Shown here: piece by piece, positions 1 through 64,000 of the stretch
Layout: the number at the start of each line of letters is the position of its first letter
Position numbering within the stretch: position 1 is the first letter of the stretch
From: Adhaeribacter arboris
GTDB lineage: Bacteria; Bacteroidota; Bacteroidia; Cytophagales; Hymenobacteraceae
Assembly (NCBI RefSeq): GCF_003023845.1
Contig: NZ_PYFT01000001.1
Span: 4,898,001 to 4,962,000, forward strand
DNA length: 64,000 nucleotides
Reading direction: 5' to 3'
Position numbers and translations under genes: made by a program
Notes under the pieces: generated by a model
What the model was told of the DNA's origin: nothing
The model's database searches: none
Seen by the model: the letters and a program-made list of their open reading frames with translations, nothing else

Positions 1-1
1 T

Positions 2-352
2 GATCGCCACGCAAGCTATTACGGAGGTAGTATTTCGCCGGGATTAGACATGAAGTTTAAAGCCTTACATACTTTTACCGGTAAGTTGCCGTTAGTGGAG
101 CAGGCTGAAAAATTTAAGGTTCCTCTTGTAGGACGTAATACCATAGAATGCTTAAAGAGCGGAGTATTAAATGGTTCCTTGGCAGAAGTAACGGGGATAA
201 TAACAGATTATAAACAACAATCGCCCGATTTAATTATAATAGTATGCGGTGGGGATGCACCGTTTTTTGAAAAGAACATAAAAGCCCCCATCTTTGTCGT
301 ACCCGATTTAGTTTTAATTGGGCTTAACCGAATTTTGAATTACAATGTATAA
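2..352 (+). CDS. coaX: type III pantothenate kinase, 3' part
   Basis: C-terminal part of type III pantothenate kinase, which phosphorylates pantothenate in the first step of coenzyme A synthesis in the cytoplasm. The frame is open from base 2, so the start lies outside the window. The visible part opens with the family signature YYGGSISPGLDM, followed by the helical segment with FTGKLP and GRNTIECLKSG, and near the end the CGGDAPFF segment, all typical of CoaX. The stop overlaps the start of the next gene by 8 bases, suggesting co-transcription with the envelope genes downstream. Identity is secure; only the truncation by the window edge limits it. Confidence 0.92.
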   Translation, partial: DRHASYYGGSISPGLDMKFKALHTFTGKLPLVEQAEKFKVPLVGRNTIECLKSGVLNGSLAEVTGIITDYKQQSPDLIIIVCGGDAPFFEKNIKAPIFVVPDLVLIGLNRILNYNV

Positions 353-1646
353 AGTTTACCGGTTTTTAAGTGGGTTTGCTTTTTTGGCGAGTGTAGCAAC
401 CGCCCAAGCACAAAATCTGGGCAATTCTCCTTATTCGGCTACTGGCGTTGGAGATATTAACGAAAGCACTGGTTCGGTGCGTAGTTTTGGTATGGGCAAT
501 GTAGGCGTAGGTACTCCGGCCAGCGCGTATATTAATAGCTCTAACCCGGCTTTGTTGTATTATAATAACCGGGTTACGTTTGAAATGGGAATTGGCGGAC
601 AAGCCAAGCAATTATCGGATGAGGTCGGAAAACAACGTGATGCGGATGGATCGCTAAATTATTTAGGTTTGGCCTTGCCTTTATCAAAACGTTGGAGTAC
701 TGCGATTGGCCTGCGACCTTTCTCTACGGTAAACTACGAATATGTTTCGGAAGGTGCGGTGAATGGCGATCCTTCTACTAAAATTGTAAATAGCTATACG
801 GGTAACGGTAATTTATCTGAGGTGTTTTTTGGTCATGGAATACGAGTGGCAAAACGACTTAATATAGGCGTTTCGGCCTCTTATTTATTTGGTGCCGTGG
901 AGCGGGAATCTACTGCTCAACTCGTAAACGAATCAGATGTTAGCCTAAGTGCGGAGCGGTTGGTTATTAGCGAACGCTCCAACTACAATGGGCTATTGTT
1001 TAAAGGGGCCTTAGCTTATCGGCAACCACTTAGCAAAAAATGGAGCCTGAATGTAGGTACGGTATATACTTTAGGTAATGATCTAACCACTAAAAGAAGA
1101 ACGGTACAGGAACGTCGTCTGGCGAGCGATTTGGTATTAAGTCGTAATTACCTGGGAGATAGTATCACCACAACTACTCACCTGCCCCAGGGAATTCAGT
1201 TTGGTTTGAGCGTAGATAATGGACAATCATTAGTGGTGGGAGCAGATTTTAGTGCGCAGAAATGGTCCGATTATAAAAGTGGCTTAAGTACAGAGAAACT
1301 GGCGGATAGTTACCGGGTAGCGGTTGGAGCAGAATATATCCCGAACCCAGCTTCTATTAATTCTTATTTTCAGCGGATAGGTTATCGGGCTGGCTTTGGT
1401 ATAGGTAAAACGCCGCTCGAGCTTAACGGCAAACAAGTAAACGATGTATCGCTGCATTGGGGCTTTACTTTGCCCATTGGTGGGTCACCCCGGCCACCCG
1501 AGTATACCCAATCTTTGCTTAATCTAGGTTTTGCTATAGGTCGTCGCAGCAATGGCGAAAGCAGCACTTTACAGGAAAAATACTTTCGTATACAATTAGG
1601 CTTCTCGTTAAACAGCAACTGGTTTATTAAGCCAAAAATTGATTAA
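345..1646 (+). CDS. outer-membrane beta-barrel protein, PorV/FadL-like
   Basis: A 433-residue protein with a signal peptide ending near AQAQ (residues 20-23). The mature N-terminus has NSPYSATGVGDINES and SFGMGNVGVG, then SSNPALLYY, a pattern seen in Bacteroidota outer-membrane proteins of the PorV/FadL-like type. Many alternating amphipathic stretches and a C-terminus ending in aromatic and charged residues fit a beta-barrel. It overlaps coaX by 8 bases and lies 38 bases before lptC, so it is probably part of an envelope-biogenesis operon. Specific substrate or partner unknown. Confidence 0.72.
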   Translation: MYKVYRFLSGFAFLASVATAQAQNLGNSPYSATGVGDINESTGSVRSFGMGNVGVGTPASAYINSSNPALLYYNNRVTFEMGIGGQAKQLSDEVGKQRDADGSLNYLGLALPLSKRWSTAIGLRPFSTVNYEYVSEGAVNGDPSTKIVNSYTGNGNLSEVFFGHGIRVAKRLNIGVSASYLFGAVERESTAQLVNESDVSLSAERLVISERSNYNGLLFKGALAYRQPLSKKWSLNVGTVYTLGNDLTTKRRTVQERRLASDLVLSRNYLGDSITTTTHLPQGIQFGLSVDNGQSLVVGADFSAQKWSDYKSGLSTEKLADSYRVAVGAEYIPNPASINSYFQRIGYRAGFGIGKTPLELNGKQVNDVSLHWGFTLPIGGSPRPPEYTQSLLNLGFAIGRRSNGESSTLQEKYFRIQLGFSLNSNWFIKPKID

Positions 1647-1684
1647 TAAGCAATAACCTTAAGTTAATTAAGTCTTCTAGTTAC

Positions 1685-2227
1685 ATGAATCACTTAGAGA
1701 AACTGTTAGGCTTATTATTTGCCCTGAATTTACTGGCTGCGTGTAATGCTGGAATAGAAAATCCGGTGCCAAAAATAAAATATACGGGGCCAACCATGCA
1801 GTCAGGAAATATTACAACTTTATACAGCGATTCCGCCCGGCTTAAAATAAAGCTAAACGCTAAAATGCAATGGCAATTTGAAAATGGCGATGCCGAATAT
1901 CCGGAGGGCATAAATCTTACCTTCTACGACAGAAATCAGCAAGTGAGCAGTACCTTACGGGCTAACTATGCTAAATACGATAAACAGCACGATTCTTATT
2001 TTGCACGAGGTAATGTAGTGGTAAATAGCATTGAGAAGGGCGAAACCATGAAAACGGAAGAGTTACATTGGAATAAAGTTAAACGCCAGATTTATACCGA
2101 TAAGTTTGTTACCGTACAGACTAAAACCGATATTATTCAGGGCAACGGATTGGTTTCAGACGATGGGTTTATCCATTGGAAAATATTAAATCCAACCGGT
2201 AGTATTATCGTAGAACAACCACAATGA
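1685..2227 (+). CDS. lptC: LPS export periplasmic protein LptC (lipoprotein form)
   Basis: LptC-like protein, 180 residues, expected to link the inner-membrane LptBFG transporter to LptA in lipopolysaccharide export. It starts with a lipoprotein signal whose lipobox is LLAAC (Cys20), rather than the single membrane anchor of the E. coli protein; lipoprotein LptC is usual in Bacteroidota. The body shows beta-jellyroll repeats of the OstA/LptC type, for example LRANYAKYDKQHDSYFARG and TEELHWNKVKRQIYTDKFV. Its stop overlaps the start of the following small membrane gene in an ATGA arrangement, indicating translational coupling. Confidence 0.88.
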   Translation: MNHLEKLLGLLFALNLLAACNAGIENPVPKIKYTGPTMQSGNITTLYSDSARLKIKLNAKMQWQFENGDAEYPEGINLTFYDRNQQVSSTLRANYAKYDKQHDSYFARGNVVVNSIEKGETMKTEELHWNKVKRQIYTDKFVTVQTKTDIIQGNGLVSDDGFIHWKILNPTGSIIVEQPQ

Positions 2228-2400
2228 GGCTTTCCGGAACTATTTATTTTTCTATTGCGGTAGTAGCTATGATTATCGGAATACACCGCACCATCGTGGA
2301 AAATAATCTGGCTGGCAACTACTGGATTTTTATGATTGCTTTGATTTGCTTGTTTTTGTACCGTTATCAGAAGAAATCAGATCAATCCGGTAAAGAATAA
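2224..2400 (+). CDS. small two-helix membrane protein downstream of lptC
   Basis: A 58-residue reading frame starting at the ATG that overlaps the lptC stop by four bases (ATGA). Translation begins MRLSGTIYFSIAVVAMIIG and contains two hydrophobic stretches (about residues 6-20 and 34-46) separated by HRTIVENNLAGNYW, then a basic tail RYQKKSDQSGKE. The stop-start overlap, the two clear membrane segments and the lack of any other use for this stretch support a real gene. Function unknown; position suggests a role near the Lpt machinery or the envelope, which is inference. Confidence 0.7.
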   Translation: MRLSGTIYFSIAVVAMIIGIHRTIVENNLAGNYWIFMIALICLFLYRYQKKSDQSGKE

Positions 2401-2495
2401 CTTAAGAAAGCTACCTTTATTTTAACTACTTCATTCGTAACCTAATCTATTCTGCTTTTCATCCGTACTTGGTAATTATTGATTTGCAAAACTGC

Positions 2496-3818
2496 ATGGA
2501 GCCATTAACAGCCGTTTTACTTATTCTTCTTTTGCTGTTGTTATGGGGTTTGTTTTCAGGCATTGAAATAGCCTATATTACGGCCAGCCGTTTGCAATTA
2601 GAATTACAAGAAAAGCGGAATTCTGTTTCTGGACGCATTATTGCTCATTTTCTCAAAAGACCATCCAAGCTTACGGCTACTTTACTCATTGGTCAAACTT
2701 TAACTTTAATTCTTTTTGGAATCACGCTGGCGTTTACGCTGCATCAGTCTTTGGAACCATACTGGCCAGTATTCCCATTTGCAAAAGTTTCACTAGTTCT
2801 GGCAGAAATTATAGTGGCGGCGCTAGTGGCTTTACTGATGGCAGAGTTTTTACCTCGTAGCTTGTTTCTGATAAATGCGAATCAAATGCTGAAGGTATTT
2901 GCCTTACCTATGCTAGTATTGTATTACGCCTTATACCCCATTGTTTTTGTCATTATTAGCATCACTCGTTTTATAGTAGTAAAAATATTAAGCTTAGAGT
3001 TTTCGGATCAGCAACCAGTTTTTGGCTTAACTGATGTCGAACATTATATAAAAAGACGGCTGTATCAGCCCGAAGAACAAAGTATTACTCCGGAAGTAGA
3101 TACTAAAATTTTTCATAATGCCTTAGAATTCCGGACGACAAAAGTAAAAGAATGTATGGTGCATCGTACTCAGATTGAGGCAGTTGGTATTACCGATAGT
3201 ATTGCCGATTTAAGACGGGCATTTGTGGAAACCGGGCATTCTAAAATTTTAATTTATAATCAATCCATCGATAATATTATTGGTTATTGTCATCAATTAG
3301 CCCTTTTTAAAAAACCAGCAGATATTGCTTCTATTTTAACGCCTATCACCATTGTGCCCGAAAGTATGTTGGCCAGCGAGTTATTCGTAAAGTTTGTGGC
3401 CGACCACCGCAGTATGGCTTTAGTAGTAGATGAGTTTGGAGGAACCTCCGGCATTGTAACGGTGGAAGATTTAATTGAAGAAATTTTTGGCGAGATAAAC
3501 GACGAATACGACCTGGAAACCGAAGCATTACTGGAGCAATACTTGCCCGACGAAAATAGTTATCTTTTCAGTGCGCGACACGAAATTGACTATTTGAACG
3601 AGAAGTATGCTTTAAACCTCCCGGAAGGAGATTACGAAACTTTAGGCGGCTTTATTTTATCTGTACACGAAGATATTCCAGAGGCTAACGAAGTAATTTC
3701 CGTGGTGCCTTATGTAATTACTGTTCTATCTATGGCAGATAATAGAATTAACACCGTAAAACTGACTCTTCCAACTTCTCCTGATCCAATATCGGATGCC
3801 GCCGAAACCACTGTGTAA
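2496..3818 (+). CDS. CorC/HlyC-family CBS-domain membrane protein
   Basis: Membrane protein of about 440 residues in the CNNM/CorC (hemolysin C-like) family, linked in other bacteria to magnesium or cobalt efflux. Order: an N-terminal DUF21 membrane domain with four hydrophobic segments (residues 1-170), a tandem CBS pair (about 190-320, including VDEFGGTSGIVTVEDLIEEI) and a C-terminal CorC_HlyC transporter-associated domain (about 340-420, with LPEGDYETLGGFIL). An alternative TTG start lies 27 bases upstream (2469); the ATG at 2496 places the first hydrophobic helix directly at the N-terminus and is preferred. It is commonly found next to lptC in Bacteroidota. Confidence 0.85.
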   Translation: MEPLTAVLLILLLLLLWGLFSGIEIAYITASRLQLELQEKRNSVSGRIIAHFLKRPSKLTATLLIGQTLTLILFGITLAFTLHQSLEPYWPVFPFAKVSLVLAEIIVAALVALLMAEFLPRSLFLINANQMLKVFALPMLVLYYALYPIVFVIISITRFIVVKILSLEFSDQQPVFGLTDVEHYIKRRLYQPEEQSITPEVDTKIFHNALEFRTTKVKECMVHRTQIEAVGITDSIADLRRAFVETGHSKILIYNQSIDNIIGYCHQLALFKKPADIASILTPITIVPESMLASELFVKFVADHRSMALVVDEFGGTSGIVTVEDLIEEIFGEINDEYDLETEALLEQYLPDENSYLFSARHEIDYLNEKYALNLPEGDYETLGGFILSVHEDIPEANEVISVVPYVITVLSMADNRINTVKLTLPTSPDPISDAAETTV

Positions 3819-4002
3819 TTCCGGAATTGTTACTATAACAACAGCTTACATTTAATTTTTGCTAAAATCCTAGTCCAGAAATAGTTTTTACAGCGAATTA
3901 ATTAGGCTTCATTGTTGTTACGGAAGCAGAAAATTATTCTTGTATGTTGCTCAGCTAAAATACCGGGCAACGGCAAGAGATTAAGAATTTGAAAAGGTTA
4001 AT

Positions 4003-4033
4003 TTTGAATTTAATCTATATTCTGGTTATTTTG
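4003..4033 (+). promoter_or_regulatory. candidate Bacteroidota promoter for the PpiD-like gene
   Basis: TTTG at 4003-4006, a 19-base spacer, then TTATTTTG at 4026-4033. This matches the Bacteroidota -33/-7 consensus (TTTG, about 19 bases, TAnnTTTG) with a single mismatch. Transcription would start about 20 bases ahead of the ATG at 4062. Confidence 0.5.
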
Positions 4034-4061
4034 CAATTCTTTTGTATCATTTAAATTTTAT

Positions 4062-6170
4062 ATGTCTTTAATTAATAAGATCAGAGAAAAATCGGGGGTA
4101 GCGGTTGGTTTAATTGCCCTGGCTATGGTGGTATTCATGGTGTTAGGCGACCTTTTAGGTCCGCAATCCCGCTTGTTCGGCAACAACAATGTTGTTGGGG
4201 AAATTGCTGGTAAAGAAATTACCATCGAAGAGTTCGACCAAGTACTGGAAGGTATCAAAAACAACTATGCCTCCCAAACCGGTAAGCAGCCCAACGAAAA
4301 CGAAATGACTTCGCTGCGGGAACAAGCCTGGAACCAGTTAATTGTAAAAGTAGCTTACCAGAAAGAACTAGAGCGCTTAGGTATTTCGGTTTCAGACGAT
4401 GAACTGATTGATATGGTACAGGGGAATAATATTCATCCGGCCATTAAGCAAGCTTTCACTAATCCGCAAACCCAACAGTTCGATCGTTCTTTGGTAAAAA
4501 ATTATTTAAAAGAACAATTACCGAAAGCAGCTCCGGAGCAGCGTGCTGCCTGGGACAATTTTGAAAGTAACTTAGGTCCGGAGCGATCTCTTACTAAATA
4601 CAATAACTTAATTCGGTTATCTAATTACGTAACAACGGTAGAGGCGAAAAGAGCTTTAGAAGAACAAAATAATAAAGTTAATATAAAGTATTTGTTAGTT
4701 CCGTTCTCTTCTATCAACGACTCCAGCATTAAAGTTACCGATGATCAGCTGAAAGCTTACTTTGATAAAAATAAAGACAAATACAAAGTAGAAGAAGGTC
4801 GTTCTGTAGAGTACATAACCATTCCGGTTCAGCCATCTAAAGAAGATAGCGTGGCATCAAAAGAAGAATTTGACCAAGTGGTAAAGCAATTTGCTACTGT
4901 TGACAATGATTCGCTTTTTGTAAGTGCCAATTCCGATGTTCCTTTTAATGGGCAGTATGTAAACCCTGGATCTGTACCGGAAAAGTTAAAAAATGCCAAT
5001 TTACAGAAAGGTGCTATTTTCGGGCCGTATCTGGAAAATGGCATGTACACCATATACAAAGTTACCGGCGTAAAAGAGAATGGACCTGCTTCGGCTCGGG
5101 CAAGCCATATTTTAATTCGTTGGGATAACGAAACACCAGTTGCCAAAGCTGCCGCTAAAACTAAAGCGCAAGGTGTATTAAATCAAATTAAAGGGGGAGC
5201 TGATTTCGCTATGATGGCCCGTCAGTTTGGTACGGATGGTACGGCTTCTGTTGGCGGTGATTTAGGTTATTTCTCGACTGGCGCCATGGTAGCACCTTTT
5301 GAAAAAGCAGTATTTAATGCTAAATCAGTTGGATTAATACCCGAATTAGTAGAAACGCAATTTGGATACCATATCATAAAAGTAACGGCTCCTAAAACAA
5401 ATCTTTCTTACCAGATTGCTACCGTACAACGGGCAGTTGCTCCTAGCGAAACTACCCGCGATGCAGCTTTCAAGAAAGCAGATCAGCTGCAAGGCGAAAG
5501 CAAGAATGCCGAAGCTTTCCGCAAGAATATTGCTAAAGATAAATCTTTAGTAAAAACCGAAGCTAAGTCGATTAAAGTAGGCGATCGGGCGGTGAACACG
5601 TTATCTAACGCCCGGGAACTGGTAAGATGGGCTTTTAACGATAAGACAGATGTTGGTTCCGTATCGCCGGTTTTTGAAATAGACGATCAATTTGTAGTAG
5701 CTGTTCTAACAGGTAAAAATGAAAAAGGCTATGCCGTTATAAATGATGTTAAAGAAGAATTAACGGCTGCCGTACGCAATGAATTAAAGAGCAAGCAAAT
5801 TATAGATAAGCTAAAAGGCATGAATGGTAGCTTAGAGCAAATTGCGGCTAAGTATGGTGCCGGAGCCAATGTTCAATCAGCCAATGATGTAACTTTTGCT
5901 GCTGGTAATATAGATGGTTTAGGAATAGAGCCAGTAGCAGTAGGGCAGGCTTTCGGATTAAAACCAGGTAAGCGTTCTGCACCCATTGAAGGACAAAGCG
6001 GGGTGATAGTTCTGGAAGTAACTGGTATGAATAAAGCTCCTGGTACTCAGGATATAGCCGCTTCCCGGAAACAATTAGAAGCAACTCGCAGCGCGCGTAT
6101 TGAAGGAGGTACTTATCAATATATCCGCGAACAAGCTAATATTAAAGATGAGCGGGTTAAATTCTTCTAA
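4062..6170 (+). CDS. PpiD/SurA-like peptidyl-prolyl isomerase, membrane-anchored
   Basis: A 702-residue periplasmic folding factor anchored by one N-terminal helix (residues about 12-32, VAVGLIALAMVVFMVLGDLL). It is followed by a SurA_N/PpiD-like chaperone region (about 40-200), then a parvulin rotamase domain (about 345-450) with ASHILIRW, GGDLGYFSTGAMV and ETQFGYHIIKV, the hallmarks of parvulins. It then has a second, more diverged PPIase-like segment. It would assist folding of outer-membrane and periplasmic proteins. It follows the CorC gene after a 243-base gap with its own candidate promoter and ends in a clear terminator. Confidence 0.9.
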   Translation: MSLINKIREKSGVAVGLIALAMVVFMVLGDLLGPQSRLFGNNNVVGEIAGKEITIEEFDQVLEGIKNNYASQTGKQPNENEMTSLREQAWNQLIVKVAYQKELERLGISVSDDELIDMVQGNNIHPAIKQAFTNPQTQQFDRSLVKNYLKEQLPKAAPEQRAAWDNFESNLGPERSLTKYNNLIRLSNYVTTVEAKRALEEQNNKVNIKYLLVPFSSINDSSIKVTDDQLKAYFDKNKDKYKVEEGRSVEYITIPVQPSKEDSVASKEEFDQVVKQFATVDNDSLFVSANSDVPFNGQYVNPGSVPEKLKNANLQKGAIFGPYLENGMYTIYKVTGVKENGPASARASHILIRWDNETPVAKAAAKTKAQGVLNQIKGGADFAMMARQFGTDGTASVGGDLGYFSTGAMVAPFEKAVFNAKSVGLIPELVETQFGYHIIKVTAPKTNLSYQIATVQRAVAPSETTRDAAFKKADQLQGESKNAEAFRKNIAKDKSLVKTEAKSIKVGDRAVNTLSNARELVRWAFNDKTDVGSVSPVFEIDDQFVVAVLTGKNEKGYAVINDVKEELTAAVRNELKSKQIIDKLKGMNGSLEQIAAKYGAGANVQSANDVTFAAGNIDGLGIEPVAVGQAFGLKPGKRSAPIEGQSGVIVLEVTGMNKAPGTQDIAASRKQLEATRSARIEGGTYQYIREQANIKDERVKFF

Positions 6171-6199
6171 TTCGAGTAGATAATATTTTTTTAATAAAC

Positions 6200-6232
6200 A
6201 AAAAGAGCTGCTGATAAAAGGCAGCTCTTTTT
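6200..6232 (+). terminator. intrinsic terminator after the PpiD-like gene
   Basis: Perfect 12-base stem AAAAAGAGCTGC / GCAGCTCTTTTT around a 9-base loop, continuing into TGTTTTTAT. It lies 30 bases past the stop at 6170. Confidence 0.85.
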
Positions 6233-6469
6233 GTTTTTATACTTATTACATAAAATCAGGGAATTTGCGTTATATTAATTATTGAATCTGGCAAATTATC
6301 TGTTAAACTTTGTGCCCTTACTGCTGGTTTTAAAGTATTTACAAGACAAACATTGAACAATAAAAACAGAGTAAATTTTCGGGTAAAGTATATTAATTAT
6401 AGTTACCTTATCTTAATATAACTCTTTCTTGCTATCAAATTCTTACAGGCTACTTTGAAATCTATATTT

Positions 6470-8302
6470 ATGTTAGTATATGCCCGAATTTTCCGCTTCT
6501 TTTTACTTATTAGCCTGATAATTGGGCTTAATACTTTTTCATCTCAGGCCCAGAGTGCTGCGGAGGAAGAAGCTTTAGCGAAAACTTATTTACAGAAGCA
6601 AGAATATGATAAAGCAAGTTCTATTTATAACAAGCTTGCTTCTAATAACCAACAATTCGTTACTATTTATCCGGATTATCTTAAAACCCTTATGGCACTT
6701 AAAAACTATAAGGAGGCCGAAAAATTAGTAAAAAAAGCTATTAAAAAGAATCCGGAAATACCTGCTTTTACCATTGATTTAGGGGTAGTACAATTAGCTA
6801 GCGGCGATAAAAAAGCGGCCGATAAAACTTTTGATAAGACAATTGATCAGGCTAAACCAAATACTATTTTGCCGGTAGCTCAAGCCTTTGAGCAAAATCG
6901 GCTGTATGATTATGCCGAAAAAACTTATTTACAAGGACGTAAACTCAGCAAGAAAGAAACCGATTATACGGGTCAGTTAATGCAATTGTACGCTTACCAG
7001 CGCCAATCAGAAAAATTAATCGCCGAAATATTAAATATTGTCAGAGAAAATCCGGAACAGTTGCTGTTAGCCCAAAATATGCTGCAGAACAGCTTACGCG
7101 AAGAAAAAGAGTTTGAAGCTTTAGAGAAAATTTTGTTAACCAATGTGCAGCAAAACCCGGATAAGAACGTGTATAGCGAATTGCTAATTTGGGTGTATAC
7201 GCAACGGAAAGACTTTTTCAGCGCTCTGGTACAGGCCAAATCGTTGGATAAGCGTACCAAAGGTGGCGGCGAAAAAGTTATGGAATTAGGCGCTATTAGT
7301 CTAAAAAATAAAGATTACGAAAGTGCCATTGAAGCGTACAGCTACGTAATTAAAGAATACCGCAATAGTCCATATTATGGGTACGCGCGTGAACGCCTGA
7401 TTAAAGCCCGCGAAGAACAAGTACGCAATACCTTCCCGGTAGACTTAGCTAAAATTCGAACACTTATTGCCGAATACCAGAGCTTATTAGATGAGATAGG
7501 AAAAAACGGCCGTACCGCAGAAGTAATGAAAAATATGGCATCGTTACATGCCTTTTATTTAGATGAGAAAGATAAAGCCATTGCCCTTTTGCAGGAAGTG
7601 ATAAATACTCCCCGGGTCAATCAGGATTTAGTGGCCGAAGCAAAAATTAGTTTGGGAGATATTTATTTGTTACGCGGGGAACCTTGGGAGGCGACTTTGC
7701 TTTATTCGCAAGTCGAAAAATCGCACAAAGAAACGCCCATTGGTCATGAGGCCAAGCTGCGGAACGCTAAATTAAATTATTATAAAGGCGATTTTCAGTT
7801 AGCGCAGGAACACTTAGATATTTTAAAATTGGCCACTAGCCGCGAAATTGCCAACGATGCCATGGATTTAAGCCTGCTGATAACCGATAATACAGGTTTA
7901 GATTCTTCTACAGCCGCTTTAAAAGAATATGCTGCTACGGAGTTATTAATTTTTCAAAACAAATTACCCGAGGCCCAGCAACAGTTAGATAATATATTAC
8001 GAAAATATCCGCAACACAGTCTTACGGATGATATTTTCTTCCTGAAGGCTAAAGTGCATCTGAAAACCGGTAATTACCAGGATGCCATCCAAGATTTGAC
8101 TAAAATTACGGACAATCCGCAATATGATGTGCTCAGCGACGATGCTTTTTTTCTGCTGGCGACCATTTACGAAGAACAGGTAAAAGATCCGGAAAAAGCA
8201 AAGCAGCTTTATAATGATCTGATTGTAAAATATCCGGGTAGTATTTTTACGGTTGATGCCCGCAAACGCTTCCGTAAGTTGCGGGGTGATACGGTAAATT
8301 AG
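6470..8302 (+). CDS. secreted TPR-repeat protein
   Basis: About 610 residues with an N-terminal signal peptide (hydrophobic core then FSSQAQ) and at least ten TPR-like helix pairs, for example EEALAKTYLQKQEYDKASSI and VQLASGDKKAADKTFDKTID. The C-terminus resembles the outer-membrane lipoprotein / YbgF-like TPR end (AKQLYNDLIVKYPGSIFTVD). It is probably a periplasmic scaffold protein. An alternative TTG start at 6455 would add five residues. It converges with gluconokinase. No partner can be named from sequence. Confidence 0.8.
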   Translation: MLVYARIFRFFLLISLIIGLNTFSSQAQSAAEEEALAKTYLQKQEYDKASSIYNKLASNNQQFVTIYPDYLKTLMALKNYKEAEKLVKKAIKKNPEIPAFTIDLGVVQLASGDKKAADKTFDKTIDQAKPNTILPVAQAFEQNRLYDYAEKTYLQGRKLSKKETDYTGQLMQLYAYQRQSEKLIAEILNIVRENPEQLLLAQNMLQNSLREEKEFEALEKILLTNVQQNPDKNVYSELLIWVYTQRKDFFSALVQAKSLDKRTKGGGEKVMELGAISLKNKDYESAIEAYSYVIKEYRNSPYYGYARERLIKAREEQVRNTFPVDLAKIRTLIAEYQSLLDEIGKNGRTAEVMKNMASLHAFYLDEKDKAIALLQEVINTPRVNQDLVAEAKISLGDIYLLRGEPWEATLLYSQVEKSHKETPIGHEAKLRNAKLNYYKGDFQLAQEHLDILKLATSREIANDAMDLSLLITDNTGLDSSTAALKEYAATELLIFQNKLPEAQQQLDNILRKYPQHSLTDDIFFLKAKVHLKTGNYQDAIQDLTKITDNPQYDVLSDDAFFLLATIYEEQVKDPEKAKQLYNDLIVKYPGSIFTVDARKRFRKLRGDTVN

Positions 8303-8362
8303 ATGTAAGTTTTGACTTATTGCAAAGATGTAAGAACTCTGTTTTTTACGGTTTAACTTGCT

Positions 8363-9895
8363 CTAGCCTTGCAAAGCCGTAATGGCGGCAAAATCTTGTT
8401 TAAGCTTCGGGTACAAACCTTCGTATATAGCATATAATTGTTGGTAAACGGCGTGCTGCTCCGGGTTAGGCAAGTAAGTTCGGGCAATGGGTACTAGCTT
8501 ATCTATGGTTTCGAAATCCGAAATCATTCCTAACGCCTGCATACCTAAAATAACGGCTCCTAAGGCCGAACTTTCCACACTTTCGGTTACGCGAATTTCG
8601 TGATTAAAAATGTCCGCCAGCATTTGCACCCAAATGTCACCTTTCGCGAATCCTCCATTAGCGTAAATTACGTCTATTGGACCGGTAACTTGTATTAAAG
8701 CATTAGCAACGCTATATATGCCAAATAGAATGCCTTCGAGTAAGGCACGGAGTAAGTGTTCCCGGGTATGGCTTAAGTTTAAGCCAAAGAAAACGCCCCG
8801 GGCATTCGCATCCCAAATGGGGGCCCGTTCCCCGAGCAGGTAAGGTAAAAATAATAACCCATTGGCTCCGGCTGGTATAATAGCGGCCTTTTGCAAAAGA
8901 AGTTCATAAACATCCATCGCCAGATCTTTTGCTAACTGGGTTTCGGGCATACCAAACTGGTCGCGAAACCAGCTCAGTAAAATAGCTCCATTACTCACCG
9001 GTCCGCCCAGCACATAATGTTCGGGAGTTAAAATATAACTAAATATTCGTTCCTGGGAATCGGTAGCGGGCTCAGAAGAAATAACCCGAATGGCTCCGCT
9101 GGTACCAATAGTAAGGGCGGCATTACCCGGCCGGATGGCACCACTGCCCAGGTTAGCTAAACAGCCATCGCCACCGCCCAGAATAAATGGAACCTGCGGA
9201 TCAACCCCTAAATAGCTAGCTTGCTCAGCAGATAAACCACGGATAATATGGGTACAAGGTAAAGGAGTAGCTAAATGCTCGGGGGTAATACCGGCTGATT
9301 GTAGGGCGGGTGGATACCACTGCAAAGTAAAAATATCAAATAATCCCGTGGCCGAAGCAATGGAATAATCAATAACGTACTGCCCAAATAACCGGTAAAA
9401 TACATATTCTTTGATGGAGATAAACTTATGCGCCTGCTTTACTAATTCGGGTTGCTCGGCTTGCAGCCATACCAATTTGCATAAAGGCGACATGGAATGA
9501 ATGGGCGTACCTGTCCGGCGATAGATATTATGGCCGGCAGCACTGTTCTTTATTTGGTCGGCATATTCTTTACTACGGGTATCGGCCCAGGTAATGCTGT
9601 TGGTCAGTAAGTTCCCATTTTCATCTAAAGCAATTAAACTGTGCATGGCACTACTGAAACTAATGCCGGCTAAGCCAGCTAATGTAAAGCCAGTGGTTCG
9701 GGCCGCCGCGGTAACGGCGCTAATAGAATCTAACACCGCTTGAAATACTTCATCGGGGTTTTGTTCGCTGTAAGAAGGCTGCGGAGTAAGCAAAGGATAT
9801 TCCACCGATTTTTCAGCTAGTACGTGGCCTTGCAAATTAAAGCCAACGGCTTTTGTGCTGGTAGTACCAATATCAACCCCGATCATGTAGTGCAT
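8363..9895 (-). CDS. gntK: gluconokinase, FGGY carbohydrate kinase family
   Basis: A 510-residue FGGY sugar kinase. The N-terminal phosphate motif is GVDIGTTSTKAVGF (residues 6-19). The segment TPIHSMSPLCKL with the preceding WADTRS is characteristic of gluconate kinases, as opposed to xylulo- or glycerol kinases, and the C-terminal domain has LTIGTSGAIRV and ANGGFAKGDIWVQMLAD. It should convert gluconate to 6-phosphogluconate, feeding the pentose phosphate pathway. It stands alone, convergent with the TPR gene and divergent from a nucleoside-type permease. Xylulokinase is the main alternative annotation. Confidence 0.85.
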   Translation of the reverse strand: MHYMIGVDIGTTSTKAVGFNLQGHVLAEKSVEYPLLTPQPSYSEQNPDEVFQAVLDSISAVTAAARTTGFTLAGLAGISFSSAMHSLIALDENGNLLTNSITWADTRSKEYADQIKNSAAGHNIYRRTGTPIHSMSPLCKLVWLQAEQPELVKQAHKFISIKEYVFYRLFGQYVIDYSIASATGLFDIFTLQWYPPALQSAGITPEHLATPLPCTHIIRGLSAEQASYLGVDPQVPFILGGGDGCLANLGSGAIRPGNAALTIGTSGAIRVISSEPATDSQERIFSYILTPEHYVLGGPVSNGAILLSWFRDQFGMPETQLAKDLAMDVYELLLQKAAIIPAGANGLLFLPYLLGERAPIWDANARGVFFGLNLSHTREHLLRALLEGILFGIYSVANALIQVTGPIDVIYANGGFAKGDIWVQMLADIFNHEIRVTESVESSALGAVILGMQALGMISDFETIDKLVPIARTYLPNPEQHAVYQQLYAIYEGLYPKLKQDFAAITALQG

Positions 9896-10382
9896 AAGTC
9901 CGGTTTATTCAGAATAAGTAATAAGTTTTATTCACTGAGACTATAAGTTTACAAAAAATGTATCTTATTTATATGAATTTTCCTGTTAGTGTAGCTTTAT
10001 TGCCGTAATAAAATAGTTTAAAGAGCCTCCGCCAAATGATTCTTTATCCCTTCTAGAAGAGTTAGAGACATTCAGCCCCATCCAGATAATTTCTGCAAGT
10101 ACGTCTATTATCGACCTATATAAAACTGTATAATGTGTTTTAGCTTAAAATATTTTCCGGAAGATGAGGCTTTATAATAAAATCTAATTAGGAGCTGGCC
10201 ATTTCTATTGCTCTACTCTCAACTTGGTGGAAATTAAATCAATACTGATAATTACCTTAATTGCTGCCAATAGTAAGAGTAAATACTTAGGCGAAACTAC
10301 CCGTCGGCAACTTAAAACTTGATACAGGCTATTGCTTTGCTCCCATAATACTAGTATGTTACTAAGATAAATCTTAGCGCTT
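9896..10382. other. intergenic region between divergent genes
   Basis: 487 bases separating gluconokinase (minus) and a permease (plus). It must hold both promoters, but I see no convincing -33/-7 pair, no strong hairpin and no supported gene. An open frame on the minus strand at 10205-10462 runs into the permease gene and looks like chance. Confidence 0.5.
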
Positions 10383-11606
10383 ATGAAATCACGGGTACGC
10401 GGATTACTTTCCGCCATGATGTTTTTACAGTTTTTTATTTGGGGAGCTTGGTATGTTACCATGGGGACCTATTTGGCCAATGCCTTGCAAGCAGATGGAG
10501 TGGATATTGGCGATGCGTACAGCGCCATGTCTATTGCTACTATAATTTCGCCGTTTTTTGTGGGCATGATTGCCGACCGTTATTTTGCGGCACAACGCGT
10601 ATTCGGGTTATTACATTTAGTAGGGGCGGGGGTACTGTATTACCTTACTACTATCCAAGATCCGGACATCTTTTATTGGTTTATTTTACTTTACTCTTTA
10701 ATGTATGCCCCCACTTTAGCCTTAGCCAATGCCATCTCTTTTAACCAAATGGCCGAACCTGGTAAACAGTTTGCTTCCGTGCGGGTATGGGGCACCGTGG
10801 GCTGGATTGCTACCGGTTGGCTCATCGACCAGGTTTTTCATATATCTCCCACCGACTTAGGATTTACTTTCGAGATGGCCGCTATAGCCTCCGTGGTGCT
10901 GGCTATTTTAAGCATCTTTTTACCTAACACTCCACCTAAAGCAAAAAACGCGACCGTGCGTACTTCCGAAATTATTGGTTCCGAGGCGTTTGTTTTATTA
11001 AAAGACCGGTCTTTCCTTATTTTCTTTATTTCATCTATTTTAATTTGTATTCCACTGTCGTTCTACTACAGCCAAACCAATCAGTTTTTAGTAGAATCCG
11101 GAATGCAAAATGCTACCCGTAACATGACCTTCGGCCAGATTTCGGAAGCCCTGTTTATTTTAGCTATTCCGTTTTTCTTCCGGCGTTTCGGGGTAAAATA
11201 CATGATTATGATTGGTATGCTTACCTGGGCAGTACGCTTTTTACTATTTGGGTTTGGTGGCCCAGATCAGATGTGGATGTTATTTGTCGGCATTATACTG
11301 CACGGCGTTTGTTTCGATTTCTTTTTTGTAACCGGTCAGATTTACACCGACCACAAAGCGGGCGAAAAAATTAAAAGCTCAGCCCAAGGTATGATTACCA
11401 TGGCTACTTATGGCATTGGTATGTGGATCGGTACTAAACTTTCGGGTTACGTAGCTAAAAATTATACGATCTCGCCAACGGAACACCACTGGCAGGAAAT
11501 CTGGCTGGTACCCGCCGCGATTGCAGCGGGAGTTTTAATTTTATTTGCTCTTTTATTCCGGGAGAAGCAGTTAGATCGTAAGCAAGTAGCGGCCGCTGTG
11601 CATTAA
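10383..11606 (+). CDS. MFS transporter, nucleoside:H+ symporter (NHS/NupG) family
   Basis: A 407-residue integral membrane protein with about twelve hydrophobic helices. The N-terminal MMFLQFFIWGAWYVTMGTYL and the following FFVGMIADRYFAAQRV loop are characteristic of the nucleoside:proton symporter group of the major facilitator superfamily, as is FASVRVWGTVGWIATGWL in helix 5. It likely imports nucleosides or a similar small polar solute. In Bacteroidota, members of this family often sit next to sugar catabolic genes, so a sugar or gluconate-related substrate is also possible given the divergent gluconokinase. Confidence 0.8.
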   Translation: MKSRVRGLLSAMMFLQFFIWGAWYVTMGTYLANALQADGVDIGDAYSAMSIATIISPFFVGMIADRYFAAQRVFGLLHLVGAGVLYYLTTIQDPDIFYWFILLYSLMYAPTLALANAISFNQMAEPGKQFASVRVWGTVGWIATGWLIDQVFHISPTDLGFTFEMAAIASVVLAILSIFLPNTPPKAKNATVRTSEIIGSEAFVLLKDRSFLIFFISSILICIPLSFYYSQTNQFLVESGMQNATRNMTFGQISEALFILAIPFFFRRFGVKYMIMIGMLTWAVRFLLFGFGGPDQMWMLFVGIILHGVCFDFFFVTGQIYTDHKAGEKIKSSAQGMITMATYGIGMWIGTKLSGYVAKNYTISPTEHHWQEIWLVPAAIAAGVLILFALLFREKQLDRKQVAAAVH

Positions 11607-11891
11607 ATAATAATTGCTTGGATTATTACTTCGAGCTTTTTAAATCAAAATTTGCGGGGCTGTTTAATAGCGAAGTTTAATGCCAACTATTAGCTCTCAA
11701 AAGAATAACTAATACCTGGTGGCGAAATCAAACGCGTCCTGAAACATAAAGAGTCCAGCAAAATTGTGCGGCAGATAATAGCGGTGAATAAGCTTTCTAA
11801 AACATTTGTGATAATTAATTTACTTTTAGGAAAAAATCTCTATTAACCAAGCAGTTAAAAAGATTTAAATTCTAATAAAGCATGTATTAAA

Positions 11892-12281
11892 ATGACTTTT
11901 AAAGAAATCTATGACCGAATAATTCCTTTGTGGGGAGATAGAATAGATTTTTCTGATGGATACATAATCCAACCGGAGCGCAAGTATAAAAATCTAAGAA
12001 GTGTAACGGATTCAGAAGACTACTTTTACTCCCCAAAGCTGAGTAATCTTTGGAACTCCATCGAAGAAAATATTGAAGAGAAGGATACTTACGGTGAATT
12101 AATGGTCTGGACCATTTATCAGGTGTTTCATAAGTATGCCCGGGAAAGATTTGAACAAGATATATTTTCTTTTTCACCGGAAGAGATTGAAAATAAGATT
12201 ATCGAAGAACACTACTTTAAAAATTTAAATGAAGAAGGGTGGGAAGATGAATTATTACAGTATCAACGAGGGGTGGAATAA
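11892..12281 (+). CDS. hypothetical acidic protein
   Basis: 129 residues, strongly acidic, rich in Glu, Tyr and Phe, without signal peptide or membrane segment (MTFKEIYDRIIPLWGDRIDF at the start). No family recognised. Base composition is more AT-rich than the neighbouring metabolic genes, suggesting a lineage-specific or acquired gene. It stands alone with 285 bases upstream and about 100 downstream. Small acidic cytosolic proteins of this style can be immunity proteins, but nothing next to it looks like a toxin. Confidence 0.6.
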   Translation: MTFKEIYDRIIPLWGDRIDFSDGYIIQPERKYKNLRSVTDSEDYFYSPKLSNLWNSIEENIEEKDTYGELMVWTIYQVFHKYARERFEQDIFSFSPEEIENKIIEEHYFKNLNEEGWEDELLQYQRGVE

Positions 12282-12378
12282 GCCTGTTCGAAATAGCGGC
12301 ATAGTATAAATTTCTTAAAGCTAACATAATTTGTTAGTACATATTAAAATTACAAACCTACTCTACATCTAAAAAACT

Positions 12379-13359
12379 ATGCAAACTATTCGTTGGGGAA
12401 TTATTGGCTGCGGCGACGTAACCGAAGTAAAAAGCGGGCCGGCTTTCCGGAAAATACCTAATTCGCAGCTCGTAGCGGTAATGCGCCGCGATGGCGCTAA
12501 AGCCCAGGATTATGCCCGGCGGCACGGTGTGCCTAAGTGGTACGATAATGCGCAAGCCTTAATTAACGACCCCGAAGTAGATGCAGTTTACATTGCTACT
12601 CCTCCCGATTCTCACCACGATTATACCTTACAAGTGGCAGCGACAGGTAAACCCGTTTACGTGGAAAAACCAATGGCGCGCACTTACGCGGAATGCCAGG
12701 AAATGATTACCGCTTGCGAAGAAGCTCAGGTTCCGCTTTTTGTAGCTTTTTACCGGCGCTGTTTACCTTCTTTCTTAAAAGTGAAAGAATTAGTTGATAC
12801 TGGTGCTATTGGTGAAGTTCGGTTTGTGAATATTAATCTATATCACCCAATCCAAAGCAATTTAGAAACAAATAATTTGCCCTGGCGCGTACAACCCGAC
12901 ATTGCTGGCGGCGGCTTATTCTTTGATTTAGCGCCGCACCAATTGGATATTTTAGATTACATTTTAGGCCCCATTGCTTCTGCTTCGGGGCAAACTGCTA
13001 ACCAAGCTGGCTTGTATCCGGCCGAAGATATTGTAACCGCACAATTTCGTTTTCAATCTGGCGTACTGGGTAGCGGTACCTGGTGTTTTACCGTGGCGGA
13101 GACCCAACGTACCGACCAAATGGAAATTATTGGTAGTAAGGGCAAAATTACGTTTGCTGCCTTTGATAAAGTAGCAATTCAACTGGAAACGGGCGATGGA
13201 AAAAAGCAATTTAACTTGCCGCCACCCGTACACATTCAGCAACCATTTATTCAAACCATTGTAGAAGAATTAACTGGTCAGGGAGAATGCCCCAGCACGG
13301 GTGTAACGGCTGCTCGTACCGCTTGGATAATGGATCAGATTGTAGGTAAGAGACATTAG
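12379..13359 (+). CDS. Gfo/Idh/MocA family NAD(P)-dependent oxidoreductase
   Basis: 326 residues. The N-terminal Rossmann fold has WGIIGCGDVTEVKSGPAF (GxGxxx type), the conserved VYVEKPMARTYAEC contains the catalytic-region EKP motif (about residues 94-97), and the C-terminal alpha/beta domain contains GGGLFFDLAPHQLDIL with the conserved His of the active site (about residue 188). It likely oxidises or reduces a sugar, inositol or related polyol with NAD(P). Substrate cannot be set from sequence. It is convergent with the next gene and shares a terminator with it. Confidence 0.88.
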   Translation: MQTIRWGIIGCGDVTEVKSGPAFRKIPNSQLVAVMRRDGAKAQDYARRHGVPKWYDNAQALINDPEVDAVYIATPPDSHHDYTLQVAATGKPVYVEKPMARTYAECQEMITACEEAQVPLFVAFYRRCLPSFLKVKELVDTGAIGEVRFVNINLYHPIQSNLETNNLPWRVQPDIAGGGLFFDLAPHQLDILDYILGPIASASGQTANQAGLYPAEDIVTAQFRFQSGVLGSGTWCFTVAETQRTDQMEIIGSKGKITFAAFDKVAIQLETGDGKKQFNLPPPVHIQQPFIQTIVEELTGQGECPSTGVTAARTAWIMDQIVGKRH

Positions 13360-13425
13360 TAGCAAGATATTAGATACTTGACTTTTACATAGTTGATTTA
13401 ATGAAAAACTCTTTTCTACAGTAAC

Positions 13426-13453
13426 AAAAGACGCATACGGATGCATCTTTTTT
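13426..13453. terminator. bidirectional terminator between convergent genes
   Basis: Stem AAAAGACGCAT / ATGCATCTTTT with one G-U type mismatch and a 4-base loop ACGG, with a T run on the plus side and an A run on the other. It sits between the oxidoreductase stop (13359) and the stop of the minus-strand gene at 13455. Confidence 0.75.
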
Positions 13454-13454
13454 A

Positions 13455-13790
13455 TCATGCTTCGTCCCGTTTGTCTAGCCGCTTATCAATTATAAAATAG
13501 TAAACTATCAAACTTAACCCACCGAGCATGACCCCAAGCGGCACCCCAACTGGATAACGGAATGGAATTAAATCGCCCAGGGTCATACCCAATACTACCG
13601 AGAAAATAACCATCCCGTATTTAAGGGCGGTTCGACGAGGCCGGAAAAAGTTAGGGTCAAGGCCCCGTTCTACTAAAGCTAACCGTTCACGGGTACGGGA
13701 AGTAAAGTACAGGTAACAAATGCCGAAAATGGTGCCGAAGAACAGAATAGCCACTATCACTATCAGCACTGGTCCAAAAAAGTTTTGCAT
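13455..13790 (-). CDS. small membrane protein, DUF6249-like
   Basis: 111 residues with three hydrophobic segments: one near the N-terminus (VLIVIVAILFFGTIFGICYL) and two in the C-terminal half (MVIFSVVLGMTLGDLI and LGVMLGGLSLIVYYFI). A short cytosolic loop between them, with RERLALVERGLDPNFFRP, is the recognisable mark of this Bacteroidota family (DUF6249-type). Members often accompany ECF sigma factors, and a sigma gene lies 320 bases away in the opposite direction. Function unknown. Confidence 0.7.
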   Translation of the reverse strand: MQNFFGPVLIVIVAILFFGTIFGICYLYFTSRTRERLALVERGLDPNFFRPRRTALKYGMVIFSVVLGMTLGDLIPFRYPVGVPLGVMLGGLSLIVYYFIIDKRLDKRDEA

Positions 13791-14110
13791 ATTGTTTAAT
13801 GTTTCAGGTTTATGCTGCTTGGACGCCGGTATTTACTGAGTAGTTACAGTTTTTAGGAAAACAAACGCAATATTTTAGAAGAATCTTAACTCTTATTTAT
13901 AGAGCTATGGTTTTTGTAAAGTACAAGTGGCCTGATGGTAATCTTCATCAAGGTTAATTAAGTGCCTAATTCTCAAATCTAACCATAACTGTATTTATCG
14001 GGTTAAGAAGTAAATTCTTTAGGATTACTCTTGATAAAAGGGTTTAAAAGTGTCAAATTCCTTCTTACTTCTTGTAACCACCTATTATGTAGCAGCGTCT
14101 AATCCGGCAC
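13791..14110. other. intergenic region, divergent promoters
   Basis: 320 bases between the DUF6249-like gene and the sigma factor gene, which diverge. AT-rich; I see no clear promoter pair, hairpin or small gene. Confidence 0.4.
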
Positions 14111-14689
14111 ATGGAAAAGCAGACCGACCTTTATTATGTACAGCAAGTGCTACGCGGTCAACCAGTAGCGTATACGGCCTTGGTTGATAAGTATAAAAGT
14201 CTGGCTACTGCGCTTGCTTTTAAAATTACGGGTAATAAGCAAGATGCCGAAGAAGTGACGCAAGATGCTTTTGTGAAAGCTTACCGGGCTTTGCCGGGTT
14301 TTAAAGGCAATGCCAAATTTTCGACCTGGTTGTACCGGATTGTGTATAACACCGCCCTTTCTAAAACCCGCCGGAAAATATCTTTCGCGGTTTCGCTGGA
14401 AGATGCCGAACTCACCGAAACCGAGTTAGAACAAGTAGGATTACAGTTACTAAACCTGCAAACAGCCGAACAAACCAAATACATCGACTTAGCTTTGGCG
14501 CAACTGCCGCCCGATGAAAATTTACTTTTGACCTTGTTTTACCTGCACGAAAATTCCGTGGAAGAAATCAGAGATATTACCGGCTTATCGAAAGCGAATA
14601 TTAAAGTAAAATTATTCCGAGCTCGGCAAAAAATGTACCTGTACCTGCAAGAAGTATTAAAGCACGAATGGAAGGAAATAATAAGATGA
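14111..14689 (+). CDS. RNA polymerase ECF sigma factor
   Basis: 192 residues with the two ECF domains. Sigma region 2 spans about residues 18-85, with DAEEVTQDAFVKAYRALPGF and FSTWLYRIVYNTALSKTRR. Region 4 spans about 125-180, with LPPDENLLLTLFYLHENSVEEI and a helix-turn-helix ending LSKANIKVKLFRARQKM. It would direct RNA polymerase to a small extracytoplasmic-response regulon. Its stop overlaps the ATG of a membrane protein gene (ATGA), typical of a sigma/regulator pair. Confidence 0.9.
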   Translation: MEKQTDLYYVQQVLRGQPVAYTALVDKYKSLATALAFKITGNKQDAEEVTQDAFVKAYRALPGFKGNAKFSTWLYRIVYNTALSKTRRKISFAVSLEDAELTETELEQVGLQLLNLQTAEQTKYIDLALAQLPPDENLLLTLFYLHENSVEEIRDITGLSKANIKVKLFRARQKMYLYLQEVLKHEWKEIIR

Positions 14690-15093
14690 AAAAGGAAACA
14701 GAAGTGCCACGCGATCTGCTAACCCAACAACTTTTAACGAAAGCTACTCCTATAACCGACTTAAAAGTAGATTTTACCGCCCAGGTTCTGGCGCAAATTG
14801 AAGCGAAAACCCAAGCGCAACGTGCCAAAATTTACGAACCTCTTTTGCCTAACCGGATTTGGCGCTGGATTGGCATAGGATTGAGCAGTATGGTTTTACT
14901 GGTACTGGGTTTTGGTATACTAACTTTCGGCCTAAAGTCAAATTTAGATTTAATGTCGAACTTTACAATTAACTTACAAGATGCGTTTGCCACGAGCCAG
15001 CTGAACTACTTGCCCGAGTTATTACTAGCCGGTGTAATTTGTTTTTGCTGGTTGTTTCTGGATTATCTTTGTGGTCAGCTCCGGAAGAACTAG
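14686..15093 (+). CDS. membrane protein paired with the ECF sigma factor, putative anti-sigma
   Basis: About 135 residues starting at the ATG overlapping the sigma gene stop; an in-frame ATG 18 bases upstream (14668) is less likely. It has a soluble N-terminal half (LTQQLLTKATPITDLKVDFT) and two hydrophobic helices (IGIGLSSMVLLVLGFGIL and LLLAGVICFCWLFLDYL). Translational coupling and topology suggest a membrane-bound sigma regulator. It lacks a recognisable zinc-binding HxxxCxxC anti-sigma motif, so the role is inferred from position. Confidence 0.65.
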   Translation: MKKETEVPRDLLTQQLLTKATPITDLKVDFTAQVLAQIEAKTQAQRAKIYEPLLPNRIWRWIGIGLSSMVLLVLGFGILTFGLKSNLDLMSNFTINLQDAFATSQLNYLPELLLAGVICFCWLFLDYLCGQLRKN

Positions 15094-15153
15094 GAAGAAA
15101 GGCGTGCATTTTTGTCTTATGGTTCTGGTTAACTTTTATTTCACTAAATATAA

Positions 15154-15576
15154 ATGATAGATAAAAATACTGGTCAACTTACTTTTGGTACCGGCAAGAC
15201 AGTTTTTCCAATAACAACTCTAAGTGAATTAAAAGCTATTAACCTAAGTGCAGTGCATGAAGAAGGTGTTTTGGGAAATGAATGGATTCATTATACTGTC
15301 AAAAATGTATTAATAGCTGGTAAATTCTTCTATTTAACATTTTTTTTTCATGAAGAGATTCTAGATTCTGTCTCTTTTATATTTAACGATTGTGAAATTG
15401 ATTTAACTAGCAATTGGGATTGCTGGAGCGAAAAAAGAGAAAAAGAAAATGCCGTATTGTATAACAATTGGTTAGATAAAGAAATCGGAACTAGCAGAAA
15501 TTTCTTATGGGGTACCGTATGGGCAAGCTATGACCCTAAGAGTGGTGGAAGTTCGATAGGTATAAGTTACAAATAA
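15154..15576 (+). CDS. hypothetical protein, possible immunity-type
   Basis: 140 residues, no signal peptide or membrane helix. The C-terminal half has WDCWSEKREKENAVLYNNWL, then FLWGTVWASYDPKSGGSSIG. The pattern of Trp-rich helix, WL, WGTV and YDPKxGxSSI resembles a family of uncharacterised proteins I have seen near polymorphic-toxin immunity genes; this is recollection, not a search. It is more AT-rich than its neighbours and no toxin gene is adjacent. It follows the sigma pair by 60 bases but is probably transcribed separately. Confidence 0.55.
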   Translation: MIDKNTGQLTFGTGKTVFPITTLSELKAINLSAVHEEGVLGNEWIHYTVKNVLIAGKFFYLTFFFHEEILDSVSFIFNDCEIDLTSNWDCWSEKREKENAVLYNNWLDKEIGTSRNFLWGTVWASYDPKSGGSSIGISYK

Positions 15577-15650
15577 TAAAAAACAGCTCCTATTAACGGC
15601 TATACTGCTCTTTTATTTTTTAAAATTTCACCACGTATTAAAAAGAAAAG

Positions 15651-15688
15651 CAACAAAAATAGCCAGCTCCCTTTTACCGGAACTGGCT
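15651..15688 (-). terminator. terminator after the Hint-domain gene
   Basis: On the minus strand, AGCCAGTTCC pairs with GGAGCTGGCT (one wobble) at 15661-15688, followed by ATTTTTGTTG. It lies about 30 bases past the stop of the minus-strand gene at 15721. Confidence 0.65.
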
Positions 15689-15720
15689 GTTGCTAAATCC
15701 AAAATCCCAAATGATGGTTA

Positions 15721-16719
15721 CTACTTCTGTAATACCATTACATCATTCATCATAAAAGTAGTACCGGCGGCAGCTTCAATGTTATATACTTTTTGAACTC
15801 CGCCAGCGTATTCGGTTTTATGTAATACCGTGAAAGGTTCGTATTTGCCGGTTTTACTGTTGTAGCACAATACTTCTTCGCCTAAGTTAACTTCCCCCAT
15901 TTTGCGGTTGCCTTCGCGGGTTTGCATCGGGTGGTTAGGGGTGGCTTCCAGCACTTTGCTGCTTAAGTTTACCTCTTTCCCTGCTTGGCTCGTTTTTTCA
16001 GTGACACTAGCTACTAATAACCGGGTGATAGCATAGTTTTTAGCTTCGTGCGAAACCAACTCTTTTACGCGTACCGTAGTAGCTAATTTCGTAGCCGGAT
16101 CAATGGTTAATACCTGGTCGCCGGGTTGCACTTCTTTCAGTAGCTTTTGCCGGCCATTGGCCATGGCTACCAACTGGTCGCCGGGGAAGCAGATATCATT
16201 GCCATAAGTTGCCGATTCGGCTTTTAAGTCTTTGCCTTGGTTTAAAGCTTTATACTGCTGGAAGGATAATTCTTTCGACAGCACATAAGAGAGCTTCAGC
16301 ACAAAGTTTTTTTCTTCTTTATCTATGGCGTGAATGTCTTCGAAATAGCTTTCCCAAACTTTGCCATCGGTGGTAAAATTAGGCAGTACGGCTTTATATT
16401 GTTTGCCTTTTTCGTTGGTGTAAAATATCATCGTACCCAATTCCTGCATGCCCTCTTTGCTTACGAGTCTATACAGGTCCATGCGTTTTTTTAATCCATC
16501 ATCGCCGGTAATAAAATAAGGTTTCCGGCCTTCGTAACGATCCAGAATATAAGCGTTCTCAATTTTTACATAGGTATCGTTATCGAGGTCTTTTACCGCA
16601 AAGGTTTTAGCTTTTTGATATTCGGCTAAAGTTAAAGGGCGGGAAGTTCCGGTGCTTTGCTGAGCCTGCGCCAGGTGCATGGAGCCAATAAATAGGAACG
16701 ATAAGAAAATTCTGCGCAT
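15721..16719 (-). CDS. secreted Hint-domain (hedgehog/intein-type) protein
   Basis: 332 residues. A signal peptide (ending about residue 19, LAQAQ) precedes an N-terminal region of about 150 residues without a recognised fold. A Hint domain then runs from Cys177 (ICFPGDQLVAMANGRQ) to the end. Hint landmarks visible: nucleophile Cys177 followed by FPGD, the block-B-like TPNHP at 260-264 with His263, GEEVLCYN at 280-287, and a C-terminal strand VYNIEAAAGTTFMMNDVMV. The usual closing His-Asn of an intein is absent and only two residues follow, so this resembles a hedgehog-like or degenerate self-processing domain with no C-extein. Function unknown; exported. Confidence 0.75.
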   Translation of the reverse strand: MRRIFLSFLFIGSMHLAQAQQSTGTSRPLTLAEYQKAKTFAVKDLDNDTYVKIENAYILDRYEGRKPYFITGDDGLKKRMDLYRLVSKEGMQELGTMIFYTNEKGKQYKAVLPNFTTDGKVWESYFEDIHAIDKEEKNFVLKLSYVLSKELSFQQYKALNQGKDLKAESATYGNDICFPGDQLVAMANGRQKLLKEVQPGDQVLTIDPATKLATTVRVKELVSHEAKNYAITRLLVASVTEKTSQAGKEVNLSSKVLEATPNHPMQTREGNRKMGEVNLGEEVLCYNSKTGKYEPFTVLHKTEYAGGVQKVYNIEAAAGTTFMMNDVMVLQK

Positions 16720-16978
16720 AGTAGTACAATTAAAATGAGTTTTTAAAGATTATTTATCGTTCCGGAAACAACTAGTGAGTTTAATTTTTTATAAAATTCT
16801 CCCGGAAAGACATTATTTGTTTTTGTTTTGATTTAGTTCGTTTTATCACTTATCACAGCTAGAATTGTAGCCGGTATACTTTAATCGGAGGAGTATTAGC
16901 TGCATTCAGAAAGAACCTTTTAAACCGGTCCCTTCTGAACAACAAGCCATTAAAATAGAAAACAGGTACAGTCTAAAC

Positions 16979-18145
16979 CTAAGAAACTTGCCGGAAAGCC
17001 TCGGCGAATGCCTGCATCTCGTCCATGCGGCCAATACTTACGCGGCACCAGTCCTGATTATTAAATTTCCAGAAGCGTACGCCTACGCCGCGTTTCATTA
17101 ATTCAGCCGTAAATTTTTCGCCTTCCATTTTTATTGGAAACATCACAAAGTTGCTCGAAGAAGGAATGTATTCGTAGCCTTCTTTCTTCAACACATCGTA
17201 CAGGAAGTTTTTAGAAGCCAGGGTTTTCTTTAAAGCATCTTGCAAGAAAGCTTTATCTTGATAAGCTGCTAAAGCCGCTTGTACCGAAGGAGCGGAGATA
17301 CTCATACCACCGGCGGCATACTTACTTAATTCTTTTATTACGTCGGGTTGCGCAATAATATACCCTACCCGCAGACCAGCAAAGCCGTAAAGTTTAGAGA
17401 AGGTACGGGCAATAATTACGTTTTGTCCTTTTTTCACGCACTCCATCATCGAAGCAGCTTTAGGGTCCGGTAAATAATCAATGTAGGCTTCGTCTATAAA
17501 CACAGGTACTTTCTTCGATACTCTTTCGCAGAAAGCCGCTAATTTAGCGGTATCTACTACGGTGCCGGTGGGGTTATTCGGGTTACAGATGTACATTAAA
17601 GAAGTACTGCCATCCACCTTTTTTTCCATAGCGTCCAGGTCTAGCTTATACTCCGAAGTAAGCGGCACTTTGTTCCAGGTAGTATTAAAATCGGAGGCAT
17701 CGCGGGGTAAGCTGGCGTAGGTCGGGTCACCGGAAACAATATTGGAACCTTCTTTTTTGCTGTAATACATGGCGGCGGCCAACAACAAAGGCCCGGAACC
17801 GGCATCCATTAAGATATTTTCCAGCTTAACACCTTCGTAGTCCGCAATCTTCTGCGCCAGTTCCCGGGTATATTTCATGGGGTATTGGTAGCTGGTGTTC
17901 AGGGCATCCATGGCCGCTTTTTTAGCCTTTTCCGAAGGTCCAAAAGGATTTTCATTGGCATTTAGCCGAGCTTTGAGTTCGGCCGGAGCCCCCAGAATAA
18001 TACTTTCTTCCGTAACTTTCTTCTCGAGGGTACGGGCAGCGGGCTTAGCCACCAGCTGGTTTAGTGAGCCGGAAAAGAAGGTAAATCCTCCGGCTAAAAA
18101 AGCACTGGACTTAAGCCAGTTACGTCTGTTCATTGATTTTTCCAT
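16979..18145 (-). CDS. Tat-exported HisC-like PLP aminotransferase
   Basis: 388-residue fold-type I PLP aminotransferase of the histidinol-phosphate aminotransferase group, but with a twin-arginine signal at the N-terminus (MNRRNWLKSSAFLAGG, residues 5-20). Core motifs: NENPFGPS (64-71), ICNPNNPTG (187-195) with the cofactor-contacting Asn, FIDEAY (216-221) with Asp218, and the Schiff-base lysine Lys251 in FSKLYGFAGLRVGY. The Tat signal suits an enzyme exported after folding around PLP. It is therefore unlikely to be the biosynthetic HisC and more likely transaminates amino acids in the periplasm. It lies 65 bases downstream of the flavin amine oxidase on the same strand, probably in one operon. 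Confidence 0.88.
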   Translation of the reverse strand: MEKSMNRRNWLKSSAFLAGGFTFFSGSLNQLVAKPAARTLEKKVTEESIILGAPAELKARLNANENPFGPSEKAKKAAMDALNTSYQYPMKYTRELAQKIADYEGVKLENILMDAGSGPLLLAAAMYYSKKEGSNIVSGDPTYASLPRDASDFNTTWNKVPLTSEYKLDLDAMEKKVDGSTSLMYICNPNNPTGTVVDTAKLAAFCERVSKKVPVFIDEAYIDYLPDPKAASMMECVKKGQNVIIARTFSKLYGFAGLRVGYIIAQPDVIKELSKYAAGGMSISAPSVQAALAAYQDKAFLQDALKKTLASKNFLYDVLKKEGYEYIPSSSNFVMFPIKMEGEKFTAELMKRGVGVRFWKFNNQDWCRVSIGRMDEMQAFAEAFRQVS

Positions 18146-18210
18146 GAGAGTAAAAGTGCGTATAAGGGTAGTTTAAAAGTGAAAGTTTGTTTTTGATGGA
18201 AAGAAGATTA

Positions 18211-19803
18211 TTAACCGTTGTTACTGGTAACCGGGTATTTTACTCTTTGCTCGGCAACGCGGGAATGTACCGCCGCTACTGCGCTCCTCGCCGATTCAAA
18301 GGCTCCGGCCATCCAGGCGGTTAAATAAGTGGTGTGCTCGCCGGCAAAATATACGTTCTGGTCTGGTTTCAGCAGGGCGGGGTAAAGAGTTTTGCGGGCT
18401 TCGCTGTTGTAAACGGCCCAACCGCCCATGTTGTACTTAGTCTTATGCCAGCTCACCGAAAACGAAGTTTCAAACTCTTGTTTGTACTGCGGATGAATTA
18501 AGCTGCCTTTTTCTAAAGCTAGTTTTTCCCGGTCGGCCATGGATAAGTCGCCTACCGTTTTGGCTTTTTCGTTGAAGTTGTAATAACCAATAAGTATCCC
18601 TTTTTTACTTAAGTAATCGTAAGAAGGATAAAAAATCTGGGTAAGCTCGTTGTTGGTGTGGGTAATGCCCCCGTAAATTTGCTCGTCTTCTTCCCAGAAA
18701 CGGCGTTTAAACTGCAACCCCATTTTACCGGTCTGGATATACGGCACAAAATCAATGGCCCGGCTTACTTCCGAAGCAAAATTATGATTAACGTTGCTCA
18801 GTATTGGCAAAGGCAAGGTGCAGATGCAGATATCACCTTTCATTTCGTGCTCGCCTTGCTTATCTTTATACGTTATTTTTACACCGTCCGGAACATTTAA
18901 AATAGATTTTACTTCTGTACCTAATTTTAACGAACTAATAACTTTCTTTTCCAGAGCCTTGGCAATGTTATCCATACCGCCTACTGCCTGGAACATCGTC
19001 ATTTGTAGTTCATAGGTGTATTCGGCTACATTATAAAAGTCCGGATCTAACAATCCTGATTGAATGATATCGGCTAATTTGTGCGGATCGGCTATTTTTC
19101 CGGATTTCTCGCCGGCACCCGGCGATTCAATATACCCGCGGCGGGCCGATGCTTTATATAACTTATCAATGTCCAAACCCCCTTCGGCGCGCAGGTATTC
19201 AATTACTTTGGCAGCATCTTCTTTATTTAAAGCTAAATCTAATTTTTCCTGGTCCAGCGCTTTGGCGAGTAATTCGCTCATATAACCGCGCATGTCGTTG
19301 TGAATTTCGCGGGCGCGTACCTTTTTATTAGATAAAGGGCCTTTGCCTTCGCTGAAGTAATAAGTGCCTTCGTTTACATTATTGTATACCTCTAGGGGTA
19401 CTCCTAATTCTTTGCAATAATGCATGGTAAGTTGGTGGTGGTGCGGAATCCGGGAAGGACCGGCATTATAATACAAACCCGCATCAAAATTAGCGGTAAG
19501 CATTGGCCCATCTCCCTCCTGGTTAGTGGAGCCTTTTCGGATGCTCCAACAACGACCGCCGGAACGATTGCGGGCTTCTAAAATAGTAGTGCGGTAACCT
19601 AATTTATTTAACTCGTAAGCGGATGCCATGCCAGCTAAACCACCACCCAAAATTACTACGTGTTTGCCTTTACCATCACCGGATAAGTTAAACGCATGAG
19701 CCGGAGCACTGGGTAGTAAACCTAAAGCCATCATGGCCGGATAAGCGCTCCCGGCAAGTAAAGCACTTTTACTTAAAAAAGCTCTTCGGGATAGATGTCT
19801 CAA
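18211..19803 (-). CDS. Tat-exported flavin amine oxidase (L-amino-acid/monoamine oxidase type)
   Basis: 530 residues. Tat signal SRRAFLSKSALLAGS (residues 5-19), then the dinucleotide-binding ILGGGLAGMASAYEL (51-65) with ILEARNRSGGRCW (74-86), the Glu and Gly pattern of monoamine-oxidase-like flavoproteins. The C-terminus carries VYFAGEHTTYLTAWMAGAFE, the FAD-closing motif with the GEHT. The family oxidises primary amines or L-amino acids to imines with release of hydrogen peroxide. It is divergent from a secreted RidA gene (293 bases) and upstream of the HisC-like gene. Substrate unknown: L-amino acid versus amine cannot be decided here. Confidence 0.9.
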   Translation of the reverse strand: MRHLSRRAFLSKSALLAGSAYPAMMALGLLPSAPAHAFNLSGDGKGKHVVILGGGLAGMASAYELNKLGYRTTILEARNRSGGRCWSIRKGSTNQEGDGPMLTANFDAGLYYNAGPSRIPHHHQLTMHYCKELGVPLEVYNNVNEGTYYFSEGKGPLSNKKVRAREIHNDMRGYMSELLAKALDQEKLDLALNKEDAAKVIEYLRAEGGLDIDKLYKASARRGYIESPGAGEKSGKIADPHKLADIIQSGLLDPDFYNVAEYTYELQMTMFQAVGGMDNIAKALEKKVISSLKLGTEVKSILNVPDGVKITYKDKQGEHEMKGDICICTLPLPILSNVNHNFASEVSRAIDFVPYIQTGKMGLQFKRRFWEEDEQIYGGITHTNNELTQIFYPSYDYLSKKGILIGYYNFNEKAKTVGDLSMADREKLALEKGSLIHPQYKQEFETSFSVSWHKTKYNMGGWAVYNSEARKTLYPALLKPDQNVYFAGEHTTYLTAWMAGAFESARSAVAAVHSRVAEQRVKYPVTSNNG

Positions 19804-20096
19804 ATTATTTCTATTTAAAATTTAACAATTTTATATGCATAAAGGTAAAAATATTACAGTATATTGCCTTATAAATTGAGTGTATTTTTAATAATACCTT
19901 AAAATTTACACTTGTTTCAAAATAATAGCAGTGTTTTTAATAAAATAAGCTTAAAATTTGAAGGGTATCTAATAATAAAAGCAATTTTACTTAATAAACT
20001 ATAAAATTTGAATAGGCCTATTTGGGGTAAACTCTTTAAAAATCTGTTTTATATTATTTTTCTTCTGTTATCGTTAAATTTTAATCTCTTTTATCT

Positions 20097-20567
20097 ATGA
20101 AAAAGTGTTTTTGCTTCTCCTGTTTAGCCGTAATACTATCTACTTCCGTAAGTTTCGGGCAGAATACCTCTCACCAGAACCAGCCTTTAAAAAAAATTAT
20201 TAAAACCGAGCAGGCGCCTCAGCCCATAGGACCTTACAGCCAAGGCGTATTAGTTGATGGGTTTTTATTTGTTGCCGGCCAGGTGGGAGTTAATCCGCAA
20301 ACCCGGCAGTTAACTGCCACGAGTTTTGAGGCAGAAATCACTCAGGTATTGGAAAATTTGCAGGCTATATTAAAAGGAGCCGGCATGGATTTCCGGAACG
20401 TGGTGAAGGCCACTATTTACTTAAAAGATTTAACCCATTTTGCAAAGGTAAATGAGGTTTACGGCAAATATTTTACGGTAGAGCCTCCGGCCCGCGAAAC
20501 CGTGCAGGTATCTAACTTACCCAGCAATGCCAACGTGGAGATTTCGGTTATTGCGGCGATGCATTAG
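20097..20567 (+). CDS. exported RidA-family imine/enamine deaminase
   Basis: 156 residues. An N-terminal signal (hydrophobic stretch to about SFGQN, residue 23) precedes a full RidA/YjgF domain: QAPQPIGPYSQGVLV (39-53), FVAGQVGVNP (58-67) and PARETVQVSNLP (131-142). Arg133 is the substrate-binding arginine and Glu148 sits in VEISVIA. RidA hydrolyses reactive 2-imino acids and enamines made by PLP enzymes and amino-acid oxidases. Most RidA proteins are cytosolic; a signal peptide places this one with the exported oxidases and aminotransferases on either side. It is transcribed divergently from the amine oxidase and convergently with the class V enzyme. Confidence 0.9.
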   Translation: MKKCFCFSCLAVILSTSVSFGQNTSHQNQPLKKIIKTEQAPQPIGPYSQGVLVDGFLFVAGQVGVNPQTRQLTATSFEAEITQVLENLQAILKGAGMDFRNVVKATIYLKDLTHFAKVNEVYGKYFTVEPPARETVQVSNLPSNANVEISVIAAMH

Positions 20568-20572
20568 AAATT

Positions 20573-20602
20573 AGTCCATGGTCGATAGACGATAGTCGAT
20601 AA
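20573..20602. repeat. short GTCGATAG-type mosaic repeat
   Basis: AGTCCATGGTCGATAGACGA followed by TAGTCGATAAG, a degenerate tandem of GTCGATAG/GTCCATAG units immediately after the ridA stop. The same unit recurs at 24425-24455. Such runs are common in intergenic Bacteroidota DNA. Confidence 0.6.
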
Positions 20603-20654
20603 GCCATATGTGATTATGGCGAGCATATTTGTTAATTTTAGATTAATCAAACTG

Positions 20655-20710
20655 GCACCAGTGACGCTGCGCTTAACACTGGCGCTAGTTGAGTGCTAGT
20701 TGAGTTAATT
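20655..20710. repeat. structured intergenic repeat-like segment
   Basis: GC-rich patch with CAGTG...CACTG and GCGC...GCGC inverted pairs, followed by a direct repeat of GCTAGTTGAGT. It is distinct from the AT-rich surroundings and resembles a small mobile or structured repeat. Confidence 0.35.
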
Positions 20711-20724
20711 GATAATTTTGAAAT

Positions 20725-20785
20725 AAAGACCGGCCTGCTTTACTTCGTTAACATTAGAGTTAAGAAGTGAAACAGGCCGGTCTTT
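20725..20785. terminator. strong bidirectional terminator between ridA and the class V enzyme
   Basis: AAAGACCGGCCTG (20725-20737) pairs perfectly with CAGGCCGGTCTTT (20773-20785). The enclosed bases can extend the stem (ACTTC with GAAGT, and TTAA with TTAA). A and T runs flank both sides, so it can end transcription from either direction, between two convergent genes. Confidence 0.85.
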
Positions 20786-20828
20786 TAAATTTTATCAAGG
20801 CAAGCACCGATAAATATGTTGCTGTAAT

Positions 20829-22160
20829 TTATTTGCTATTGGTGCGGTTGGCGGCGGTTACGTTTCCTTTGGCAATGGCGTGAATCGTATTTACCAGGCG
20901 GTCTAAATCTTTTAAAGGCGTGTACAAGTGCGGGGTAATCCGTACGCCGCTAATATTTTCCCACACGGTAGCCGAGGTATGAATGCGAGACCGTTTAAAT
21001 AATTCAGTGGCAACTTCGCCGGGAGCCAGCCCTTTAATCGCAAAAGTGGCAATAGCGCCGGAAAATTCGGGTTTAAGCGAAGTAATGGTAGAAAAACCCG
21101 GAATGCTCAAGCATTTTTCTACCCAGTAATTTTTTAAATAATGCAACCGTTTTTGTTTGCGCTCAATGCCAATGGTATTATGAAAATTAATGGCGTGCCC
21201 AATGGCCATTTCGGTAGGAAAGGAGCGGGTACCCAGCCTTTCAAACTTGCGGATATCGGGGCTTTGCGGATCTTCGGGAGCGAACATAGGCCAAACATCT
21301 TTAATGCGGGCTTGCTTAACGTAGAGCATGCCCGTGCCAAAGGGGCAGCAAAGCCATTTGTGCAGGCTGGTGCCGTAGTAATCGCCTTCTAAATCCGGAA
21401 TTTTGTAGTTGATATGCGCAAAAGAATGGGCCCCATCAATTACTACTTGAATGGCTGGATTGTGTTTTTTAGCCGCCCGGCTGATAAGTGCCGCTGGCAT
21501 AATTTGTCCCGACCAGTTAATCATGTGGGTAATCATTACGGCTTTGGTCTGAGAAGAAAACGCCTCTTTGTATTGGCGCACAATTAGCTGGTTATCTTCA
21601 ATGGGCAAATCCAGGTTGATAAATTTAAGAACAATACCCTCGCGTTTTTCTCTTTGCTTCCAGGCGTTGATTACGTTTGGGTAGTCTTGCTTAGTGAGAA
21701 CTACTTCATCGCCGCGCTGCAGGTTGATGCCAAAAATGATGGTTTCCAGTGCTTCGCTGGCATTGCGGTTAATAGCCAATTCTTCGGGAGAGCAGCCAGC
21801 TAAGTCGGCTAATTTCATCCGCACCGATTCGCGGGCTTCGTCTAAAGTACGCCACATATAATAACTAGGCGCTTCGTTGCTTAACCGGTTATATTGATCC
21901 AGCGCATTTTGTACCACGATGGGTTGGGGACTTACCCCGCCATTGTTCAGGTTAATTACATTAGGCGAAGCCGAATAAGCCTGCTGAATATAGCCCCAAA
22001 AATCTTCGTCTTTGGTTACGTCTTCGGTAGCAGTTACAGCGGGAATGTGTAAACCTGTTTCCTTTTGCCAGGCCGCCAAAGCGGGGCTTACCGTTAGCAC
22101 ACCAGCAAAACTGCCTATTGTTTTAACAAAATTCCTGCGGGAGTTAAGGTTTTCTGGCAT
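20829..22160 (-). CDS. Tat-exported class V PLP enzyme, isopenicillin N epimerase-like
   Basis: 443 residues. The Tat signal SRRNFVKTIGSFAG (residues 7-20) precedes a class V aminotransferase fold. It has INLNNGGVSPQP (69-80) at the substrate side, NRNASEALETIIFG (131-144) binding the cofactor phosphate, VIDGAHSFAH (240-249) with Asp242, and Lys268 in GTSLHKWLCCPFGTGML as the PLP lysine. Closest recognisable group is the isopenicillin N epimerase / cysteine desulfurase-like subfamily, which contains epimerases, desulfurases and lyases, so the reaction is not fixed. Epimerisation of an amino acid would fit the D-amino-acid-oxidase-like gene upstream on the same strand, 632 bases away across a repeat. 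Confidence 0.86.
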   Translation of the reverse strand: MPENLNSRRNFVKTIGSFAGVLTVSPALAAWQKETGLHIPAVTATEDVTKDEDFWGYIQQAYSASPNVINLNNGGVSPQPIVVQNALDQYNRLSNEAPSYYMWRTLDEARESVRMKLADLAGCSPEELAINRNASEALETIIFGINLQRGDEVVLTKQDYPNVINAWKQREKREGIVLKFINLDLPIEDNQLIVRQYKEAFSSQTKAVMITHMINWSGQIMPAALISRAAKKHNPAIQVVIDGAHSFAHINYKIPDLEGDYYGTSLHKWLCCPFGTGMLYVKQARIKDVWPMFAPEDPQSPDIRKFERLGTRSFPTEMAIGHAINFHNTIGIERKQKRLHYLKNYWVEKCLSIPGFSTITSLKPEFSGAIATFAIKGLAPGEVATELFKRSRIHTSATVWENISGVRITPHLYTPLKDLDRLVNTIHAIAKGNVTAANRTNSK

Positions 22161-22792
22161 GTTAAGGAAAAGGTTATAAGTTGTAAGTTATACGTTTTAG
22201 GTTTTAAAAAGAAGATGGACAAGTATTTATGGCCTTAATATTTATAATTCTGTCTTGTTTGGTTGTGACAATTAAAATGAAAAACTAAGTCTTTAGGTCT
22301 GATAGCCGAAAGGTGATTATTTCTTGTAGCGTAATAGAGTTTAACTTCTTTCATTAATTCGCTTTTGTAGATCATCCCTAACCTCCTTCGAAGGGGGCTT
22401 TTCTCCTCCTCATTTTTAATATTAAGCTGATTCTTTAGAATGGCTCTTTATAAGTAAAGTGAGGAAAAAATTAAAGTTATCCCAAATAGAAATTAGAAAA
22501 CTGGCATTACGGATTTGATAGCTCTTTTTGTTGAATGATTTTACTAAGAAAAATGAATTCAAGTTTGGCTCTTGAGCACCTGCTAGGCTTTCGGTGCCGA
22601 GGAACGAGGCATTCCGACGTAGCAGGAAAGGAAGGATAGCCCGTGCGAAAGAGCCAAATGAGGCACGCCGGCCACGAGGCAAACGGGTTACTTTTCTAGC
22701 CGCATCAGCGCCGTTACCTTTAGTCTTGAAAAGACTCAACAGATAACCGGATATTAATATCCAAAGCTAAATAAAATCTAAGGAAAACTCAC
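22161..22792. other. intergenic region carrying a dispersed repeat
   Basis: 632 bases between the class V enzyme and the D-amino-acid-oxidase-like gene. It contains a CCTTCGAAGG-centred palindromic patch near 22386-22397 and the dispersed repeat at 22593-22711. A minus-strand open frame (22422-22739) spans the repeat but looks non-coding: the other copy of the repeat carries an in-frame stop and a one-base shift. Confidence 0.6.
22593..22711 (+). repeat. dispersed intergenic repeat, copy A
   Basis: Shares GGTGCCGAGGAACGAGGCAT (22593-22612), then after exactly 12 bases GGAAAGGAAG (22625-22634), then GCCAAA, GAGG, GGTTACT and CCGCAT blocks with the minus strand of 38510-38627. Order and spacing of the blocks are preserved, so the two are homologous copies in opposite orientation. 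Confidence 0.75.
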
Positions 22793-23920
22793 TTAACTCC
22801 GCATTCCTACTAAAGCTTCATTTATAGCCGCAATTACCGTTTTAGTTTGTTCCGGATTAGGAGTCGTGTTCCAATTATTCCGAATGGCATTACCGCCCAG
22901 CACTAAACCGTCTTTGCGGGGGATAATATACCCGTGCGGGGTGCTTAACCGGTAATTAATTTCGGGCTGCGGAATTAAAAAAGATAACTGACCTGATATC
23001 GGCATTAATTGTTCGTCGTTAAACAAAGCTTTGGCACCTAAGCCGGTACAATTCACCACGCCATCTTCCCATAAAGCATCTAGGTCTTCTAAAGTTTTAA
23101 ATTCTTTTATCTGAACTTTACCGCCAAAATTTAAAAAATCGGTGGTAAGGTGGTGCAGGTACGACGGGATATTAAAAACCATGTTGGGCTGGTTCACCAC
23201 ATTTTTAGATTTAAACGGGTGCTCGCGCCGGGATAACTCTTTCGGTTCGGGCAGTAATCCGTCTATATGCAGTTTAGGAGTTTCGGAAGGAGCTCGGCCA
23301 TTAATAATGTAATGATCCATCCAGGTAACTAAATCGCCATAGCCCAATAAGTTTTGATACGTTTGAAACGAATAGGAACAGGCTTGTTCCCACATGGTCT
23401 TAAACTCCGGGGTAATGTATTCCTCTTCGCAAAGTAAATGCGACGGCGACCAGGTGCCGGTAGCCATGCTGGAAGTAATTTTAGGAAACATTTCTTTGGC
23501 GTAGATGGTAACGGTTTTACCCATTTGCTGGAGCAAACGAGCCGTAGTTAGACCAACAATACCGCAACCTATTACCGCAATTTCCTGGTGGCCCGTAGCA
23601 GCGGCACGCGTAGCCGCAATTTGCCCGGTTCCCCACGACAACGAAAAACCACTGCCACCGTGGCCATAATTATGCACAATCGTTTTCTGGCCCAGCATTT
23701 CCACATCTAACCGTGGGCCGGAGAGCCGGTACGGACGAAGCCCAACTGTTTCTTTAATAATCCGGTCGGGAGAAAGCTTAACCCGGGGTAAACGACGAGC
23801 ACCTAAAGAAGTAGAGCTGCCTCGGTAAAGATTATTGCCCGGAGAGCAGGAGCTAACGCCCATGGCAAACGCTAGCCCTAATGAAGCTCCGGATTTTAAA
23901 AGAAAAGATCGCCGATCCAT
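22793..23920 (-). CDS. Tat-exported lipoprotein D-amino-acid-oxidase-like flavoenzyme, circularly permuted
   Basis: 375 residues. The Tat signal DRRSFLLKSG (2-11) is combined with a lipobox VSSC (Cys25), so a Tat lipoprotein. All D-amino-acid oxidase (DAAO) landmarks are present but in rotated order. Residues 54-105 match the usual DAAO C-terminus (ETVGLRPYRLSGPRL, then VHNYGHGGSGFSLSWG). The FAD motif AVIGCGIVGLTTA, which should be N-terminal, starts at 114, VNCTGLGAKALF is at 289-300, and GYIIPRKDGLVLGGN (330-344) is followed by a short helix and the stop. Arg62 aligns with the substrate arginine (Arg283 of mammalian DAAO) and Tyr331 with Tyr228, so an active enzyme on D-amino acids or glycine is plausible. 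It lies 30 bases after the small lipoprotein gene of the susCD operon. Confidence 0.85.
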   Translation of the reverse strand: MDRRSFLLKSGASLGLAFAMGVSSCSPGNNLYRGSSTSLGARRLPRVKLSPDRIIKETVGLRPYRLSGPRLDVEMLGQKTIVHNYGHGGSGFSLSWGTGQIAATRAAATGHQEIAVIGCGIVGLTTARLLQQMGKTVTIYAKEMFPKITSSMATGTWSPSHLLCEEEYITPEFKTMWEQACSYSFQTYQNLLGYGDLVTWMDHYIINGRAPSETPKLHIDGLLPEPKELSRREHPFKSKNVVNQPNMVFNIPSYLHHLTTDFLNFGGKVQIKEFKTLEDLDALWEDGVVNCTGLGAKALFNDEQLMPISGQLSFLIPQPEINYRLSTPHGYIIPRKDGLVLGGNAIRNNWNTTPNPEQTKTVIAAINEALVGMRS

Positions 23921-23950
23921 TTGGTTTAATTTTTTAAATAGGCTACTTTT

Positions 23951-24391
23951 TTATTTGACCTGCACGCGGCCGGTTTTAGTAAAGGCTTGTCCTTTGTAGT
24001 TGCCCGACCATTCCAGCACCACTGAATTGCCTACGGCCGGAGCAGTTATACCTAAGTCAGCCCAGGTTTTATTTAAGGTAACCGTACCGGCTGCATCAGT
24101 AGTTAATTCGGCCAAAGTATTGTTATTTAATAGTACCTTAATGGGCAGGTTAGAAACCGGTAGGGTATCAATGCCTACCGAATGATCCAGAATGCCGCTT
24201 TTATTTAGCTCGGCAATGGTAGTGGTAACCATTACGGGTTCCGTGGCTAAAAAACTGTTGCCGGTAACCGTAACCAATACCGGCGATACCACTCGGTCTA
24301 CTACTAATTCGTCTTCTTTTTCGCAGCTCATTAAAAAGAAACTGAACCCGAACAAAACCGCGAATAATTTATTTATAGCATTTATTTTCAT
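23951..24391 (-). CDS. small lipoprotein of the susCD operon
   Basis: 146 residues. The signal peptide ends in LMSC (Cys23), followed by EKEDE; acidic residues right after the lipid-bearing Cys match the Bacteroidota surface-export signal, suggesting display on the cell surface. The rest is predicted beta-rich, with VTVTGNSFLATEPVMVTTTI and a C-terminal VLEWSGNYKGQAFTKTGRVQ, resembling an Ig-like or carboxypeptidase-regulatory-like fold. It lies 141 bases downstream of the SusD gene and 30 bases upstream of the DAAO-like gene. It is probably an accessory ligand-binding subunit; no family recognised. Confidence 0.75.
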   Translation of the reverse strand: MKINAINKLFAVLFGFSFFLMSCEKEDELVVDRVVSPVLVTVTGNSFLATEPVMVTTTIAELNKSGILDHSVGIDTLPVSNLPIKVLLNNNTLAELTTDAAGTVTLNKTWADLGITAPAVGNSVVLEWSGNYKGQAFTKTGRVQVK

Positions 24392-24424
24392 AATTCTTAA
24401 AATTTAAAGTTTTAACTAGTGTTT

Positions 24425-24455
24425 AGTCCATAGTCGACAGTCGATAGTCCATAGT
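24425..24455. repeat. short GTCGATAG/GTCCATAG mosaic repeat
   Basis: AGTCCATAGTCGACAGTCGA then TAGTCCATAGT: three to four degenerate copies of the 7-8 base unit also seen at 20573-20602, between the SusD and small lipoprotein genes. Confidence 0.6.
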
Positions 24456-24532
24456 TGCAATTTTTTAAGTCAGGGTGTTTTATGCGAAGTAACCCGCTAT
24501 TCTAAAATTGCCGGAGCATTAGTACTTTTCTG

Positions 24533-26002
24533 TTACTCTGCCCACCACATTTTGGTCTTTTTGTCGTCGGAACCGCCATTTAAGGAAATACCGGCATCTA
24601 ATTGGGTTTTATTTAAGGAATACTCGGTAGAGGGATATTGCAAGCGGGTAGGTAATACACCATCGTTTAAGAAAATAGCTCTTGGATCAGGCGCTGGTAA
24701 AGCGGGGTAACCAGTGCGGCGGAATTCAGTCCAAGCCTCAATTCCTTGACCAAATAAGGCAATCCATTTTTGAGTAAGTATATTTTCTTTGGTAGCGGGG
24801 CCGGCATTAGCTAAATAATCAGCGGGCATGGTTAAACCGTATTGGCCGAAAGAGGCCGCAATGGCTTGCTCGTAATAGCTTTGGGCATCGCCGGCTATAT
24901 CACCATCCAGCGCCGCTTCGGCTAAGGTAAAGAGAAGCTCCGAATAACTCATGATAACGCTGGGCGTAGTGGTTTGTAAAAAGTAAGTGCCAATTTTAGC
25001 ACTGGAAGCTAAATAAGTAGTGGCAATGGCATCGGGTAAGCCGTTCGGAATGCCCATGTACTGGTTGTTTACCGGCTGTCCGTAAATTGCTAAGCGCGGG
25101 TCGTTGAGGGCTTGCAGTTTATCTACTAAAGTTTTGCTTAAATTCCAGTCGGTGCGGCTTTCCTGGACCATTACCTGGTTCCACTCGTTGTTGCTGGGTA
25201 AACCATTGGCATTTTTCAGGACGGCATAATCGGAGTTGCTGGTGAATACGGGATATTTAACGGGATCCGCCAGAATCTCCGCCATAATTGCCTGTGATTC
25301 GGCTGGTTTTTTAGCGGCTTGCCGGTTAGCTAGTTTTAAGCGCAAAGAATTTGCAAATTTCTTCCACATCTCAATATTGCCACCGAACATAATATCGCCG
25401 GAAATAGCCGGACCACCTACGGTTAACTTCTCGTTGGCTAGTTTTAAGTCGTTCAGTAAACCGGCGTAAACTTCTTCCTGCGAATCGTATTTAGGCGTGT
25501 AAATAGGAGTAGTGGCCGTTCCCTGTAAGGCTTCGGTGTAAGGAATAGCGCCGTAAATATCCGTTAACAGCGAGAACACCCAGGAGCGCATCACCAAACC
25601 TACTCCCTCATAATTAGTGTTGGGCGCGGTACCTTCCGGCCCGGATTGAACTATAATTCGTTGAAAATTTAGCAGTGCATCGTTGTAAAAGCCTTTCCAG
25701 TTATTGGTGTAATAAGCCGGGCTCATGTTGTAGTTGTCCCCTTCGTCGGAATAAATGTTCCGGGCCAAATATTGTACCCACAACATGCCGCCATCCAGGT
25801 TAATACGTTCGAACCGAGCCCGGTGACCCCAGTAACGATCGACGCTCGACTCGATGCCGTTAGGCAACAGTACGGCTGAACTTACCTCCGAAGGCTTGTT
25901 CGGGCTAACATTCATTTCTTCGAAGTTTTTGGTGCAGGCACTGGCTAAAAAAGCTCCGGCTACCAAATAAGTCGCGATTTTTATTTTAGAAGATATTTTC
26001 AT
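24533..26002 (-). CDS. SusD/RagB-family nutrient-binding outer-membrane lipoprotein
   Basis: 489 residues from the ATG at 26002; the frame is open 74 codons further upstream, but only the start at 26002 gives a proper lipoprotein signal (MKISSKIKIATYLVAGAFL, lipobox ASAC). The mature protein begins CTKNFEEMNVSPNKPSEV, typical of the SusD-like_2 branch, with TPR-like helices such as SYSELLFTLAEAALDG and the closing YPSTEYSLNK region. It caps the SusC pore and captures ligand at the cell surface. The SusD-like_2 branch includes peptide-linked as well as glycan-linked systems, so the neighbouring amino-acid enzymes guide the substrate guess. It lies 142 bases after susC. Confidence 0.9.
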   Translation of the reverse strand: MKISSKIKIATYLVAGAFLASACTKNFEEMNVSPNKPSEVSSAVLLPNGIESSVDRYWGHRARFERINLDGGMLWVQYLARNIYSDEGDNYNMSPAYYTNNWKGFYNDALLNFQRIIVQSGPEGTAPNTNYEGVGLVMRSWVFSLLTDIYGAIPYTEALQGTATTPIYTPKYDSQEEVYAGLLNDLKLANEKLTVGGPAISGDIMFGGNIEMWKKFANSLRLKLANRQAAKKPAESQAIMAEILADPVKYPVFTSNSDYAVLKNANGLPSNNEWNQVMVQESRTDWNLSKTLVDKLQALNDPRLAIYGQPVNNQYMGIPNGLPDAIATTYLASSAKIGTYFLQTTTPSVIMSYSELLFTLAEAALDGDIAGDAQSYYEQAIAASFGQYGLTMPADYLANAGPATKENILTQKWIALFGQGIEAWTEFRRTGYPALPAPDPRAIFLNDGVLPTRLQYPSTEYSLNKTQLDAGISLNGGSDDKKTKMWWAE

Positions 26003-26051
26003 GGTAATAAAGTCTGTTTTTGGAAAGTAAAGAAATACAAGTAGCTGGCTC

Positions 26052-26114
26052 TCCTCATCCCCAGGCTTTCCCTGGTGAGAGAAAGCCCGAATGAAAGTTT
26101 TGCAAGGATGAGGA
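26052..26114 (-). promoter_or_regulatory. structured susC-susD spacer
   Basis: Within the 142-base spacer, TCCTCATCC (26052-26060) pairs with GGATGAGGA (26106-26114), enclosing CCAGG/CCTGG (26061-26075) and further GC pairs. The RNA from the minus strand would fold into a branched hairpin between the two cistrons. It lacks a T run, so it is more likely a stability or processing element than a terminator. Confidence 0.45.
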
Positions 26115-26144
26115 TTACACGAGAGAGACTTATAAGAGAAATTT

Positions 26145-29100
26145 TTAAAATTTAAGGTCCAGGTTAACTCCAAAGCTCCGGCTGTTAGGTAACTGACCGT
26201 AAGTGAAACCTTGGGCATTACCACCCTGCGAGTCTATTTCCGGGTCGATGTGCGGCGTATTTTTGAACAGGATAGCCATGTTGCGGCCTACCAGCGATAT
26301 CCGGACAGATTGCGCTTTGATTTTACCGGTTAAGAAGGCTGGTAACTGATAACCTAAGCTTACTTCCCGTAATTTCACGTAACTGGCATCGAAGATTGCC
26401 GATTCATGGTAGGTACGCGGGTTGTTATAGCTATAGAAAAGCTTGGCATCGGCAATTACATCGTTAGGAACGTAAACCGGCGCATCGGCGGTGCCTATGT
26501 TTTTTACCCCTTTACCAATTACCCCTTCTTCCCGACCAACGGCAGTTTCCGCATATTGTCCGGTCCAGCGGGCTGTTCCGGTTCCTTCGTCAAAAATATC
26601 ACCTCCCTTTCTGATGTCAATTAAAGCGCTTAGCGATAATCCTTTGTAAGTAAAGGTGTTCGAGATACCGCCAATCCAGTCGGGTTGAATATTGCCTAAT
26701 ACTTTCTGACCGGGTGCTACCAAAGGAGTTCCCAGTACTTTATCGTACACAATCTGGCCATCGGGCGAGCGTAAAAACGCCGTGCCGTAGAAAGTGCCGT
26801 AAGGCTGACCTACCCGCGCTTCGGAGGAAAGCCCCCGGGTGGTGTACAAGGTATACGTGGTTAAGCCTTCGGCTAATTCTACTACTTGGCTGCGGTTGCG
26901 CGCATAGTTAAGCGCTATTTCCCACTGGAAGCCATTGGCTAATTGCACCGGCGTACCGGTCAGCATTATTTCTACGCCTTTATTCGTAACTTCCCCGGCA
27001 TTTAAAAAGCGGCGGTTGTAGCCCGTAGCTTTCGAGATTTCTACCCCCAGAATCTGATCTTTGGTGCTTTTGGTGTAATAAGTGGCATCTAAACCAATTC
27101 TTCCGGCCAGAAATCGAATATCAGCGCCCACTTCCTGACCCGTGGTAATTTCGGGTTTTAGCGCGGCATTATTAATATCGGTACTTTCGCCGAAGCTAGG
27201 AATAGCTCCGTTCCAGGGCGATTTAGCATCGTAAACTTGATAAAGTTGATACGGGTCCGCATCGTTACCAACCTGGGCCCAACTGGCTCTTACTTTGGCA
27301 AAAGATAAGACCTTGTTGCTGATGCCTAATAAATCGGTAACTACCGCACTCAAGGAAACCGATGGATAGAAGAAAGAATTCTGATTTATCGGCAAGGTGC
27401 TGGACCAGTCATTCCGGCCGGTAACATCCAAAAACAAGGAGTTCCGGAAACCAAACTGAGCCGCCGCAAAAAGGCTTTGCACGTTAAATTCCTGAATTTC
27501 GCTTTGGTTGGTATTAGGACTGGCATTATTGTTTAAGGTGTATAACCTATCGATTACTAATTGCTCTACTTGAGCAAAGTTGCGCTTGTAATAATTGTTG
27601 CGGTAAATACCACCGGCTTGGCCGCTAAAAGAAAAGTCCGGTCCAAAATCCTGCTTGTAGGTCAGCATTATATCGTGGTTCGTTTCCTGGCTGCGCAGTA
27701 TTTCTTCGTTATATTGGCCGGCCCGGAAGTTACCATTCGAAATCCGTTCGAAGCGGGTTACATTTATCCGGGTATCACTCCAGAAATCGGTACCGCTTCG
27801 TACCATTAAGCTTAATTTATCATTAAAATCATAGGATAGCGACATATTGCCCCGTAAGCGGTCTTTGTCGTTGGCGTTGGTTAAAAATTCCTGTTCGTAA
27901 AAAGGATTGGTAAAAAAAGTATGTTGCCAGTTGGGCGGTAAATTATCCCCCGGTTTCTGAATGCTTACTCCCACGTAATCGCGCCAGTTTTTTAGCTGAT
28001 CCCAGGATACCGAACGGTGCGACCAGATAAATTCCTGACCCGATTGGTACGAGCGGTTATCAGAACCAGATTTAATGTATTCGGCACTTACGTTCGCTTT
28101 TAATTTGGGAGTAAGATTATAAGAAGAGCTTAAGTTAACGTTGTTACGTTTAAAATCGTTATTAAACATAATACCCGTTTGGTCCATACGCCCCACTGAC
28201 AGCCGGAAGCTACCTTTATCGTTGCCCCCGACCAGAGCAATGGAGTTAAAGAAAGTATGACCAGTTTCCCAGTATTCATCCCAATTGTTTGGCTGAGGGG
28301 TTAAAGGTGCTACACCGGTACCTGTCCACCATTGCCGTACCAAACGGCCATCCATGGGGGCGCCCCAGCTTTCGTCGGTTCCTTCGGTACCATTAAGGGG
28401 AGCGTTAGGCCCGTAAGCTGCCCGGTATTGCTCTATTTCCAGAGGGTCCGTTATTGCTCCGCTGCGGCCATTATTATACCAGGTACGGTAACCGTTACCG
28501 CCCCCGTAGGTGTTTTGGAAATTTGGCTTTACCAATGGTCTTTCAAAAGTAGCACTGGAACTAATCTCTACCCCAATACCTTTGGTACCAGAGCCATTTT
28601 TAGTGGTGATTAATATAACGCCGTTGGCGGCGCGGGAGCCGTAAAGAGCCGCTGCATTCGGTCCTTTCAAAACCGAAATAGACGCAATGTTATCCGGGTT
28701 TACTTCAGAAATACCTCCGCCATAACGGCTTTCGTTTTTCGTCCGCAATCCAGTAACCGGGTCTACTCCCAAGGTATTAGCCTGTTGAATAGGTACTCCA
28801 TCTACGACTATCAACGGCTGATTATTCCGGCTCACCGAACCCATTCCTCGGATAACAATATTAGAACTACTGCCCGGACCACCGTTGCTATTTACTTGTA
28901 CCCCGGCTACCCGGCCTGATAAATTGTTTACCACGTTAGAAGTTTTAACTTCAGCCAGTTTACTGCCGCTTACTTCTTGTATGGTATAACCTAAAGCTTT
29001 TTTCTCTCTTTCAATACCAAAAGCGGTAACTACTACCTCGCCTAGTTGTTTCGCGTCGGTGGTCATGCTCACGTTCAGACTGGTTTTTCCGGCTACCGCT

Positions 29101-29339
29101 AATTCCTGCGTGGCATAACCGATAAAAGAAAAAACCAAAGTACTGGTCGGAGGGCATTCTAACGTATAAACCCCGTCGGCATTGGTAACGGTACCTTGCG
29201 AAGTGCCTTTTACGAGTACGGTTACTCCTGGCAATGGAATGTCTGCTTCGGAAACCTTGCCCGAAACTTTTATCTGTTGCGCCAGGGTGGGCGAAATGGC
29301 CAGCAGCACAAGAGCGTATAAGAGTAATAATCGTTTCAT
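26145..29339 (-). CDS. SusC/RagA-family TonB-linked outer-membrane transporter
   Basis: 1064 residues from the ATG at 29339, chosen because it begins a clean signal peptide (MKRLLLLYALVLLAI...TLAQQ). An in-frame start 42 bases upstream exists. A carboxypeptidase-D-like regulatory domain follows (about 22-100, with VSGKVSEADIPLPGVTVLVK), then the TonB-box-like GEVVVTAFG and the plug with IVVDGVPI and LKGPNAAALYGSRAANGVI, and a 22-stranded barrel ending SFGVNLDLKF. It imports ligand with energy from TonB together with SusD. First gene of the minus-strand operon that continues to susD, a small lipoprotein and the DAAO-like enzyme. Confidence 0.93.
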   Translation of the reverse strand: MKRLLLLYALVLLAISPTLAQQIKVSGKVSEADIPLPGVTVLVKGTSQGTVTNADGVYTLECPPTSTLVFSFIGYATQELAVAGKTSLNVSMTTDAKQLGEVVVTAFGIEREKKALGYTIQEVSGSKLAEVKTSNVVNNLSGRVAGVQVNSNGGPGSSSNIVIRGMGSVSRNNQPLIVVDGVPIQQANTLGVDPVTGLRTKNESRYGGGISEVNPDNIASISVLKGPNAAALYGSRAANGVILITTKNGSGTKGIGVEISSSATFERPLVKPNFQNTYGGGNGYRTWYNNGRSGAITDPLEIEQYRAAYGPNAPLNGTEGTDESWGAPMDGRLVRQWWTGTGVAPLTPQPNNWDEYWETGHTFFNSIALVGGNDKGSFRLSVGRMDQTGIMFNNDFKRNNVNLSSSYNLTPKLKANVSAEYIKSGSDNRSYQSGQEFIWSHRSVSWDQLKNWRDYVGVSIQKPGDNLPPNWQHTFFTNPFYEQEFLTNANDKDRLRGNMSLSYDFNDKLSLMVRSGTDFWSDTRINVTRFERISNGNFRAGQYNEEILRSQETNHDIMLTYKQDFGPDFSFSGQAGGIYRNNYYKRNFAQVEQLVIDRLYTLNNNASPNTNQSEIQEFNVQSLFAAAQFGFRNSLFLDVTGRNDWSSTLPINQNSFFYPSVSLSAVVTDLLGISNKVLSFAKVRASWAQVGNDADPYQLYQVYDAKSPWNGAIPSFGESTDINNAALKPEITTGQEVGADIRFLAGRIGLDATYYTKSTKDQILGVEISKATGYNRRFLNAGEVTNKGVEIMLTGTPVQLANGFQWEIALNYARNRSQVVELAEGLTTYTLYTTRGLSSEARVGQPYGTFYGTAFLRSPDGQIVYDKVLGTPLVAPGQKVLGNIQPDWIGGISNTFTYKGLSLSALIDIRKGGDIFDEGTGTARWTGQYAETAVGREEGVIGKGVKNIGTADAPVYVPNDVIADAKLFYSYNNPRTYHESAIFDASYVKLREVSLGYQLPAFLTGKIKAQSVRISLVGRNMAILFKNTPHIDPEIDSQGGNAQGFTYGQLPNSRSFGVNLDLKF

Positions 29340-29690
29340 AAATTTTTTAATTTTGATAAGGTGTTGTTTTTGTGTAGACAAGTAATAGACAGACAGCTAT
29401 TTAATTATTTAAATAACGTGGCTTCCCTTTCCGGCGAAAGGACTTAAAACGTAGATCAGAATTCTGGTACTATTGCTAAATCACAGGCAATAGTTGTCTG
29501 GCTCCGGGCAAAAAGCGCCTGAGAATAGCAATTAACCAAGAATATAGAGTGCGAAAGAGCAAGTAGAATCAATCCATATTCTGGAATTGATTAAAACAGC
29601 AAAAAGCTCTTGCAAGCAGTACCAATAATTAGGGTTGGTATTGTTTTTAGGTGATAAATTAGTTGAGGTACAAAATTGATTTAGAAATGC

Positions 29691-29723
29691 TTTGGATTTC
29701 TATTTAAAAAATAGAAATCCAAA
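29691..29723. promoter_or_regulatory. 15-bp perfect inverted repeat, operator-like
   Basis: TTTGGATTTCTATTT (29691-29705), 3-base loop, AAATAGAAATCCAAA (29709-29723). On the minus strand its left end overlaps the TTTG of a candidate -7 box (TAGGTTTG, 29727-29720) and covers the expected start of transcription, the usual place for a repressor operator. It could equally fold as a hairpin at the 5' end of the susC messenger. Confidence 0.55.
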
Positions 29724-29749
29724 CCTAATTAGCCAAGCAATTATTTAAA
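29720..29749 (-). promoter_or_regulatory. candidate promoter of the susC operon
   Basis: On the minus strand TTTA (29749-29746), 18-base spacer, TAGGTTTG (29727-29720), which is a perfect match to the -7 consensus TAnnTTTG and one mismatch at -33. It would give a leader of about 370 bases before the susC ATG. Confidence 0.45.
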
Positions 29750-30567
29750 TGGCGCATTCAATTTTTATTTTTCATCCATCTTTCCTGCCGCCAGGCACGA
29801 AGAATATTAAGTTGTACTTGTCCCTTCATCATGCAATTATTAGAGTAAACCTTCTTTAGAGTAATAAAAATGAACTACTTTTTTACTGTGATAAACTAAG
29901 CTGCATTGTCGTTGGCCAAGCGATAATGCTTCATAATCCTTACGCTTGTTAAAGAATCAATTATTTTATTGGTAATTGTGTATTTGATACCCTGCATAAT
30001 TACAAATAATTAATTAAATTAGAAATAATATTAAAAAATTTACAAATTGTATAAAGAACATCATTAAAATTTAAAATGTACCAATAATATTTAACCAGAT
30101 TCTAAATATTACTGCACGATGTAATCCAACTATTAGAAATAATCTAATAAAATTGAAGCTATCGTTTTTGCTTTATTTATATTTAACCTATTAAAATGAA
30201 GACATAAAATCATAAGTAGAGTGTTTTTATGTTAAAATGACTTAAACTTTAAAGGGTAATAAGTGAAGTAAAGGTTTTCTTAGTAAAATATGCTTAAAAT
30301 ATTAACCAGATATATATACCATCGATTCTTCTTTTTTTCTTAATTCTATCTTACCAGTTTGTCATGTGAGCTTAAATTAAGGTTTACTTAAACTTAACTT
30401 AATAGTAATAGTGCGCTAACATCTGCGGACTACCTTTAGCGTATTAACAAGCAAGAGTTAGATTATGCTTCCGAAGGAATATTTACCTGTTGCTTACTTC
30501 TTTTTCCAAGCACCCTGGATATTAACCCTCCGGTTTTGTACGTTGTGTTCCATTTAAATTCTTTTAT

Positions 30568-30681
30568 ATGAAAGCATTCGCCGTTTTATTCCGGAAACTA
30601 GTGGATACCGTAGTATTGTATCAACTGCACTCTTTTTATTCAGCGCTAAAATCCGACCATGCCGAAGGGTCAAGTTTGTAG
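30568..30681 (+). CDS. possible 37-residue peptide
   Basis: A frame coding for 37 residues, MKAFAVLFRKLVDTVVLYQL at the start, amphipathic with basic residues, ending 36 bases before the LpxH-like gene. Codon use resembles the neighbours, but without homologues to compare it may be chance. Could be a leader peptide or small membrane-active protein. Confidence 0.3.
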   Translation: MKAFAVLFRKLVDTVVLYQLHSFYSALKSDHAEGSSL

Positions 30682-30717
30682 CAATTATCTCACCTGTAAC
30701 CCGTTGCGGTATTAGTA

Positions 30718-31572
30718 ATGAGAGTTAAAAAACGTCCCGTAGAGGTAGTGGTTATCTCAGATGTGCATTTAGGTACATACGGTTGCCACGCCAAAGAACT
30801 GCTCCGCTATTTAAAAAGCATTAAGCCCAAAAAGATTATTCTTAACGGCGACATAATTGATATCTGGCAGTTCAGTAAAAGTTATTGGCCCAAGGCCCAC
30901 ATGCAGGTAGTAAAGTACCTTTCGGGCTTAATTGCCAAAGGCGTAAAGGTACAATACATAACCGGCAACCACGACGAAATGCTGCGCAAGTTTGTGGGTT
31001 TTAAGCTGAGCTCGTTTAGTATTCAGAATAAACTCTTGCTGGAACTGGATGGCCGCCGGGCCTGGATTTTCCACGGCGATGTGTTTGATGTTACCATGCA
31101 GCATTCTAAATGGCTGGCCAAGCTGGGAGCTGTAGGTTACGACTTACTTATCTTAATTAATCGTTTCGTTAACTTCTTTTCGGTAAAATTTAACGGTAAT
31201 AAAATATCGTTTTCAAAAAGTGTAAAAAACCGGGTAAAAAGTGCGGTGGCCTTTATTAATAATTTTGAACAGACCTGTGCCGATATTGCCATTGATAACG
31301 GCTACGACTACGTGATTTGCGGGCACATTCACCAACCGGAAATAAAAAACATTACTACCCAGCACGGCTCCGTTACTTACCTGAATTCTGGCGACTGGAT
31401 CGAAAATTTAACGGCGCTGGAATATTACCAGGGTGAGTGGCATCTGTACCGTTACCACGAGGATCTTACCATTACCCACCAGGAAGAGTTGCCGGATACA
31501 ACCTCAGAAATTTTAAACGATCAGGAACTGATGCAAAATCTAATGCAGGAATTTAAATTGCGGAGCACTTGA
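30718..31572 (+). CDS. UDP-2,3-diacylglucosamine diphosphatase-like metallophosphoesterase
   Basis: 284 residues, calcineurin-like phosphoesterase of the LpxH type. Metal-binding motifs in order: ISDVHLG (14-20), LNGDIIDIW (41-49), GNHDEM (82-87), FHGD (119-122) and CGHIHQP (201-207). LpxH cleaves UDP-diacylglucosamine in lipid A synthesis. The family in Bacteroidota is broad and this copy, paired with a glycosyltransferase, may act on another nucleotide or lipid phosphate. The stop overlaps the start of the next gene by four bases. Confidence 0.85.
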   Translation: MRVKKRPVEVVVISDVHLGTYGCHAKELLRYLKSIKPKKIILNGDIIDIWQFSKSYWPKAHMQVVKYLSGLIAKGVKVQYITGNHDEMLRKFVGFKLSSFSIQNKLLLELDGRRAWIFHGDVFDVTMQHSKWLAKLGAVGYDLLILINRFVNFFSVKFNGNKISFSKSVKNRVKSAVAFINNFEQTCADIAIDNGYDYVICGHIHQPEIKNITTQHGSVTYLNSGDWIENLTALEYYQGEWHLYRYHEDLTITHQEELPDTTSEILNDQELMQNLMQEFKLRST

Positions 31573-32624
31573 AGATTTTATACGCGGTACAAGGTACGGG
31601 TAACGGTCACCTGAGCCGGGCCTTAGATATTATTCCTATTTTAAAACAGCGAGCCGAAGTAGATATTTTAGTAAGCGGTTGCCAGGCCGATGTTTCCTTA
31701 CCTTATGCCGTGCAACATCAGTTTAAGGGTTTAAGCTTTATTTTTGGCAAGAAAGGCGGGGTGGATTTTGTTAAAACGTTTAGTAAGCTCAACTCCCGGG
31801 CTTTTTACCAGGAAATGCGGCAGCTTGCCATTGAATCGTACGACTTGGTATTAAATGATTTTGAGCCGATTTCGGCCTGGGCCTGTTATTTTAAAAAGAA
31901 AACCTGCATTGCCTTAAGCCATCAGAGTGCCGTTCTGGCTCCGCAAGCCCCGCGACCCAAAAAGGAAGATGCTTTCGGCAAGTTTGTTCTTAAAAATTAT
32001 GCGCCGGCTACCCACCACTATGGTTTTCATTTCAACCGTTTCGGCGAGAATATTTTTACCCCCGTTATCCGATCTCAAATTCGCGAGCTTATTCCGGAGA
32101 ACCAAGGCCATATAACCGTTTACCTACCCGCCTACGACGATTGGCAATTAATAGAGAAACTAAAAAGCTTTAAAGAAGTGAATTGGCAGGTATTCTCGAA
32201 GCACAACAAAATGCCTTTCCGGCACAAACACATTCAGGTAAATCCCATAAATAACGTGGCTTTCGTGCAGAGTTTAGCTACCTGTGCGGGGGTGTTATGC
32301 GGCGCCGGTTTCGAAACACCCGCCGAAGCTTTGTACCTGGGCAAAAAAGTACTGGCTATCCCTATGAAAGGCCAATATGAACAGCAGTGTAATGCGGCCG
32401 CTTTAAAAGTAATGGGCGTACCCGTTATTCCGTCGCTTAAAACCAAGCATTTACCTGTTGTTGAAGAATGGCTCGAGAATGGGGCAGTTATTCCGGTAAA
32501 CTATCCCAACGAAACCGAACAGATTATTGATAAGATTTTACAGAAACATGCTGCTGGTACTTACCCGGAAAACTTTCCGATACAAACACCCAAAACCGAT
32601 GTTCCTGTAGACTTTAAAGTATAA
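31569..32624 (+). CDS. glycosyltransferase family protein (GT1-like, MJ1255 type)
   Basis: 351 residues starting with TTG at 31569, overlapping the phosphoesterase stop. The N-terminus AVQGTGNGHLSRALDII (residues 6-22) is the glycine-rich loop of a GT-B fold, and the C-terminal half has LCGAGFETPAEALYLGKKV (about 242-260) and KGQYEQQCNAAALK (264-277), the donor-sugar binding region of the UDP-glycosyltransferase-like group. It probably adds a sugar to a lipid or cell-surface acceptor. Coupled to the LpxH-like gene, so the two likely modify one lipid-linked product. Confidence 0.8.
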   Translation: MKILYAVQGTGNGHLSRALDIIPILKQRAEVDILVSGCQADVSLPYAVQHQFKGLSFIFGKKGGVDFVKTFSKLNSRAFYQEMRQLAIESYDLVLNDFEPISAWACYFKKKTCIALSHQSAVLAPQAPRPKKEDAFGKFVLKNYAPATHHYGFHFNRFGENIFTPVIRSQIRELIPENQGHITVYLPAYDDWQLIEKLKSFKEVNWQVFSKHNKMPFRHKHIQVNPINNVAFVQSLATCAGVLCGAGFETPAEALYLGKKVLAIPMKGQYEQQCNAAALKVMGVPVIPSLKTKHLPVVEEWLENGAVIPVNYPNETEQIIDKILQKHAAGTYPENFPIQTPKTDVPVDFKV

Positions 32625-32686
32625 ATCTGAGTAATGTAAAGCCACGGATGAATATTGAAAGAATTCAAATAATTTTATGCTGGCGC

Positions 32687-32785
32687 GAGGCTCTTGCCTA
32701 GTGGCTACTATCCGGTAGGCCTCTGACCGGGCAAACGAATATACTTGAATTTAAAATCTTAGCTATTTACACTAGTGCAAGAGGC
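32687..32785. repeat. GC-rich inverted-repeat element
   Basis: GAGGCTCTTGCCTAGTG (32687-32703) pairs imperfectly with CACTAGTGCAAGAGGC (32770-32785) and encloses a GC-rich loop with ATCCGGTAGGCC. It stands out from its AT-rich flanks in the gap before the GH1 gene. It may be a miniature mobile element or a structured RNA; no second copy found in this window. Confidence 0.4.
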
Positions 32786-32882
32786 CAGACGATGGTCATC
32801 ACGAACGGGGACGCGCGCAATAGCAAAAATAAAAAACGTAAACGCCGGAAGCTAACTGCCAGCGTTTTGAGTAAATAACAGC

Positions 32883-34328
32883 ATGCAACTACATTTTTCA
32901 GAAAATATTACTTCGGCTGTTGCCGGAACACCTGAACAAGCATTAAATAAGGCCGACTTCGGCGAAACGTTTAAATGGGGTGTTTCTACCGCGGCTCACC
33001 AAATAGAAGGCGCTCACACCACCGATGGAAAAGGTCCTTCTATCTGGGATACTTTCTCCGGCATAAAAGGCAAGATTCAGTCGGGGCACCACGCCAACCA
33101 TTCCTGCGATTTTTATAATCGTTACGGCGAAGATATTTGCTTGATGGATCAGATGAACATTCCGAATTTTCGGTTTTCACTGGCCTGGCCGCGTATTTTC
33201 CCGCAGGGTTTTGGTCAGGTAAATCAATTAGGAATTGATTATTACAACCGCTTAATTGATGGCTGCCTGGAACGGAACATTGAACCCTGGGTAACGTTGT
33301 ACCATTGGGATTTACCGCAAGAATTAGAGCGTCGCGGTGGCTGGACCAACCGCGACATGGTAGCCTGGTTTCAGGAGTATGCTCACCTGTGCGCTCAAAA
33401 ATTTGGCGACCGGGTAAAATACTGGATGGTTCTGAATGAACCCATGGTTTTTGTGGGAGCGGGTTATTTTCTGGGCGTACACGCGCCGGGCCGGCGCGGC
33501 ATTAAATCCTTTTTAGCAGCGACGCACCACGCCGCCTTGTGCCAGGCCGAAGGGGGGCGTATTTTGAAAGCTGACTTGCCGCACGCCGAAATTGGTACTA
33601 CTTTTTCTTGCTCGCACCTGGAACCGTATCGTCCGCAACTAATCCGCGACCACGGCGCTACCCGCCGCGTAGATGCTATTTTAAATCGCTTATTCCTGGA
33701 GCCGGCTCTAGGTTTAGGTTACCCGGTAGCCGATGTGCGTCCCCTGCGCCGCATTGAAGAATTTATGCAGTCCAACGACGAAGCTTTACTGCCTTTTGCT
33801 TTTGATTTTATTGGCGTACAAAATTATACCCGCGAAATGGTAAAGTATGCCCTGTTTACTCCTTTTATTCAGGCGGCTCTGGTGCCGCCCAAAAAGCGCG
33901 GAGTAGCCTCTACCGTCATGAACTGGGAAGTATACCCGCCTGCTATCTACCACATCCTGCATAAATTTAACAGCTACCCGCAGATCAAAAAACTAATTGT
34001 TACGGAAAATGGCGCGGCTTTCCCGGACCAGGTAATAAATGGCCAGGTAAACGATACGCAGCGCCTGCACTATATTCAGGAATATTTAAAACAAGTATTA
34101 AAAGCCAAGCAAGAAGGGGTAAAAGTAGACGGTTACTTTGTTTGGTCGTTCACCGATAATTTTGAATGGGCCGAAGGCTATCATCCGCGGTTCGGGCTGG
34201 TTTACGTGGATTACGAAACCCAGCAGCGCATTGTAAAAGCTTCGGGCAAGTGGTACACAGAGTTTTTAAACCCCACTGCCTGCGGCACCTTCCCTAAAAA
34301 CAAGGGAAAGGCTGGCTTCACTTTATAG
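32883..34328 (+). CDS. family 1 glycoside hydrolase (beta-glucosidase type)
   Basis: 481 residues with the complete GH1 barrel: FKWGVSTAAHQIEGA (30-44), NFRFSLAWPRIFPQG (95-109), YHWDLPQ (140-146), acid/base Glu186 in VLNEP and nucleophile Glu375 in VTENG, then WSFTDNFEWAEGYHPRFGL near the end. It cleaves terminal beta-glucosyl or similar residues from oligosaccharides. No signal peptide, so it should act in the cytoplasm. It stands alone between the glycosyltransferase pair and a membrane protein gene. Confidence 0.92.
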   Translation: MQLHFSENITSAVAGTPEQALNKADFGETFKWGVSTAAHQIEGAHTTDGKGPSIWDTFSGIKGKIQSGHHANHSCDFYNRYGEDICLMDQMNIPNFRFSLAWPRIFPQGFGQVNQLGIDYYNRLIDGCLERNIEPWVTLYHWDLPQELERRGGWTNRDMVAWFQEYAHLCAQKFGDRVKYWMVLNEPMVFVGAGYFLGVHAPGRRGIKSFLAATHHAALCQAEGGRILKADLPHAEIGTTFSCSHLEPYRPQLIRDHGATRRVDAILNRLFLEPALGLGYPVADVRPLRRIEEFMQSNDEALLPFAFDFIGVQNYTREMVKYALFTPFIQAALVPPKKRGVASTVMNWEVYPPAIYHILHKFNSYPQIKKLIVTENGAAFPDQVINGQVNDTQRLHYIQEYLKQVLKAKQEGVKVDGYFVWSFTDNFEWAEGYHPRFGLVYVDYETQQRIVKASGKWYTEFLNPTACGTFPKNKGKAGFTL

Positions 34329-34536
34329 TTTAGGAATGATTTCTTTTGAAATTATTAACTTATTCTTATCCCATCTTATTAAAGTGTCTAGTACTTTTTC
34401 AGAAGCTAGAAGGTAATGGATACTCAAACTAGCATCGTTGAAGCCGGTTAACTAACCATACTTTTTAAAATATCGGGTTAAGTAAGTATTGAATACTGTT
34501 CCGGGTAAGTATCTTTGGCGGCGCAAATGGATTTAA

Positions 34537-35214
34537 ATGAGCCAAACAACCTTAACCAAGGCAGAAATTTTCATTATATACTTCGTCCTTGGCCTAATTA
34601 TTTTCGGTATTGTGCTGTCGCGTACCGATCCGTACTGGTTTGAATTTACCTATGCCGTAGAAGATGGCTTTATCGAATGGATGACTATCTTGCCTTTATT
34701 GGCAGCTATGATTATATCTCTGAAAAGGCTTTTCCGGTTGTATCGCTACCGCCATTGGTTGTTTTCTTTCACTTTATTGGGAATTGCCGCTTTTTCTTTT
34801 TTTGCCGCCGGCGAAGAGTTAAGTTGGGGGCAGCGCCTCTTTCACCTGGAAAGTTCTTCTTTTTTTCAAAAGAATAATTCGCAGCACGAAACCAATATTC
34901 ATAATTTAATAGTAGGCGGTCAGAGTATTAATTTGTTGATTTTTTCCCGGCTTCTGATTTTGGGGGCGGCCTTATATTTGTTCGGGTTACCAATTATCTA
35001 CCAACGTTCAACTGCTATCTTTTCCTTCGTCAATCAGGCGGGTATACCCGTTGCCCGCGGATACCAGATAGTCACTTTTTTACTTGTCTTTATTCTTATT
35101 TCTCTTTGCCCTTTAGGTAAGCGGGCCGAATTGCTCGAATTCGGCGGTTGTTATTTATTCTTTCTGATTGTTCAGTTCCCTAAGAACAGAAATATTTACG
35201 CACTATCGCATTAA
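34537..35214 (+). CDS. multi-pass membrane protein of unknown function
   Basis: 225 residues with about six hydrophobic helices (first: IFIIYFVLGLIIFGIVL). Between helices 3 and 4 lies AAGEELSWGQRLFHLE, an EE-SWGQR motif I recognise from a family of uncharacterised bacterial membrane proteins, followed by a polar QHETNIHNL segment. The Glu and His residues near the membrane could be catalytic or metal-binding, but that is a guess. Transcribed alone, ahead of metK. Confidence 0.7.
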   Translation: MSQTTLTKAEIFIIYFVLGLIIFGIVLSRTDPYWFEFTYAVEDGFIEWMTILPLLAAMIISLKRLFRLYRYRHWLFSFTLLGIAAFSFFAAGEELSWGQRLFHLESSSFFQKNNSQHETNIHNLIVGGQSINLLIFSRLLILGAALYLFGLPIIYQRSTAIFSFVNQAGIPVARGYQIVTFLLVFILISLCPLGKRAELLEFGGCYLFFLIVQFPKNRNIYALSH

Positions 35215-35240
35215 CTGTGTATTCCCGTAAAATAATATTT

Positions 35241-35271
35241 TTTCCATTCCATTAAATTTATTTTAGCTTTG
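35241..35271 (+). promoter_or_regulatory. promoter of metK
   Basis: TTTC (35241-35244), 19-base spacer, TAGCTTTG (35264-35271). The -7 box matches the Bacteroidota consensus exactly and the -33 box with one mismatch, giving a leader of about 50 bases. Confidence 0.65.
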
Positions 35272-35272
35272 C

Positions 35273-35291
35273 ACCGGTTTTGCCAACCGGT
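35273..35291 (+). promoter_or_regulatory. hairpin in the metK leader
   Basis: ACCGGTT TTGCC AACCGGT, a perfect 7-base stem at or just after the predicted transcription start. Too short for a known SAM riboswitch; may protect the 5' end of the messenger. Confidence 0.5.
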
Positions 35292-35330
35292 AAAAGCTAT
35301 TTCTAAAAAGATAACTAATTAGTAAACAAT

Positions 35331-36599
35331 ATGGCTTATTTATTTACTTCGGAATCTGTTTCGGAAGGACATCCTGATAAAGTTGCCGATCAAATTTCCG
35401 ATGCGTTGCTCGACGAATTCTTAAAACAAGACCCGCAGTCGAAAGTAGCCTGTGAAACTTTGGTAACTACTGGTTTAGTGGTGCTAAGCGGCGAGGTGAA
35501 AACCCGGGCGTACGTAGATGTGCAAAAAGTAGCCCGCGATGTTATTAAAAGTATAGGTTACACTAAATCTGAATATAAGTTTGATTCCGAAGCTTGTGGC
35601 GTTATTTCGGCGATTCACGAACAATCCGGCGATATAAACCAAGGCGTAGAACGGGCCAACCCGGAAGACCAGGGAGCCGGTGACCAAGGAATGATGTTTG
35701 GGTATGCTACCAACGAAACCGATACCTATATGCCATTGGCGTTGGAGCTATCGCATTTACTGCTGAAAGAGTTGTCGGCCATCCGGAAAGAAGGTAAACA
35801 AATGACGTACTTGCGGCCGGATGCGAAATCGCAGGTAACCATTAAATACAGCGATAACCACACGCCGGAAAAAATTGACACTATTGTTATTTCTACGCAG
35901 CACGACGATTTTGCCGATGAAGCTGAAATGCTGAAAACTATTAAAAAGGATGTGCTGACTATTTTGATTCCCCGGGTGAAATCTGTTTTACCTTCCCGTA
36001 CCGCCAATTTGTTCGTGGAAGATATAACGTACCATATTAATCCTACGGGCAAATTTGTAATTGGTGGGCCACACGGCGATACCGGCTTAACTGGTCGCAA
36101 AATTATAGTGGATACCTACGGGGGCAAAGGAGCTCATGGGGGCGGCGCTTTCTCCGGTAAAGATTCGTCCAAAGTAGACCGCTCGGCAGCTTATGCTACC
36201 CGGCATATTGCGAAAAATTTAGTGGCAGCAGGCGTAGCCGATCAGGTATTGGTGCAGGTAGCGTATGCTATTGGCGTTGCCGAGCCGGTTGGCGTATACG
36301 TAACTACTTACGGCACTACTAAAGTAAAAGACGCACAGAGTAATGTTATGAGCGACGGCGAAATATCTGAAAAAGTGAGTCAGATATTTGATATGCGGCC
36401 TTATGGGATTGTAAAACGCTTTGGCTTGCAGAACCCTATTTTCTCCGAAACCGCCGCTTACGGCCACATGGGCCGGCCGGCGGGTACGAAGAGAGTAGAA
36501 GTGCAAGTAGAGGGTAAAACCGAAGTACGCGAGTACGAAACATTTACCTGGGAAAAACTAGATCACGTGGATCAAATAAAAGCGGCTTTTGGCTTATAA
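35331..36599 (+). CDS. metK: S-adenosylmethionine synthetase
   Basis: 422 residues, methionine adenosyltransferase, which makes S-adenosylmethionine from methionine and ATP. Motifs: [20 protein letters not shown] at the start (with the ATP-binding His), [12 protein letters not shown] (around 115-126), [15 protein letters not shown] (about 240-254) and [16 protein letters not shown] (about 265-280), all hallmark MetK segments. Slightly longer than the E. coli enzyme through internal insertions usual in this phylum. Strong own promoter and terminator; convergent with hpf. Confidence 0.97.
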
Positions 36600-36603
36600 T
36601 TGC

Positions 36604-36665
36604 TAAAATCAGATAAAAAAGAAAGGCCGGTTCATGAACCGGCCTTTCTTTTTTATCTGATTTTA
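36604..36665. terminator. 62-nt perfect palindrome, bidirectional terminator
   Basis: An uninterrupted palindrome of 31 bases per arm centred between 36634 and 36635 (core AAAGGCCGGTTCATGAACCGG), with A6 and T6 runs in the arms. It fills the gap between the convergent metK (stop 36599) and hpf (stop 36669), so one structure can end both transcripts. Confidence 0.92.
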
Positions 36666-36668
36666 CGT

Positions 36669-36968
36669 TTAATGAGTTGTTATTTTATCTTTATACTTTT
36701 TTAACTGCCGGGTCATCGAGTCCAGCGCTTTATCGGTAGCCGTTTCAAAAGAATCGGCTTCTTCTTTGGTAAACAAGGTGCTGCCCGGTACAAATAATTT
36801 TATCTCTACAATCTTATTCGCTATCTGGTTGTTATTACCTAACTTCAGAAAAACTTCGCCTTCAATGATGCGGTCATAGAATGTTTCTAATTTATTAACT
36901 TTCTGCTGAATAAAGTCTTGCAGTTGCGTGCGCGCATCAAAATTGACAGCATTGATTTGTAATTTCAT
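36669..36968 (-). CDS. hpf: ribosome hibernation promoting factor, short form
   Basis: 99 residues, short HPF/RaiA-type protein (MKLQINAVNFDARTQLQDFI) with the beta-alpha fold that binds the small ribosomal subunit decoding site in resting cells. The conserved EVFLKLGN and FETATDKALDSMTRQLKKYK segments are present; it lacks the C-terminal dimerisation domain of long HPF. It is the last gene of a minus-strand cluster rpsU-xerC-hpf, which is conserved in Bacteroidota. Confidence 0.92.
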   Translation of the reverse strand: MKLQINAVNFDARTQLQDFIQQKVNKLETFYDRIIEGEVFLKLGNNNQIANKIVEIKLFVPGSTLFTKEEADSFETATDKALDSMTRQLKKYKDKITTH

Positions 36969-36993
36969 AGTCGATAAATAGTTAAAGTGAAAC

Positions 36994-37872
36994 TTAAGCT
37001 TTAGGATGAGCTTTGTCGAAAATTGATTTCAGTTTTTCGATGCTAGTATGGGTGTACACCTGCGTAGCAGCTAAACTGGCATGACCTAATAAATCTTTAA
37101 TGGCATTTAAATCAGCTCCTTTATTTAACAAATGCGTTGCAAACGAATGACGCAACACATGTGGATGAGTATGGCGGGAGGTAGTAATCATGCCAATATA
37201 CTTTTTTACGGTTCTGTACACAAATTTCGGATAAAGCGGCAATAGTTTATTTGTAACGAGCAGCCTGTTGGTAGGGTTATCCGGGAACTCAATTTTTTTC
37301 TTTTCCAGGTAGGCATTCAGGCAGGTGAGTAAGGAGTCGTTCAGCGGTATTAACCGTTCTTTGTTGCCTTTTCCCAGCACTTTTACGGTACGACCGGGCA
37401 AGTTTATATCGGAATGAGAAATGCCAATTAATTCGGCTAAACGCATACCCGTGCCGTACAGAAATTCCAGAATTAATTTATCGCGAAAGCCCGCAAAAGA
37501 ATCTTCAAAAGAAAAAGAATCTAATAAGGTGTTAAGAGCTTCTTCCGGAACAAAGGCTGGTAGCTTCTTTGCCGTTTTAGGAGGTTTAATGCGTAATGTA
37601 GGATTTTTATCGATGCGCTCTTCACGGAGTAAGAATTTGTAATAAGAACGCAGGCAAGCAATTTTACGGTTTATAGTCCGGGAGTCCAAATCTCTCTGAA
37701 CTAAGCTTACTAGCCAGGAACGGATAATATGAAAGTCTGCCTCAGCCGCATCCGTAATCTGGTAAGTAGTTTGCAGATAATCCGTAAACTGACCTAAATC
37801 TGTTTTATAAGAAAGCAACGTATGCGGACTGTACCGCTTCTCGTACTGCAGGTATTTAAAAAATAATTCCAT
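36994..37872 (-). CDS. xerC: tyrosine recombinase XerC/XerD type
   Basis: 292 residues. An N-terminal SAM-like DNA-binding domain (about 1-85) precedes the catalytic domain with the tyrosine-recombinase residues: Arg in GTGMRLAELIG, HPHVLRHSFATHLLNKG (His and Arg), GHASLAATQVYTHTS with the catalytic Tyr. It would resolve chromosome dimers at dif. Placed between rpsU and hpf, the standard location of the Bacteroidota XerC. It starts 72 bases after rpsU. Confidence 0.92.
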   Translation of the reverse strand: MELFFKYLQYEKRYSPHTLLSYKTDLGQFTDYLQTTYQITDAAEADFHIIRSWLVSLVQRDLDSRTINRKIACLRSYYKFLLREERIDKNPTLRIKPPKTAKKLPAFVPEEALNTLLDSFSFEDSFAGFRDKLILEFLYGTGMRLAELIGISHSDINLPGRTVKVLGKGNKERLIPLNDSLLTCLNAYLEKKKIEFPDNPTNRLLVTNKLLPLYPKFVYRTVKKYIGMITTSRHTHPHVLRHSFATHLLNKGADLNAIKDLLGHASLAATQVYTHTSIEKLKSIFDKAHPKA

Positions 37873-37944
37873 AAATTAATACTAAGTTAGCCTAAACTAA
37901 CGGTAGTACTAATTTATGGAACAAATATATGGGATACGAATGTA

Positions 37945-38139
37945 TTAGTAGTTTTCGTCAACAAAAAGTTGTTGCTTGTATACTGCTCTCTCTTTTTGTC
38001 TTTTTTTACTAACCGAAGGTTTTTCGAAATAGGTTCTGGCCCGTAATTCTTTTAATACCCCGGTTTTCTCAAATTTCTTTTTAAATCTCTTCAGAGCTCT
38101 GTCTACTGATTCGTTATCTTTTACGTTTACAATGATCAT
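37945..38139 (-). CDS. rpsU: 30S ribosomal protein S21
   Basis: 64 residues, highly basic, MIIVNVKDNESVDRALKRFK at the start and ELRARTYFEKPSVSKKRQKE in the middle, the canonical bS21 pattern. First gene of the rpsU-xerC-hpf cluster with its own candidate promoter just upstream. In Bacteroidota bS21 helps expose or occlude the 16S anti-Shine-Dalgarno region. Confidence 0.96.
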   Translation of the reverse strand: MIIVNVKDNESVDRALKRFKKKFEKTGVLKELRARTYFEKPSVSKKRQKERAVYKQQLFVDENY

Positions 38140-38167
38140 GTTTTATATTACTGATTTTAAAGGATGA

Positions 38168-38199
38168 CAAATTTAGATACAACATTACTGAAAATCAAG
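38168..38199 (-). promoter_or_regulatory. candidate promoter of rpsU
   Basis: On the minus strand CTTG (38199-38196), 20-base spacer, TAAATTTG (38175-38168), a perfect -7 and one mismatch at -33. The leader before the rpsU ATG would be about 20 bases. Confidence 0.55.
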
Positions 38200-38765
38200 A
38201 AAAAGGTTTAATTTTTAATGCAAGTTTACTATTTATACCGTATTTCTTTATGGTTGGCACAAACCAATGGAGGAACAGACAGTAAAAGAAGAAATCAGAA
38301 TAGAATTAAAACCTTAAAGCTTAAATCCTTTTGTTATAGAATGCAGCTTTCTTAGGTGTAACTTTTGAGTTAATCGGTTCCTAACAAGCAAGTACGTATT
38401 AAAACTGCTTAGATTATTCTGTAATAATACCAGCTTGAAACTTATAAGCCGTGTTGGGAAAAGTAATAGTAGCTGTTTGTCTTTAGAGCTGGTTCTCGGC
38501 TCCATACTGCGGTGCTAATGCGGTTTCAAGAGTAACCACCTCGTAGCGGGTAGACCTCGTTTGGCGCTTCCAGACGGGTTTAAACTTCCTTTCCTCGTGC
38601 CTCACCATGCCTCGTTCCTCGGCACCTTAGAAGGCCCTCCCTAGCCAAACGGCTGTCAACTTTTCTTAGTTACGGCCTATTTAGCATCTAATAAAGTCGA
38701 CTAAATACGGCTTATTTATTTCAAATTGGTATTAGCTAAGCCTCACTTTATAGTTTTACTGTTAT
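38200..38765. other. intergenic region with repeat copy B
   Basis: About 560 bases between the rpsU promoter and the acyl-CoA dehydrogenase stop. Its middle is the dispersed repeat (38510-38627); the rest is AT-rich. A minus-strand open frame at 38314-38505 shows no coding character. Confidence 0.5.
38510..38627 (-). repeat. dispersed intergenic repeat, copy B
   Basis: Minus-strand counterpart of 22593-22711: ATGCCTCGTTCCTCGGCACC (38607-38626) is the exact reverse complement of the copy A core, and the GGAAAGGAAG block follows at the same 12-base distance. In the reading frame used by the open frame over copy A, this copy has a one-base insertion and a TAA. Confidence 0.75.
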
Positions 38766-39905
38766 TTACCGCAACACTTCCCGGGAAATAACCAGCTTTT
38801 GAATTTCGGAAGTACCTTCGCCAATCGTACATAGTTTGGCATCGCGGTAATATTTCTCAGCGGGGTAATCTTTGGTAAATCCGTAACCGCCAAATATCTG
38901 AACGGCTTCGTTCGCAATTTGAACGCAAATTTCTGAAGCATAATACTTCGCCATCGCTGATTCTTTGGTCACATTTTCGCCCCGGTCTTTCAAATCAGCG
39001 GCCCGATACATCAGCAGGGAAGCGGCCGAAATTTGAGTGGCCATATCGGCTAGTTTAAAAGAAATCGCCTGAAAACCGGTAAGTGGCTGGTTAAATTGCT
39101 GACGTTCCTGAGCGTAATTAAAAGCTGCTTCGTACGCTCCTTGCGCAATACCTAAACTAAGAGCAGCAATAGATATTCGGCCACCATCCAGCACTTTCAT
39201 GGATTGAATAAATCCATCACCCACTTGGCCCAATATAGTATCTTTATGTACCCGGCAATCGGTTAAAATGAGTTCGGTCGTTTCGGAGGCGCGCATGCCT
39301 AATTTGTTTTCTTTACGACCATGGGTAAAGCCTTCGTGTGGTTTGGGGATGACAAAAGCCGTCATGCCATGAGAATCGCCGGCCGCACCGGTCCGGGCAA
39401 TTACTACGGCAATATTGCTCGATTTACCGTGCGTAATAAAATTTTTCGTGCCATTCAGAATATAATAATCACCATCTTGTACGGCTACCGTGCGCATATT
39501 GCCGGCATCAGAGCCAGTATTGGGTTCGGTTAAGCCCCAGGCCCCAATCCACTCGCCACTAGCTAATTTAGGTAACCATTTTTGTTTTTGTTCTTCGTTG
39601 CCAAACTGCAGAATATGACCCGTACACAAAGAGTTATGGGCCGCTACCGATAAGCCAATAGAGCCATCTATTTTAGAAATTTCTGAAATGGCGGTAACGT
39701 ATTCTTTGTAGCCAAAACCAGAACCTCCGTATGCTTCTGGCACCAAAACCCCCATTAATCCTAACTCTCCCAGTTTTTTAAATACTTCTACCGGAAATTC
39801 CTGGCTTTCGTCCCAATTCATTAGAAAGGGTTTGATATTTTTCGCCCCGAATTCTTGAATCATTTGGGCGATAAATTGTTGATTTTCAGTTAGAGTTACC
39901 TGCAT
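38766..39905 (-). CDS. acyl-CoA dehydrogenase
   Basis: 379 residues, FAD-dependent acyl-CoA dehydrogenase of fatty-acid or branched-chain amino-acid oxidation. Motifs: GAWGLTEPNTGSDAGNM (signature 1 region), FITHGKSS, KLGMRASET, QIFGGYGFTKDYPAEKYYRD and the C-terminal IGEGTSEIQKLVISREVL, with the catalytic Glu in the GEGTSEIQ segment. Short-chain or butyryl-CoA type fits the length, but chain preference is not certain. Single gene, divergent from the polysaccharide-export cluster. Confidence 0.92.
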   Translation of the reverse strand: MQVTLTENQQFIAQMIQEFGAKNIKPFLMNWDESQEFPVEVFKKLGELGLMGVLVPEAYGGSGFGYKEYVTAISEISKIDGSIGLSVAAHNSLCTGHILQFGNEEQKQKWLPKLASGEWIGAWGLTEPNTGSDAGNMRTVAVQDGDYYILNGTKNFITHGKSSNIAVVIARTGAAGDSHGMTAFVIPKPHEGFTHGRKENKLGMRASETTELILTDCRVHKDTILGQVGDGFIQSMKVLDGGRISIAALSLGIAQGAYEAAFNYAQERQQFNQPLTGFQAISFKLADMATQISAASLLMYRAADLKDRGENVTKESAMAKYYASEICVQIANEAVQIFGGYGFTKDYPAEKYYRDAKLCTIGEGTSEIQKLVISREVLR

Positions 39906-40044
39906 TGCGTATTATGACTTATTTCCGTATTAGCTATTTGTTGAGTTAGTAAAGCTTGTTATTACCTTTCGTATATTTTGGTTTTAAAAACGTACTTAAC
40001 CAGAAAATACTATTCACCCTCGATACTACCGGAACTATAACCTT

Positions 40045-40075
40045 TTTGAAACCTTATATAATTTAACTTACTTTG
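40045..40075 (+). promoter_or_regulatory. candidate promoter of the polysaccharide-export cluster
   Basis: TTTG (40045-40048), 19-base spacer, TTACTTTG (40068-40075): one mismatch from the Bacteroidota consensus and the same layout as the site at 4003-4033. It lies about 80 bases before the Wza-like gene. Confidence 0.55.
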
Positions 40076-40153
40076 TGCGATTTAGGTTAAATAAAATAAG
40101 TTTTAGTCCGTTACTAGTAACGAAAAAGTACAGCTTTCATTATCTATAAATTA

Positions 40154-41002
40154 ATGCAAATCAACCTTCGGTTTCGGTTTAATCTTTACATGGTTTTTGC
40201 CTGTGTCTTTTCTTTTTCTTCGTGCCGCACCTACAATCAAAACATTATGTTTAAAACCAGCGGCGACATTAATATGGAAAAGCTGAAGCAATCTTTAGCT
40301 ACCGTAGAAAGGAACTATATTATTCAACCGAACGATTATATAGATGTACGAGTGTACACAAATAGAGGAGAACGGATTTTTGACCCCAACGGTGAACTGC
40401 CTTTTGGCGCGCCGGGTGTTTCGAATAACCAGGGAGGTGCTACCCGGAGTTCCTCTCGTACCCAGCGCAGTACTCAAGGAAGTCAAAGTTATTATAATAC
40501 GGAGTTTTTGGTGCAGCACGACGGAACAGTAAAGCTGCCCATGGTAGACTATGTAAAAGTTACTGGCCTTACCTTGTTGCAAACAGATTCTTTGTTACAA
40601 ACTTTATACGCCAAGTATTATGTAGAGCCGTTTGTATCTACGCACGTTACCAATAATCGTATTTTTGTTTTAGGAGCGAATGGGGGTAATGTAATTCAGA
40701 TGACGAATGATAACATGAATCTTTTTGAAGCGCTGGCTCAATCGGGCGGAGTAACCCGCGAAGGGAAAGCACATAACATACGCATTATACGAGATTACCT
40801 AGATCATGATCCTATTGTACAGGTAGTGGATTTAAGCACTATTGATGGGATGAGAAAAGCCACTCTTTACGTAGAACCAAACGATGTTATTTACATTGAA
40901 CCGAACCAACGGCTTTTTTTTGAATTACTCCGCGATATAACTCCTGTGATAAACACTTTTGTGGGTGTGGTTTCTACTTACCTATTAATCAAAAACTTAT
41001 AA
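40154..41002 (+). CDS. Wza-type polysaccharide export lipoprotein
   Basis: 282 residues. The signal peptide ends FSFSSC (lipidated Cys24). A polysaccharide-export (Poly_export) domain follows, with ERNYIIQPNDYIDVRVYT (52-69) and TEFLVQHDGTVKLPMVDYVK, then SLBB-like segments (RIFVLGANGGNVIQM, LFEALAQSGGVTREGKAHNI). A C-terminal hydrophobic helix (VINTFVGVVSTYLLI) crosses a membrane. It forms the outer-membrane channel for exopolysaccharide. A Ser/Arg/Gln-rich insert at about 95-118 lies inside the export domain. Followed after 31 bases by the BY-kinase gene. Confidence 0.88.
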   Translation: MQINLRFRFNLYMVFACVFSFSSCRTYNQNIMFKTSGDINMEKLKQSLATVERNYIIQPNDYIDVRVYTNRGERIFDPNGELPFGAPGVSNNQGGATRSSSRTQRSTQGSQSYYNTEFLVQHDGTVKLPMVDYVKVTGLTLLQTDSLLQTLYAKYYVEPFVSTHVTNNRIFVLGANGGNVIQMTNDNMNLFEALAQSGGVTREGKAHNIRIIRDYLDHDPIVQVVDLSTIDGMRKATLYVEPNDVIYIEPNQRLFFELLRDITPVINTFVGVVSTYLLIKNL

Positions 41003-41033
41003 AATCTGAGACTAACAGAGTAATAAAAAATTA

Positions 41034-43472
41034 ATGACCAACAAAGAAAGCATTGTGCTGGAGGAATTAGAAAATAACTATGCTGCTGCTGTAGAAGTAG
41101 AGGAGGATAGTGGCGGCAGCGATATTGATTTTATCATGCTGCTTAGCATTATCCGGAAAAGCTTAATCTGGGTAAGTTTGCTAATTGTACTAGGTTTAAT
41201 TGGGGCATTTTTATTTTTGCGTTATACCAAACCCTTGTTTAAATCTTCCTCTACTTTAAAAATCGACGAGCAATCAGAAGCCGGACGTTTAGGATTAGGA
41301 GGAACTATTGAAAATCAGCAAACTTTATCTAACCTATCCGGCGAAATTGAAATTATTAAATCCAACTTTACCTTCGAAAGGCTGCAACAAAAACTGCCGC
41401 TGGATATAAATTATTACTCTATCGGAAATGTTTTAAACGAAGAGTTGTACAAAAATTCTCCCTTTAAAATTACTTATCAGCTAACCAACGAGGCTTATTA
41501 CGACAGAAGATACAATGTAACGTTGCTCGACGCTACCCGCTTTAATTTGTCTTATTTGGAGGGAGATCAGGAAATAACCGAAGAACACACCATTGGTAAA
41601 CCCGTAGAAAAGCCTGGTTTTTCGTTCACTTTAACGCTGCGGGTGCCTTTAAGTGCCGATGTTATTGCCCAAAAATATTATTTTATTGTTAACAGCAATG
41701 CGGCTATCCGGCAATATTTAACCTCTAACGTGGCGGTTAATATTGTTAACCTAGATGCCAGTACCGTTGAAATTTCTTTTACCGACCACAATCCATTTAA
41801 GGCGCACGAAATTGTAAACTCCATCGATTCGGTTTATTTAGAGCAAAAAATTGCTTTAAAAGATTTGGCAACTCGCCAAACGCTTTCCTTTCTCGATGAA
41901 CAATTAAAAGAAACCAACGAAAATTTAGGTAATTCCGAAATTCAGATGGAAAACTTCGTGAAAGAAAATAAAACCTATGATGTGCGGGCAGATGTCAGTA
42001 AAAGCATAACCAAGCTGGAGGAATTGAATAAGGAAAGGATTAATTTGCACTTGCAAATTTCTTTATTAAACGAAGTAGATCAGCTGCTAAATAAGAGTTC
42101 TAATTTAGATCAGATGATTCCGTCGTTAAAAGAGTTAGACGATGCGCAACTTTTAAAGCAAATCGCTCAGCTAAGCGACCTGCAACTCGACCGTAATTTA
42201 ATGGTGCAGTCGTATAAAACTACTACTAAAGCGTACCAATTGCTGGAAGAAGAAATTAAGTTTGTCGAGCAATCGGTACGTAAGTTATTAGCCCAGAATA
42301 TTGTATTGCTACAGAAAGAAGTAGCGCTTGTTAATTCGAACATCCGCCATATTCAGCAGGAATTACTGCAAATGCCCGGTAAAGAAACCAAACGCGCCCG
42401 CTTGCAACGGCTCTTTGACCTGCACGAGAAATTTTACCTGATGTTAATGGATAAGAAGGTAGAATTTGGCATTGCCCGGGCTGGTACCGTACCGGATTTT
42501 CAAATTCTGGCACCTGCTTCCCGTCCAGGCGCACCTATTTATCCGAATAAATTGTTAGTGTATGGTATAGGTTTAGCGGGTGGTTTATTTTTAGGTTTGG
42601 GGTTAATAGCGGCCCGTTACTTATTGCATAATACTATAACCAGTTTGCCCGAATTAGAACGGAGCTCTCAGGCCGCTATATTAGGGGTCATACCTCGTTA
42701 TAGAAAAGAAAAGTTACCTATTTCTAAACTAATTATAGATAAAAACCCGCGCTCGGCAATAAGTGAATCTATTCGCTCCATTAGAACCAATCTGGAGTTT
42801 ATCAGTTCTTCCAAAAGTAAGCGCTTAATTTCCATTACTTCAACGGTAAGCGGGGAAGGTAAAACGTTTGTGGCGGTTAACCTAGGGGGTATTATTTCGC
42901 AATCCAATCAACGTGTCATTATTCTGGACATGGACTTGCGCAAGCCTAAAGTACACCTGGCGTTTGATGCCGAAAATACCAAAGGTATCAGTACTATTTT
43001 GATTGACCGGCACAGTGTAGCCGAATGTATCCGGCATACTGCCATGCCTAACCTGGATTTTATTTCAGCGGGCCCTACTCCGCCCAATCCTTCGGAATTA
43101 ATTCTGAATACTAGTTTCGATGAGATGATTGAAGAACTGTATCATTCGTACGATGTTATAGTGGTAGATACTCCACCGGTAGGGCTTGTAACGGATGGTA
43201 TTTTGGTGATGCGTAAAGCAGATATTCCTATCTATATTATTCGGGCTGGTTTTTCAAAAAAAACTTTTTTGAAGAACATGAATAAAATTATGCGCCTTAA
43301 CAATTTTACTAAAATGTGCACGATTCTGAATGATGCCGATGGATTAGGCGCTTATGGCTACGGGTATGGTTATAGCTACGGCTATGGTTATGGCTATGGT
43401 TATACTAATTCTTACTACGAAGAAGAAAAACCGGATTCCTTTTTTACCAGATTCAAAAAGAAGTTTACCTAG
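41034..43472 (+). CDS. Wzc-type polysaccharide co-polymerase and BY-kinase
   Basis: 812 residues. Wzz domain with two membrane helices (about 45-65 and 505-525) around a large periplasmic coiled-coil part (RQTLSFLDEQLKETNENL). Then a cytosolic bacterial tyrosine kinase: Walker A STVSGEGKTFVAVNL (around 601-615), Walker A' IILDMDLRKPKVH, Walker B DVIVVDTPPVG. The tail has eleven tyrosines in a GY-repeat (residues 774-795), the cluster that is autophosphorylated in this family. It controls chain length and export of exopolysaccharide with the Wza-like protein and the phosphatase that follows after three bases. Confidence 0.92.
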   Translation: MTNKESIVLEELENNYAAAVEVEEDSGGSDIDFIMLLSIIRKSLIWVSLLIVLGLIGAFLFLRYTKPLFKSSSTLKIDEQSEAGRLGLGGTIENQQTLSNLSGEIEIIKSNFTFERLQQKLPLDINYYSIGNVLNEELYKNSPFKITYQLTNEAYYDRRYNVTLLDATRFNLSYLEGDQEITEEHTIGKPVEKPGFSFTLTLRVPLSADVIAQKYYFIVNSNAAIRQYLTSNVAVNIVNLDASTVEISFTDHNPFKAHEIVNSIDSVYLEQKIALKDLATRQTLSFLDEQLKETNENLGNSEIQMENFVKENKTYDVRADVSKSITKLEELNKERINLHLQISLLNEVDQLLNKSSNLDQMIPSLKELDDAQLLKQIAQLSDLQLDRNLMVQSYKTTTKAYQLLEEEIKFVEQSVRKLLAQNIVLLQKEVALVNSNIRHIQQELLQMPGKETKRARLQRLFDLHEKFYLMLMDKKVEFGIARAGTVPDFQILAPASRPGAPIYPNKLLVYGIGLAGGLFLGLGLIAARYLLHNTITSLPELERSSQAAILGVIPRYRKEKLPISKLIIDKNPRSAISESIRSIRTNLEFISSSKSKRLISITSTVSGEGKTFVAVNLGGIISQSNQRVIILDMDLRKPKVHLAFDAENTKGISTILIDRHSVAECIRHTAMPNLDFISAGPTPPNPSELILNTSFDEMIEELYHSYDVIVVDTPPVGLVTDGILVMRKADIPIYIIRAGFSKKTFLKNMNKIMRLNNFTKMCTILNDADGLGAYGYGYGYSYGYGYGYGYTNSYYEEEKPDSFFTRFKKKFT

Positions 43473-43475
43473 GTT

Positions 43476-44228
43476 ATGGCTTCTTTTTTTAAGAATTTAT
43501 TTAAAAGCGATGCTCCACCAAAAGCCACTAATTTTTTAGAGTTTCTGGGGGCTGATATGCACGCGCACGTACTGCCCAGCTTAGATGATGGAGCAGATTC
43601 CATGACGCAGGCCTTAGCCATGGTTCAGGAAATGAAACAGCTAGGCTACCGCAAACTTATTCTAACGCCCCACATTATGGGCGACTTCTACAAAAATACC
43701 CCGGATGGAATTAGGGCAAAGCTAGCCGAATTAATTCAGGCGCTACAGCAACAAGAAATTGCAATAGAACTGGCATGTGCGGCCGAGTATTACCTGGATG
43801 AGTGGTTTGTGCAAAAGCTGGACGACAAGGAGCCTTTGTTAACTTTCGGCGATAATTATGTGCTCTTCGAAACTTCGTTCATAAACGAACCTATGCGGTT
43901 CCAGGATATAATTTTCAAAATAAAGAGCAACGGTTACACCCCCGTCTTAGCCCATCCGGAGCGCTATTCCTACTTATACAACCGCTGGAATAGCTTGGCA
44001 GAATGGCACGAAAACCATGTTTTATTTCAAGTAAATTTAAATTCGTTGGTGGGATATTACGGACCCGAGGCCAAACGAAGGGCGGAAAAACTGCTGCAAA
44101 ATAAAATGATCGATTTTGTAGGAACCGATGCGCACAGCGAAAAACATATCCGCGTTTTGCAAAAATTAGCGGGCTCATCCACTTTTGAAAAGCTAAGGCA
44201 ATTACCTTTGCGTAATCAAGCTTTATAA
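43476..44228 (+). CDS. PHP-type tyrosine phosphatase (CpsB/YwqE family)
   Basis: 250 residues, manganese-dependent protein-tyrosine phosphatase of the PHP superfamily. Metal-binding motifs: DMHAHVLPSLDDGAD (26-40), LTPHIMGDFY (66-75), CAAEYYLDEWF (about 101-111), VLAHPERYSYLY (about 150-161) and DFVGTDAHSEKH (about 209-220). It would dephosphorylate the tyrosine tail of the BY-kinase encoded three bases upstream, completing the kinase/phosphatase control of polysaccharide export. Confidence 0.92.
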   Translation: MASFFKNLFKSDAPPKATNFLEFLGADMHAHVLPSLDDGADSMTQALAMVQEMKQLGYRKLILTPHIMGDFYKNTPDGIRAKLAELIQALQQQEIAIELACAAEYYLDEWFVQKLDDKEPLLTFGDNYVLFETSFINEPMRFQDIIFKIKSNGYTPVLAHPERYSYLYNRWNSLAEWHENHVLFQVNLNSLVGYYGPEAKRRAEKLLQNKMIDFVGTDAHSEKHIRVLQKLAGSSTFEKLRQLPLRNQAL

Positions 44229-44251
44229 TTTCATTCTAATTAATTTTTTAC

Positions 44252-45232
44252 ATGGTGTTTGTTACGGGTAGTAAGGGTTTGATTGGTTCTTATCTGCTCA
44301 GGCAACTATTAGCCGAAGGCCACCAGGTAAAAGCCCTAATCCGTACCGCACTTACCCCAGAAGAACTTCAGCATCCAAATCTAAAGTATATTACAGGCGA
44401 TATTCTGGATGTAAGCGTATTGCAGCAGGCGATCGCAGATAACGATTACGTTTTCCATTGTGCTGGTTTGGTATCGTATGCCCCACAGGACGCTGGTTTG
44501 TTAAAGCAAATAAACGTGGAAGGTACGGCCAATATCGTAAATACTTGTTTGGCCCGGCAAAACGTAAAATTATGCCATGTGAGTTCAGTGGCTGCTATTG
44601 GTCAACAGAAAAATACGACTATCCTCGACGAAAATGCTAAGTGGGACCCACAGGCCGATGTTTCAGTATATGCCAGCTCTAAATATTTTGGGGAACTGGA
44701 AGTATGGCGGGGTATAGCCGAAGGTTTAAAAGCTATTATTGTTAACCCATCGGTCGTGCTTGGCCCCGCCGACTGGACCCGCAGCAGCACCCAGCTTTTT
44801 AAATACGTATTTAATCAAAACTCTTTTTATACCGGTGGCTACCTTAATTTTGTGGATGTCCGGGATGTCGTGAGCAGTATGCTGGCTTTAACTTTTTCGG
44901 ATGTTACCGGCGAGCGGTTTATTCTGAATGCGGGTCAGGTTTTATATAAGGATTTCTTTACTAAAATAGCTCTTTACTTAAATCGTAAAGCTCCCGGAGT
45001 TAAAGTGCCGAGCGCATTAACGGAAATACTATGGCGCCTGGAAAGTTTACGCTCTTTTTTTACCGGAAAGCGGCCGCTAATTACTAAAGATACCGCGCGA
45101 ATAACAAAAAGAAACTATTTATATACCAGCGAAAAATTAAAAAAACAACTACCTTTTTCCTTTAAAACCTTAGAAGAAACCTTAAATTGGAGTTGTCGGG
45201 AGTTAAGGCTGAAATACCGGTTACCCGTATAA
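44252..45232 (+). CDS. NAD-dependent epimerase/dehydratase (extended SDR)
   Basis: 326 residues. N-terminal FVTGSKGLIGSYLLRQLL (TGxxGxxG motif), YVFHCAGLVSY at the fourth strand, Ser in CHVSSVAAIG and the YxxxK pair in VYASSKYFGELE. A GWL-type or 3-beta-HSD/dihydroflavonol reductase-like branch fits VNPSVVLGPADW. It acts on a nucleotide-sugar or a small ketone; follows the phosphatase by 23 bases, so a role in the polysaccharide pathway is possible but not shown. Confidence 0.85.
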   Translation: MVFVTGSKGLIGSYLLRQLLAEGHQVKALIRTALTPEELQHPNLKYITGDILDVSVLQQAIADNDYVFHCAGLVSYAPQDAGLLKQINVEGTANIVNTCLARQNVKLCHVSSVAAIGQQKNTTILDENAKWDPQADVSVYASSKYFGELEVWRGIAEGLKAIIVNPSVVLGPADWTRSSTQLFKYVFNQNSFYTGGYLNFVDVRDVVSSMLALTFSDVTGERFILNAGQVLYKDFFTKIALYLNRKAPGVKVPSALTEILWRLESLRSFFTGKRPLITKDTARITKRNYLYTSEKLKKQLPFSFKTLEETLNWSCRELRLKYRLPV

Positions 45233-45314
45233 TATCTTAACTATTCTTAAACTAATTAAGTGTGTAAATTGTCGTATAAGATGCATTCTAATGCAGGTAA
45301 ACCTATACTAGTAA

Positions 45315-46712
45315 ATGAACGAAAATTCTGAAGAAAGAAACGAAGAGTTGGGTATAATAAAAAAATTTGAAGCCATGGTTTCTCGTAACGAAACCGTGTT
45401 CTTCGATTTGTCTGATTTTGAATTTATTATTGATCATTATACCACCAGCTTTAATTATAAAAAAGCCTTGCAAGCTTGTGAAGCCGCTTTAAATCAATAC
45501 CCGTTTTCCACGGAATTATTAATAGATAAATCGCAGTTGTTGGCCATGTCGGGCAATTTTGCCGAAGCCATTGACATGATTGATCAGGTAGCTCTTTTAG
45601 ATCCGGATAATGCGGATGTGCTGGTAACCCGGGGAGTTATTCATACCCAGAAAGGGGAGTACCAAGCCGCAGTCGACTATTTTAAGCAGGTAGTTGAACT
45701 TCATCCGGACCGCGACGATGTGTTTTTTAATATTGGTTTAACGTACCAAACCTGGGGGAAATTTAAAGCCGCCGCTAAATATTATAAAAAGTGCCTCGAA
45801 ATAAATCCAGACAATGAAATGGCCATACAAGAAATTTTGTATTGCCTGGATATTGTTGGTAGTCTGGAAAGTTGCCTGCCTTTTTTGCAGGAATTTATTG
45901 ATAAGGATCCGTATTCGCACACTGCCTGGTTTAATATGGGTTTGCTGCAATACAAGCTCGCCGAATACGATAAAGCCTTAGCCGCTTTTGAATACGCGAC
46001 CATTATTAAACCCGAGTTTACCGAAGCGTTTGAGCATTTAGGTAATACCTATGTAGGTTTGGGCGAGTTTGCGAAAGCCATTGAAGCCTTTACGGCTGCG
46101 GCTAACCTAAATCCGCAATCGGCCGAAACCATGTGCAACATTGGAGAATGCTACGAAAAGCTGCGCCAATGGGACTTATCGCGCCGGTATTATCAAAAAG
46201 CCATTGACTTAAATCCAGAAATGGACGAAGCTTGGTTTGGCATAGGAATTATTTTAAATGCCCAGGATAAGTGGTTTGAAGCCTTACATTTTTTTAGAAA
46301 AGCAGCCACCTTGTACCCCGATAGTGCCGATTATTGGATTGCTTTAGCGGCCGCTGAGTTTAATGTGGGCAATATTGTTTCCAGTTTGGAGTGTTACGAG
46401 AAAGCCAGCATTTTATCGCCGGCTAATAAAGACATTTGGTTAAACTGGTCTATTATTTTATACGATCAAGGGAACTTTGAAGGTGCTATCGACCTCATAC
46501 ATAATGCGCTGGAATTACAGCCAGATGCCGCAGAACTACATTATCGCTTGTGCGCCTACCTACTTTCGGCAGGAAAATATAAAGAAGCATATAATTATTT
46601 AGAAAATGCATTAATTTTGGACTTCGATAAGCACTATTTGCTTTTTGAGTACTTCCCTGAGTTAGAATCGCAACGCGCTCTGGCCAGGTTAATTGATCAA
46701 TATCGCAAATAA
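45315..46712 (+). CDS. cytosolic TPR-repeat protein
   Basis: 465 residues made almost entirely of TPR repeats, about twelve, such as ADVLVTRGVIHTQKGEYQAA, AWFNMGLLQYKLAEYDKALA and AEAFEHLGNTYVGLGEFAKA-like units. No signal peptide or membrane segment. A protein-binding scaffold; partner unknown. It precedes phosphosulfolactate synthase by about 200 bases, a pairing I have seen in this order of bacteria. Confidence 0.85.
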   Translation: MNENSEERNEELGIIKKFEAMVSRNETVFFDLSDFEFIIDHYTTSFNYKKALQACEAALNQYPFSTELLIDKSQLLAMSGNFAEAIDMIDQVALLDPDNADVLVTRGVIHTQKGEYQAAVDYFKQVVELHPDRDDVFFNIGLTYQTWGKFKAAAKYYKKCLEINPDNEMAIQEILYCLDIVGSLESCLPFLQEFIDKDPYSHTAWFNMGLLQYKLAEYDKALAAFEYATIIKPEFTEAFEHLGNTYVGLGEFAKAIEAFTAAANLNPQSAETMCNIGECYEKLRQWDLSRRYYQKAIDLNPEMDEAWFGIGIILNAQDKWFEALHFFRKAATLYPDSADYWIALAAAEFNVGNIVSSLECYEKASILSPANKDIWLNWSIILYDQGNFEGAIDLIHNALELQPDAAELHYRLCAYLLSAGKYKEAYNYLENALILDFDKHYLLFEYFPELESQRALARLIDQYRK

Positions 46713-46909
46713 AAAATTAGATTGTCGAAGTATTGAATTGCTAAATTGTTGCGTGATTAGATGGCTGAATGGTTTCTTTTTAAGAAGAATTTAACAACGG
46801 TTTTGCAGGAGCATATTTGCTTATCCAGTACTTTTATGGTAGACAAACAATTTTACTACTTAGTGCTCAGGCAATCTAACCATTCCACAAATCCAACCAT
46901 TCAACTTTA

Positions 46910-47686
46910 ATGAACTATCATCTTAGTCATTTGCCCGAGAGGGATGCTAAACCCCGCGAGAAAGGCTGTACCATGGCCATGGATAAAGGCCTGAGCATCC
47001 GGGAGGTAGAAGATTTTATCGAAGTAGCCAGCGAATACGTAGATCTGGTAAAATTGGGTTGGGCTACTTCGTACGTAGTGCCTAACTTAAAACGCAAGCT
47101 GGAAGTATACCGGTCGGCGGGTTTACCGGTTTATTTTGGCGGTACGCTCTTCGAAGCTTTTATTATCCGCAACCAGTTCGATGAGTATCGCCGGCTGCTC
47201 GATTCTTTTCAGATGGAAATTGCGGAAGTATCGGATGGTTCTATTGAATTAAACCACGAACAAAAGTGCGAATATATCCGGCTTTTATCGGAGCAGGTTA
47301 CCGTTTTATCGGAGGTAGGCTCTAAAGATGATCAGAAAATTATTCCGCCTTATAAATGGATTAGTCTGATGCAAGCCGAATTAGATGCGGGTTCCTGGAA
47401 AGTAATCGGGGAGGCGCGTGAAGGAGGTACAGTAGGTTTATTCCGGTCGACGGGCGAAGTGCGTAGTGGTTTGGTGGAAGAAATTTTGACCAAAATTCCA
47501 TTCGAGAAAATTATCTGGGAAGCTCCTCAAAAAGAGCAGCAGGTTTGGTTTATAAAATTATTGGGAGCCAACGTAAACCTAGGCAATATTGCGCCCAACG
47601 AAGTTGTCCCTTTAGAAACCATACGATTGGGAATTCGGGGCGATACGTTTATGGATTTCTTAAACTTAGAAGAAAATAAAAAGTAA
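46910..47686 (+). CDS. phosphosulfolactate synthase (ComA family)
   Basis: 258 residues matching the ComA family, which adds sulfite to phosphoenolpyruvate to give phosphosulfolactate. Landmarks: GCTMAMDKGLSIREVEDFIE (19-38) near the N-terminus, VKLGWATSYV, VYFGGTLFEAF, EVSDGSIEL (98-106) and VIGEAREGGTVGLFRSTGEV (about 162-181). In archaea this starts coenzyme M synthesis, which this organism should lack; sulfolactate or sulfonolipid precursors are possible products here. It ends in a strong terminator. Confidence 0.9.
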   Translation: MNYHLSHLPERDAKPREKGCTMAMDKGLSIREVEDFIEVASEYVDLVKLGWATSYVVPNLKRKLEVYRSAGLPVYFGGTLFEAFIIRNQFDEYRRLLDSFQMEIAEVSDGSIELNHEQKCEYIRLLSEQVTVLSEVGSKDDQKIIPPYKWISLMQAELDAGSWKVIGEAREGGTVGLFRSTGEVRSGLVEEILTKIPFEKIIWEAPQKEQQVWFIKLLGANVNLGNIAPNEVVPLETIRLGIRGDTFMDFLNLEENKK

Positions 47687-47689
47687 TTT

Positions 47690-47730
47690 TAATCAAAAAG
47701 AGTTACCTAATGGGTAACTCTTTTTGATTA
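47690..47730 (+). terminator. intrinsic terminator after phosphosulfolactate synthase
   Basis: TAATCAAAAAGAGTTACC pairs perfectly with GGTAACTCTTTTTGATTA around the 5-base loop TAATG. It begins four bases after the stop codon. Confidence 0.9.
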
Positions 47731-47962
47731 GGTCTTCTTCTAAAAGAAATGTATGCCATAAAGCATATCTCAATGGCTATTTTCAGGCAAGTAGTAAAAA
47801 TATACTTTCATTCTGTCTGCTCGCAACTATCTCTTAATTTATACATTTTGCTTAGCAAAACTAAAGTGCAGGTAGTTGCATCAATCATCCAAAATAAACT
47901 AACTCAAAACTTTCTCCTTACTTCGTTATAGTTTTTAATCCGCGTTGCCTTACTTTGTACTT

Positions 47963-48640
47963 ATGGAACTGTTGCATAATTTTATTGACTTCTTTTTACA
48001 TCTGGATGTTCATTTATCGGAGATTATTCGGGATTACGGGGTTTGGGCGTATCTTATTTTGTTTCTGATCATATTTGTGGAAACCGGTTTGGTAGTAATG
48101 CCTTTTTTGCCCGGTGATTCTCTCTTATTTGCTGCGGGAGCTTTTGCTGCCCCTCAAATTTTAGCTAATGGTGAGTCAATAGCCGGACCATTCAATATAT
48201 TTTATTTAATAGTTTTGCTTTTTATTGCTGCTTTTCTGGGCGACATGCTAAATTTTCATATCGGTGATTACCTGGGACCAAAAGTATTCCGGCGCGATTA
48301 TAAATTACTAAAACGAGAGCATTTGCTTAAAACGCAAAACTTTTACGAAAAACACGGTGCCAAAACTATTATTATTGCCCGGTTTATTCCAATTATTCGC
48401 ACTTTTGCGCCTTTTATAGCCGGAGTGGGTACTATGAAGTACACACGTTTTATGGCGTACAATATTGTGGGTGGATTTTTATGGGTGGCTGGCTTCTTGC
48501 TGGCTGGTTATTTATTCGGAAATATTCCGGCCGTTAAAAAGAATTTTACTTTAGTAGTTTTTGCCATTATAGCAGTTTCCATTATCCCACCAGTATACGG
48601 ATTTCTGAAACAGAAATTTGCTTCTCAAAAGGTTGCTTAA
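47963..48640 (+). CDS. DedA-family membrane protein
   Basis: 225 residues from the ATG at 47963 (a TTG six codons upstream also opens the frame). DedA/SNARE-associated signatures: FVETGLVVMPFLPGDSLLF (39-57), GDMLNFHIGDYLG, and FYEKHGAKTIIIARFIPIIR followed by TFAPFIAGVGTM. DedA proteins flip undecaprenyl phosphate or phosphatidylethanolamine. About five membrane helices. Transcribed 60 bases ahead of aroE. Confidence 0.9.
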   Translation: MELLHNFIDFFLHLDVHLSEIIRDYGVWAYLILFLIIFVETGLVVMPFLPGDSLLFAAGAFAAPQILANGESIAGPFNIFYLIVLLFIAAFLGDMLNFHIGDYLGPKVFRRDYKLLKREHLLKTQNFYEKHGAKTIIIARFIPIIRTFAPFIAGVGTMKYTRFMAYNIVGGFLWVAGFLLAGYLFGNIPAVKKNFTLVVFAIIAVSIIPPVYGFLKQKFASQKVA

Positions 48641-48699
48641 GAGAAAAACAGAAAAGATAACTAGTAATTTTTAACGGGCTCAAGGTAGCATTATAATCC

Positions 48700-49434
48700 A
48701 TGAAAGAATACGGACTTATCGGCTTTCCCTTAAGCCATTCTTTTTCACAAAAATATTTTACCGAAAAGTTTCAGTCCGAAAATATTCAGGATAGCCGCTA
48801 CAACTTGTTTGAGTTAACGGATATTCAGCAATTCCCAGCGCTTATCCGCAACCAGCCCCAGCTATGCGGGCTTAACGTTACCATTCCGTATAAGCAGGTA
48901 ATTATTCCTTTTTTAGATGACTTGGAACCGGTGGCTGCCCAGATTGGAGCAGTTAATGTGATTAAATTTGCCAACGGAAAATTAAAAGGCTTTAATTCGG
49001 ATTACCAGGGCTTTTTGCAGTCGCTGCAGAACTTTTGCCCGGATTATGCGCAAGCACAAGCTTTAGTGCTAGGCAATGGTGGGGCAGCTAAAGCGGTAAT
49101 AGCCGCACTTGATTACTTAGGCATTGCGTACAAACTGGTTTCCCGTAATCCCACAAAAGAGCAGCTAAGTTACGAGCAGCTAACGACAAGCTTGCTCAAA
49201 GACTTTTCTCTTATTATAAATACCACTCCCTTGGGCACGTATCCTAATGTAGCTACCTATCCGCCGATTTTATACGAAGCTCTTTCCTCTGATCATTATC
49301 TATACGATTTGGTTTACAATCCGGCCGAAACGGTATTTCTGAGAAAAGGCCGAGAAGCGGGCACTAAAACCAAGAACGGTTACGAAATGCTTTGCTTGCA
49401 AGCAGAGGTTGCCTGGCAAATTTGGAATAGTTAA
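48700..49434 (+). CDS. aroE: shikimate dehydrogenase
   Basis: 244 residues, NADP-dependent shikimate dehydrogenase of aromatic amino-acid synthesis. Substrate-binding GFPLSHSFSQKYF (8-20), NVTIPYK (59-65) with the catalytic Lys, GFNSDYQGF with the catalytic-pair Asp, NADP loop VLGNGGAAKAV (124-134), NTTPLGTYP and the C-terminal NGYEMLCLQAEVAW with the conserved Gln. Shorter than E. coli AroE but typical of Bacteroidota. Confidence 0.95.
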   Translation: MKEYGLIGFPLSHSFSQKYFTEKFQSENIQDSRYNLFELTDIQQFPALIRNQPQLCGLNVTIPYKQVIIPFLDDLEPVAAQIGAVNVIKFANGKLKGFNSDYQGFLQSLQNFCPDYAQAQALVLGNGGAAKAVIAALDYLGIAYKLVSRNPTKEQLSYEQLTTSLLKDFSLIINTTPLGTYPNVATYPPILYEALSSDHYLYDLVYNPAETVFLRKGREAGTKTKNGYEMLCLQAEVAWQIWNS

Positions 49435-49666
49435 GTTAAAATAAATTCGGCTAATTCTAGCGCATTAAGTATTAATCAATTTTCCTGTTTAAGCTTAGCT
49501 TTAGGAGAAGAGTAACATAAAATGATTGCCCGGAAAGCAATGCTTTTTATGAAGTTAAATTCAAAACTTCTGGTCAGTAGCTATTATTGAAAGTAAAATC
49601 AAGCAGTATTTTTTATCATCCTTTTTTCGAGATAATATTTAACTATTTATAAAAATATTTCTGCCC

Positions 49667-50305
49667 GTGCAACCAATTACAGCCGCCCGGGGTCATGACA
49701 TTGTTGCAGCCTTTAGGATCCTATTTAATTTGAAACTTTTTACGCGCCATTTATCGGAAGATGATGAATTGATCGCAGGGTGTATTGCCGGCAAACGGGA
49801 TATGCAGCGGCGGTTATACAACAAATACGCCGCCCGAATGATGGCGGTGTGCTTGCGGTATGCTAAAACTAGTTTCGAAGCCGAAGATGTGCTGCAGGAA
49901 GGATTTGTAAAAGTATTCGGGAATATTCAAAATTTTAAACGTGATTGCCCGATAGAGTTTTGGATTCGGAGAATTATGGTGAATACTGCCTTAAAACAGC
50001 ATCGTCAAAAAATGCACGTGAGCTCGGTAGCGGAAGTAGAACAAGTAGAAAAACACCCGGAAGAAGAATTTATATTTTCGAATTATGCCTTCGAAGAATT
50101 GCTGGATATGGTGCATCAATTAGCCCCGCGTTACCAGTTGGTTTTTAACCTCTACGCCATAGAGGGTTATTCTCATAAAGAAATTGCCGCCCAATTAGAT
50201 ATTTCGGAAGGTACTTCTAAATCTCAATATTCGCGGGCCCGGGCAATTTTAAAAGAAATGATTGAAACAAAAGAAAAAAAATACAATGAAAGAATCATCA
50301 GATAA
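49667..50305 (+). CDS. RNA polymerase ECF sigma factor (second)
   Basis: 212 residues starting with GTG at 49667; the first 30 residues are not conserved sigma sequence, so the true start may be further in. Region 2: DMQRRLYNKYAARMMAVCLR and FEAEDVLQEGFVKVFGNIQ. Region 4: LDMVHQLAPRYQLVFNLYAI and the helix-turn-helix HKEIAAQLDISEGTSKSQYS. It overlaps the following membrane/outer-membrane protein gene by 20 bases, a common Bacteroidota arrangement. Confidence 0.9.
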   Translation: MQPITAARGHDIVAAFRILFNLKLFTRHLSEDDELIAGCIAGKRDMQRRLYNKYAARMMAVCLRYAKTSFEAEDVLQEGFVKVFGNIQNFKRDCPIEFWIRRIMVNTALKQHRQKMHVSSVAEVEQVEKHPEEEFIFSNYAFEELLDMVHQLAPRYQLVFNLYAIEGYSHKEIAAQLDISEGTSKSQYSRARAILKEMIETKEKKYNERIIR

Positions 50306-51947
50306 CTCGCGCCGGCCCCGAAAGCTGGAAGAGGTTTTTCGGGATGGTTTTGAATCGGCGGAGGTAAATCCACGGGCTAGTATCTGGCACCGGATTGAGC
50401 AAGATTTGGAAGTGAAACAGGCCGGTTATTACAAACGGCGCTTGGTTTGGTACCGTAGTGTGGCTGCCGCGAGTATTACTTTGCTGATACTGGCAGTAGG
50501 TTACTTCTGGTATGATACCCAAACTAGTCACCATTTGAAGGCTACTGGCGCTACCCTGGCGGTGGAAAATAATAAAGCAACCTCCCCAGCGGTAGAAACA
50601 CAAACAAATAAAGTAACTCCCGCGAACGAACCACTAGTTGCCCCTAAAGTACATTTATCTGATCAAACGGCTAGCATTACAGCAACCGAAGCTCCCTTAA
50701 TTTCAGCAAATGGGCTTTCAAAAAAAGCAGAATTAGCAACTATAACGCGAAGCAGAACCAAACTAAGTGGAAAATCAGGACCCCCAATAAATAATATGCC
50801 CAGCTTGGCTCGCGAACCTGGCTTAACTAATAACCAATTTAGTTTAACTGACCAAAAAAGTAATGTTAATAATAAAAATTCTGACCTGAGTACGGGTTCT
50901 TTGCGAAGTACCCTGGCTAGGAGTGGAGCTAAGCCGACTCCGTCACTAAGTATTCAAACTGATTCGGTGCGACTGGCGGTTACCGAAAAACCATCCCTAT
51001 TTAAAAAAGATAGTGCAGCATTTATGCTGGCGGCAAACTCCAATGAGGCCAAAAAAACCGCTAATATAGCGCGTTGGGAACTAGGTGGGGGTACGGGTTC
51101 GCAGTATTTCGAACAGAATATTAAATTTGCAGATGCTGGTAGTAATTCATTTTCCCTGAGCCCATTGGGTAGTTATGCCAATGCGATCGTCAGTAAGAAC
51201 CAGGGAGGGAATACGATAGAAGCTGCCAGCGAAGAGTTTAACCAAAATACCCGGTCAGCTTTCTCGTATCGGGCGGTAGTAGCCGCCACTTACCGCTTGA
51301 ACGATAAATGGAGTATAGAAACCGGCTTGAGCTTTGCCGAGAACAAAGCCCAGACTACCACTTCTTACATTATTTATAAGCGGCCGGTAACTTTAAATAA
51401 TATTCCGGGAGTAAATACGGGAAATTCTAATTTTAACAATATTGGTAGCCCAATAGCGCAAAATGTAACCATTCCGGTAACTATATTTTTAGCCAGGTTA
51501 ACGGATAATTATCTGACCAACGCCAATGTTACGGTAGAAAAGGTAGCCCCTTTTACCATGTATTATCGCTATCGCCAAATGGGTTTACCAGTAAAACTGC
51601 GGTATCAGCAGGGGCGAGGGAAGTGGTTTAACTTTGTGCAAGCCGGGGGCGCTATAAATGTATTACTACAAACCAGCGTTTTATCCGATTCACCTAAAGT
51701 GCCGGCCGCCGAGTACGGCATTGGCCAGCCTTCACCTTTCCGTAAATGGTATCTTACTGCCCTTGGGTCAGTAGGCCGAGGTTTAAGGGTTACAGAGGCC
51801 TGGCAAATACAAGGAAGCTTAGATGTAGCCCGTAGCTTTTCGGCTTTAACTTTAAGCCCCGGTCAATTACCTGATGTAAATCAGAATAAACCTTTTTATG
51901 TGGGCTTTGGCATTAGTTCCAGTTATGTAATCGGTAAAAAAAATTAA
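50286..51947 (+). CDS. single-pass protein with outer-membrane-type C-terminal domain, sigma partner
   Basis: About 553 residues from the ATG at 50286; an earlier in-frame ATG (50262) would overlap the sigma gene more. It has a cytosolic N-terminus of about 55 residues, one membrane helix (SVAAASITLLILAVGYFWY), a long Ser/Thr/Asn-rich low-complexity linker (about 85-270) and a C-terminal half with barrel-like strands (YRLNDKWSIETGLSFAENKA, YYRYRQMGLPVKLRYQQGRG). The cytosolic stub is positioned to hold the sigma factor, so it may be a transmembrane regulator; the role is inferred from position and topology. Confidence 0.72.
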   Translation: MKESSDNSRRPRKLEEVFRDGFESAEVNPRASIWHRIEQDLEVKQAGYYKRRLVWYRSVAAASITLLILAVGYFWYDTQTSHHLKATGATLAVENNKATSPAVETQTNKVTPANEPLVAPKVHLSDQTASITATEAPLISANGLSKKAELATITRSRTKLSGKSGPPINNMPSLAREPGLTNNQFSLTDQKSNVNNKNSDLSTGSLRSTLARSGAKPTPSLSIQTDSVRLAVTEKPSLFKKDSAAFMLAANSNEAKKTANIARWELGGGTGSQYFEQNIKFADAGSNSFSLSPLGSYANAIVSKNQGGNTIEAASEEFNQNTRSAFSYRAVVAATYRLNDKWSIETGLSFAENKAQTTTSYIIYKRPVTLNNIPGVNTGNSNFNNIGSPIAQNVTIPVTIFLARLTDNYLTNANVTVEKVAPFTMYYRYRQMGLPVKLRYQQGRGKWFNFVQAGGAINVLLQTSVLSDSPKVPAAEYGIGQPSPFRKWYLTALGSVGRGLRVTEAWQIQGSLDVARSFSALTLSPGQLPDVNQNKPFYVGFGISSSYVIGKKN

Positions 51948-52080
51948 AATAAATATTGGTTAAACAAAACCACTGATGTAGTTAATTAGTATATTAGTAT
52001 AATAAAATATTTAAATCTACTTATGGTAATTTAGTTCTAACTTGCTGTTGGTAGATGTGGATCTAAATCAATATCATACT

Positions 52081-52203
52081 ATGCAACTGCCATCTGAACC
52101 AAACAACTATTTTTCTGAATTATTTGACTTTTACGTGCCTACCGTAGGTTGGCTAGTCATTAGTTTCTTGTTGATATTTTCTGTATTATTTAGTTTACAG
52201 TAG
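52081..52203 (+). CDS. possible 40-residue membrane peptide
   Basis: A frame of 40 residues, MQLPSEPNNYFSELFDFYVP at the start and a clear hydrophobic helix (VGWLVISFLLIFSVLFSL) at the end. It lies in the 279-base gap before a lipoprotein gene. Supported only by the membrane helix and absence of another gene here. Confidence 0.4.
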   Translation: MQLPSEPNNYFSELFDFYVPTVGWLVISFLLIFSVLFSLQ

Positions 52204-52226
52204 AAATTTAAGCTGTCTTGTTCAAT

Positions 52227-52733
52227 ATGAAGCAACGACGTTTCTTATGGCTGGTAATTTGGGCATTGATTAGTTTTTCTTGCGAAAGAGAAAACGATAC
52301 TAACGTAGTACAGCACGACATTTCCTTTTACACTCTCGAAGATCAAAGCGTGACGGGACTTGGATGTAAATTAAATTTAAATACTGCTCAGGAAAAAGAG
52401 AAAATTATATCTAACGATGAAATTCTTTCCTATCACGTTGCCGACCATTATTTTACTTTAACCGCGGCGGCTATTAACCGGTTAAAGAAAATAAAAACAC
52501 AAACCCCTTTTTATTTAAAAGTGGATGGTCAGGTAGTGTACTCCGGATTTTTAATGCCAGGTTATTTAAGCTTAGCCTGTTTGGACGTTATTGTTATGGA
52601 CCCTATTTCTTACACCAACAACATGATTTGGGTACGTTATGATTATGGAACCTCCAGCCGGCCAATCAACGATTTTAGAAATAATGCCGAATTGCTGGCT
52701 ACTTTGCAACAACAGGGGAAATTAGAAAAATAA
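52227..52733 (+). CDS. lipoprotein of unknown function
   Basis: 168 residues from the ATG at 52227 (a TTG three codons upstream opens the frame). Lipoprotein signal ending ISFSC, then ERENDTN. The mature part has YLKVDGQVVYSGFLMPGYLS and LDVIVMDPISYTNNM. No family recognised. It probably forms a unit with the next lipoprotein gene, which starts nine bases after its stop. Confidence 0.75.
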   Translation: MKQRRFLWLVIWALISFSCERENDTNVVQHDISFYTLEDQSVTGLGCKLNLNTAQEKEKIISNDEILSYHVADHYFTLTAAAINRLKKIKTQTPFYLKVDGQVVYSGFLMPGYLSLACLDVIVMDPISYTNNMIWVRYDYGTSSRPINDFRNNAELLATLQQQGKLEK

Positions 52734-52741
52734 ACACGTTA

Positions 52742-53095
52742 ATGAGCAAAGTAACACTTTGGTTTGGAGTTACTTGTCTTTTATTTGCCTGTACTACAAA
52801 CGAACCTAAACCTACTGAGCTAATAACCGGGCAGGTAATTTGCCGGGGTGGTTGTGGTAGGCGAGCGTATTACGTAGAAATTACCAGCAACCATTTAATT
52901 GGTAAAACCCAGCAAGTATTTGATAGTAACGGAGTAAACCGGGGACAATTTAAAAATGTATTGGTCATTAATAACCTGAAAGCAACAGACCAGCAGGAGA
53001 ATAAAAGTATTTTGTTTGCCAGCTTTAAAGATACGGAGTTTAGTTGCCAATCGTCGTACCCACGGGTAGTTCGCGAAATTGAAATAAAATATTAA
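52742..53095 (+). CDS. small lipoprotein with Cys-rich loop
   Basis: 117 residues. Signal ending LLFAC (Cys17), then TTNEPKP. The mature part has the Cys pair in VICRGGCGRRAYYVEIT (residues 33-49) and another Cys in FSCQSSYPRV, suggesting a disulfide. Beta-rich; function unknown. It follows the previous lipoprotein by nine bases and ends in a terminator. Confidence 0.75.
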   Translation: MSKVTLWFGVTCLLFACTTNEPKPTELITGQVICRGGCGRRAYYVEITSNHLIGKTQQVFDSNGVNRGQFKNVLVINNLKATDQQENKSILFASFKDTEFSCQSSYPRVVREIEIKY

Positions 53096-53152
53096 CTGCC
53101 TGCCTTCTTGCGGGCTGTTTAAAAATATCTTACACTATACTACAATTTTACT

Positions 53153-53177
53153 AAGCCCATCCTTTTGGATTGGGTTT
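53153..53177 (+). terminator. terminator after the lipoprotein pair
   Basis: AAGCCCATCC TTT TGGATTGGGTTTTTTT: a 7-8 base stem with one bulge, followed by a run of seven T. Located 58 bases after the lipoprotein stop. Confidence 0.65.
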
Positions 53178-53180
53178 TTT

Positions 53181-53766
53181 TATTTTTTCTTCCTAGCTCT
53201 ACTCCATCCGAATAGATTGTTTTAAATCCGTTTGCATAAAGTTTGTAGCTAAAAATGTTACAGAACGCGTACAAAAACCTATACACTGGCCCATGCTTGT
53301 ATTTGTGTTCCCTATTAAAATACAATAATATTTACAAACCAATTTTACGGCCGTGTATGTAGACCTTTGCTGACCAGTACTCATGTAACTGTGACTTTTT
53401 ATGGGAGTATAGTTACAGAAATCTAAAGCTTTGGTATTTAGTCAAAACAAGAAGAAAGTTGCTTTTAGGTGAAAGGATAACATTAAAAAGCAGATAAAAC
53501 AGGATGACTTCCAGAAGACACGGCCGATACAAGAAAATAGTTTGCGTTATAAATAGAACCTTATACCTATGAAACTAAACTGTCTCATGGCTGGGTAGAG
53601 GCTGCATCGTCGAAGTTTTTCCGAAGAATTATATAAGAAGGAATATTCCTGCAGCGATTTTTCCTTAAAGTGGTTGAGAGTAGCTTGTTCAGTAGAAATT
53701 CCAGCAGTTCTTTATAATTTCTCTTTTAAAGTAAAATCACAAAAATCTGCTGGAATAAGTTTTTAG
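53181..53766. other. intergenic region between convergent genes
   Basis: About 590 bases with no supported gene. Two overlapping minus-strand open frames (53140-53384) have no coding signals. No repeat or strong hairpin seen. Confidence 0.45.
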
Positions 53767-53988
53767 CTAAGATAATTTTATCCAGTAGGAAAATTGATCC
53801 AGAGCGCAATGAAGTTGTTCGAGTTCCGAGGTGGTATTTTGAGTGAATTGTCGAAGCTCCTGAGTTAGGCTTTCTGCTTGGTGGAAAGTAGCTTGCACGG
53901 TTCGCCATTCGCTTATTACTTGCCTTACCACCAGAAAAATGACCAGCAATGCCAAAACGACTAAAGGAATCAGGGGGAAAATAATCAT
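53767..53988 (-). CDS. small membrane protein with coiled coil
   Basis: 73 residues. One N-terminal membrane helix (IIFPLIPLVVLALLVIFLVV, residues 2-21), then a helical stretch with heptad-like spacing (AESLTQELRQFTQNTTSELE). Starts seven bases after the stop of the secreted-protein gene on the same strand, so the two form a pair. Function unknown. Confidence 0.6.
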   Translation of the reverse strand: MIIFPLIPLVVLALLVIFLVVRQVISEWRTVQATFHQAESLTQELRQFTQNTTSELEQLHCALDQFSYWIKLS

Positions 53989-53995
53989 CTTAATG

Positions 53996-54265
53996 CTACT
54001 TTTTATCAGGCCGATGACTATAACTATTCTCTGTGTCTGTCTTACTTCCGGCCGAGATCGCGTGCGGGCACGAGTTTAATCCTGCACAATTTTCGGAATA
54101 GTAATACACATAGGAACTAATGCCTTCGCAAACATAGATGGAAGGGGTTTGCTGCTTTATAGCGGCAAGTTTGGGTAAATACCGGTCTTTTGCCGGGGTA
54201 CTCGCATGAGCTGAAGCAAAAGCAATGTACAGCAGGAAAGTAAAAAAGAGGAAAAATTGCTTCAT
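53996..54265 (-). CDS. small secreted Cys-containing protein
   Basis: 89 residues. Clear signal peptide (MKQFFLFFTFLLYIAFASAH). The mature part has IYVCEGISSYVYYYSENCAG followed by LNSCPHAI. The spacing of Cys, Tyr and Ser resembles a short Bacteroidota motif (YVC..S..YH..S.C.GL..C), here without its usual second half. Function unknown. It precedes a small membrane protein by seven bases. Confidence 0.65.
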   Translation of the reverse strand: MKQFFLFFTFLLYIAFASAHASTPAKDRYLPKLAAIKQQTPSIYVCEGISSYVYYYSENCAGLNSCPHAISAGSKTDTENSYSHRPDKK

Positions 54266-54760
54266 TCAAAAATGTATTATTATTCTAATAAAAAATTTAA
54301 CTTGATAAACATGTATAAGGCAAATAAAAAGCCAATTTACGCGCTACCTCTTAAATTTTTTAGCTGGCTACATAATAGAGAGAACTTTGCACCTAACCCG
54401 CTAGTATTCTGCAATTAAATTTGTTGCTTTATTTACAATTAAGTAATTAAACAAAATTAATTAAATAAATCTGTCTGATATCGAGACTGTTGCGATAAGG
54501 AGTTGATAATTAAGATGATAGTTCCTAAAAAGTCTAGTATCTACTATTTGGATACTTGGGTCTCTTTTCTTATATTATACTAAATGGATAAGATTTATTA
54601 CTCTATCTACAATAGTATAAAAGATAGAGTTAGTTGGATAATCCTGATTGTTGAAATCGCAGGAATATGAAAGGTATTATTAAACTCAGAATGCTGTTGA
54701 CCAGTAAGAATTATAAAGTAATTGCCCACTTTCTGGAAACATCCGCCTAGATTTTCTGAA
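54266..54760. other. AT-rich intergenic region
   Basis: About 495 bases, strongly AT-rich, with no supported gene, repeat or strong hairpin. It must contain the promoter for the small secreted-protein pair. Confidence 0.4.
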
Positions 54761-54901
54761 CTAGGCAATTTTATTGTCTTGGTTCCTTTTGTAAGGTCGT
54801 TTACTTGGTTTGGCTGGCCTATACGCTCTTAGCCATTGAATACCTAACCCTACTACCCAAGTTAACATAATTAGTGCTACCGTCCAATACCAATCTTTCA
54901 T
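54761..54901 (-). CDS. small single-pass membrane protein
   Basis: 46 residues: MKDWYWTVALIMLTWVVGLG is one N-terminal membrane helix, then a basic tail (RAYRPAKPSKRPYKRNQDNK). It starts one base after the stop of the next gene on the same strand, implying translational coupling. Function unknown. Confidence 0.6.
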   Translation of the reverse strand: MKDWYWTVALIMLTWVVGLGIQWLRAYRPAKPSKRPYKRNQDNKIA

Positions 54902-54902
54902 A

Positions 54903-55154
54903 TTACAAACCAAGTAATGGTGCGATGTTTACTTCTTCCAGATAAGGTTCCAGGAGAGCGAGACTTTTGAAACTTAGTACCAAATCAACTTCGTAGTTGT
55001 CCCGACGATACCAGATTTCGGCAAAGAAAGAATCTACACTAAAAAGATAAACAAAGTGTTCTCCATTGAGGCGATCGGCCAGAAACTTGCCTTGCGCTCG
55101 AATGAGGGCAGCCTTTTGCTCGCGTTTATTACAGAAAAAGTAAGGTTGATTCAT
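54903..55154 (-). CDS. small hypothetical protein
   Basis: 83 residues from the ATG at 55154 (frame open 11 codons further up). MNQPYFFCNKREQKAALIRA at the start; FLADRLNGEHFVYLFSVDSF and EIWYRRDNYEVDLVLSFKSL follow, a compact alpha/beta protein without signal or membrane segment. I recognise it only as a small family of uncharacterised Cytophagales proteins. Coupled to the membrane peptide that follows. Confidence 0.65.
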   Translation of the reverse strand: MNQPYFFCNKREQKAALIRAQGKFLADRLNGEHFVYLFSVDSFFAEIWYRRDNYEVDLVLSFKSLALLEPYLEEVNIAPLLGL

Positions 55155-55382
55155 CTTAAAATGGTTGCGTAAGTTTAAATTAAACAAAGAGTAACTGACA
55201 AGCCTCCTGCTTCCGGAGAACTGCTATAAATACCAGAATTAAGATAAAATTGAGTACTAGTCTTAGCGCAAAGTATTTATTATTAGTAATATATGTAATA
55301 ATAAATATTATGCCAGAACAAGCGTATAAACAGAGGCATTCTCATTTTTTACCATCGGCTAAATAACGACCGTAATGAGCTA

Positions 55383-55412
55383 CATTCCTGGTGAGAGGTT
55401 ACACCAGGAATG
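55383..55412. other. perfect 11-bp hairpin
   Basis: CATTCCTGGTG AGAGGTTA CACCAGGAATG. An A run follows on the plus side but no T run follows on the minus strand, so it is not a good terminator for the minus-strand lipoprotein gene. It may bind a protein or stabilise an RNA. Confidence 0.5.
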
Positions 55413-55464
55413 CTAAAAAAAGCTTAATCTGTTTAATTCCGCTAATTTGAAGAGCCTGTATGTC

Positions 55465-55848
55465 TCATTCCGCCAAGAGCGGAATATGAATAAGGTGCAG
55501 CGTAGATGAATCAGGGATAAGTTGGTGCGTGTTCGCGCTAGTTACTATGGTCCGGAACTGGTATATATTTTTAAAGGGAGCGAAATATTTTTTTCCATTT
55601 CTGCGCACTACGTACCAGTCGTAATTTAAGCGGCCGTATACAAAAATGGTATCGCCAACACGAATACTTTTAAATACCGGAGCAAACGTATTCGGAATTT
55701 TTCTCAGAGATACTCCGCTTCTGCCAGCCGTGAAGGTTTCCAGAATAGGTCGGAAATTACTGCTTAATTCATAAGAAGAAGGAGAAAGAGAATACGTGCA
55801 GCCGGAGAGTAAATAAAAGGATAACAGGTAAAGTAAATTTTTTTTCAT
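55465..55848 (-). CDS. small lipoprotein with SH3-like domain
   Basis: 127 residues. Lipoprotein signal ending LLSGC (Cys16). The mature part has SGVSLRKIPNTFAPVFKSIR then VGDTIFVYGRLNYDWYVVRR and NGKKYFAPFKNI, strands arranged like a bacterial SH3 (SH3b) domain, which often binds cell-wall peptides. Ends with a Leu/His-rich tail. No partner gene visible. Confidence 0.65.
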   Translation of the reverse strand: MKKNLLYLLSFYLLSGCTYSLSPSSYELSSNFRPILETFTAGRSGVSLRKIPNTFAPVFKSIRVGDTIFVYGRLNYDWYVVRRNGKKYFAPFKNIYQFRTIVTSANTHQLIPDSSTLHLIHIPLLAE

Positions 55849-56184
55849 TTGGTTGGTTTGATTAAGTTTAGATTATAATGTTCGGGAGCTTGGTAAGCAA
55901 AAGACTTTTATTTACTTGAAAAGACTGAATTACTTCTGCCTTGGCTTTAGCTTTATTTAAGTCCTTTCCTTTTTAGTAATTTTGCTATTGTCGTTGGCTC
56001 AATATAAATTAAATTTCAGGATGATGCAACAACAAGAAATAAGTATAGCCTAACTAAAGCAGCTAATTTTAAAGGGGTTATAACAAAATAAAATTGAGCT
56101 ATAGGTCGGAATTATTCTGGAGGCGGGGCAACTCTGCGGCTCTGGATATTGTTATACTATATTAACAAAATCTAAAAATTCTGC
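55849..56184. other. intergenic region, divergent promoters
   Basis: 336 bases between the SH3-like lipoprotein gene (minus) and uvrB (plus). I see no consensus promoter, operator or small gene. Confidence 0.4.
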
Positions 56185-58209
56185 ATGGATTTTAAACTAA
56201 CTTCTGAATTTAAACCTACTGGCGATCAACCCAAAGCTATTGCGCAATTAGTGGAAGGCGTAAGAAACGGTGAACCGGCGCAGGTATTGTTAGGCGCAAC
56301 TGGTACCGGGAAAACCTTTACCGTAGCCAATGTTATTCAAGAGGTGCAAAAGCCAACCTTGGTATTATGCCACAATAAAACGCTCGCGGCACAGCTCTAC
56401 GGGGAGTTTAAACAGTTTTTTCCTAAAAATGCCGTTGAGTATTTTATATCGTATTACGATTACTACCAGCCCGAGGCGTACATTGCTTCTTCTAATACTT
56501 TTATCGAGAAAGACTTAGCCATTAATGAAGAAATTGAAAAACTGCGGTTGCATTGCACTTCGTCTTTATTGTCGGGGCGGCGCGATATAATTGTAGTAGC
56601 TTCTGTATCCTGCATTTACGGTATTGGTAATCCCGAAGAATTTGGAAAAAACGTAATTTACCTTCAACCGGGCCGCAAGTTTAGCCGCAACCAGTTGCTG
56701 TACCAATTTGTCCAGATTTTATATAGCCGTACCGAGGCGGAATTTACCCGGGGCACTTTCCGGGTAAAAGGGGATACTGTGGATATTTTTCCGGCTTATG
56801 CCGATTATGCTTACCGGATTTATTTTTTCGGGGATGAAATCGAGTCTATCCGACGCATCGAACCAGCCTCTGGTAAAATGATTGCCGAAGAAGAGCAAAT
56901 AGCCTTGTATCCGGCTAATTTATTCGTGACCGGGCAAGACGTAATGCAACAGGCAATTCGCGAAATTCAGTTCGATTTAGTGGCGCAGCACGAATATTTT
57001 TTAAAAGAAAGCCGCGACGAAGAAGCCAAACGAATTAAAGAACGTACTGAGTTTGACTTGGAAATGATCCGGGAGCTAGGGTATTGTTCGGGTATCGAGA
57101 ACTATTCCCGTTATTTCGATCGACGCACACCGGGGGCACGTCCGTTCTGTTTATTAGATTATTTTCCGAACGATTACCTGATGGTAATCGATGAGAGTCA
57201 CGTTACTACCCCCCAGGTGCGAGCCATGTGGGGCGGCGACCGTTCCCGTAAAACCGCCTTGGTTGAATGGGGGTTCCGGTTACCTTCGGCGATGGATAAC
57301 CGCCCGCTTACATTTAACGAGTTTGAGTCAATGATAGGCCAGACTATATATGTGAGCGCCACGCCCGGCGATTATGAACTGCAAAAATCCGGGGGCGTTA
57401 TCGTAGAGCAAATTATCCGGCCAACTGGTCTGTTAGATCCCGAAATTGAAGTAAGACCTAGCGTGAACCAGGTAGATGATTTACTCGACGAGATAGACGA
57501 GCGTATTAAAATGGGTGATCGTATACTGGTTACTACCCTCACCAAACGCATGGCCGAGGAGCTTTCTAAGTACATGGAGAAACTAAATATTAAAGTAAAA
57601 TACATCCATTCCGAAATAAAATCTTTGGATAGGGTAGAGATTTTGCGGGAATTGCGCTTGGGACATATAGATGTATTAATTGGGGTAAACTTGCTCCGTG
57701 AAGGTCTGGATTTGCCGGAAGTATCATTAGTAGCCGTGCTGGATGCCGACAAAGAAGGCTTCCTGCGCGATCAACGCTCGCTGATTCAAACTACCGGCCG
57801 GGCCGCCCGGAATAGCCAAGGCAAAGTAATTATGTACGCCGACCGTATGACGGGTTCCATGCAGCGCACGATAGACGAAACTAACCGGCGGAGAGCCGTG
57901 CAAATGGCTTACAACGAAGCCCATGGCATTACACCTACCACGGTACGGAAATCAAAAGAAGAAATATTTGAACAAACCACCGTGGCCGATTCCCGGCCTA
58001 TTCCGAAAGTATACGCTGGTCCAGCCGAGGTATCTATTGCGGCCGAACCAGTGGTGCAATACATGAAGCGCGAAGAACTCGAAAAGCTCATTAAGAAAAC
58101 GGAAAAGCAAATGGAAGCCGCCGCCAAAGAACTCGACTTTCTGCAAGCCGCCAAATACCGCGATGAGCTAGCCGAATTACGCAAGCTGCTGAAAAGTAAA
58201 AGGGATTAA
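56185..58209 (+). CDS. uvrB: excinuclease ABC subunit B
   Basis: 674 residues, the damage-recognition helicase of nucleotide excision repair. Walker [17 protein letters not shown] (34-49), the DNA-clamping beta-hairpin [11 protein letters not shown] (about 91-101), [43 protein letters not shown] and a C-terminal UVR motif (about 630-665) that binds UvrC or UvrA. Full length for the family. Transcribed alone. Confidence 0.97.
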
Positions 58210-58361
58210 TCTTTTTGTAAGTGAGCAACTTTAACTTATTTAAAACAGAAACAATTTATATGTCATTCAGAAGGAAACTTGTTGGCTATGTGGCAAAATA
58301 CTTTCCATTGGAAGAATCGCTTTTTTAACCTTAATTTCTTTTTCTACTAATTTCATTAAAA

Positions 58362-58387
58362 CGCCGACCATTCATCGGCGATTTTGT
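58362..58387 (+). terminator. possible terminator downstream of uvrB
   Basis: CGCCGA CCATTCA TCGGCG followed by ATTTTGTT. Short but GC-rich stem, about 150 bases after the uvrB stop. Confidence 0.6.
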
Positions 58388-58444
58388 TATATATAATTAT
58401 GGAAATATTGCTACTGAAGCATCTTTATCTAAAAATAAGATATA

Positions 58445-59131
58445 ATGGCTGGTGGTAAAAAATTACATTTTAAATTCTGCTTCTTTGTTATAGGGTTAGC
58501 AATGACGAGCTTTTCTTGCGAAGATACTACTTCCGTCATTTACGAAAATTCTGTTTTAGGTAAACAACAATTCGTTCATACAATTGAATTAATTGCGTTT
58601 GGTGCAACAGATGATTCTATTAACCCTCATAACAGAGGGTACCGCGCTGATTTCTATGCCCATTTTAATTTAAGTAATGATTCAATCTATACACGTCAAC
58701 AAATTAGTTTTTTTGAGCAGAAAGAAATTACGGCTAAACTAGGTTTTTGTAATTCTTTATCGACAAGTAAAGAACTGGTCGATTTACTCGCTGTGATTAA
58801 ACAACTAAAGCCAGGACTTATAAAACAGACAAATGTTCCAGATGGAGTATTATATTGCGGTAAAGATTACTGCTTGGTTTATACTTGTGGAGCTAGCATA
58901 AAGAGGTATTATTTCACTAGATTCAATCTCTTACCAGAATTTGAGATGTTCATTGATTATGCTGAAAATACAGAACATGATACAACATTAATCAAAGATG
59001 ATAGTCAATTCGATGAGGATAATGTATTGTCTAACATTGTAAACCGAGTAGATTTCCCTCGTTTTAAAACAATTCCTCCACCAGTGGTCTCTACTGTCGG
59101 TTTTACTCCTCCTGCTATCCTGCGAGATTAA
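58445..59131 (+). CDS. lipoprotein of unknown function
   Basis: 228 residues. Lipoprotein signal with lipobox SFSC, then EDTTSV; acidic residues after the Cys fit surface export. The body has FYAHFNLSNDSIYTRQQISF and two Cys pairs (GVLYCGKDYCLVYTCG). The C-terminus is unusually Pro-rich (PRFKTIPPPVVSTVGFTPPA). Lower GC than its neighbours, so possibly lineage-specific. No family recognised. Confidence 0.7.
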   Translation: MAGGKKLHFKFCFFVIGLAMTSFSCEDTTSVIYENSVLGKQQFVHTIELIAFGATDDSINPHNRGYRADFYAHFNLSNDSIYTRQQISFFEQKEITAKLGFCNSLSTSKELVDLLAVIKQLKPGLIKQTNVPDGVLYCGKDYCLVYTCGASIKRYYFTRFNLLPEFEMFIDYAENTEHDTTLIKDDSQFDEDNVLSNIVNRVDFPRFKTIPPPVVSTVGFTPPAILRD

Positions 59132-59201
59132 CTTTTTCAGTATTAAGTAAAGTTAGAATTTACCTTTCTTTTTTTAAGCTTTTACAATCTATCTACCAAA
59201 G

Positions 59202-59624
59202 ATGCCAAGCCCATTAATTACTTACCGAACCGGAAACGATCTGAATTTAAACGAAATGATTGCTCTATACGAAGCGTCCACACTAGGCGAGCGTCGTCCC
59301 ATTCAGGACCGGGCCCGGATGCAGGCCATGCTGCAACATGCCAATCTGGTAATTACAGCTTGGGCCGATGCGCAATTAGTAGGTATTGCGCGAGCCTTCT
59401 CCGATTTTGCTTTTGTTACGTATCTTTCTGATTTAGCCGTGCACCGCGATTTTCAAAAACAAGGTATTGGTAAAGAACTGATTAAGCAAACGCAACTGGC
59501 GGGCGGGCCACACGCCAAAATTGTTTTATTGGCGGCTCCAGCGGCCGAACACTACTACCCGCGTATTGGGTTTACCCATCATCCGCAAGCATGGATGCTA
59601 AATGGCGATGCGGAAATTAAATAA
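59202..59624 (+). CDS. GNAT-family N-acetyltransferase
   Basis: 140 residues with the GNAT acetyl-CoA motif A: YLSDLAVHRDFQKQGIGKEL (about 78-97; Q-x-x-G-I-G), followed by ILLAAPAAEHYYPRIGF, the motif B Tyr. It acetylates an amine on a protein or small molecule; substrate unknown. Standard length. Confidence 0.85.
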   Translation: MPSPLITYRTGNDLNLNEMIALYEASTLGERRPIQDRARMQAMLQHANLVITAWADAQLVGIARAFSDFAFVTYLSDLAVHRDFQKQGIGKELIKQTQLAGGPHAKIVLLAAPAAEHYYPRIGFTHHPQAWMLNGDAEIK

Positions 59625-59735
59625 GGAATATTGCCGTTTTATAATTTGGGTTAGAGATATTTGTGTTAAATTAGTTATACTATCCAACCTTTGCCGTTCA
59701 ACCATCCACTAACGTAAAAATTCAGGTATTAAAGA

Positions 59736-60047
59736 ATGAGCCAGTCGTTTCAGTCGACAAAGAAGTGCAAGAATTGTGGAAACTGGTCGCCGTGGAATCA
59801 GCAAATTAACGATACCTGTCATTTCTGCGGACATTTGCTCGACGAAGAAGCGTTTTTAGCCCAGGCCAAAGCCGAAGCCGAGGCTAATGAAAAAAAGCCG
59901 TACCAAATTAACATTGACTTAATTAAAATATACCCCACTGATTCGTTCCTGGTAAAAATAGGAAAACGTATGGTTCAGGCAGTGCAAATTTCTTTTGTTG
60001 CCATTTTGTCTTTTATACTTTGGTTCTTAACCATGTTGGCGGGCTAA
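59736..60047 (+). CDS. zinc-ribbon membrane protein
   Basis: 103 residues. N-terminal zinc ribbon KKCKNCGNWSPW and CHFCGHLLDE (CxxC-17-CxxC spacing), then an Ala/Glu-rich helix, then one C-terminal membrane helix (AVQISFVAILSFILWFLTML). Translationally coupled with the next membrane protein gene (TAATG). Function unknown. Confidence 0.75.
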   Translation: MSQSFQSTKKCKNCGNWSPWNQQINDTCHFCGHLLDEEAFLAQAKAEAEANEKKPYQINIDLIKIYPTDSFLVKIGKRMVQAVQISFVAILSFILWFLTMLAG

Positions 60048-60427
60048 TGCAAATTTTACGAAATCCAGTTTTTATCATTGCGGCAGTAACATTCTGGATA
60101 ACGTATACGCTAGAGTATTTTAATATTTTTACCTTGCCTTTCGTTCATCATTATCTCGATGATTTATTAGCTATGCCGGTAATTTTAACGCTGGTAGTGG
60201 CGGTACAACGGCAGTGGGTTTACCGGACCCCACGGTATATTCTCTCAAAATTTCAGGTGATGTTTGCGGTAGTGTATGTAAGTTTTTGGTTTGAAGTAAT
60301 CCTGCCGGCTTTCTCGGTAAAATATACCCGCGATGCCTGGGATATTATAGCGTATAGTTTAGGTGCGTTAATATTTTACCGGTTCATTAATCAGCGGCAA
60401 TCATTACCTTCGCGGTCGCAACCTTAA
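60047..60427 (+). CDS. small multi-pass membrane protein
   Basis: 126 residues from the ATG overlapping the previous stop (an upstream in-frame start at 60020 would overlap more). About four hydrophobic helices: NPVFIIAAVTFWITYTLEYF, LLAMPVILTLVVAVQ, QVMFAVVYVSFWFEVILPAF and AYSLGALIFYRFI. Similar proteins are sometimes labelled magnesium-citrate transporters in Bacteroidota genomes, with no evidence that I know of. Conserved His-Asp residues (HHYLDDLLAMP, YTRDAWDI) face the membrane surface. Confidence 0.7.
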   Translation: MQILRNPVFIIAAVTFWITYTLEYFNIFTLPFVHHYLDDLLAMPVILTLVVAVQRQWVYRTPRYILSKFQVMFAVVYVSFWFEVILPAFSVKYTRDAWDIIAYSLGALIFYRFINQRQSLPSRSQP

Positions 60428-60448
60428 TCAGTAGAATCACTTAATACT

Positions 60449-60970
60449 TTGAAACCAACTGCTACCCTTCGCCGCGCCACTGCGGACGATATAAATTTAC
60501 TGGCAACTATTGGCCAACAATCTTTTATCGAAGCTTTCGGGGACGCTAACACTCCCGAAAATATGGCGGCATTTTTAATTAAAGGGTTTGCGCCCGAAAT
60601 AATTGCGAATGAGCTAGCAAACTCCAGTACCGAGTTTTACCTAGCCGAAATAGCTGACGAAGCTGCCGGTTACGTGAAAATGGAATTTCCGGCACCGGAT
60701 TCCCGAGTACCTTTTCAAAACGCCTTAAAAATCAGCCGCTTGTATTTGCTTCGTCAATTTTTGGGCTTGGGTTTGGGCGACCAACTGATGCATTTCAGCC
60801 TTGAAAAAGCAAAACTGTTGGGCTGCGAGGCCGTGTGGCTCACCGTATGGGAACATAATCCCAGGGCGATTTCTTTTTACCAGAAATGGGGATTTTACCA
60901 GGTAGGCACCGAAGACTTTATTTTAGGCGATGATGTACAATTAGACTACCTGCTGGTAAAGCCCATGTAA
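60449..60970 (+). CDS. GNAT-family N-acetyltransferase (second)
   Basis: 173 residues starting with TTG at 60449, 22 bases after the preceding stop. Motif A LYLLRQFLGLGLGDQLMHFS and motif B VWEHNPRAISFYQKWGFYQV, the latter typical of the RimI/PhnO-like GNAT group. Probably co-transcribed with the small membrane genes upstream. Acceptor substrate unknown. Confidence 0.87.
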   Translation: MKPTATLRRATADDINLLATIGQQSFIEAFGDANTPENMAAFLIKGFAPEIIANELANSSTEFYLAEIADEAAGYVKMEFPAPDSRVPFQNALKISRLYLLRQFLGLGLGDQLMHFSLEKAKLLGCEAVWLTVWEHNPRAISFYQKWGFYQVGTEDFILGDDVQLDYLLVKPM

Positions 60971-61073
60971 GGGTTAATTTTATGCGCCTAAGAAGGTTTC
61001 TCCTTGAAAATATTGAAGAAAATAGCTGTAGCTAAATCAATCTGGCTTGTATAAGTAAACCGCAAAACTAAAT

Positions 61074-63320
61074 TTATATTATTAAAAGACCTTTTTCGCG
61101 TAAGGTGAGCCAGGTTGGAGAAATTAGAAATTGCGTAAAAGGTACGTTGGCTTGCTCCGGAAACTGTTGGGCTAGTTCTTTTAAATGAGTTATGTTTGGT
61201 TGTTCGCTGCTTACTTGCCTTAACATTTCTACCAGCCATTTCCCAATAACAGGCGTTGTTTTAATTTGAAAATCCTCCGCCTTTTCGTAGAAAGTGAGTA
61301 AGGTGTATTCGGTTTTCTTGCCTTTTTTATGTGCTGTTATTATTTCCAACTCCGGCATATTCCCTAACCAGAGTACCCGCAAATTTTGTTTTTCACTATC
61401 TGGTTTACTTGGTGCAGCAATAGCCTGGTCAATAAGTTGCGGCGAAATACTAGTACGTGGTACTTTAAAATCAAACCAAAAGGAGAGGGGTTCTTTCAAA
61501 CCAATGCCGTGCATGTAATTATAAATAGCTTTGGCTAAACCAGGCCCGAATAATTCATGGTCGCAGCCTTGCGGATCGTCGTGCCAGAGATCGTTATTCG
61601 CAAAGGTGCCCACCGGTGGACCAATTTTACGCACACCGTATTTTTCCGGATTTTTGCCTACCGGGCTATGAGCGGTCATGGAGAAGCGGTGCCAAAACCC
61701 GGACTGGATAACGTTATGCCAAAATAACTGCCGTACTACTTCCAACGAATTAATTGTTTCCTGAGCAGTTTGTGTTGGGAAGCCGTACATGAGGTAAGCG
61801 TGGACCATAATACCGGCCTGGGTAAATCCTTCCGTTACCCTGGCTACTTGCGCAATGGTTACGCCTTTTTCCATTTTAGCTAGCAGACGGTCCGAAGCCA
61901 CTTCTAAACCACCCGAAACGGCAATACACCCCGAGGCGGCCAAAAGCCGGCAAATATCCGGGGTAAAGGTTTTCTCGAACCGGATATTTCCCCACCAGGT
62001 AATTTTTACTCCCCGCCGAATCAACTCAATGGCTAAATCGCGCAGCGCCAAGGGAGGTGCAGCTTCATCTACAAAATGAAAACCCGTTTGGCCGGTTTGA
62101 GCCACAATAGCCTCAATGCGATCAACCAGTAAAGTTGCCGGAGCCGTTTCGTAGCGGGCAATGTAATCGAGGGTAACGTCGCAGAAAGAACAGCGTTTCC
62201 AGTAGCAACCGTGCGCTACGGTAAGTTTATTCCAGCGGCCATCGCTCCACAAGCGGTGCATGGGGTTCATTACCTCAATTACCGATAAATATTTGTTCAG
62301 CGGTAAATCGCTATAATCCGGAGTGCCCACCTCGGTATGCGGAATATTGGCATCCTGACAGCCATTGTAGTATATTACTTCGTTATTTTCCCGTAAAAAC
62401 GTGCGCTGCAATAATTCTACCGGCCGGTTTCCTTGCAGGTGCTCCAATAGCTTCAACCAGGGACCTTCCCCGTCGTCGAGGGTTACAAAATCGATGTAAT
62501 CGAAAAAGCGGGGTTCGTTTAAACTGCGTAGTTCGGTGTTGGGATAACCGCCACCCATTAAGGTTTTTACGCCCGGATAATTTTCTTTTATGTATTGAGC
62601 ACAACGCAAAGCTCCGTATAAATTGCCTGGGAAAGGTACCGAAAAGCCAACCAAATCCGGCTGAACCTGCTCCATCCGTTCGGCTACAATTTCCAGTAAA
62701 AGCTCATCTACCAAATTCGGTTTTTCAATTAAAGCCTGTTGCAACGGCTCAAAAGAGGTGGCTGATAAAGCCAATTTTTCGGCGTAGCGGCTAAAACCAA
62801 AGTGCGGGCAAATGGTTTCTTTAATTAAATCGCCGATGTCCTCGAGGTAAAGCGTGGCCAAGTGGCGGGCTTTGTCGTTAATGCCCATCGCACCAAAAGC
62901 TAATTCTATATCGCCTATTTGGTCGAAACGCGAGGCTTCGGGCAGGAAACCATTATAGCAAATCTGCTGCGCTAGGGTGGTGTCGGTATTTTGCAGAAAA
63001 CGTATAGTGGGGTCAATTGTAGCCAGGTAAAATCGCTTGAGCCGAACCATGCGCTTGCAGTTATCCGAGAGCGGAAGGCTTTGCTGCTCGATGGCGTTAA
63101 AAATGCGTGTTAGCCCAGACCGGGAGAAAACCTTTAAAACCAATTCTAATCCAAAATCAGCCTGAGTAACCTGGTAATGATATTGCTGTAAAAATCCTTT
63201 TATATAAGCAGTGGCCGGGTACGGCGTATTAAGCTGCGTAAGTGGCGGAGTAATGAGCAGTATTTTAGGCGTAGTTAACAATCTTTCAATCTTAGTAGCT
63301 GGTAGAACAAAGGCGGACAA
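61074..63320 (-). CDS. B12-binding radical-SAM protein with unusual cluster motif
   Basis: 748 residues. N-terminal cobalamin-binding-like Rossmann domain (about 15-320, with PDLVGFSVPFPGNLYGALRC and GVKTLMGGGYPN), then a radical-SAM barrel (about 365-580). The 4Fe-4S cysteines are Cys372, Cys377 and Cys380 in HGCYWKRCSFC, spacing Cx4Cx2C instead of the usual Cx3Cx2C. Downstream HFVDEAAPP, VSGGLEVASDRLLAKMEKGV and YLMYGFPTQT support the radical-SAM fold. B12-dependent members are often methylases. About 150 C-terminal residues have no recognised domain. Substrate unknown. Confidence 0.88.
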   Translation of the reverse strand: MSAFVLPATKIERLLTTPKILLITPPLTQLNTPYPATAYIKGFLQQYHYQVTQADFGLELVLKVFSRSGLTRIFNAIEQQSLPLSDNCKRMVRLKRFYLATIDPTIRFLQNTDTTLAQQICYNGFLPEASRFDQIGDIELAFGAMGINDKARHLATLYLEDIGDLIKETICPHFGFSRYAEKLALSATSFEPLQQALIEKPNLVDELLLEIVAERMEQVQPDLVGFSVPFPGNLYGALRCAQYIKENYPGVKTLMGGGYPNTELRSLNEPRFFDYIDFVTLDDGEGPWLKLLEHLQGNRPVELLQRTFLRENNEVIYYNGCQDANIPHTEVGTPDYSDLPLNKYLSVIEVMNPMHRLWSDGRWNKLTVAHGCYWKRCSFCDVTLDYIARYETAPATLLVDRIEAIVAQTGQTGFHFVDEAAPPLALRDLAIELIRRGVKITWWGNIRFEKTFTPDICRLLAASGCIAVSGGLEVASDRLLAKMEKGVTIAQVARVTEGFTQAGIMVHAYLMYGFPTQTAQETINSLEVVRQLFWHNVIQSGFWHRFSMTAHSPVGKNPEKYGVRKIGPPVGTFANNDLWHDDPQGCDHELFGPGLAKAIYNYMHGIGLKEPLSFWFDFKVPRTSISPQLIDQAIAAPSKPDSEKQNLRVLWLGNMPELEIITAHKKGKKTEYTLLTFYEKAEDFQIKTTPVIGKWLVEMLRQVSSEQPNITHLKELAQQFPEQANVPFTQFLISPTWLTLREKGLLII

Positions 63321-63471
63321 AGAGAAGTTTACCCGGCGTAAAATTACTGATTCAGTGAGTCAATTTTTAATTCTTTTACTGGTGTTCCTCGGTCAATTAG
63401 TATTCTTACTTACCCAGAAGTAAATTACACTTCATAAAGAGTAAAACTCATTTCATTTAGCGCACATATAC

Positions 63472-63924
63472 TTGTACAGTGTCCGGGATTATGATAAAAA
63501 GAGAAATATAATAAACAACATTTGGGCATTAGGTTTTCCTCCTGGTATAACCTGGCGGCTAATGTGTCTTGCCTATTTGTTTGATGAGAAGTTTACTCTA
63601 GCTGAAGAATACGCCCGCAATGATTATGAAGCTTCCGGAGGCACGAGACATGGAGCAGCCAACCTGATTGTATGTTTAGCAACAGCAGGAAAAAAGGAAG
63701 AGGCGGAGGAGTTTCATCAATCTATTAGAGAAAGGTTGGCAATCCCCCAATTTCCTTTTTATCTGCACGCAAAAGCCAATGCCTCTTTAAACCGATTAGA
63801 TGCAGCCTTCACCTATTTAGCCAGAGCTATAACAGACAGAGAATATTGGCTGAATACCTTGAAAGTATCTCCCAAATGGGATTTGTAACAGCCTGATCCA
63901 AGATTCCAGAAGGTGTTAGAATAA
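63472..63924 (+). pseudogene. decayed TPR-type protein fragment
   Basis: An open stretch of 138 codons (63472-63888) with two helix-pair repeats resembling the C-terminus of TPR regulators (FPFYLHAKANASLNRLDAAF, ITDREYWLNTLKVSPKWD). It ends at TAA, but the frame continues immediately after as QPDPRFQKVLE to a second stop (63924); DPRFQ is the usual closing motif of such proteins. No N-terminal part or domain is found upstream (in-frame stop at 63442). It therefore looks like a remnant with a premature stop. Confidence 0.6.
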
Positions 63925-64000
63925 ATTTCCCCAAGTAAAATGTACGCGAAGAATTAACTAGTATTTGCTTCTGTAAGGTTGTTATTTCAACCAGGTTTTA

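Follow-up and report, generated by a model that had tools for sequence, protein, structure and literature searches.

D-amino-acid oxidase (DAAO) is a textbook flavoenzyme of industry, neuroscience and redox biology whose chain order is taken as fixed, and the question raised by this locus is whether a gene of Adhaeribacter arboris encodes a member of the DAAO lineage in which that order has been rearranged. The window, which is the whole stretch of 64,000 nucleotides analysed here, carries at 22793-23920, on the minus strand and counting the stop codon, an open reading frame (ORF) of 375 amino acids (P0001 in the ORF list and its translation). The initial annotation, which claimed a DAAO-like enzyme with swapped domain order, had located this ORF exactly, although its strand was missing, and the positions it gave for the motifs GLRPYR, HNYGHGGSG, AVIGCGIVG, VNCTGLG and GYIIPR were all correct on the translation. 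From N to C terminus, the protein consists of MDRRSFLLKSG...VSSC25, a linker, and then these five motifs in the order just given.

The claim of a swapped order was borne out by phmmer searches of the PDB, in which both segments of the window protein match the same DAAO or D-aspartate oxidase (DASPO) chains, in reversed order. For human DASPO (6rkf), residues 112-364 align with chain positions 13-265 (i-E 1.2e-14) and residues 55-105 with positions 280-333 (i-E 3.2e-7); for the Rasamsonia DAAO (7ct4), residues 110-360 align with positions 22-295 (i-E 9.8e-7) and residues 54-102 with positions 320-368 (i-E 2.2e-8). The Pfam DAO profile (PF01266) covers residues 114-369 (E 5.9e-29). For a wider view of segment order, two profiles, one for the cap segment and one for the main segment, were built from permuted and ordinary sequences together and used to score every ORF of at least 250 amino acids in the loci. 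Eighty-eight distinct DAO-family ORFs passed; the cap stands ahead of the main segment in 49 and behind it in 39, the latter comprising 34 ordinary DAAOs and 5 DadA-like proteins. The 49 permuted ORFs, which include the window gene (as L003) and its close relatives and are non-independent, leave out L138 and L139 (permuted, found later), L064 (frameshifted) and L140 (broken by stop codons). A second DAAO tail segment elsewhere in the chain, considered a counter-indication by the initial annotation, was seen in none of the 88 ORFs (two cap matches above 3 bits, 0/88; one ORF had a second match of 0 bits). In the permuted ORFs, 0-9 residues separate the cap from the main segment and 0-21 follow the main match, so the breakpoints coincide or nearly coincide in all of them. 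These sequence comparisons support the view that the window protein is a circular permutation of the DAAO lineage, with the following parts:

22793..23920, minus strand: putative circularly permuted DAAO-family flavoprotein (Pfam DAO, E 5.9e-29; two-segment swapped match to PDB DAAO/DASPO chains)
23846..23920, minus strand: residues 1-25, Tat-type signal DRRSFLLKSG and lipobox VSSC with predicted lipidated Cys25 (pattern match only)
23597..23761, minus strand: residues 54-108, DAAO C-terminal segment (GxRPxR, YGHGGxG), now first (PDB matches, cap half-HMM)
23726..23743, minus strand: GLRPYR, residues 60-65, Arg62 being the Arg283 counterpart (Arg in 49/49 permuted and 33/34 ordinary ORFs)
23648..23674, minus strand: HNYGHGGSG, residues 83-91 (Tyr85, His87, Gly88 and Gly89 in 49/49 permuted ORFs)
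22796..23587, minus strand: residues 112-375, DAAO N-terminal and middle segment (FAD Rossmann and substrate domain), now second (6rkf match, Pfam DAO)
23552..23578, minus strand: AVIGCGIVG, residues 115-123, FAD GxGxxG fingerprint (three Gly in 49/49 permuted ORFs)
23036..23056, minus strand: VNCTGLG, residues 289-295 (Asn290 in 47/49 and Gly293 in 49/49 permuted ORFs)
22916..22933, minus strand: GYIIPR, residues 330-335, Tyr331 being the Tyr228 counterpart (Tyr in 22/49 permuted and 30/34 ordinary ORFs)

The gene looks to be under purifying selection, with dN/dS values of 0.079-0.084 against four close relatives (Nei-Gojobori), which are only rough because dS, at 1.5-2.4, is near saturation. 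Gly118, Gly120 and Gly123 of the GxGxxG fingerprint, together with Arg62, Pro63, Arg65, Tyr85, His87, Gly88 and Gly89, are kept in every one of the 49 permuted ORFs; L139, outside this set, has GHET instead of GHGG, departing at the last two positions. Tyr228 and Arg283 are described as the substrate-positioning residues of DAAO in excerpts of PMC6003678, and the proposal that both are kept stands for the window protein, but across the permuted ORFs only the arginine is constant, the position of Tyr331 being occupied by Tyr in 22, Asn in 15, Ser in 10, Glu in 1 and Ala in 1 of the 49. Since the tyrosine is replaced in 27 permuted ORFs, some of these enzymes may have other substrates. The counterpart of Tyr228 is retained in 30 of the 34 ordinary ORFs, and the same looseness at this position in ordinary DAAOs appears in excerpts of a published survey (PMC9844085).

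The initial annotation had also proposed a search for the same order in other Bacteroidota, where it was indeed found, as well as in Alphaproteobacteria, an actinobacterium and IMG/VR contigs. A search of 390 genomes from the same taxonomic order with the window protein gave 59 matches at E <= 1e-10, spread over 57 genomes, and 44 of the 59, from 42 genomes with 7 family codes and at 43-100% identity, consisted of one alignment running from query residue 42 or earlier to residue 366 or later, a course that only the permuted order should produce. All 37 of these through-matches that were re-read as ORFs are permuted, the other 7 being counted by alignment range alone, and one of the 44 (G082, L140) is broken by 8 stop codons. 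Further matches in the same taxonomic order, in genomes G222 and G038 (loci L138 and L139), were permuted on reading, and two Adhaeribacter relatives of the window protein, at two loci, share 76 and 71% identity with it (one-sequence query against genome contigs); if the window belongs with them, the taxonomic order is Cytophagales. An even draw across the phylum gave the permuted form in 3 of 395 genomes (G000, G010 and G529; E <= 1e-8 and ORF test) and an even draw across the class in 4 of 395 (G000, G010, G849 and G1022; E <= 1e-20), the two draws overlapping. Plasmid records with the permuted form came from Niveispirillum, Kozakia, Rhizobium, Bradyrhizobium, Mesorhizobium (frameshifted) and Nonomuraea, and IMG/VR contigs with it were L080 and L081/L082; four further scans of viral contigs yielded no rows for the structure alignment beyond the divergent L080 and L081. 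The permuted branch is thus present in at least three phyla, Bacteroidota, Pseudomonadota and Actinomycetota, and its known range beyond Bacteroidota should be read as a minimum, because other phyla were sampled only via plasmid records and viral contigs. Where the plasmid records annotate these genes, they are called 'FAD-dependent oxidoreductase', and the permuted proteins look like an old, working bacterial family under a generic name.

Several individual loci deserve mention. The permuted oxidase of Mesorhizobium onobrychidis plasmid pOM4 (L064, 5926-6989) is annotated as two genes, its frame break lying inside GxGxxG and not at the junction between the halves, and genome G204 carries a tandem pair of permuted oxidase genes (L009, 1483-3960). 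Divergent permuted oxidases occur in the 1.2 Mb genome G038 (L139, 4935-6170), with an ankyrin-repeat-like gene nearby as judged by eye, and in the fragmented 2.7 Mb genome G222 (L138, 2725-3951). On an IMG/VR contig (L082, 2965-4059), the permuted oxidase adjoins a phage terminase gene, as a provirus edge or as cargo. The viral contigs L083-L086 encode relatives of D-amino acid dehydrogenase, L083 scoring 448.7 bits against that family's cut-off of 494 and L084-L086 being 54% identical to L083.

The phylogenies point to a single origin. When 34 permuted and 31 ordinary rows (65 in all, after thinning of 18 near-duplicates, 15 permuted and 3 ordinary) are placed in one tree with the segments set in one common order, one branch separates all permuted from all ordinary rows with support of 97/84; the same branch is recovered from the main segment alone with junction-adjacent columns removed (97/87) and from the 51 columns of the cap alone (SH-aLRT 83). 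The 5 DadA-like ORFs, excluded from the unrooted sets, served only as outgroup in a tree of 63 rows, for which 7 more permuted rows were thinned to leave 27, and here the permuted rows form a clade (97/89) placed among the ordinary DAAOs, the ordinary rows not being a clade, which indicates that the permuted form is the derived one. The permutation is apparently ancient and arose once as far as the sample goes. Independent permutations in different phyla were also considered, and the trees do not need them. Less sure is the place in the permuted clade of the Bacteroidota side group L051/L088/L092, whose branch is very long, at 2.84 changes per column in the 65-row tree and 2.42 in the 63-row tree. 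That this one clade has members in Bacteroidota, Pseudomonadota and Actinomycetota suggests that the permuted gene spread horizontally across phyla.

A Tat signal and lipobox at the new N-terminus, also claimed at the outset, are present by pattern (DRRSFLLKSG...VSSC25, with twin arginine, hydrophobic stretch and cysteine), and by this the window protein should be Tat-exported and lipid-anchored. The motif RRx[FLMIV] precedes the cap in 44 of the 49 permuted ORFs, 42 of the 49 having a permissive lipobox, whereas not one of the 34 ordinary DAAO ORFs has it ahead of the FAD motif. The five permuted ORFs lacking it are L125 and those of Rhizobium, Bradyrhizobium, Nonomuraea and L081, the last four forming one branch (100/93), and L138 and L139, also permuted, have no Tat motif at their start as judged by eye. 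The permutation and the Tat signal are therefore linked in this sample but not inseparable. Besides, a Tat-signal amine oxidase of the window (18211-19803) carries its signal ahead of an N-terminal FAD motif, so Tat export requires no permutation. The suggestion that the permutation was selected for the sake of the signal thus finds support in the co-occurrence, but it is weakened by the Tat-less permuted branch and by this amine oxidase. The best reading is that the window protein would be a periplasmic lipoprotein acting as an amino-acid oxidase or dehydrogenase.

Structure prediction, at low confidence, agrees with the family assignment. AlphaFold gave a mean pLDDT of 52.7 and a pTM of 0.54 with five alignment rows, which included the divergent L080 and L081 and from which the dehydrogenase relatives L083-L086 were kept out, and a mean pLDDT of 32.3 with three rows, both too low for a superposition on DAAO. 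The five-row model predicts a C-terminal helix, and, in or near its better parts, strands at 70-76 and 79-85, a helix at 92-108 and a strand at 113-117, an order of elements that would be expected if the old C-terminal helix now continues into the FAD strand. The 32 best Foldseek matches in the PDB are all DAAO or DASPO (E 2.4e-9 to 2.2e-7), with query TM scores of 0.37-0.43 and an rmsd of about 10 A; as Foldseek aligns in sequence order, this result supports membership of the DAAO family and not the permuted packing.

The genes around the oxidase offer hints of its role, and the relevant neighbours in the window are the following:

26145..29381, minus strand: SusC-like TonB-dependent transporter (PF07715, PF00593, PF13715)
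24533..26224, minus strand: SusD-like outer-membrane lipoprotein (PF12771, E 6.8e-99; longest ORF, true start may be internal)
23951..24391, minus strand: small lipoprotein-like protein, 30 bp upstream of the oxidase (no Pfam match at 1e-5; relative in 6/30 loci including the window)
20829..22160, minus strand: Tat-signal class V aminotransferase-fold PLP enzyme (PF00266, E 7.7e-36; relative in 7/30 loci including the window)
20097..20567, plus strand: putative exported RidA-family enamine/imine deaminase (PF01042, E 5.7e-39; TIGR00004, 162 bits, above the cut-off of 106.25)
18211..19803, minus strand: Tat-signal flavin amine oxidase (PF01593, E 2.8e-53)
16979..18145, minus strand: Tat-signal HisC-like aminotransferase (PF00155, E 5.9e-55; hisC 259.7 bits, under the cut-off of 276.55)

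The SusC, SusD, small lipoprotein, oxidase and class V PLP enzyme genes all run in one direction, the last having as its nearest NCBIfam model the periplasmic pyoverdine-tailoring enzyme PvdN (143.6 bits against a cut-off of 650), and beyond it come the RidA-family gene, the flavin amine oxidase and the HisC-like aminotransferase. Further along, at 15721-16719 on the minus strand, lies a gene for an exported protein with a Hint (hedgehog/intein-like) domain (PF01079, residues 170-299), with relatives in L111, L112 and L125. The neighbourhood was surveyed in 30 chosen, related loci of 5-24 kb, the window included, 20 of them from the window's taxonomic order (2 from genome G072). A RidA-family gene lies near the permuted oxidase in 12 of these 20, as confirmed by a profile run over all 30 loci, which found no such ORF in the other 8 or in the 10 remaining loci. 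Five of the 12 are of the window's kind, 1.8-2.7 kb from the oxidase, and seven are of a second kind, divergently placed, with spacings that range from an overlap of 14 bases to a gap of 179 bp. All 12 encoded proteins match PF01042, seem by eye to start with a signal peptide and retain one arginine, which we take to be the catalytic arginine of RidA. The window genome has 4 PF01042 genes in 7.25 Mb, so about 1% of 20-kb stretches would contain one by chance; the count does not represent 12 independent events, the loci being related and the set chosen. Outside Bacteroidota, the row in Kozakia consists of a DadA relative, a PF00144 hydrolase, an S9 peptidase, the permuted oxidase and, directly after it, a cytochrome c, and in Rhizobium a berberine-bridge-type oxidase precedes the permuted oxidase and a ThDP enzyme follows it, nearest to indolepyruvate/phenylpyruvate decarboxylase (222.1 bits, under the cut-off of 554.5); Bradyrhizobium has the same gene order, with the ThDP enzyme in the same place. 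A 2-oxo-acid decarboxylase downstream of an amino-acid oxidase would make sense as a pairing, and the Kozakia, Rhizobium and Bradyrhizobium loci likewise fit amino-acid oxidation. In locus L124, 5-oxoprolinase pxpABC-like genes (by eye; 6691-9015) lie just upstream of the permuted oxidase, and an ORF downstream clusters with the rhizobial ThDP enzymes.

Taken together, we consider it probable, at roughly 0.78, that the window protein belongs to a naturally circularly permuted line of DAAO which was rearranged once, diversified and spread, and whose Bacteroidota form is an amino-acid-oxidising Tat lipoprotein. In a remote ancestor, the tail of an ordinary DAAO, starting shortly ahead of GLRP, would have moved in front of the FAD domain. 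A short linker at about residues 105-112 would have joined the former termini, and the new ends would have arisen past the helix that follows YIIP and ahead of the GLRP strand. In its new order the gene would then have diversified and spread across phyla, and in Bacteroidota a Tat/lipoprotein signal would have been fused to the new N-terminus, by which the protein should acquire its fold and its FAD in the cytoplasm, be translocated in the folded state and remain anchored by lipid. Arg62 would bind the substrate carboxylate, hydride would pass to FAD and an imino acid would be released, for the exported RidA-family protein to hydrolyse to a 2-oxo acid and ammonium; O2 would accept the electrons of FADH2, a part that a cytochrome c perhaps plays in some relatives. 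What the sequences themselves show is the swapped order and its conservation, one origin within this sample, selection, retained motifs and the neighbouring genes, while export, lipid anchor, fold, substrate, electron acceptor and passage between phyla are inferred.

How the rearrangement came about bears on this account without competing with it. Circular permutation is well known, and excerpts of PMC3320104 give as its routes duplication, or fission followed by fusion. That a DAAO gene was split and re-fused in the other order, instead of being duplicated in tandem and trimmed, is plausible at somewhat less than even odds: duplication should pass through a protein with two caps, and none is present among the 88 ORFs, but a natural two-gene form was likewise not seen among the loci, the split gene of L064 being due to its frame break within GxGxxG, and the event is so old that intermediates may be lost. 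A different and highly improbable account would make the front segment an unrelated domain with a chance likeness to the DAAO tail, or the whole gene a rearranged pseudogene. Nothing was found in its favour, the AlphaFold model (pLDDT 52.7) being too poor to place the segment, and chance similarity is ruled against by the significance of the front-segment matches to 7ct4 (2.2e-8) and 6rkf (3.2e-7), as well as by the constancy of Arg62, Pro63, Tyr85, His87, Gly88 and Gly89 in 49/49. Decay is made improbable by the 49 cap-first ORFs, their residue conservation and the dN/dS of about 0.08, and the original description as a functional circular permutation rather than decay is supported by these 49 of 88 ORFs, by their grouping on a single branch or clade and by the same dN/dS.

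Harder to set aside, though still unlikely, is that the permuted DAAO fold has been repurposed as an exported flavin dehydrogenase which passes electrons to a respiratory acceptor rather than O2 and acts on something other than a free D-amino acid, such as an imino acid, the N-terminal residue of a peptide or a siderophore-like compound. The replacement of Tyr228 in 27 of the 49 permuted ORFs, the cytochrome c gene directly after the oxidase in Kozakia, the distant resemblance of the window's PLP enzyme to PvdN (143.6 of 650 bits) and the upstream SusC/SusD pair, suggestive of the import of larger molecules, would all fit such a change; yet the carboxylate-binding arginine is present in 49/49, the RidA-family neighbours point to an imino-acid product, and excerpts of PMC9844085 describe Tyr228 as not conserved in ordinary DAAOs either. 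We retain the permuted, amino-acid-oxidising DAAO descendant as the preferred reading. A broader proposal comes tentatively close to an even chance, namely that the single ancient permutation founded a second, mainly extracytoplasmic DAAO branch, Tat-exported, lipid-anchored and paired with exported RidA, which feeds a periplasmic deamination module whose PLP and flavin enzymes are exported as well; if so, it would be the N-terminus newly created on the cap that made membrane anchoring possible. In any case, a natural permuted branch provides ready proteins for testing how the fold tolerates new ends, and its Tat and non-Tat members are a testable case for why the permutation became fixed. Possible new oxidases may also be concealed under the name 'FAD-dependent oxidoreductase', and the pairing with exported RidA points to periplasmic imine chemistry.

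Among known systems, the natural permutations of saposin and swaposin, transhydrogenase and the cpRAS GTPases are events of the same kind in other folds (excerpts of PMC3320104 and PMC2430557), and neither that material nor the matches listed includes a DAAO or other oxidase. CIRPIN reports thousands of permuted pairs according to excerpts of PMC12667903, in whose main text the word 'oxidase' has 0 occurrences, and a described permuted DAAO was not found in open-licence full texts among the matches listed, which is weak evidence of novelty. Of the related flavoenzymes, glycine oxidase ThiO (TIGR02352) is the best NCBIfam match of the window protein, in two stretches of swapped order that reach 65 bits, far under the curated cut-off of 250.8, and DadA (NF001933), an amino-acid-oxidising member of the DAO superfamily, gives 25.3 bits against a cut-off of 383, with the best stretch in the region of the FAD motif. 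The closest likeness is to DAAO and DASPO (6rkf, 7ct4 and 2du8), with which the window protein shares both segments, GxGxxG, GxRPxR, YGHGGxG, the counterpart of Arg283 and, for its own sequence though in only 22 of the 49 permuted ORFs, that of Tyr228, GxRPxR and YGHGGxG being marks of bacterial DAAOs in excerpts of PMC9844085. The published DAAO search rule in the same excerpts requires the FAD motif at the N-terminus, whereas in the window protein the fingerprint begins at residue 115 and the GxRPxR/YGHGG segment, last in DAAO, comes before it. Since the order was tested and differs, we do not class the window protein as an ordinary DAAO, but by its sequence it descends from DAAO and probably works like one.
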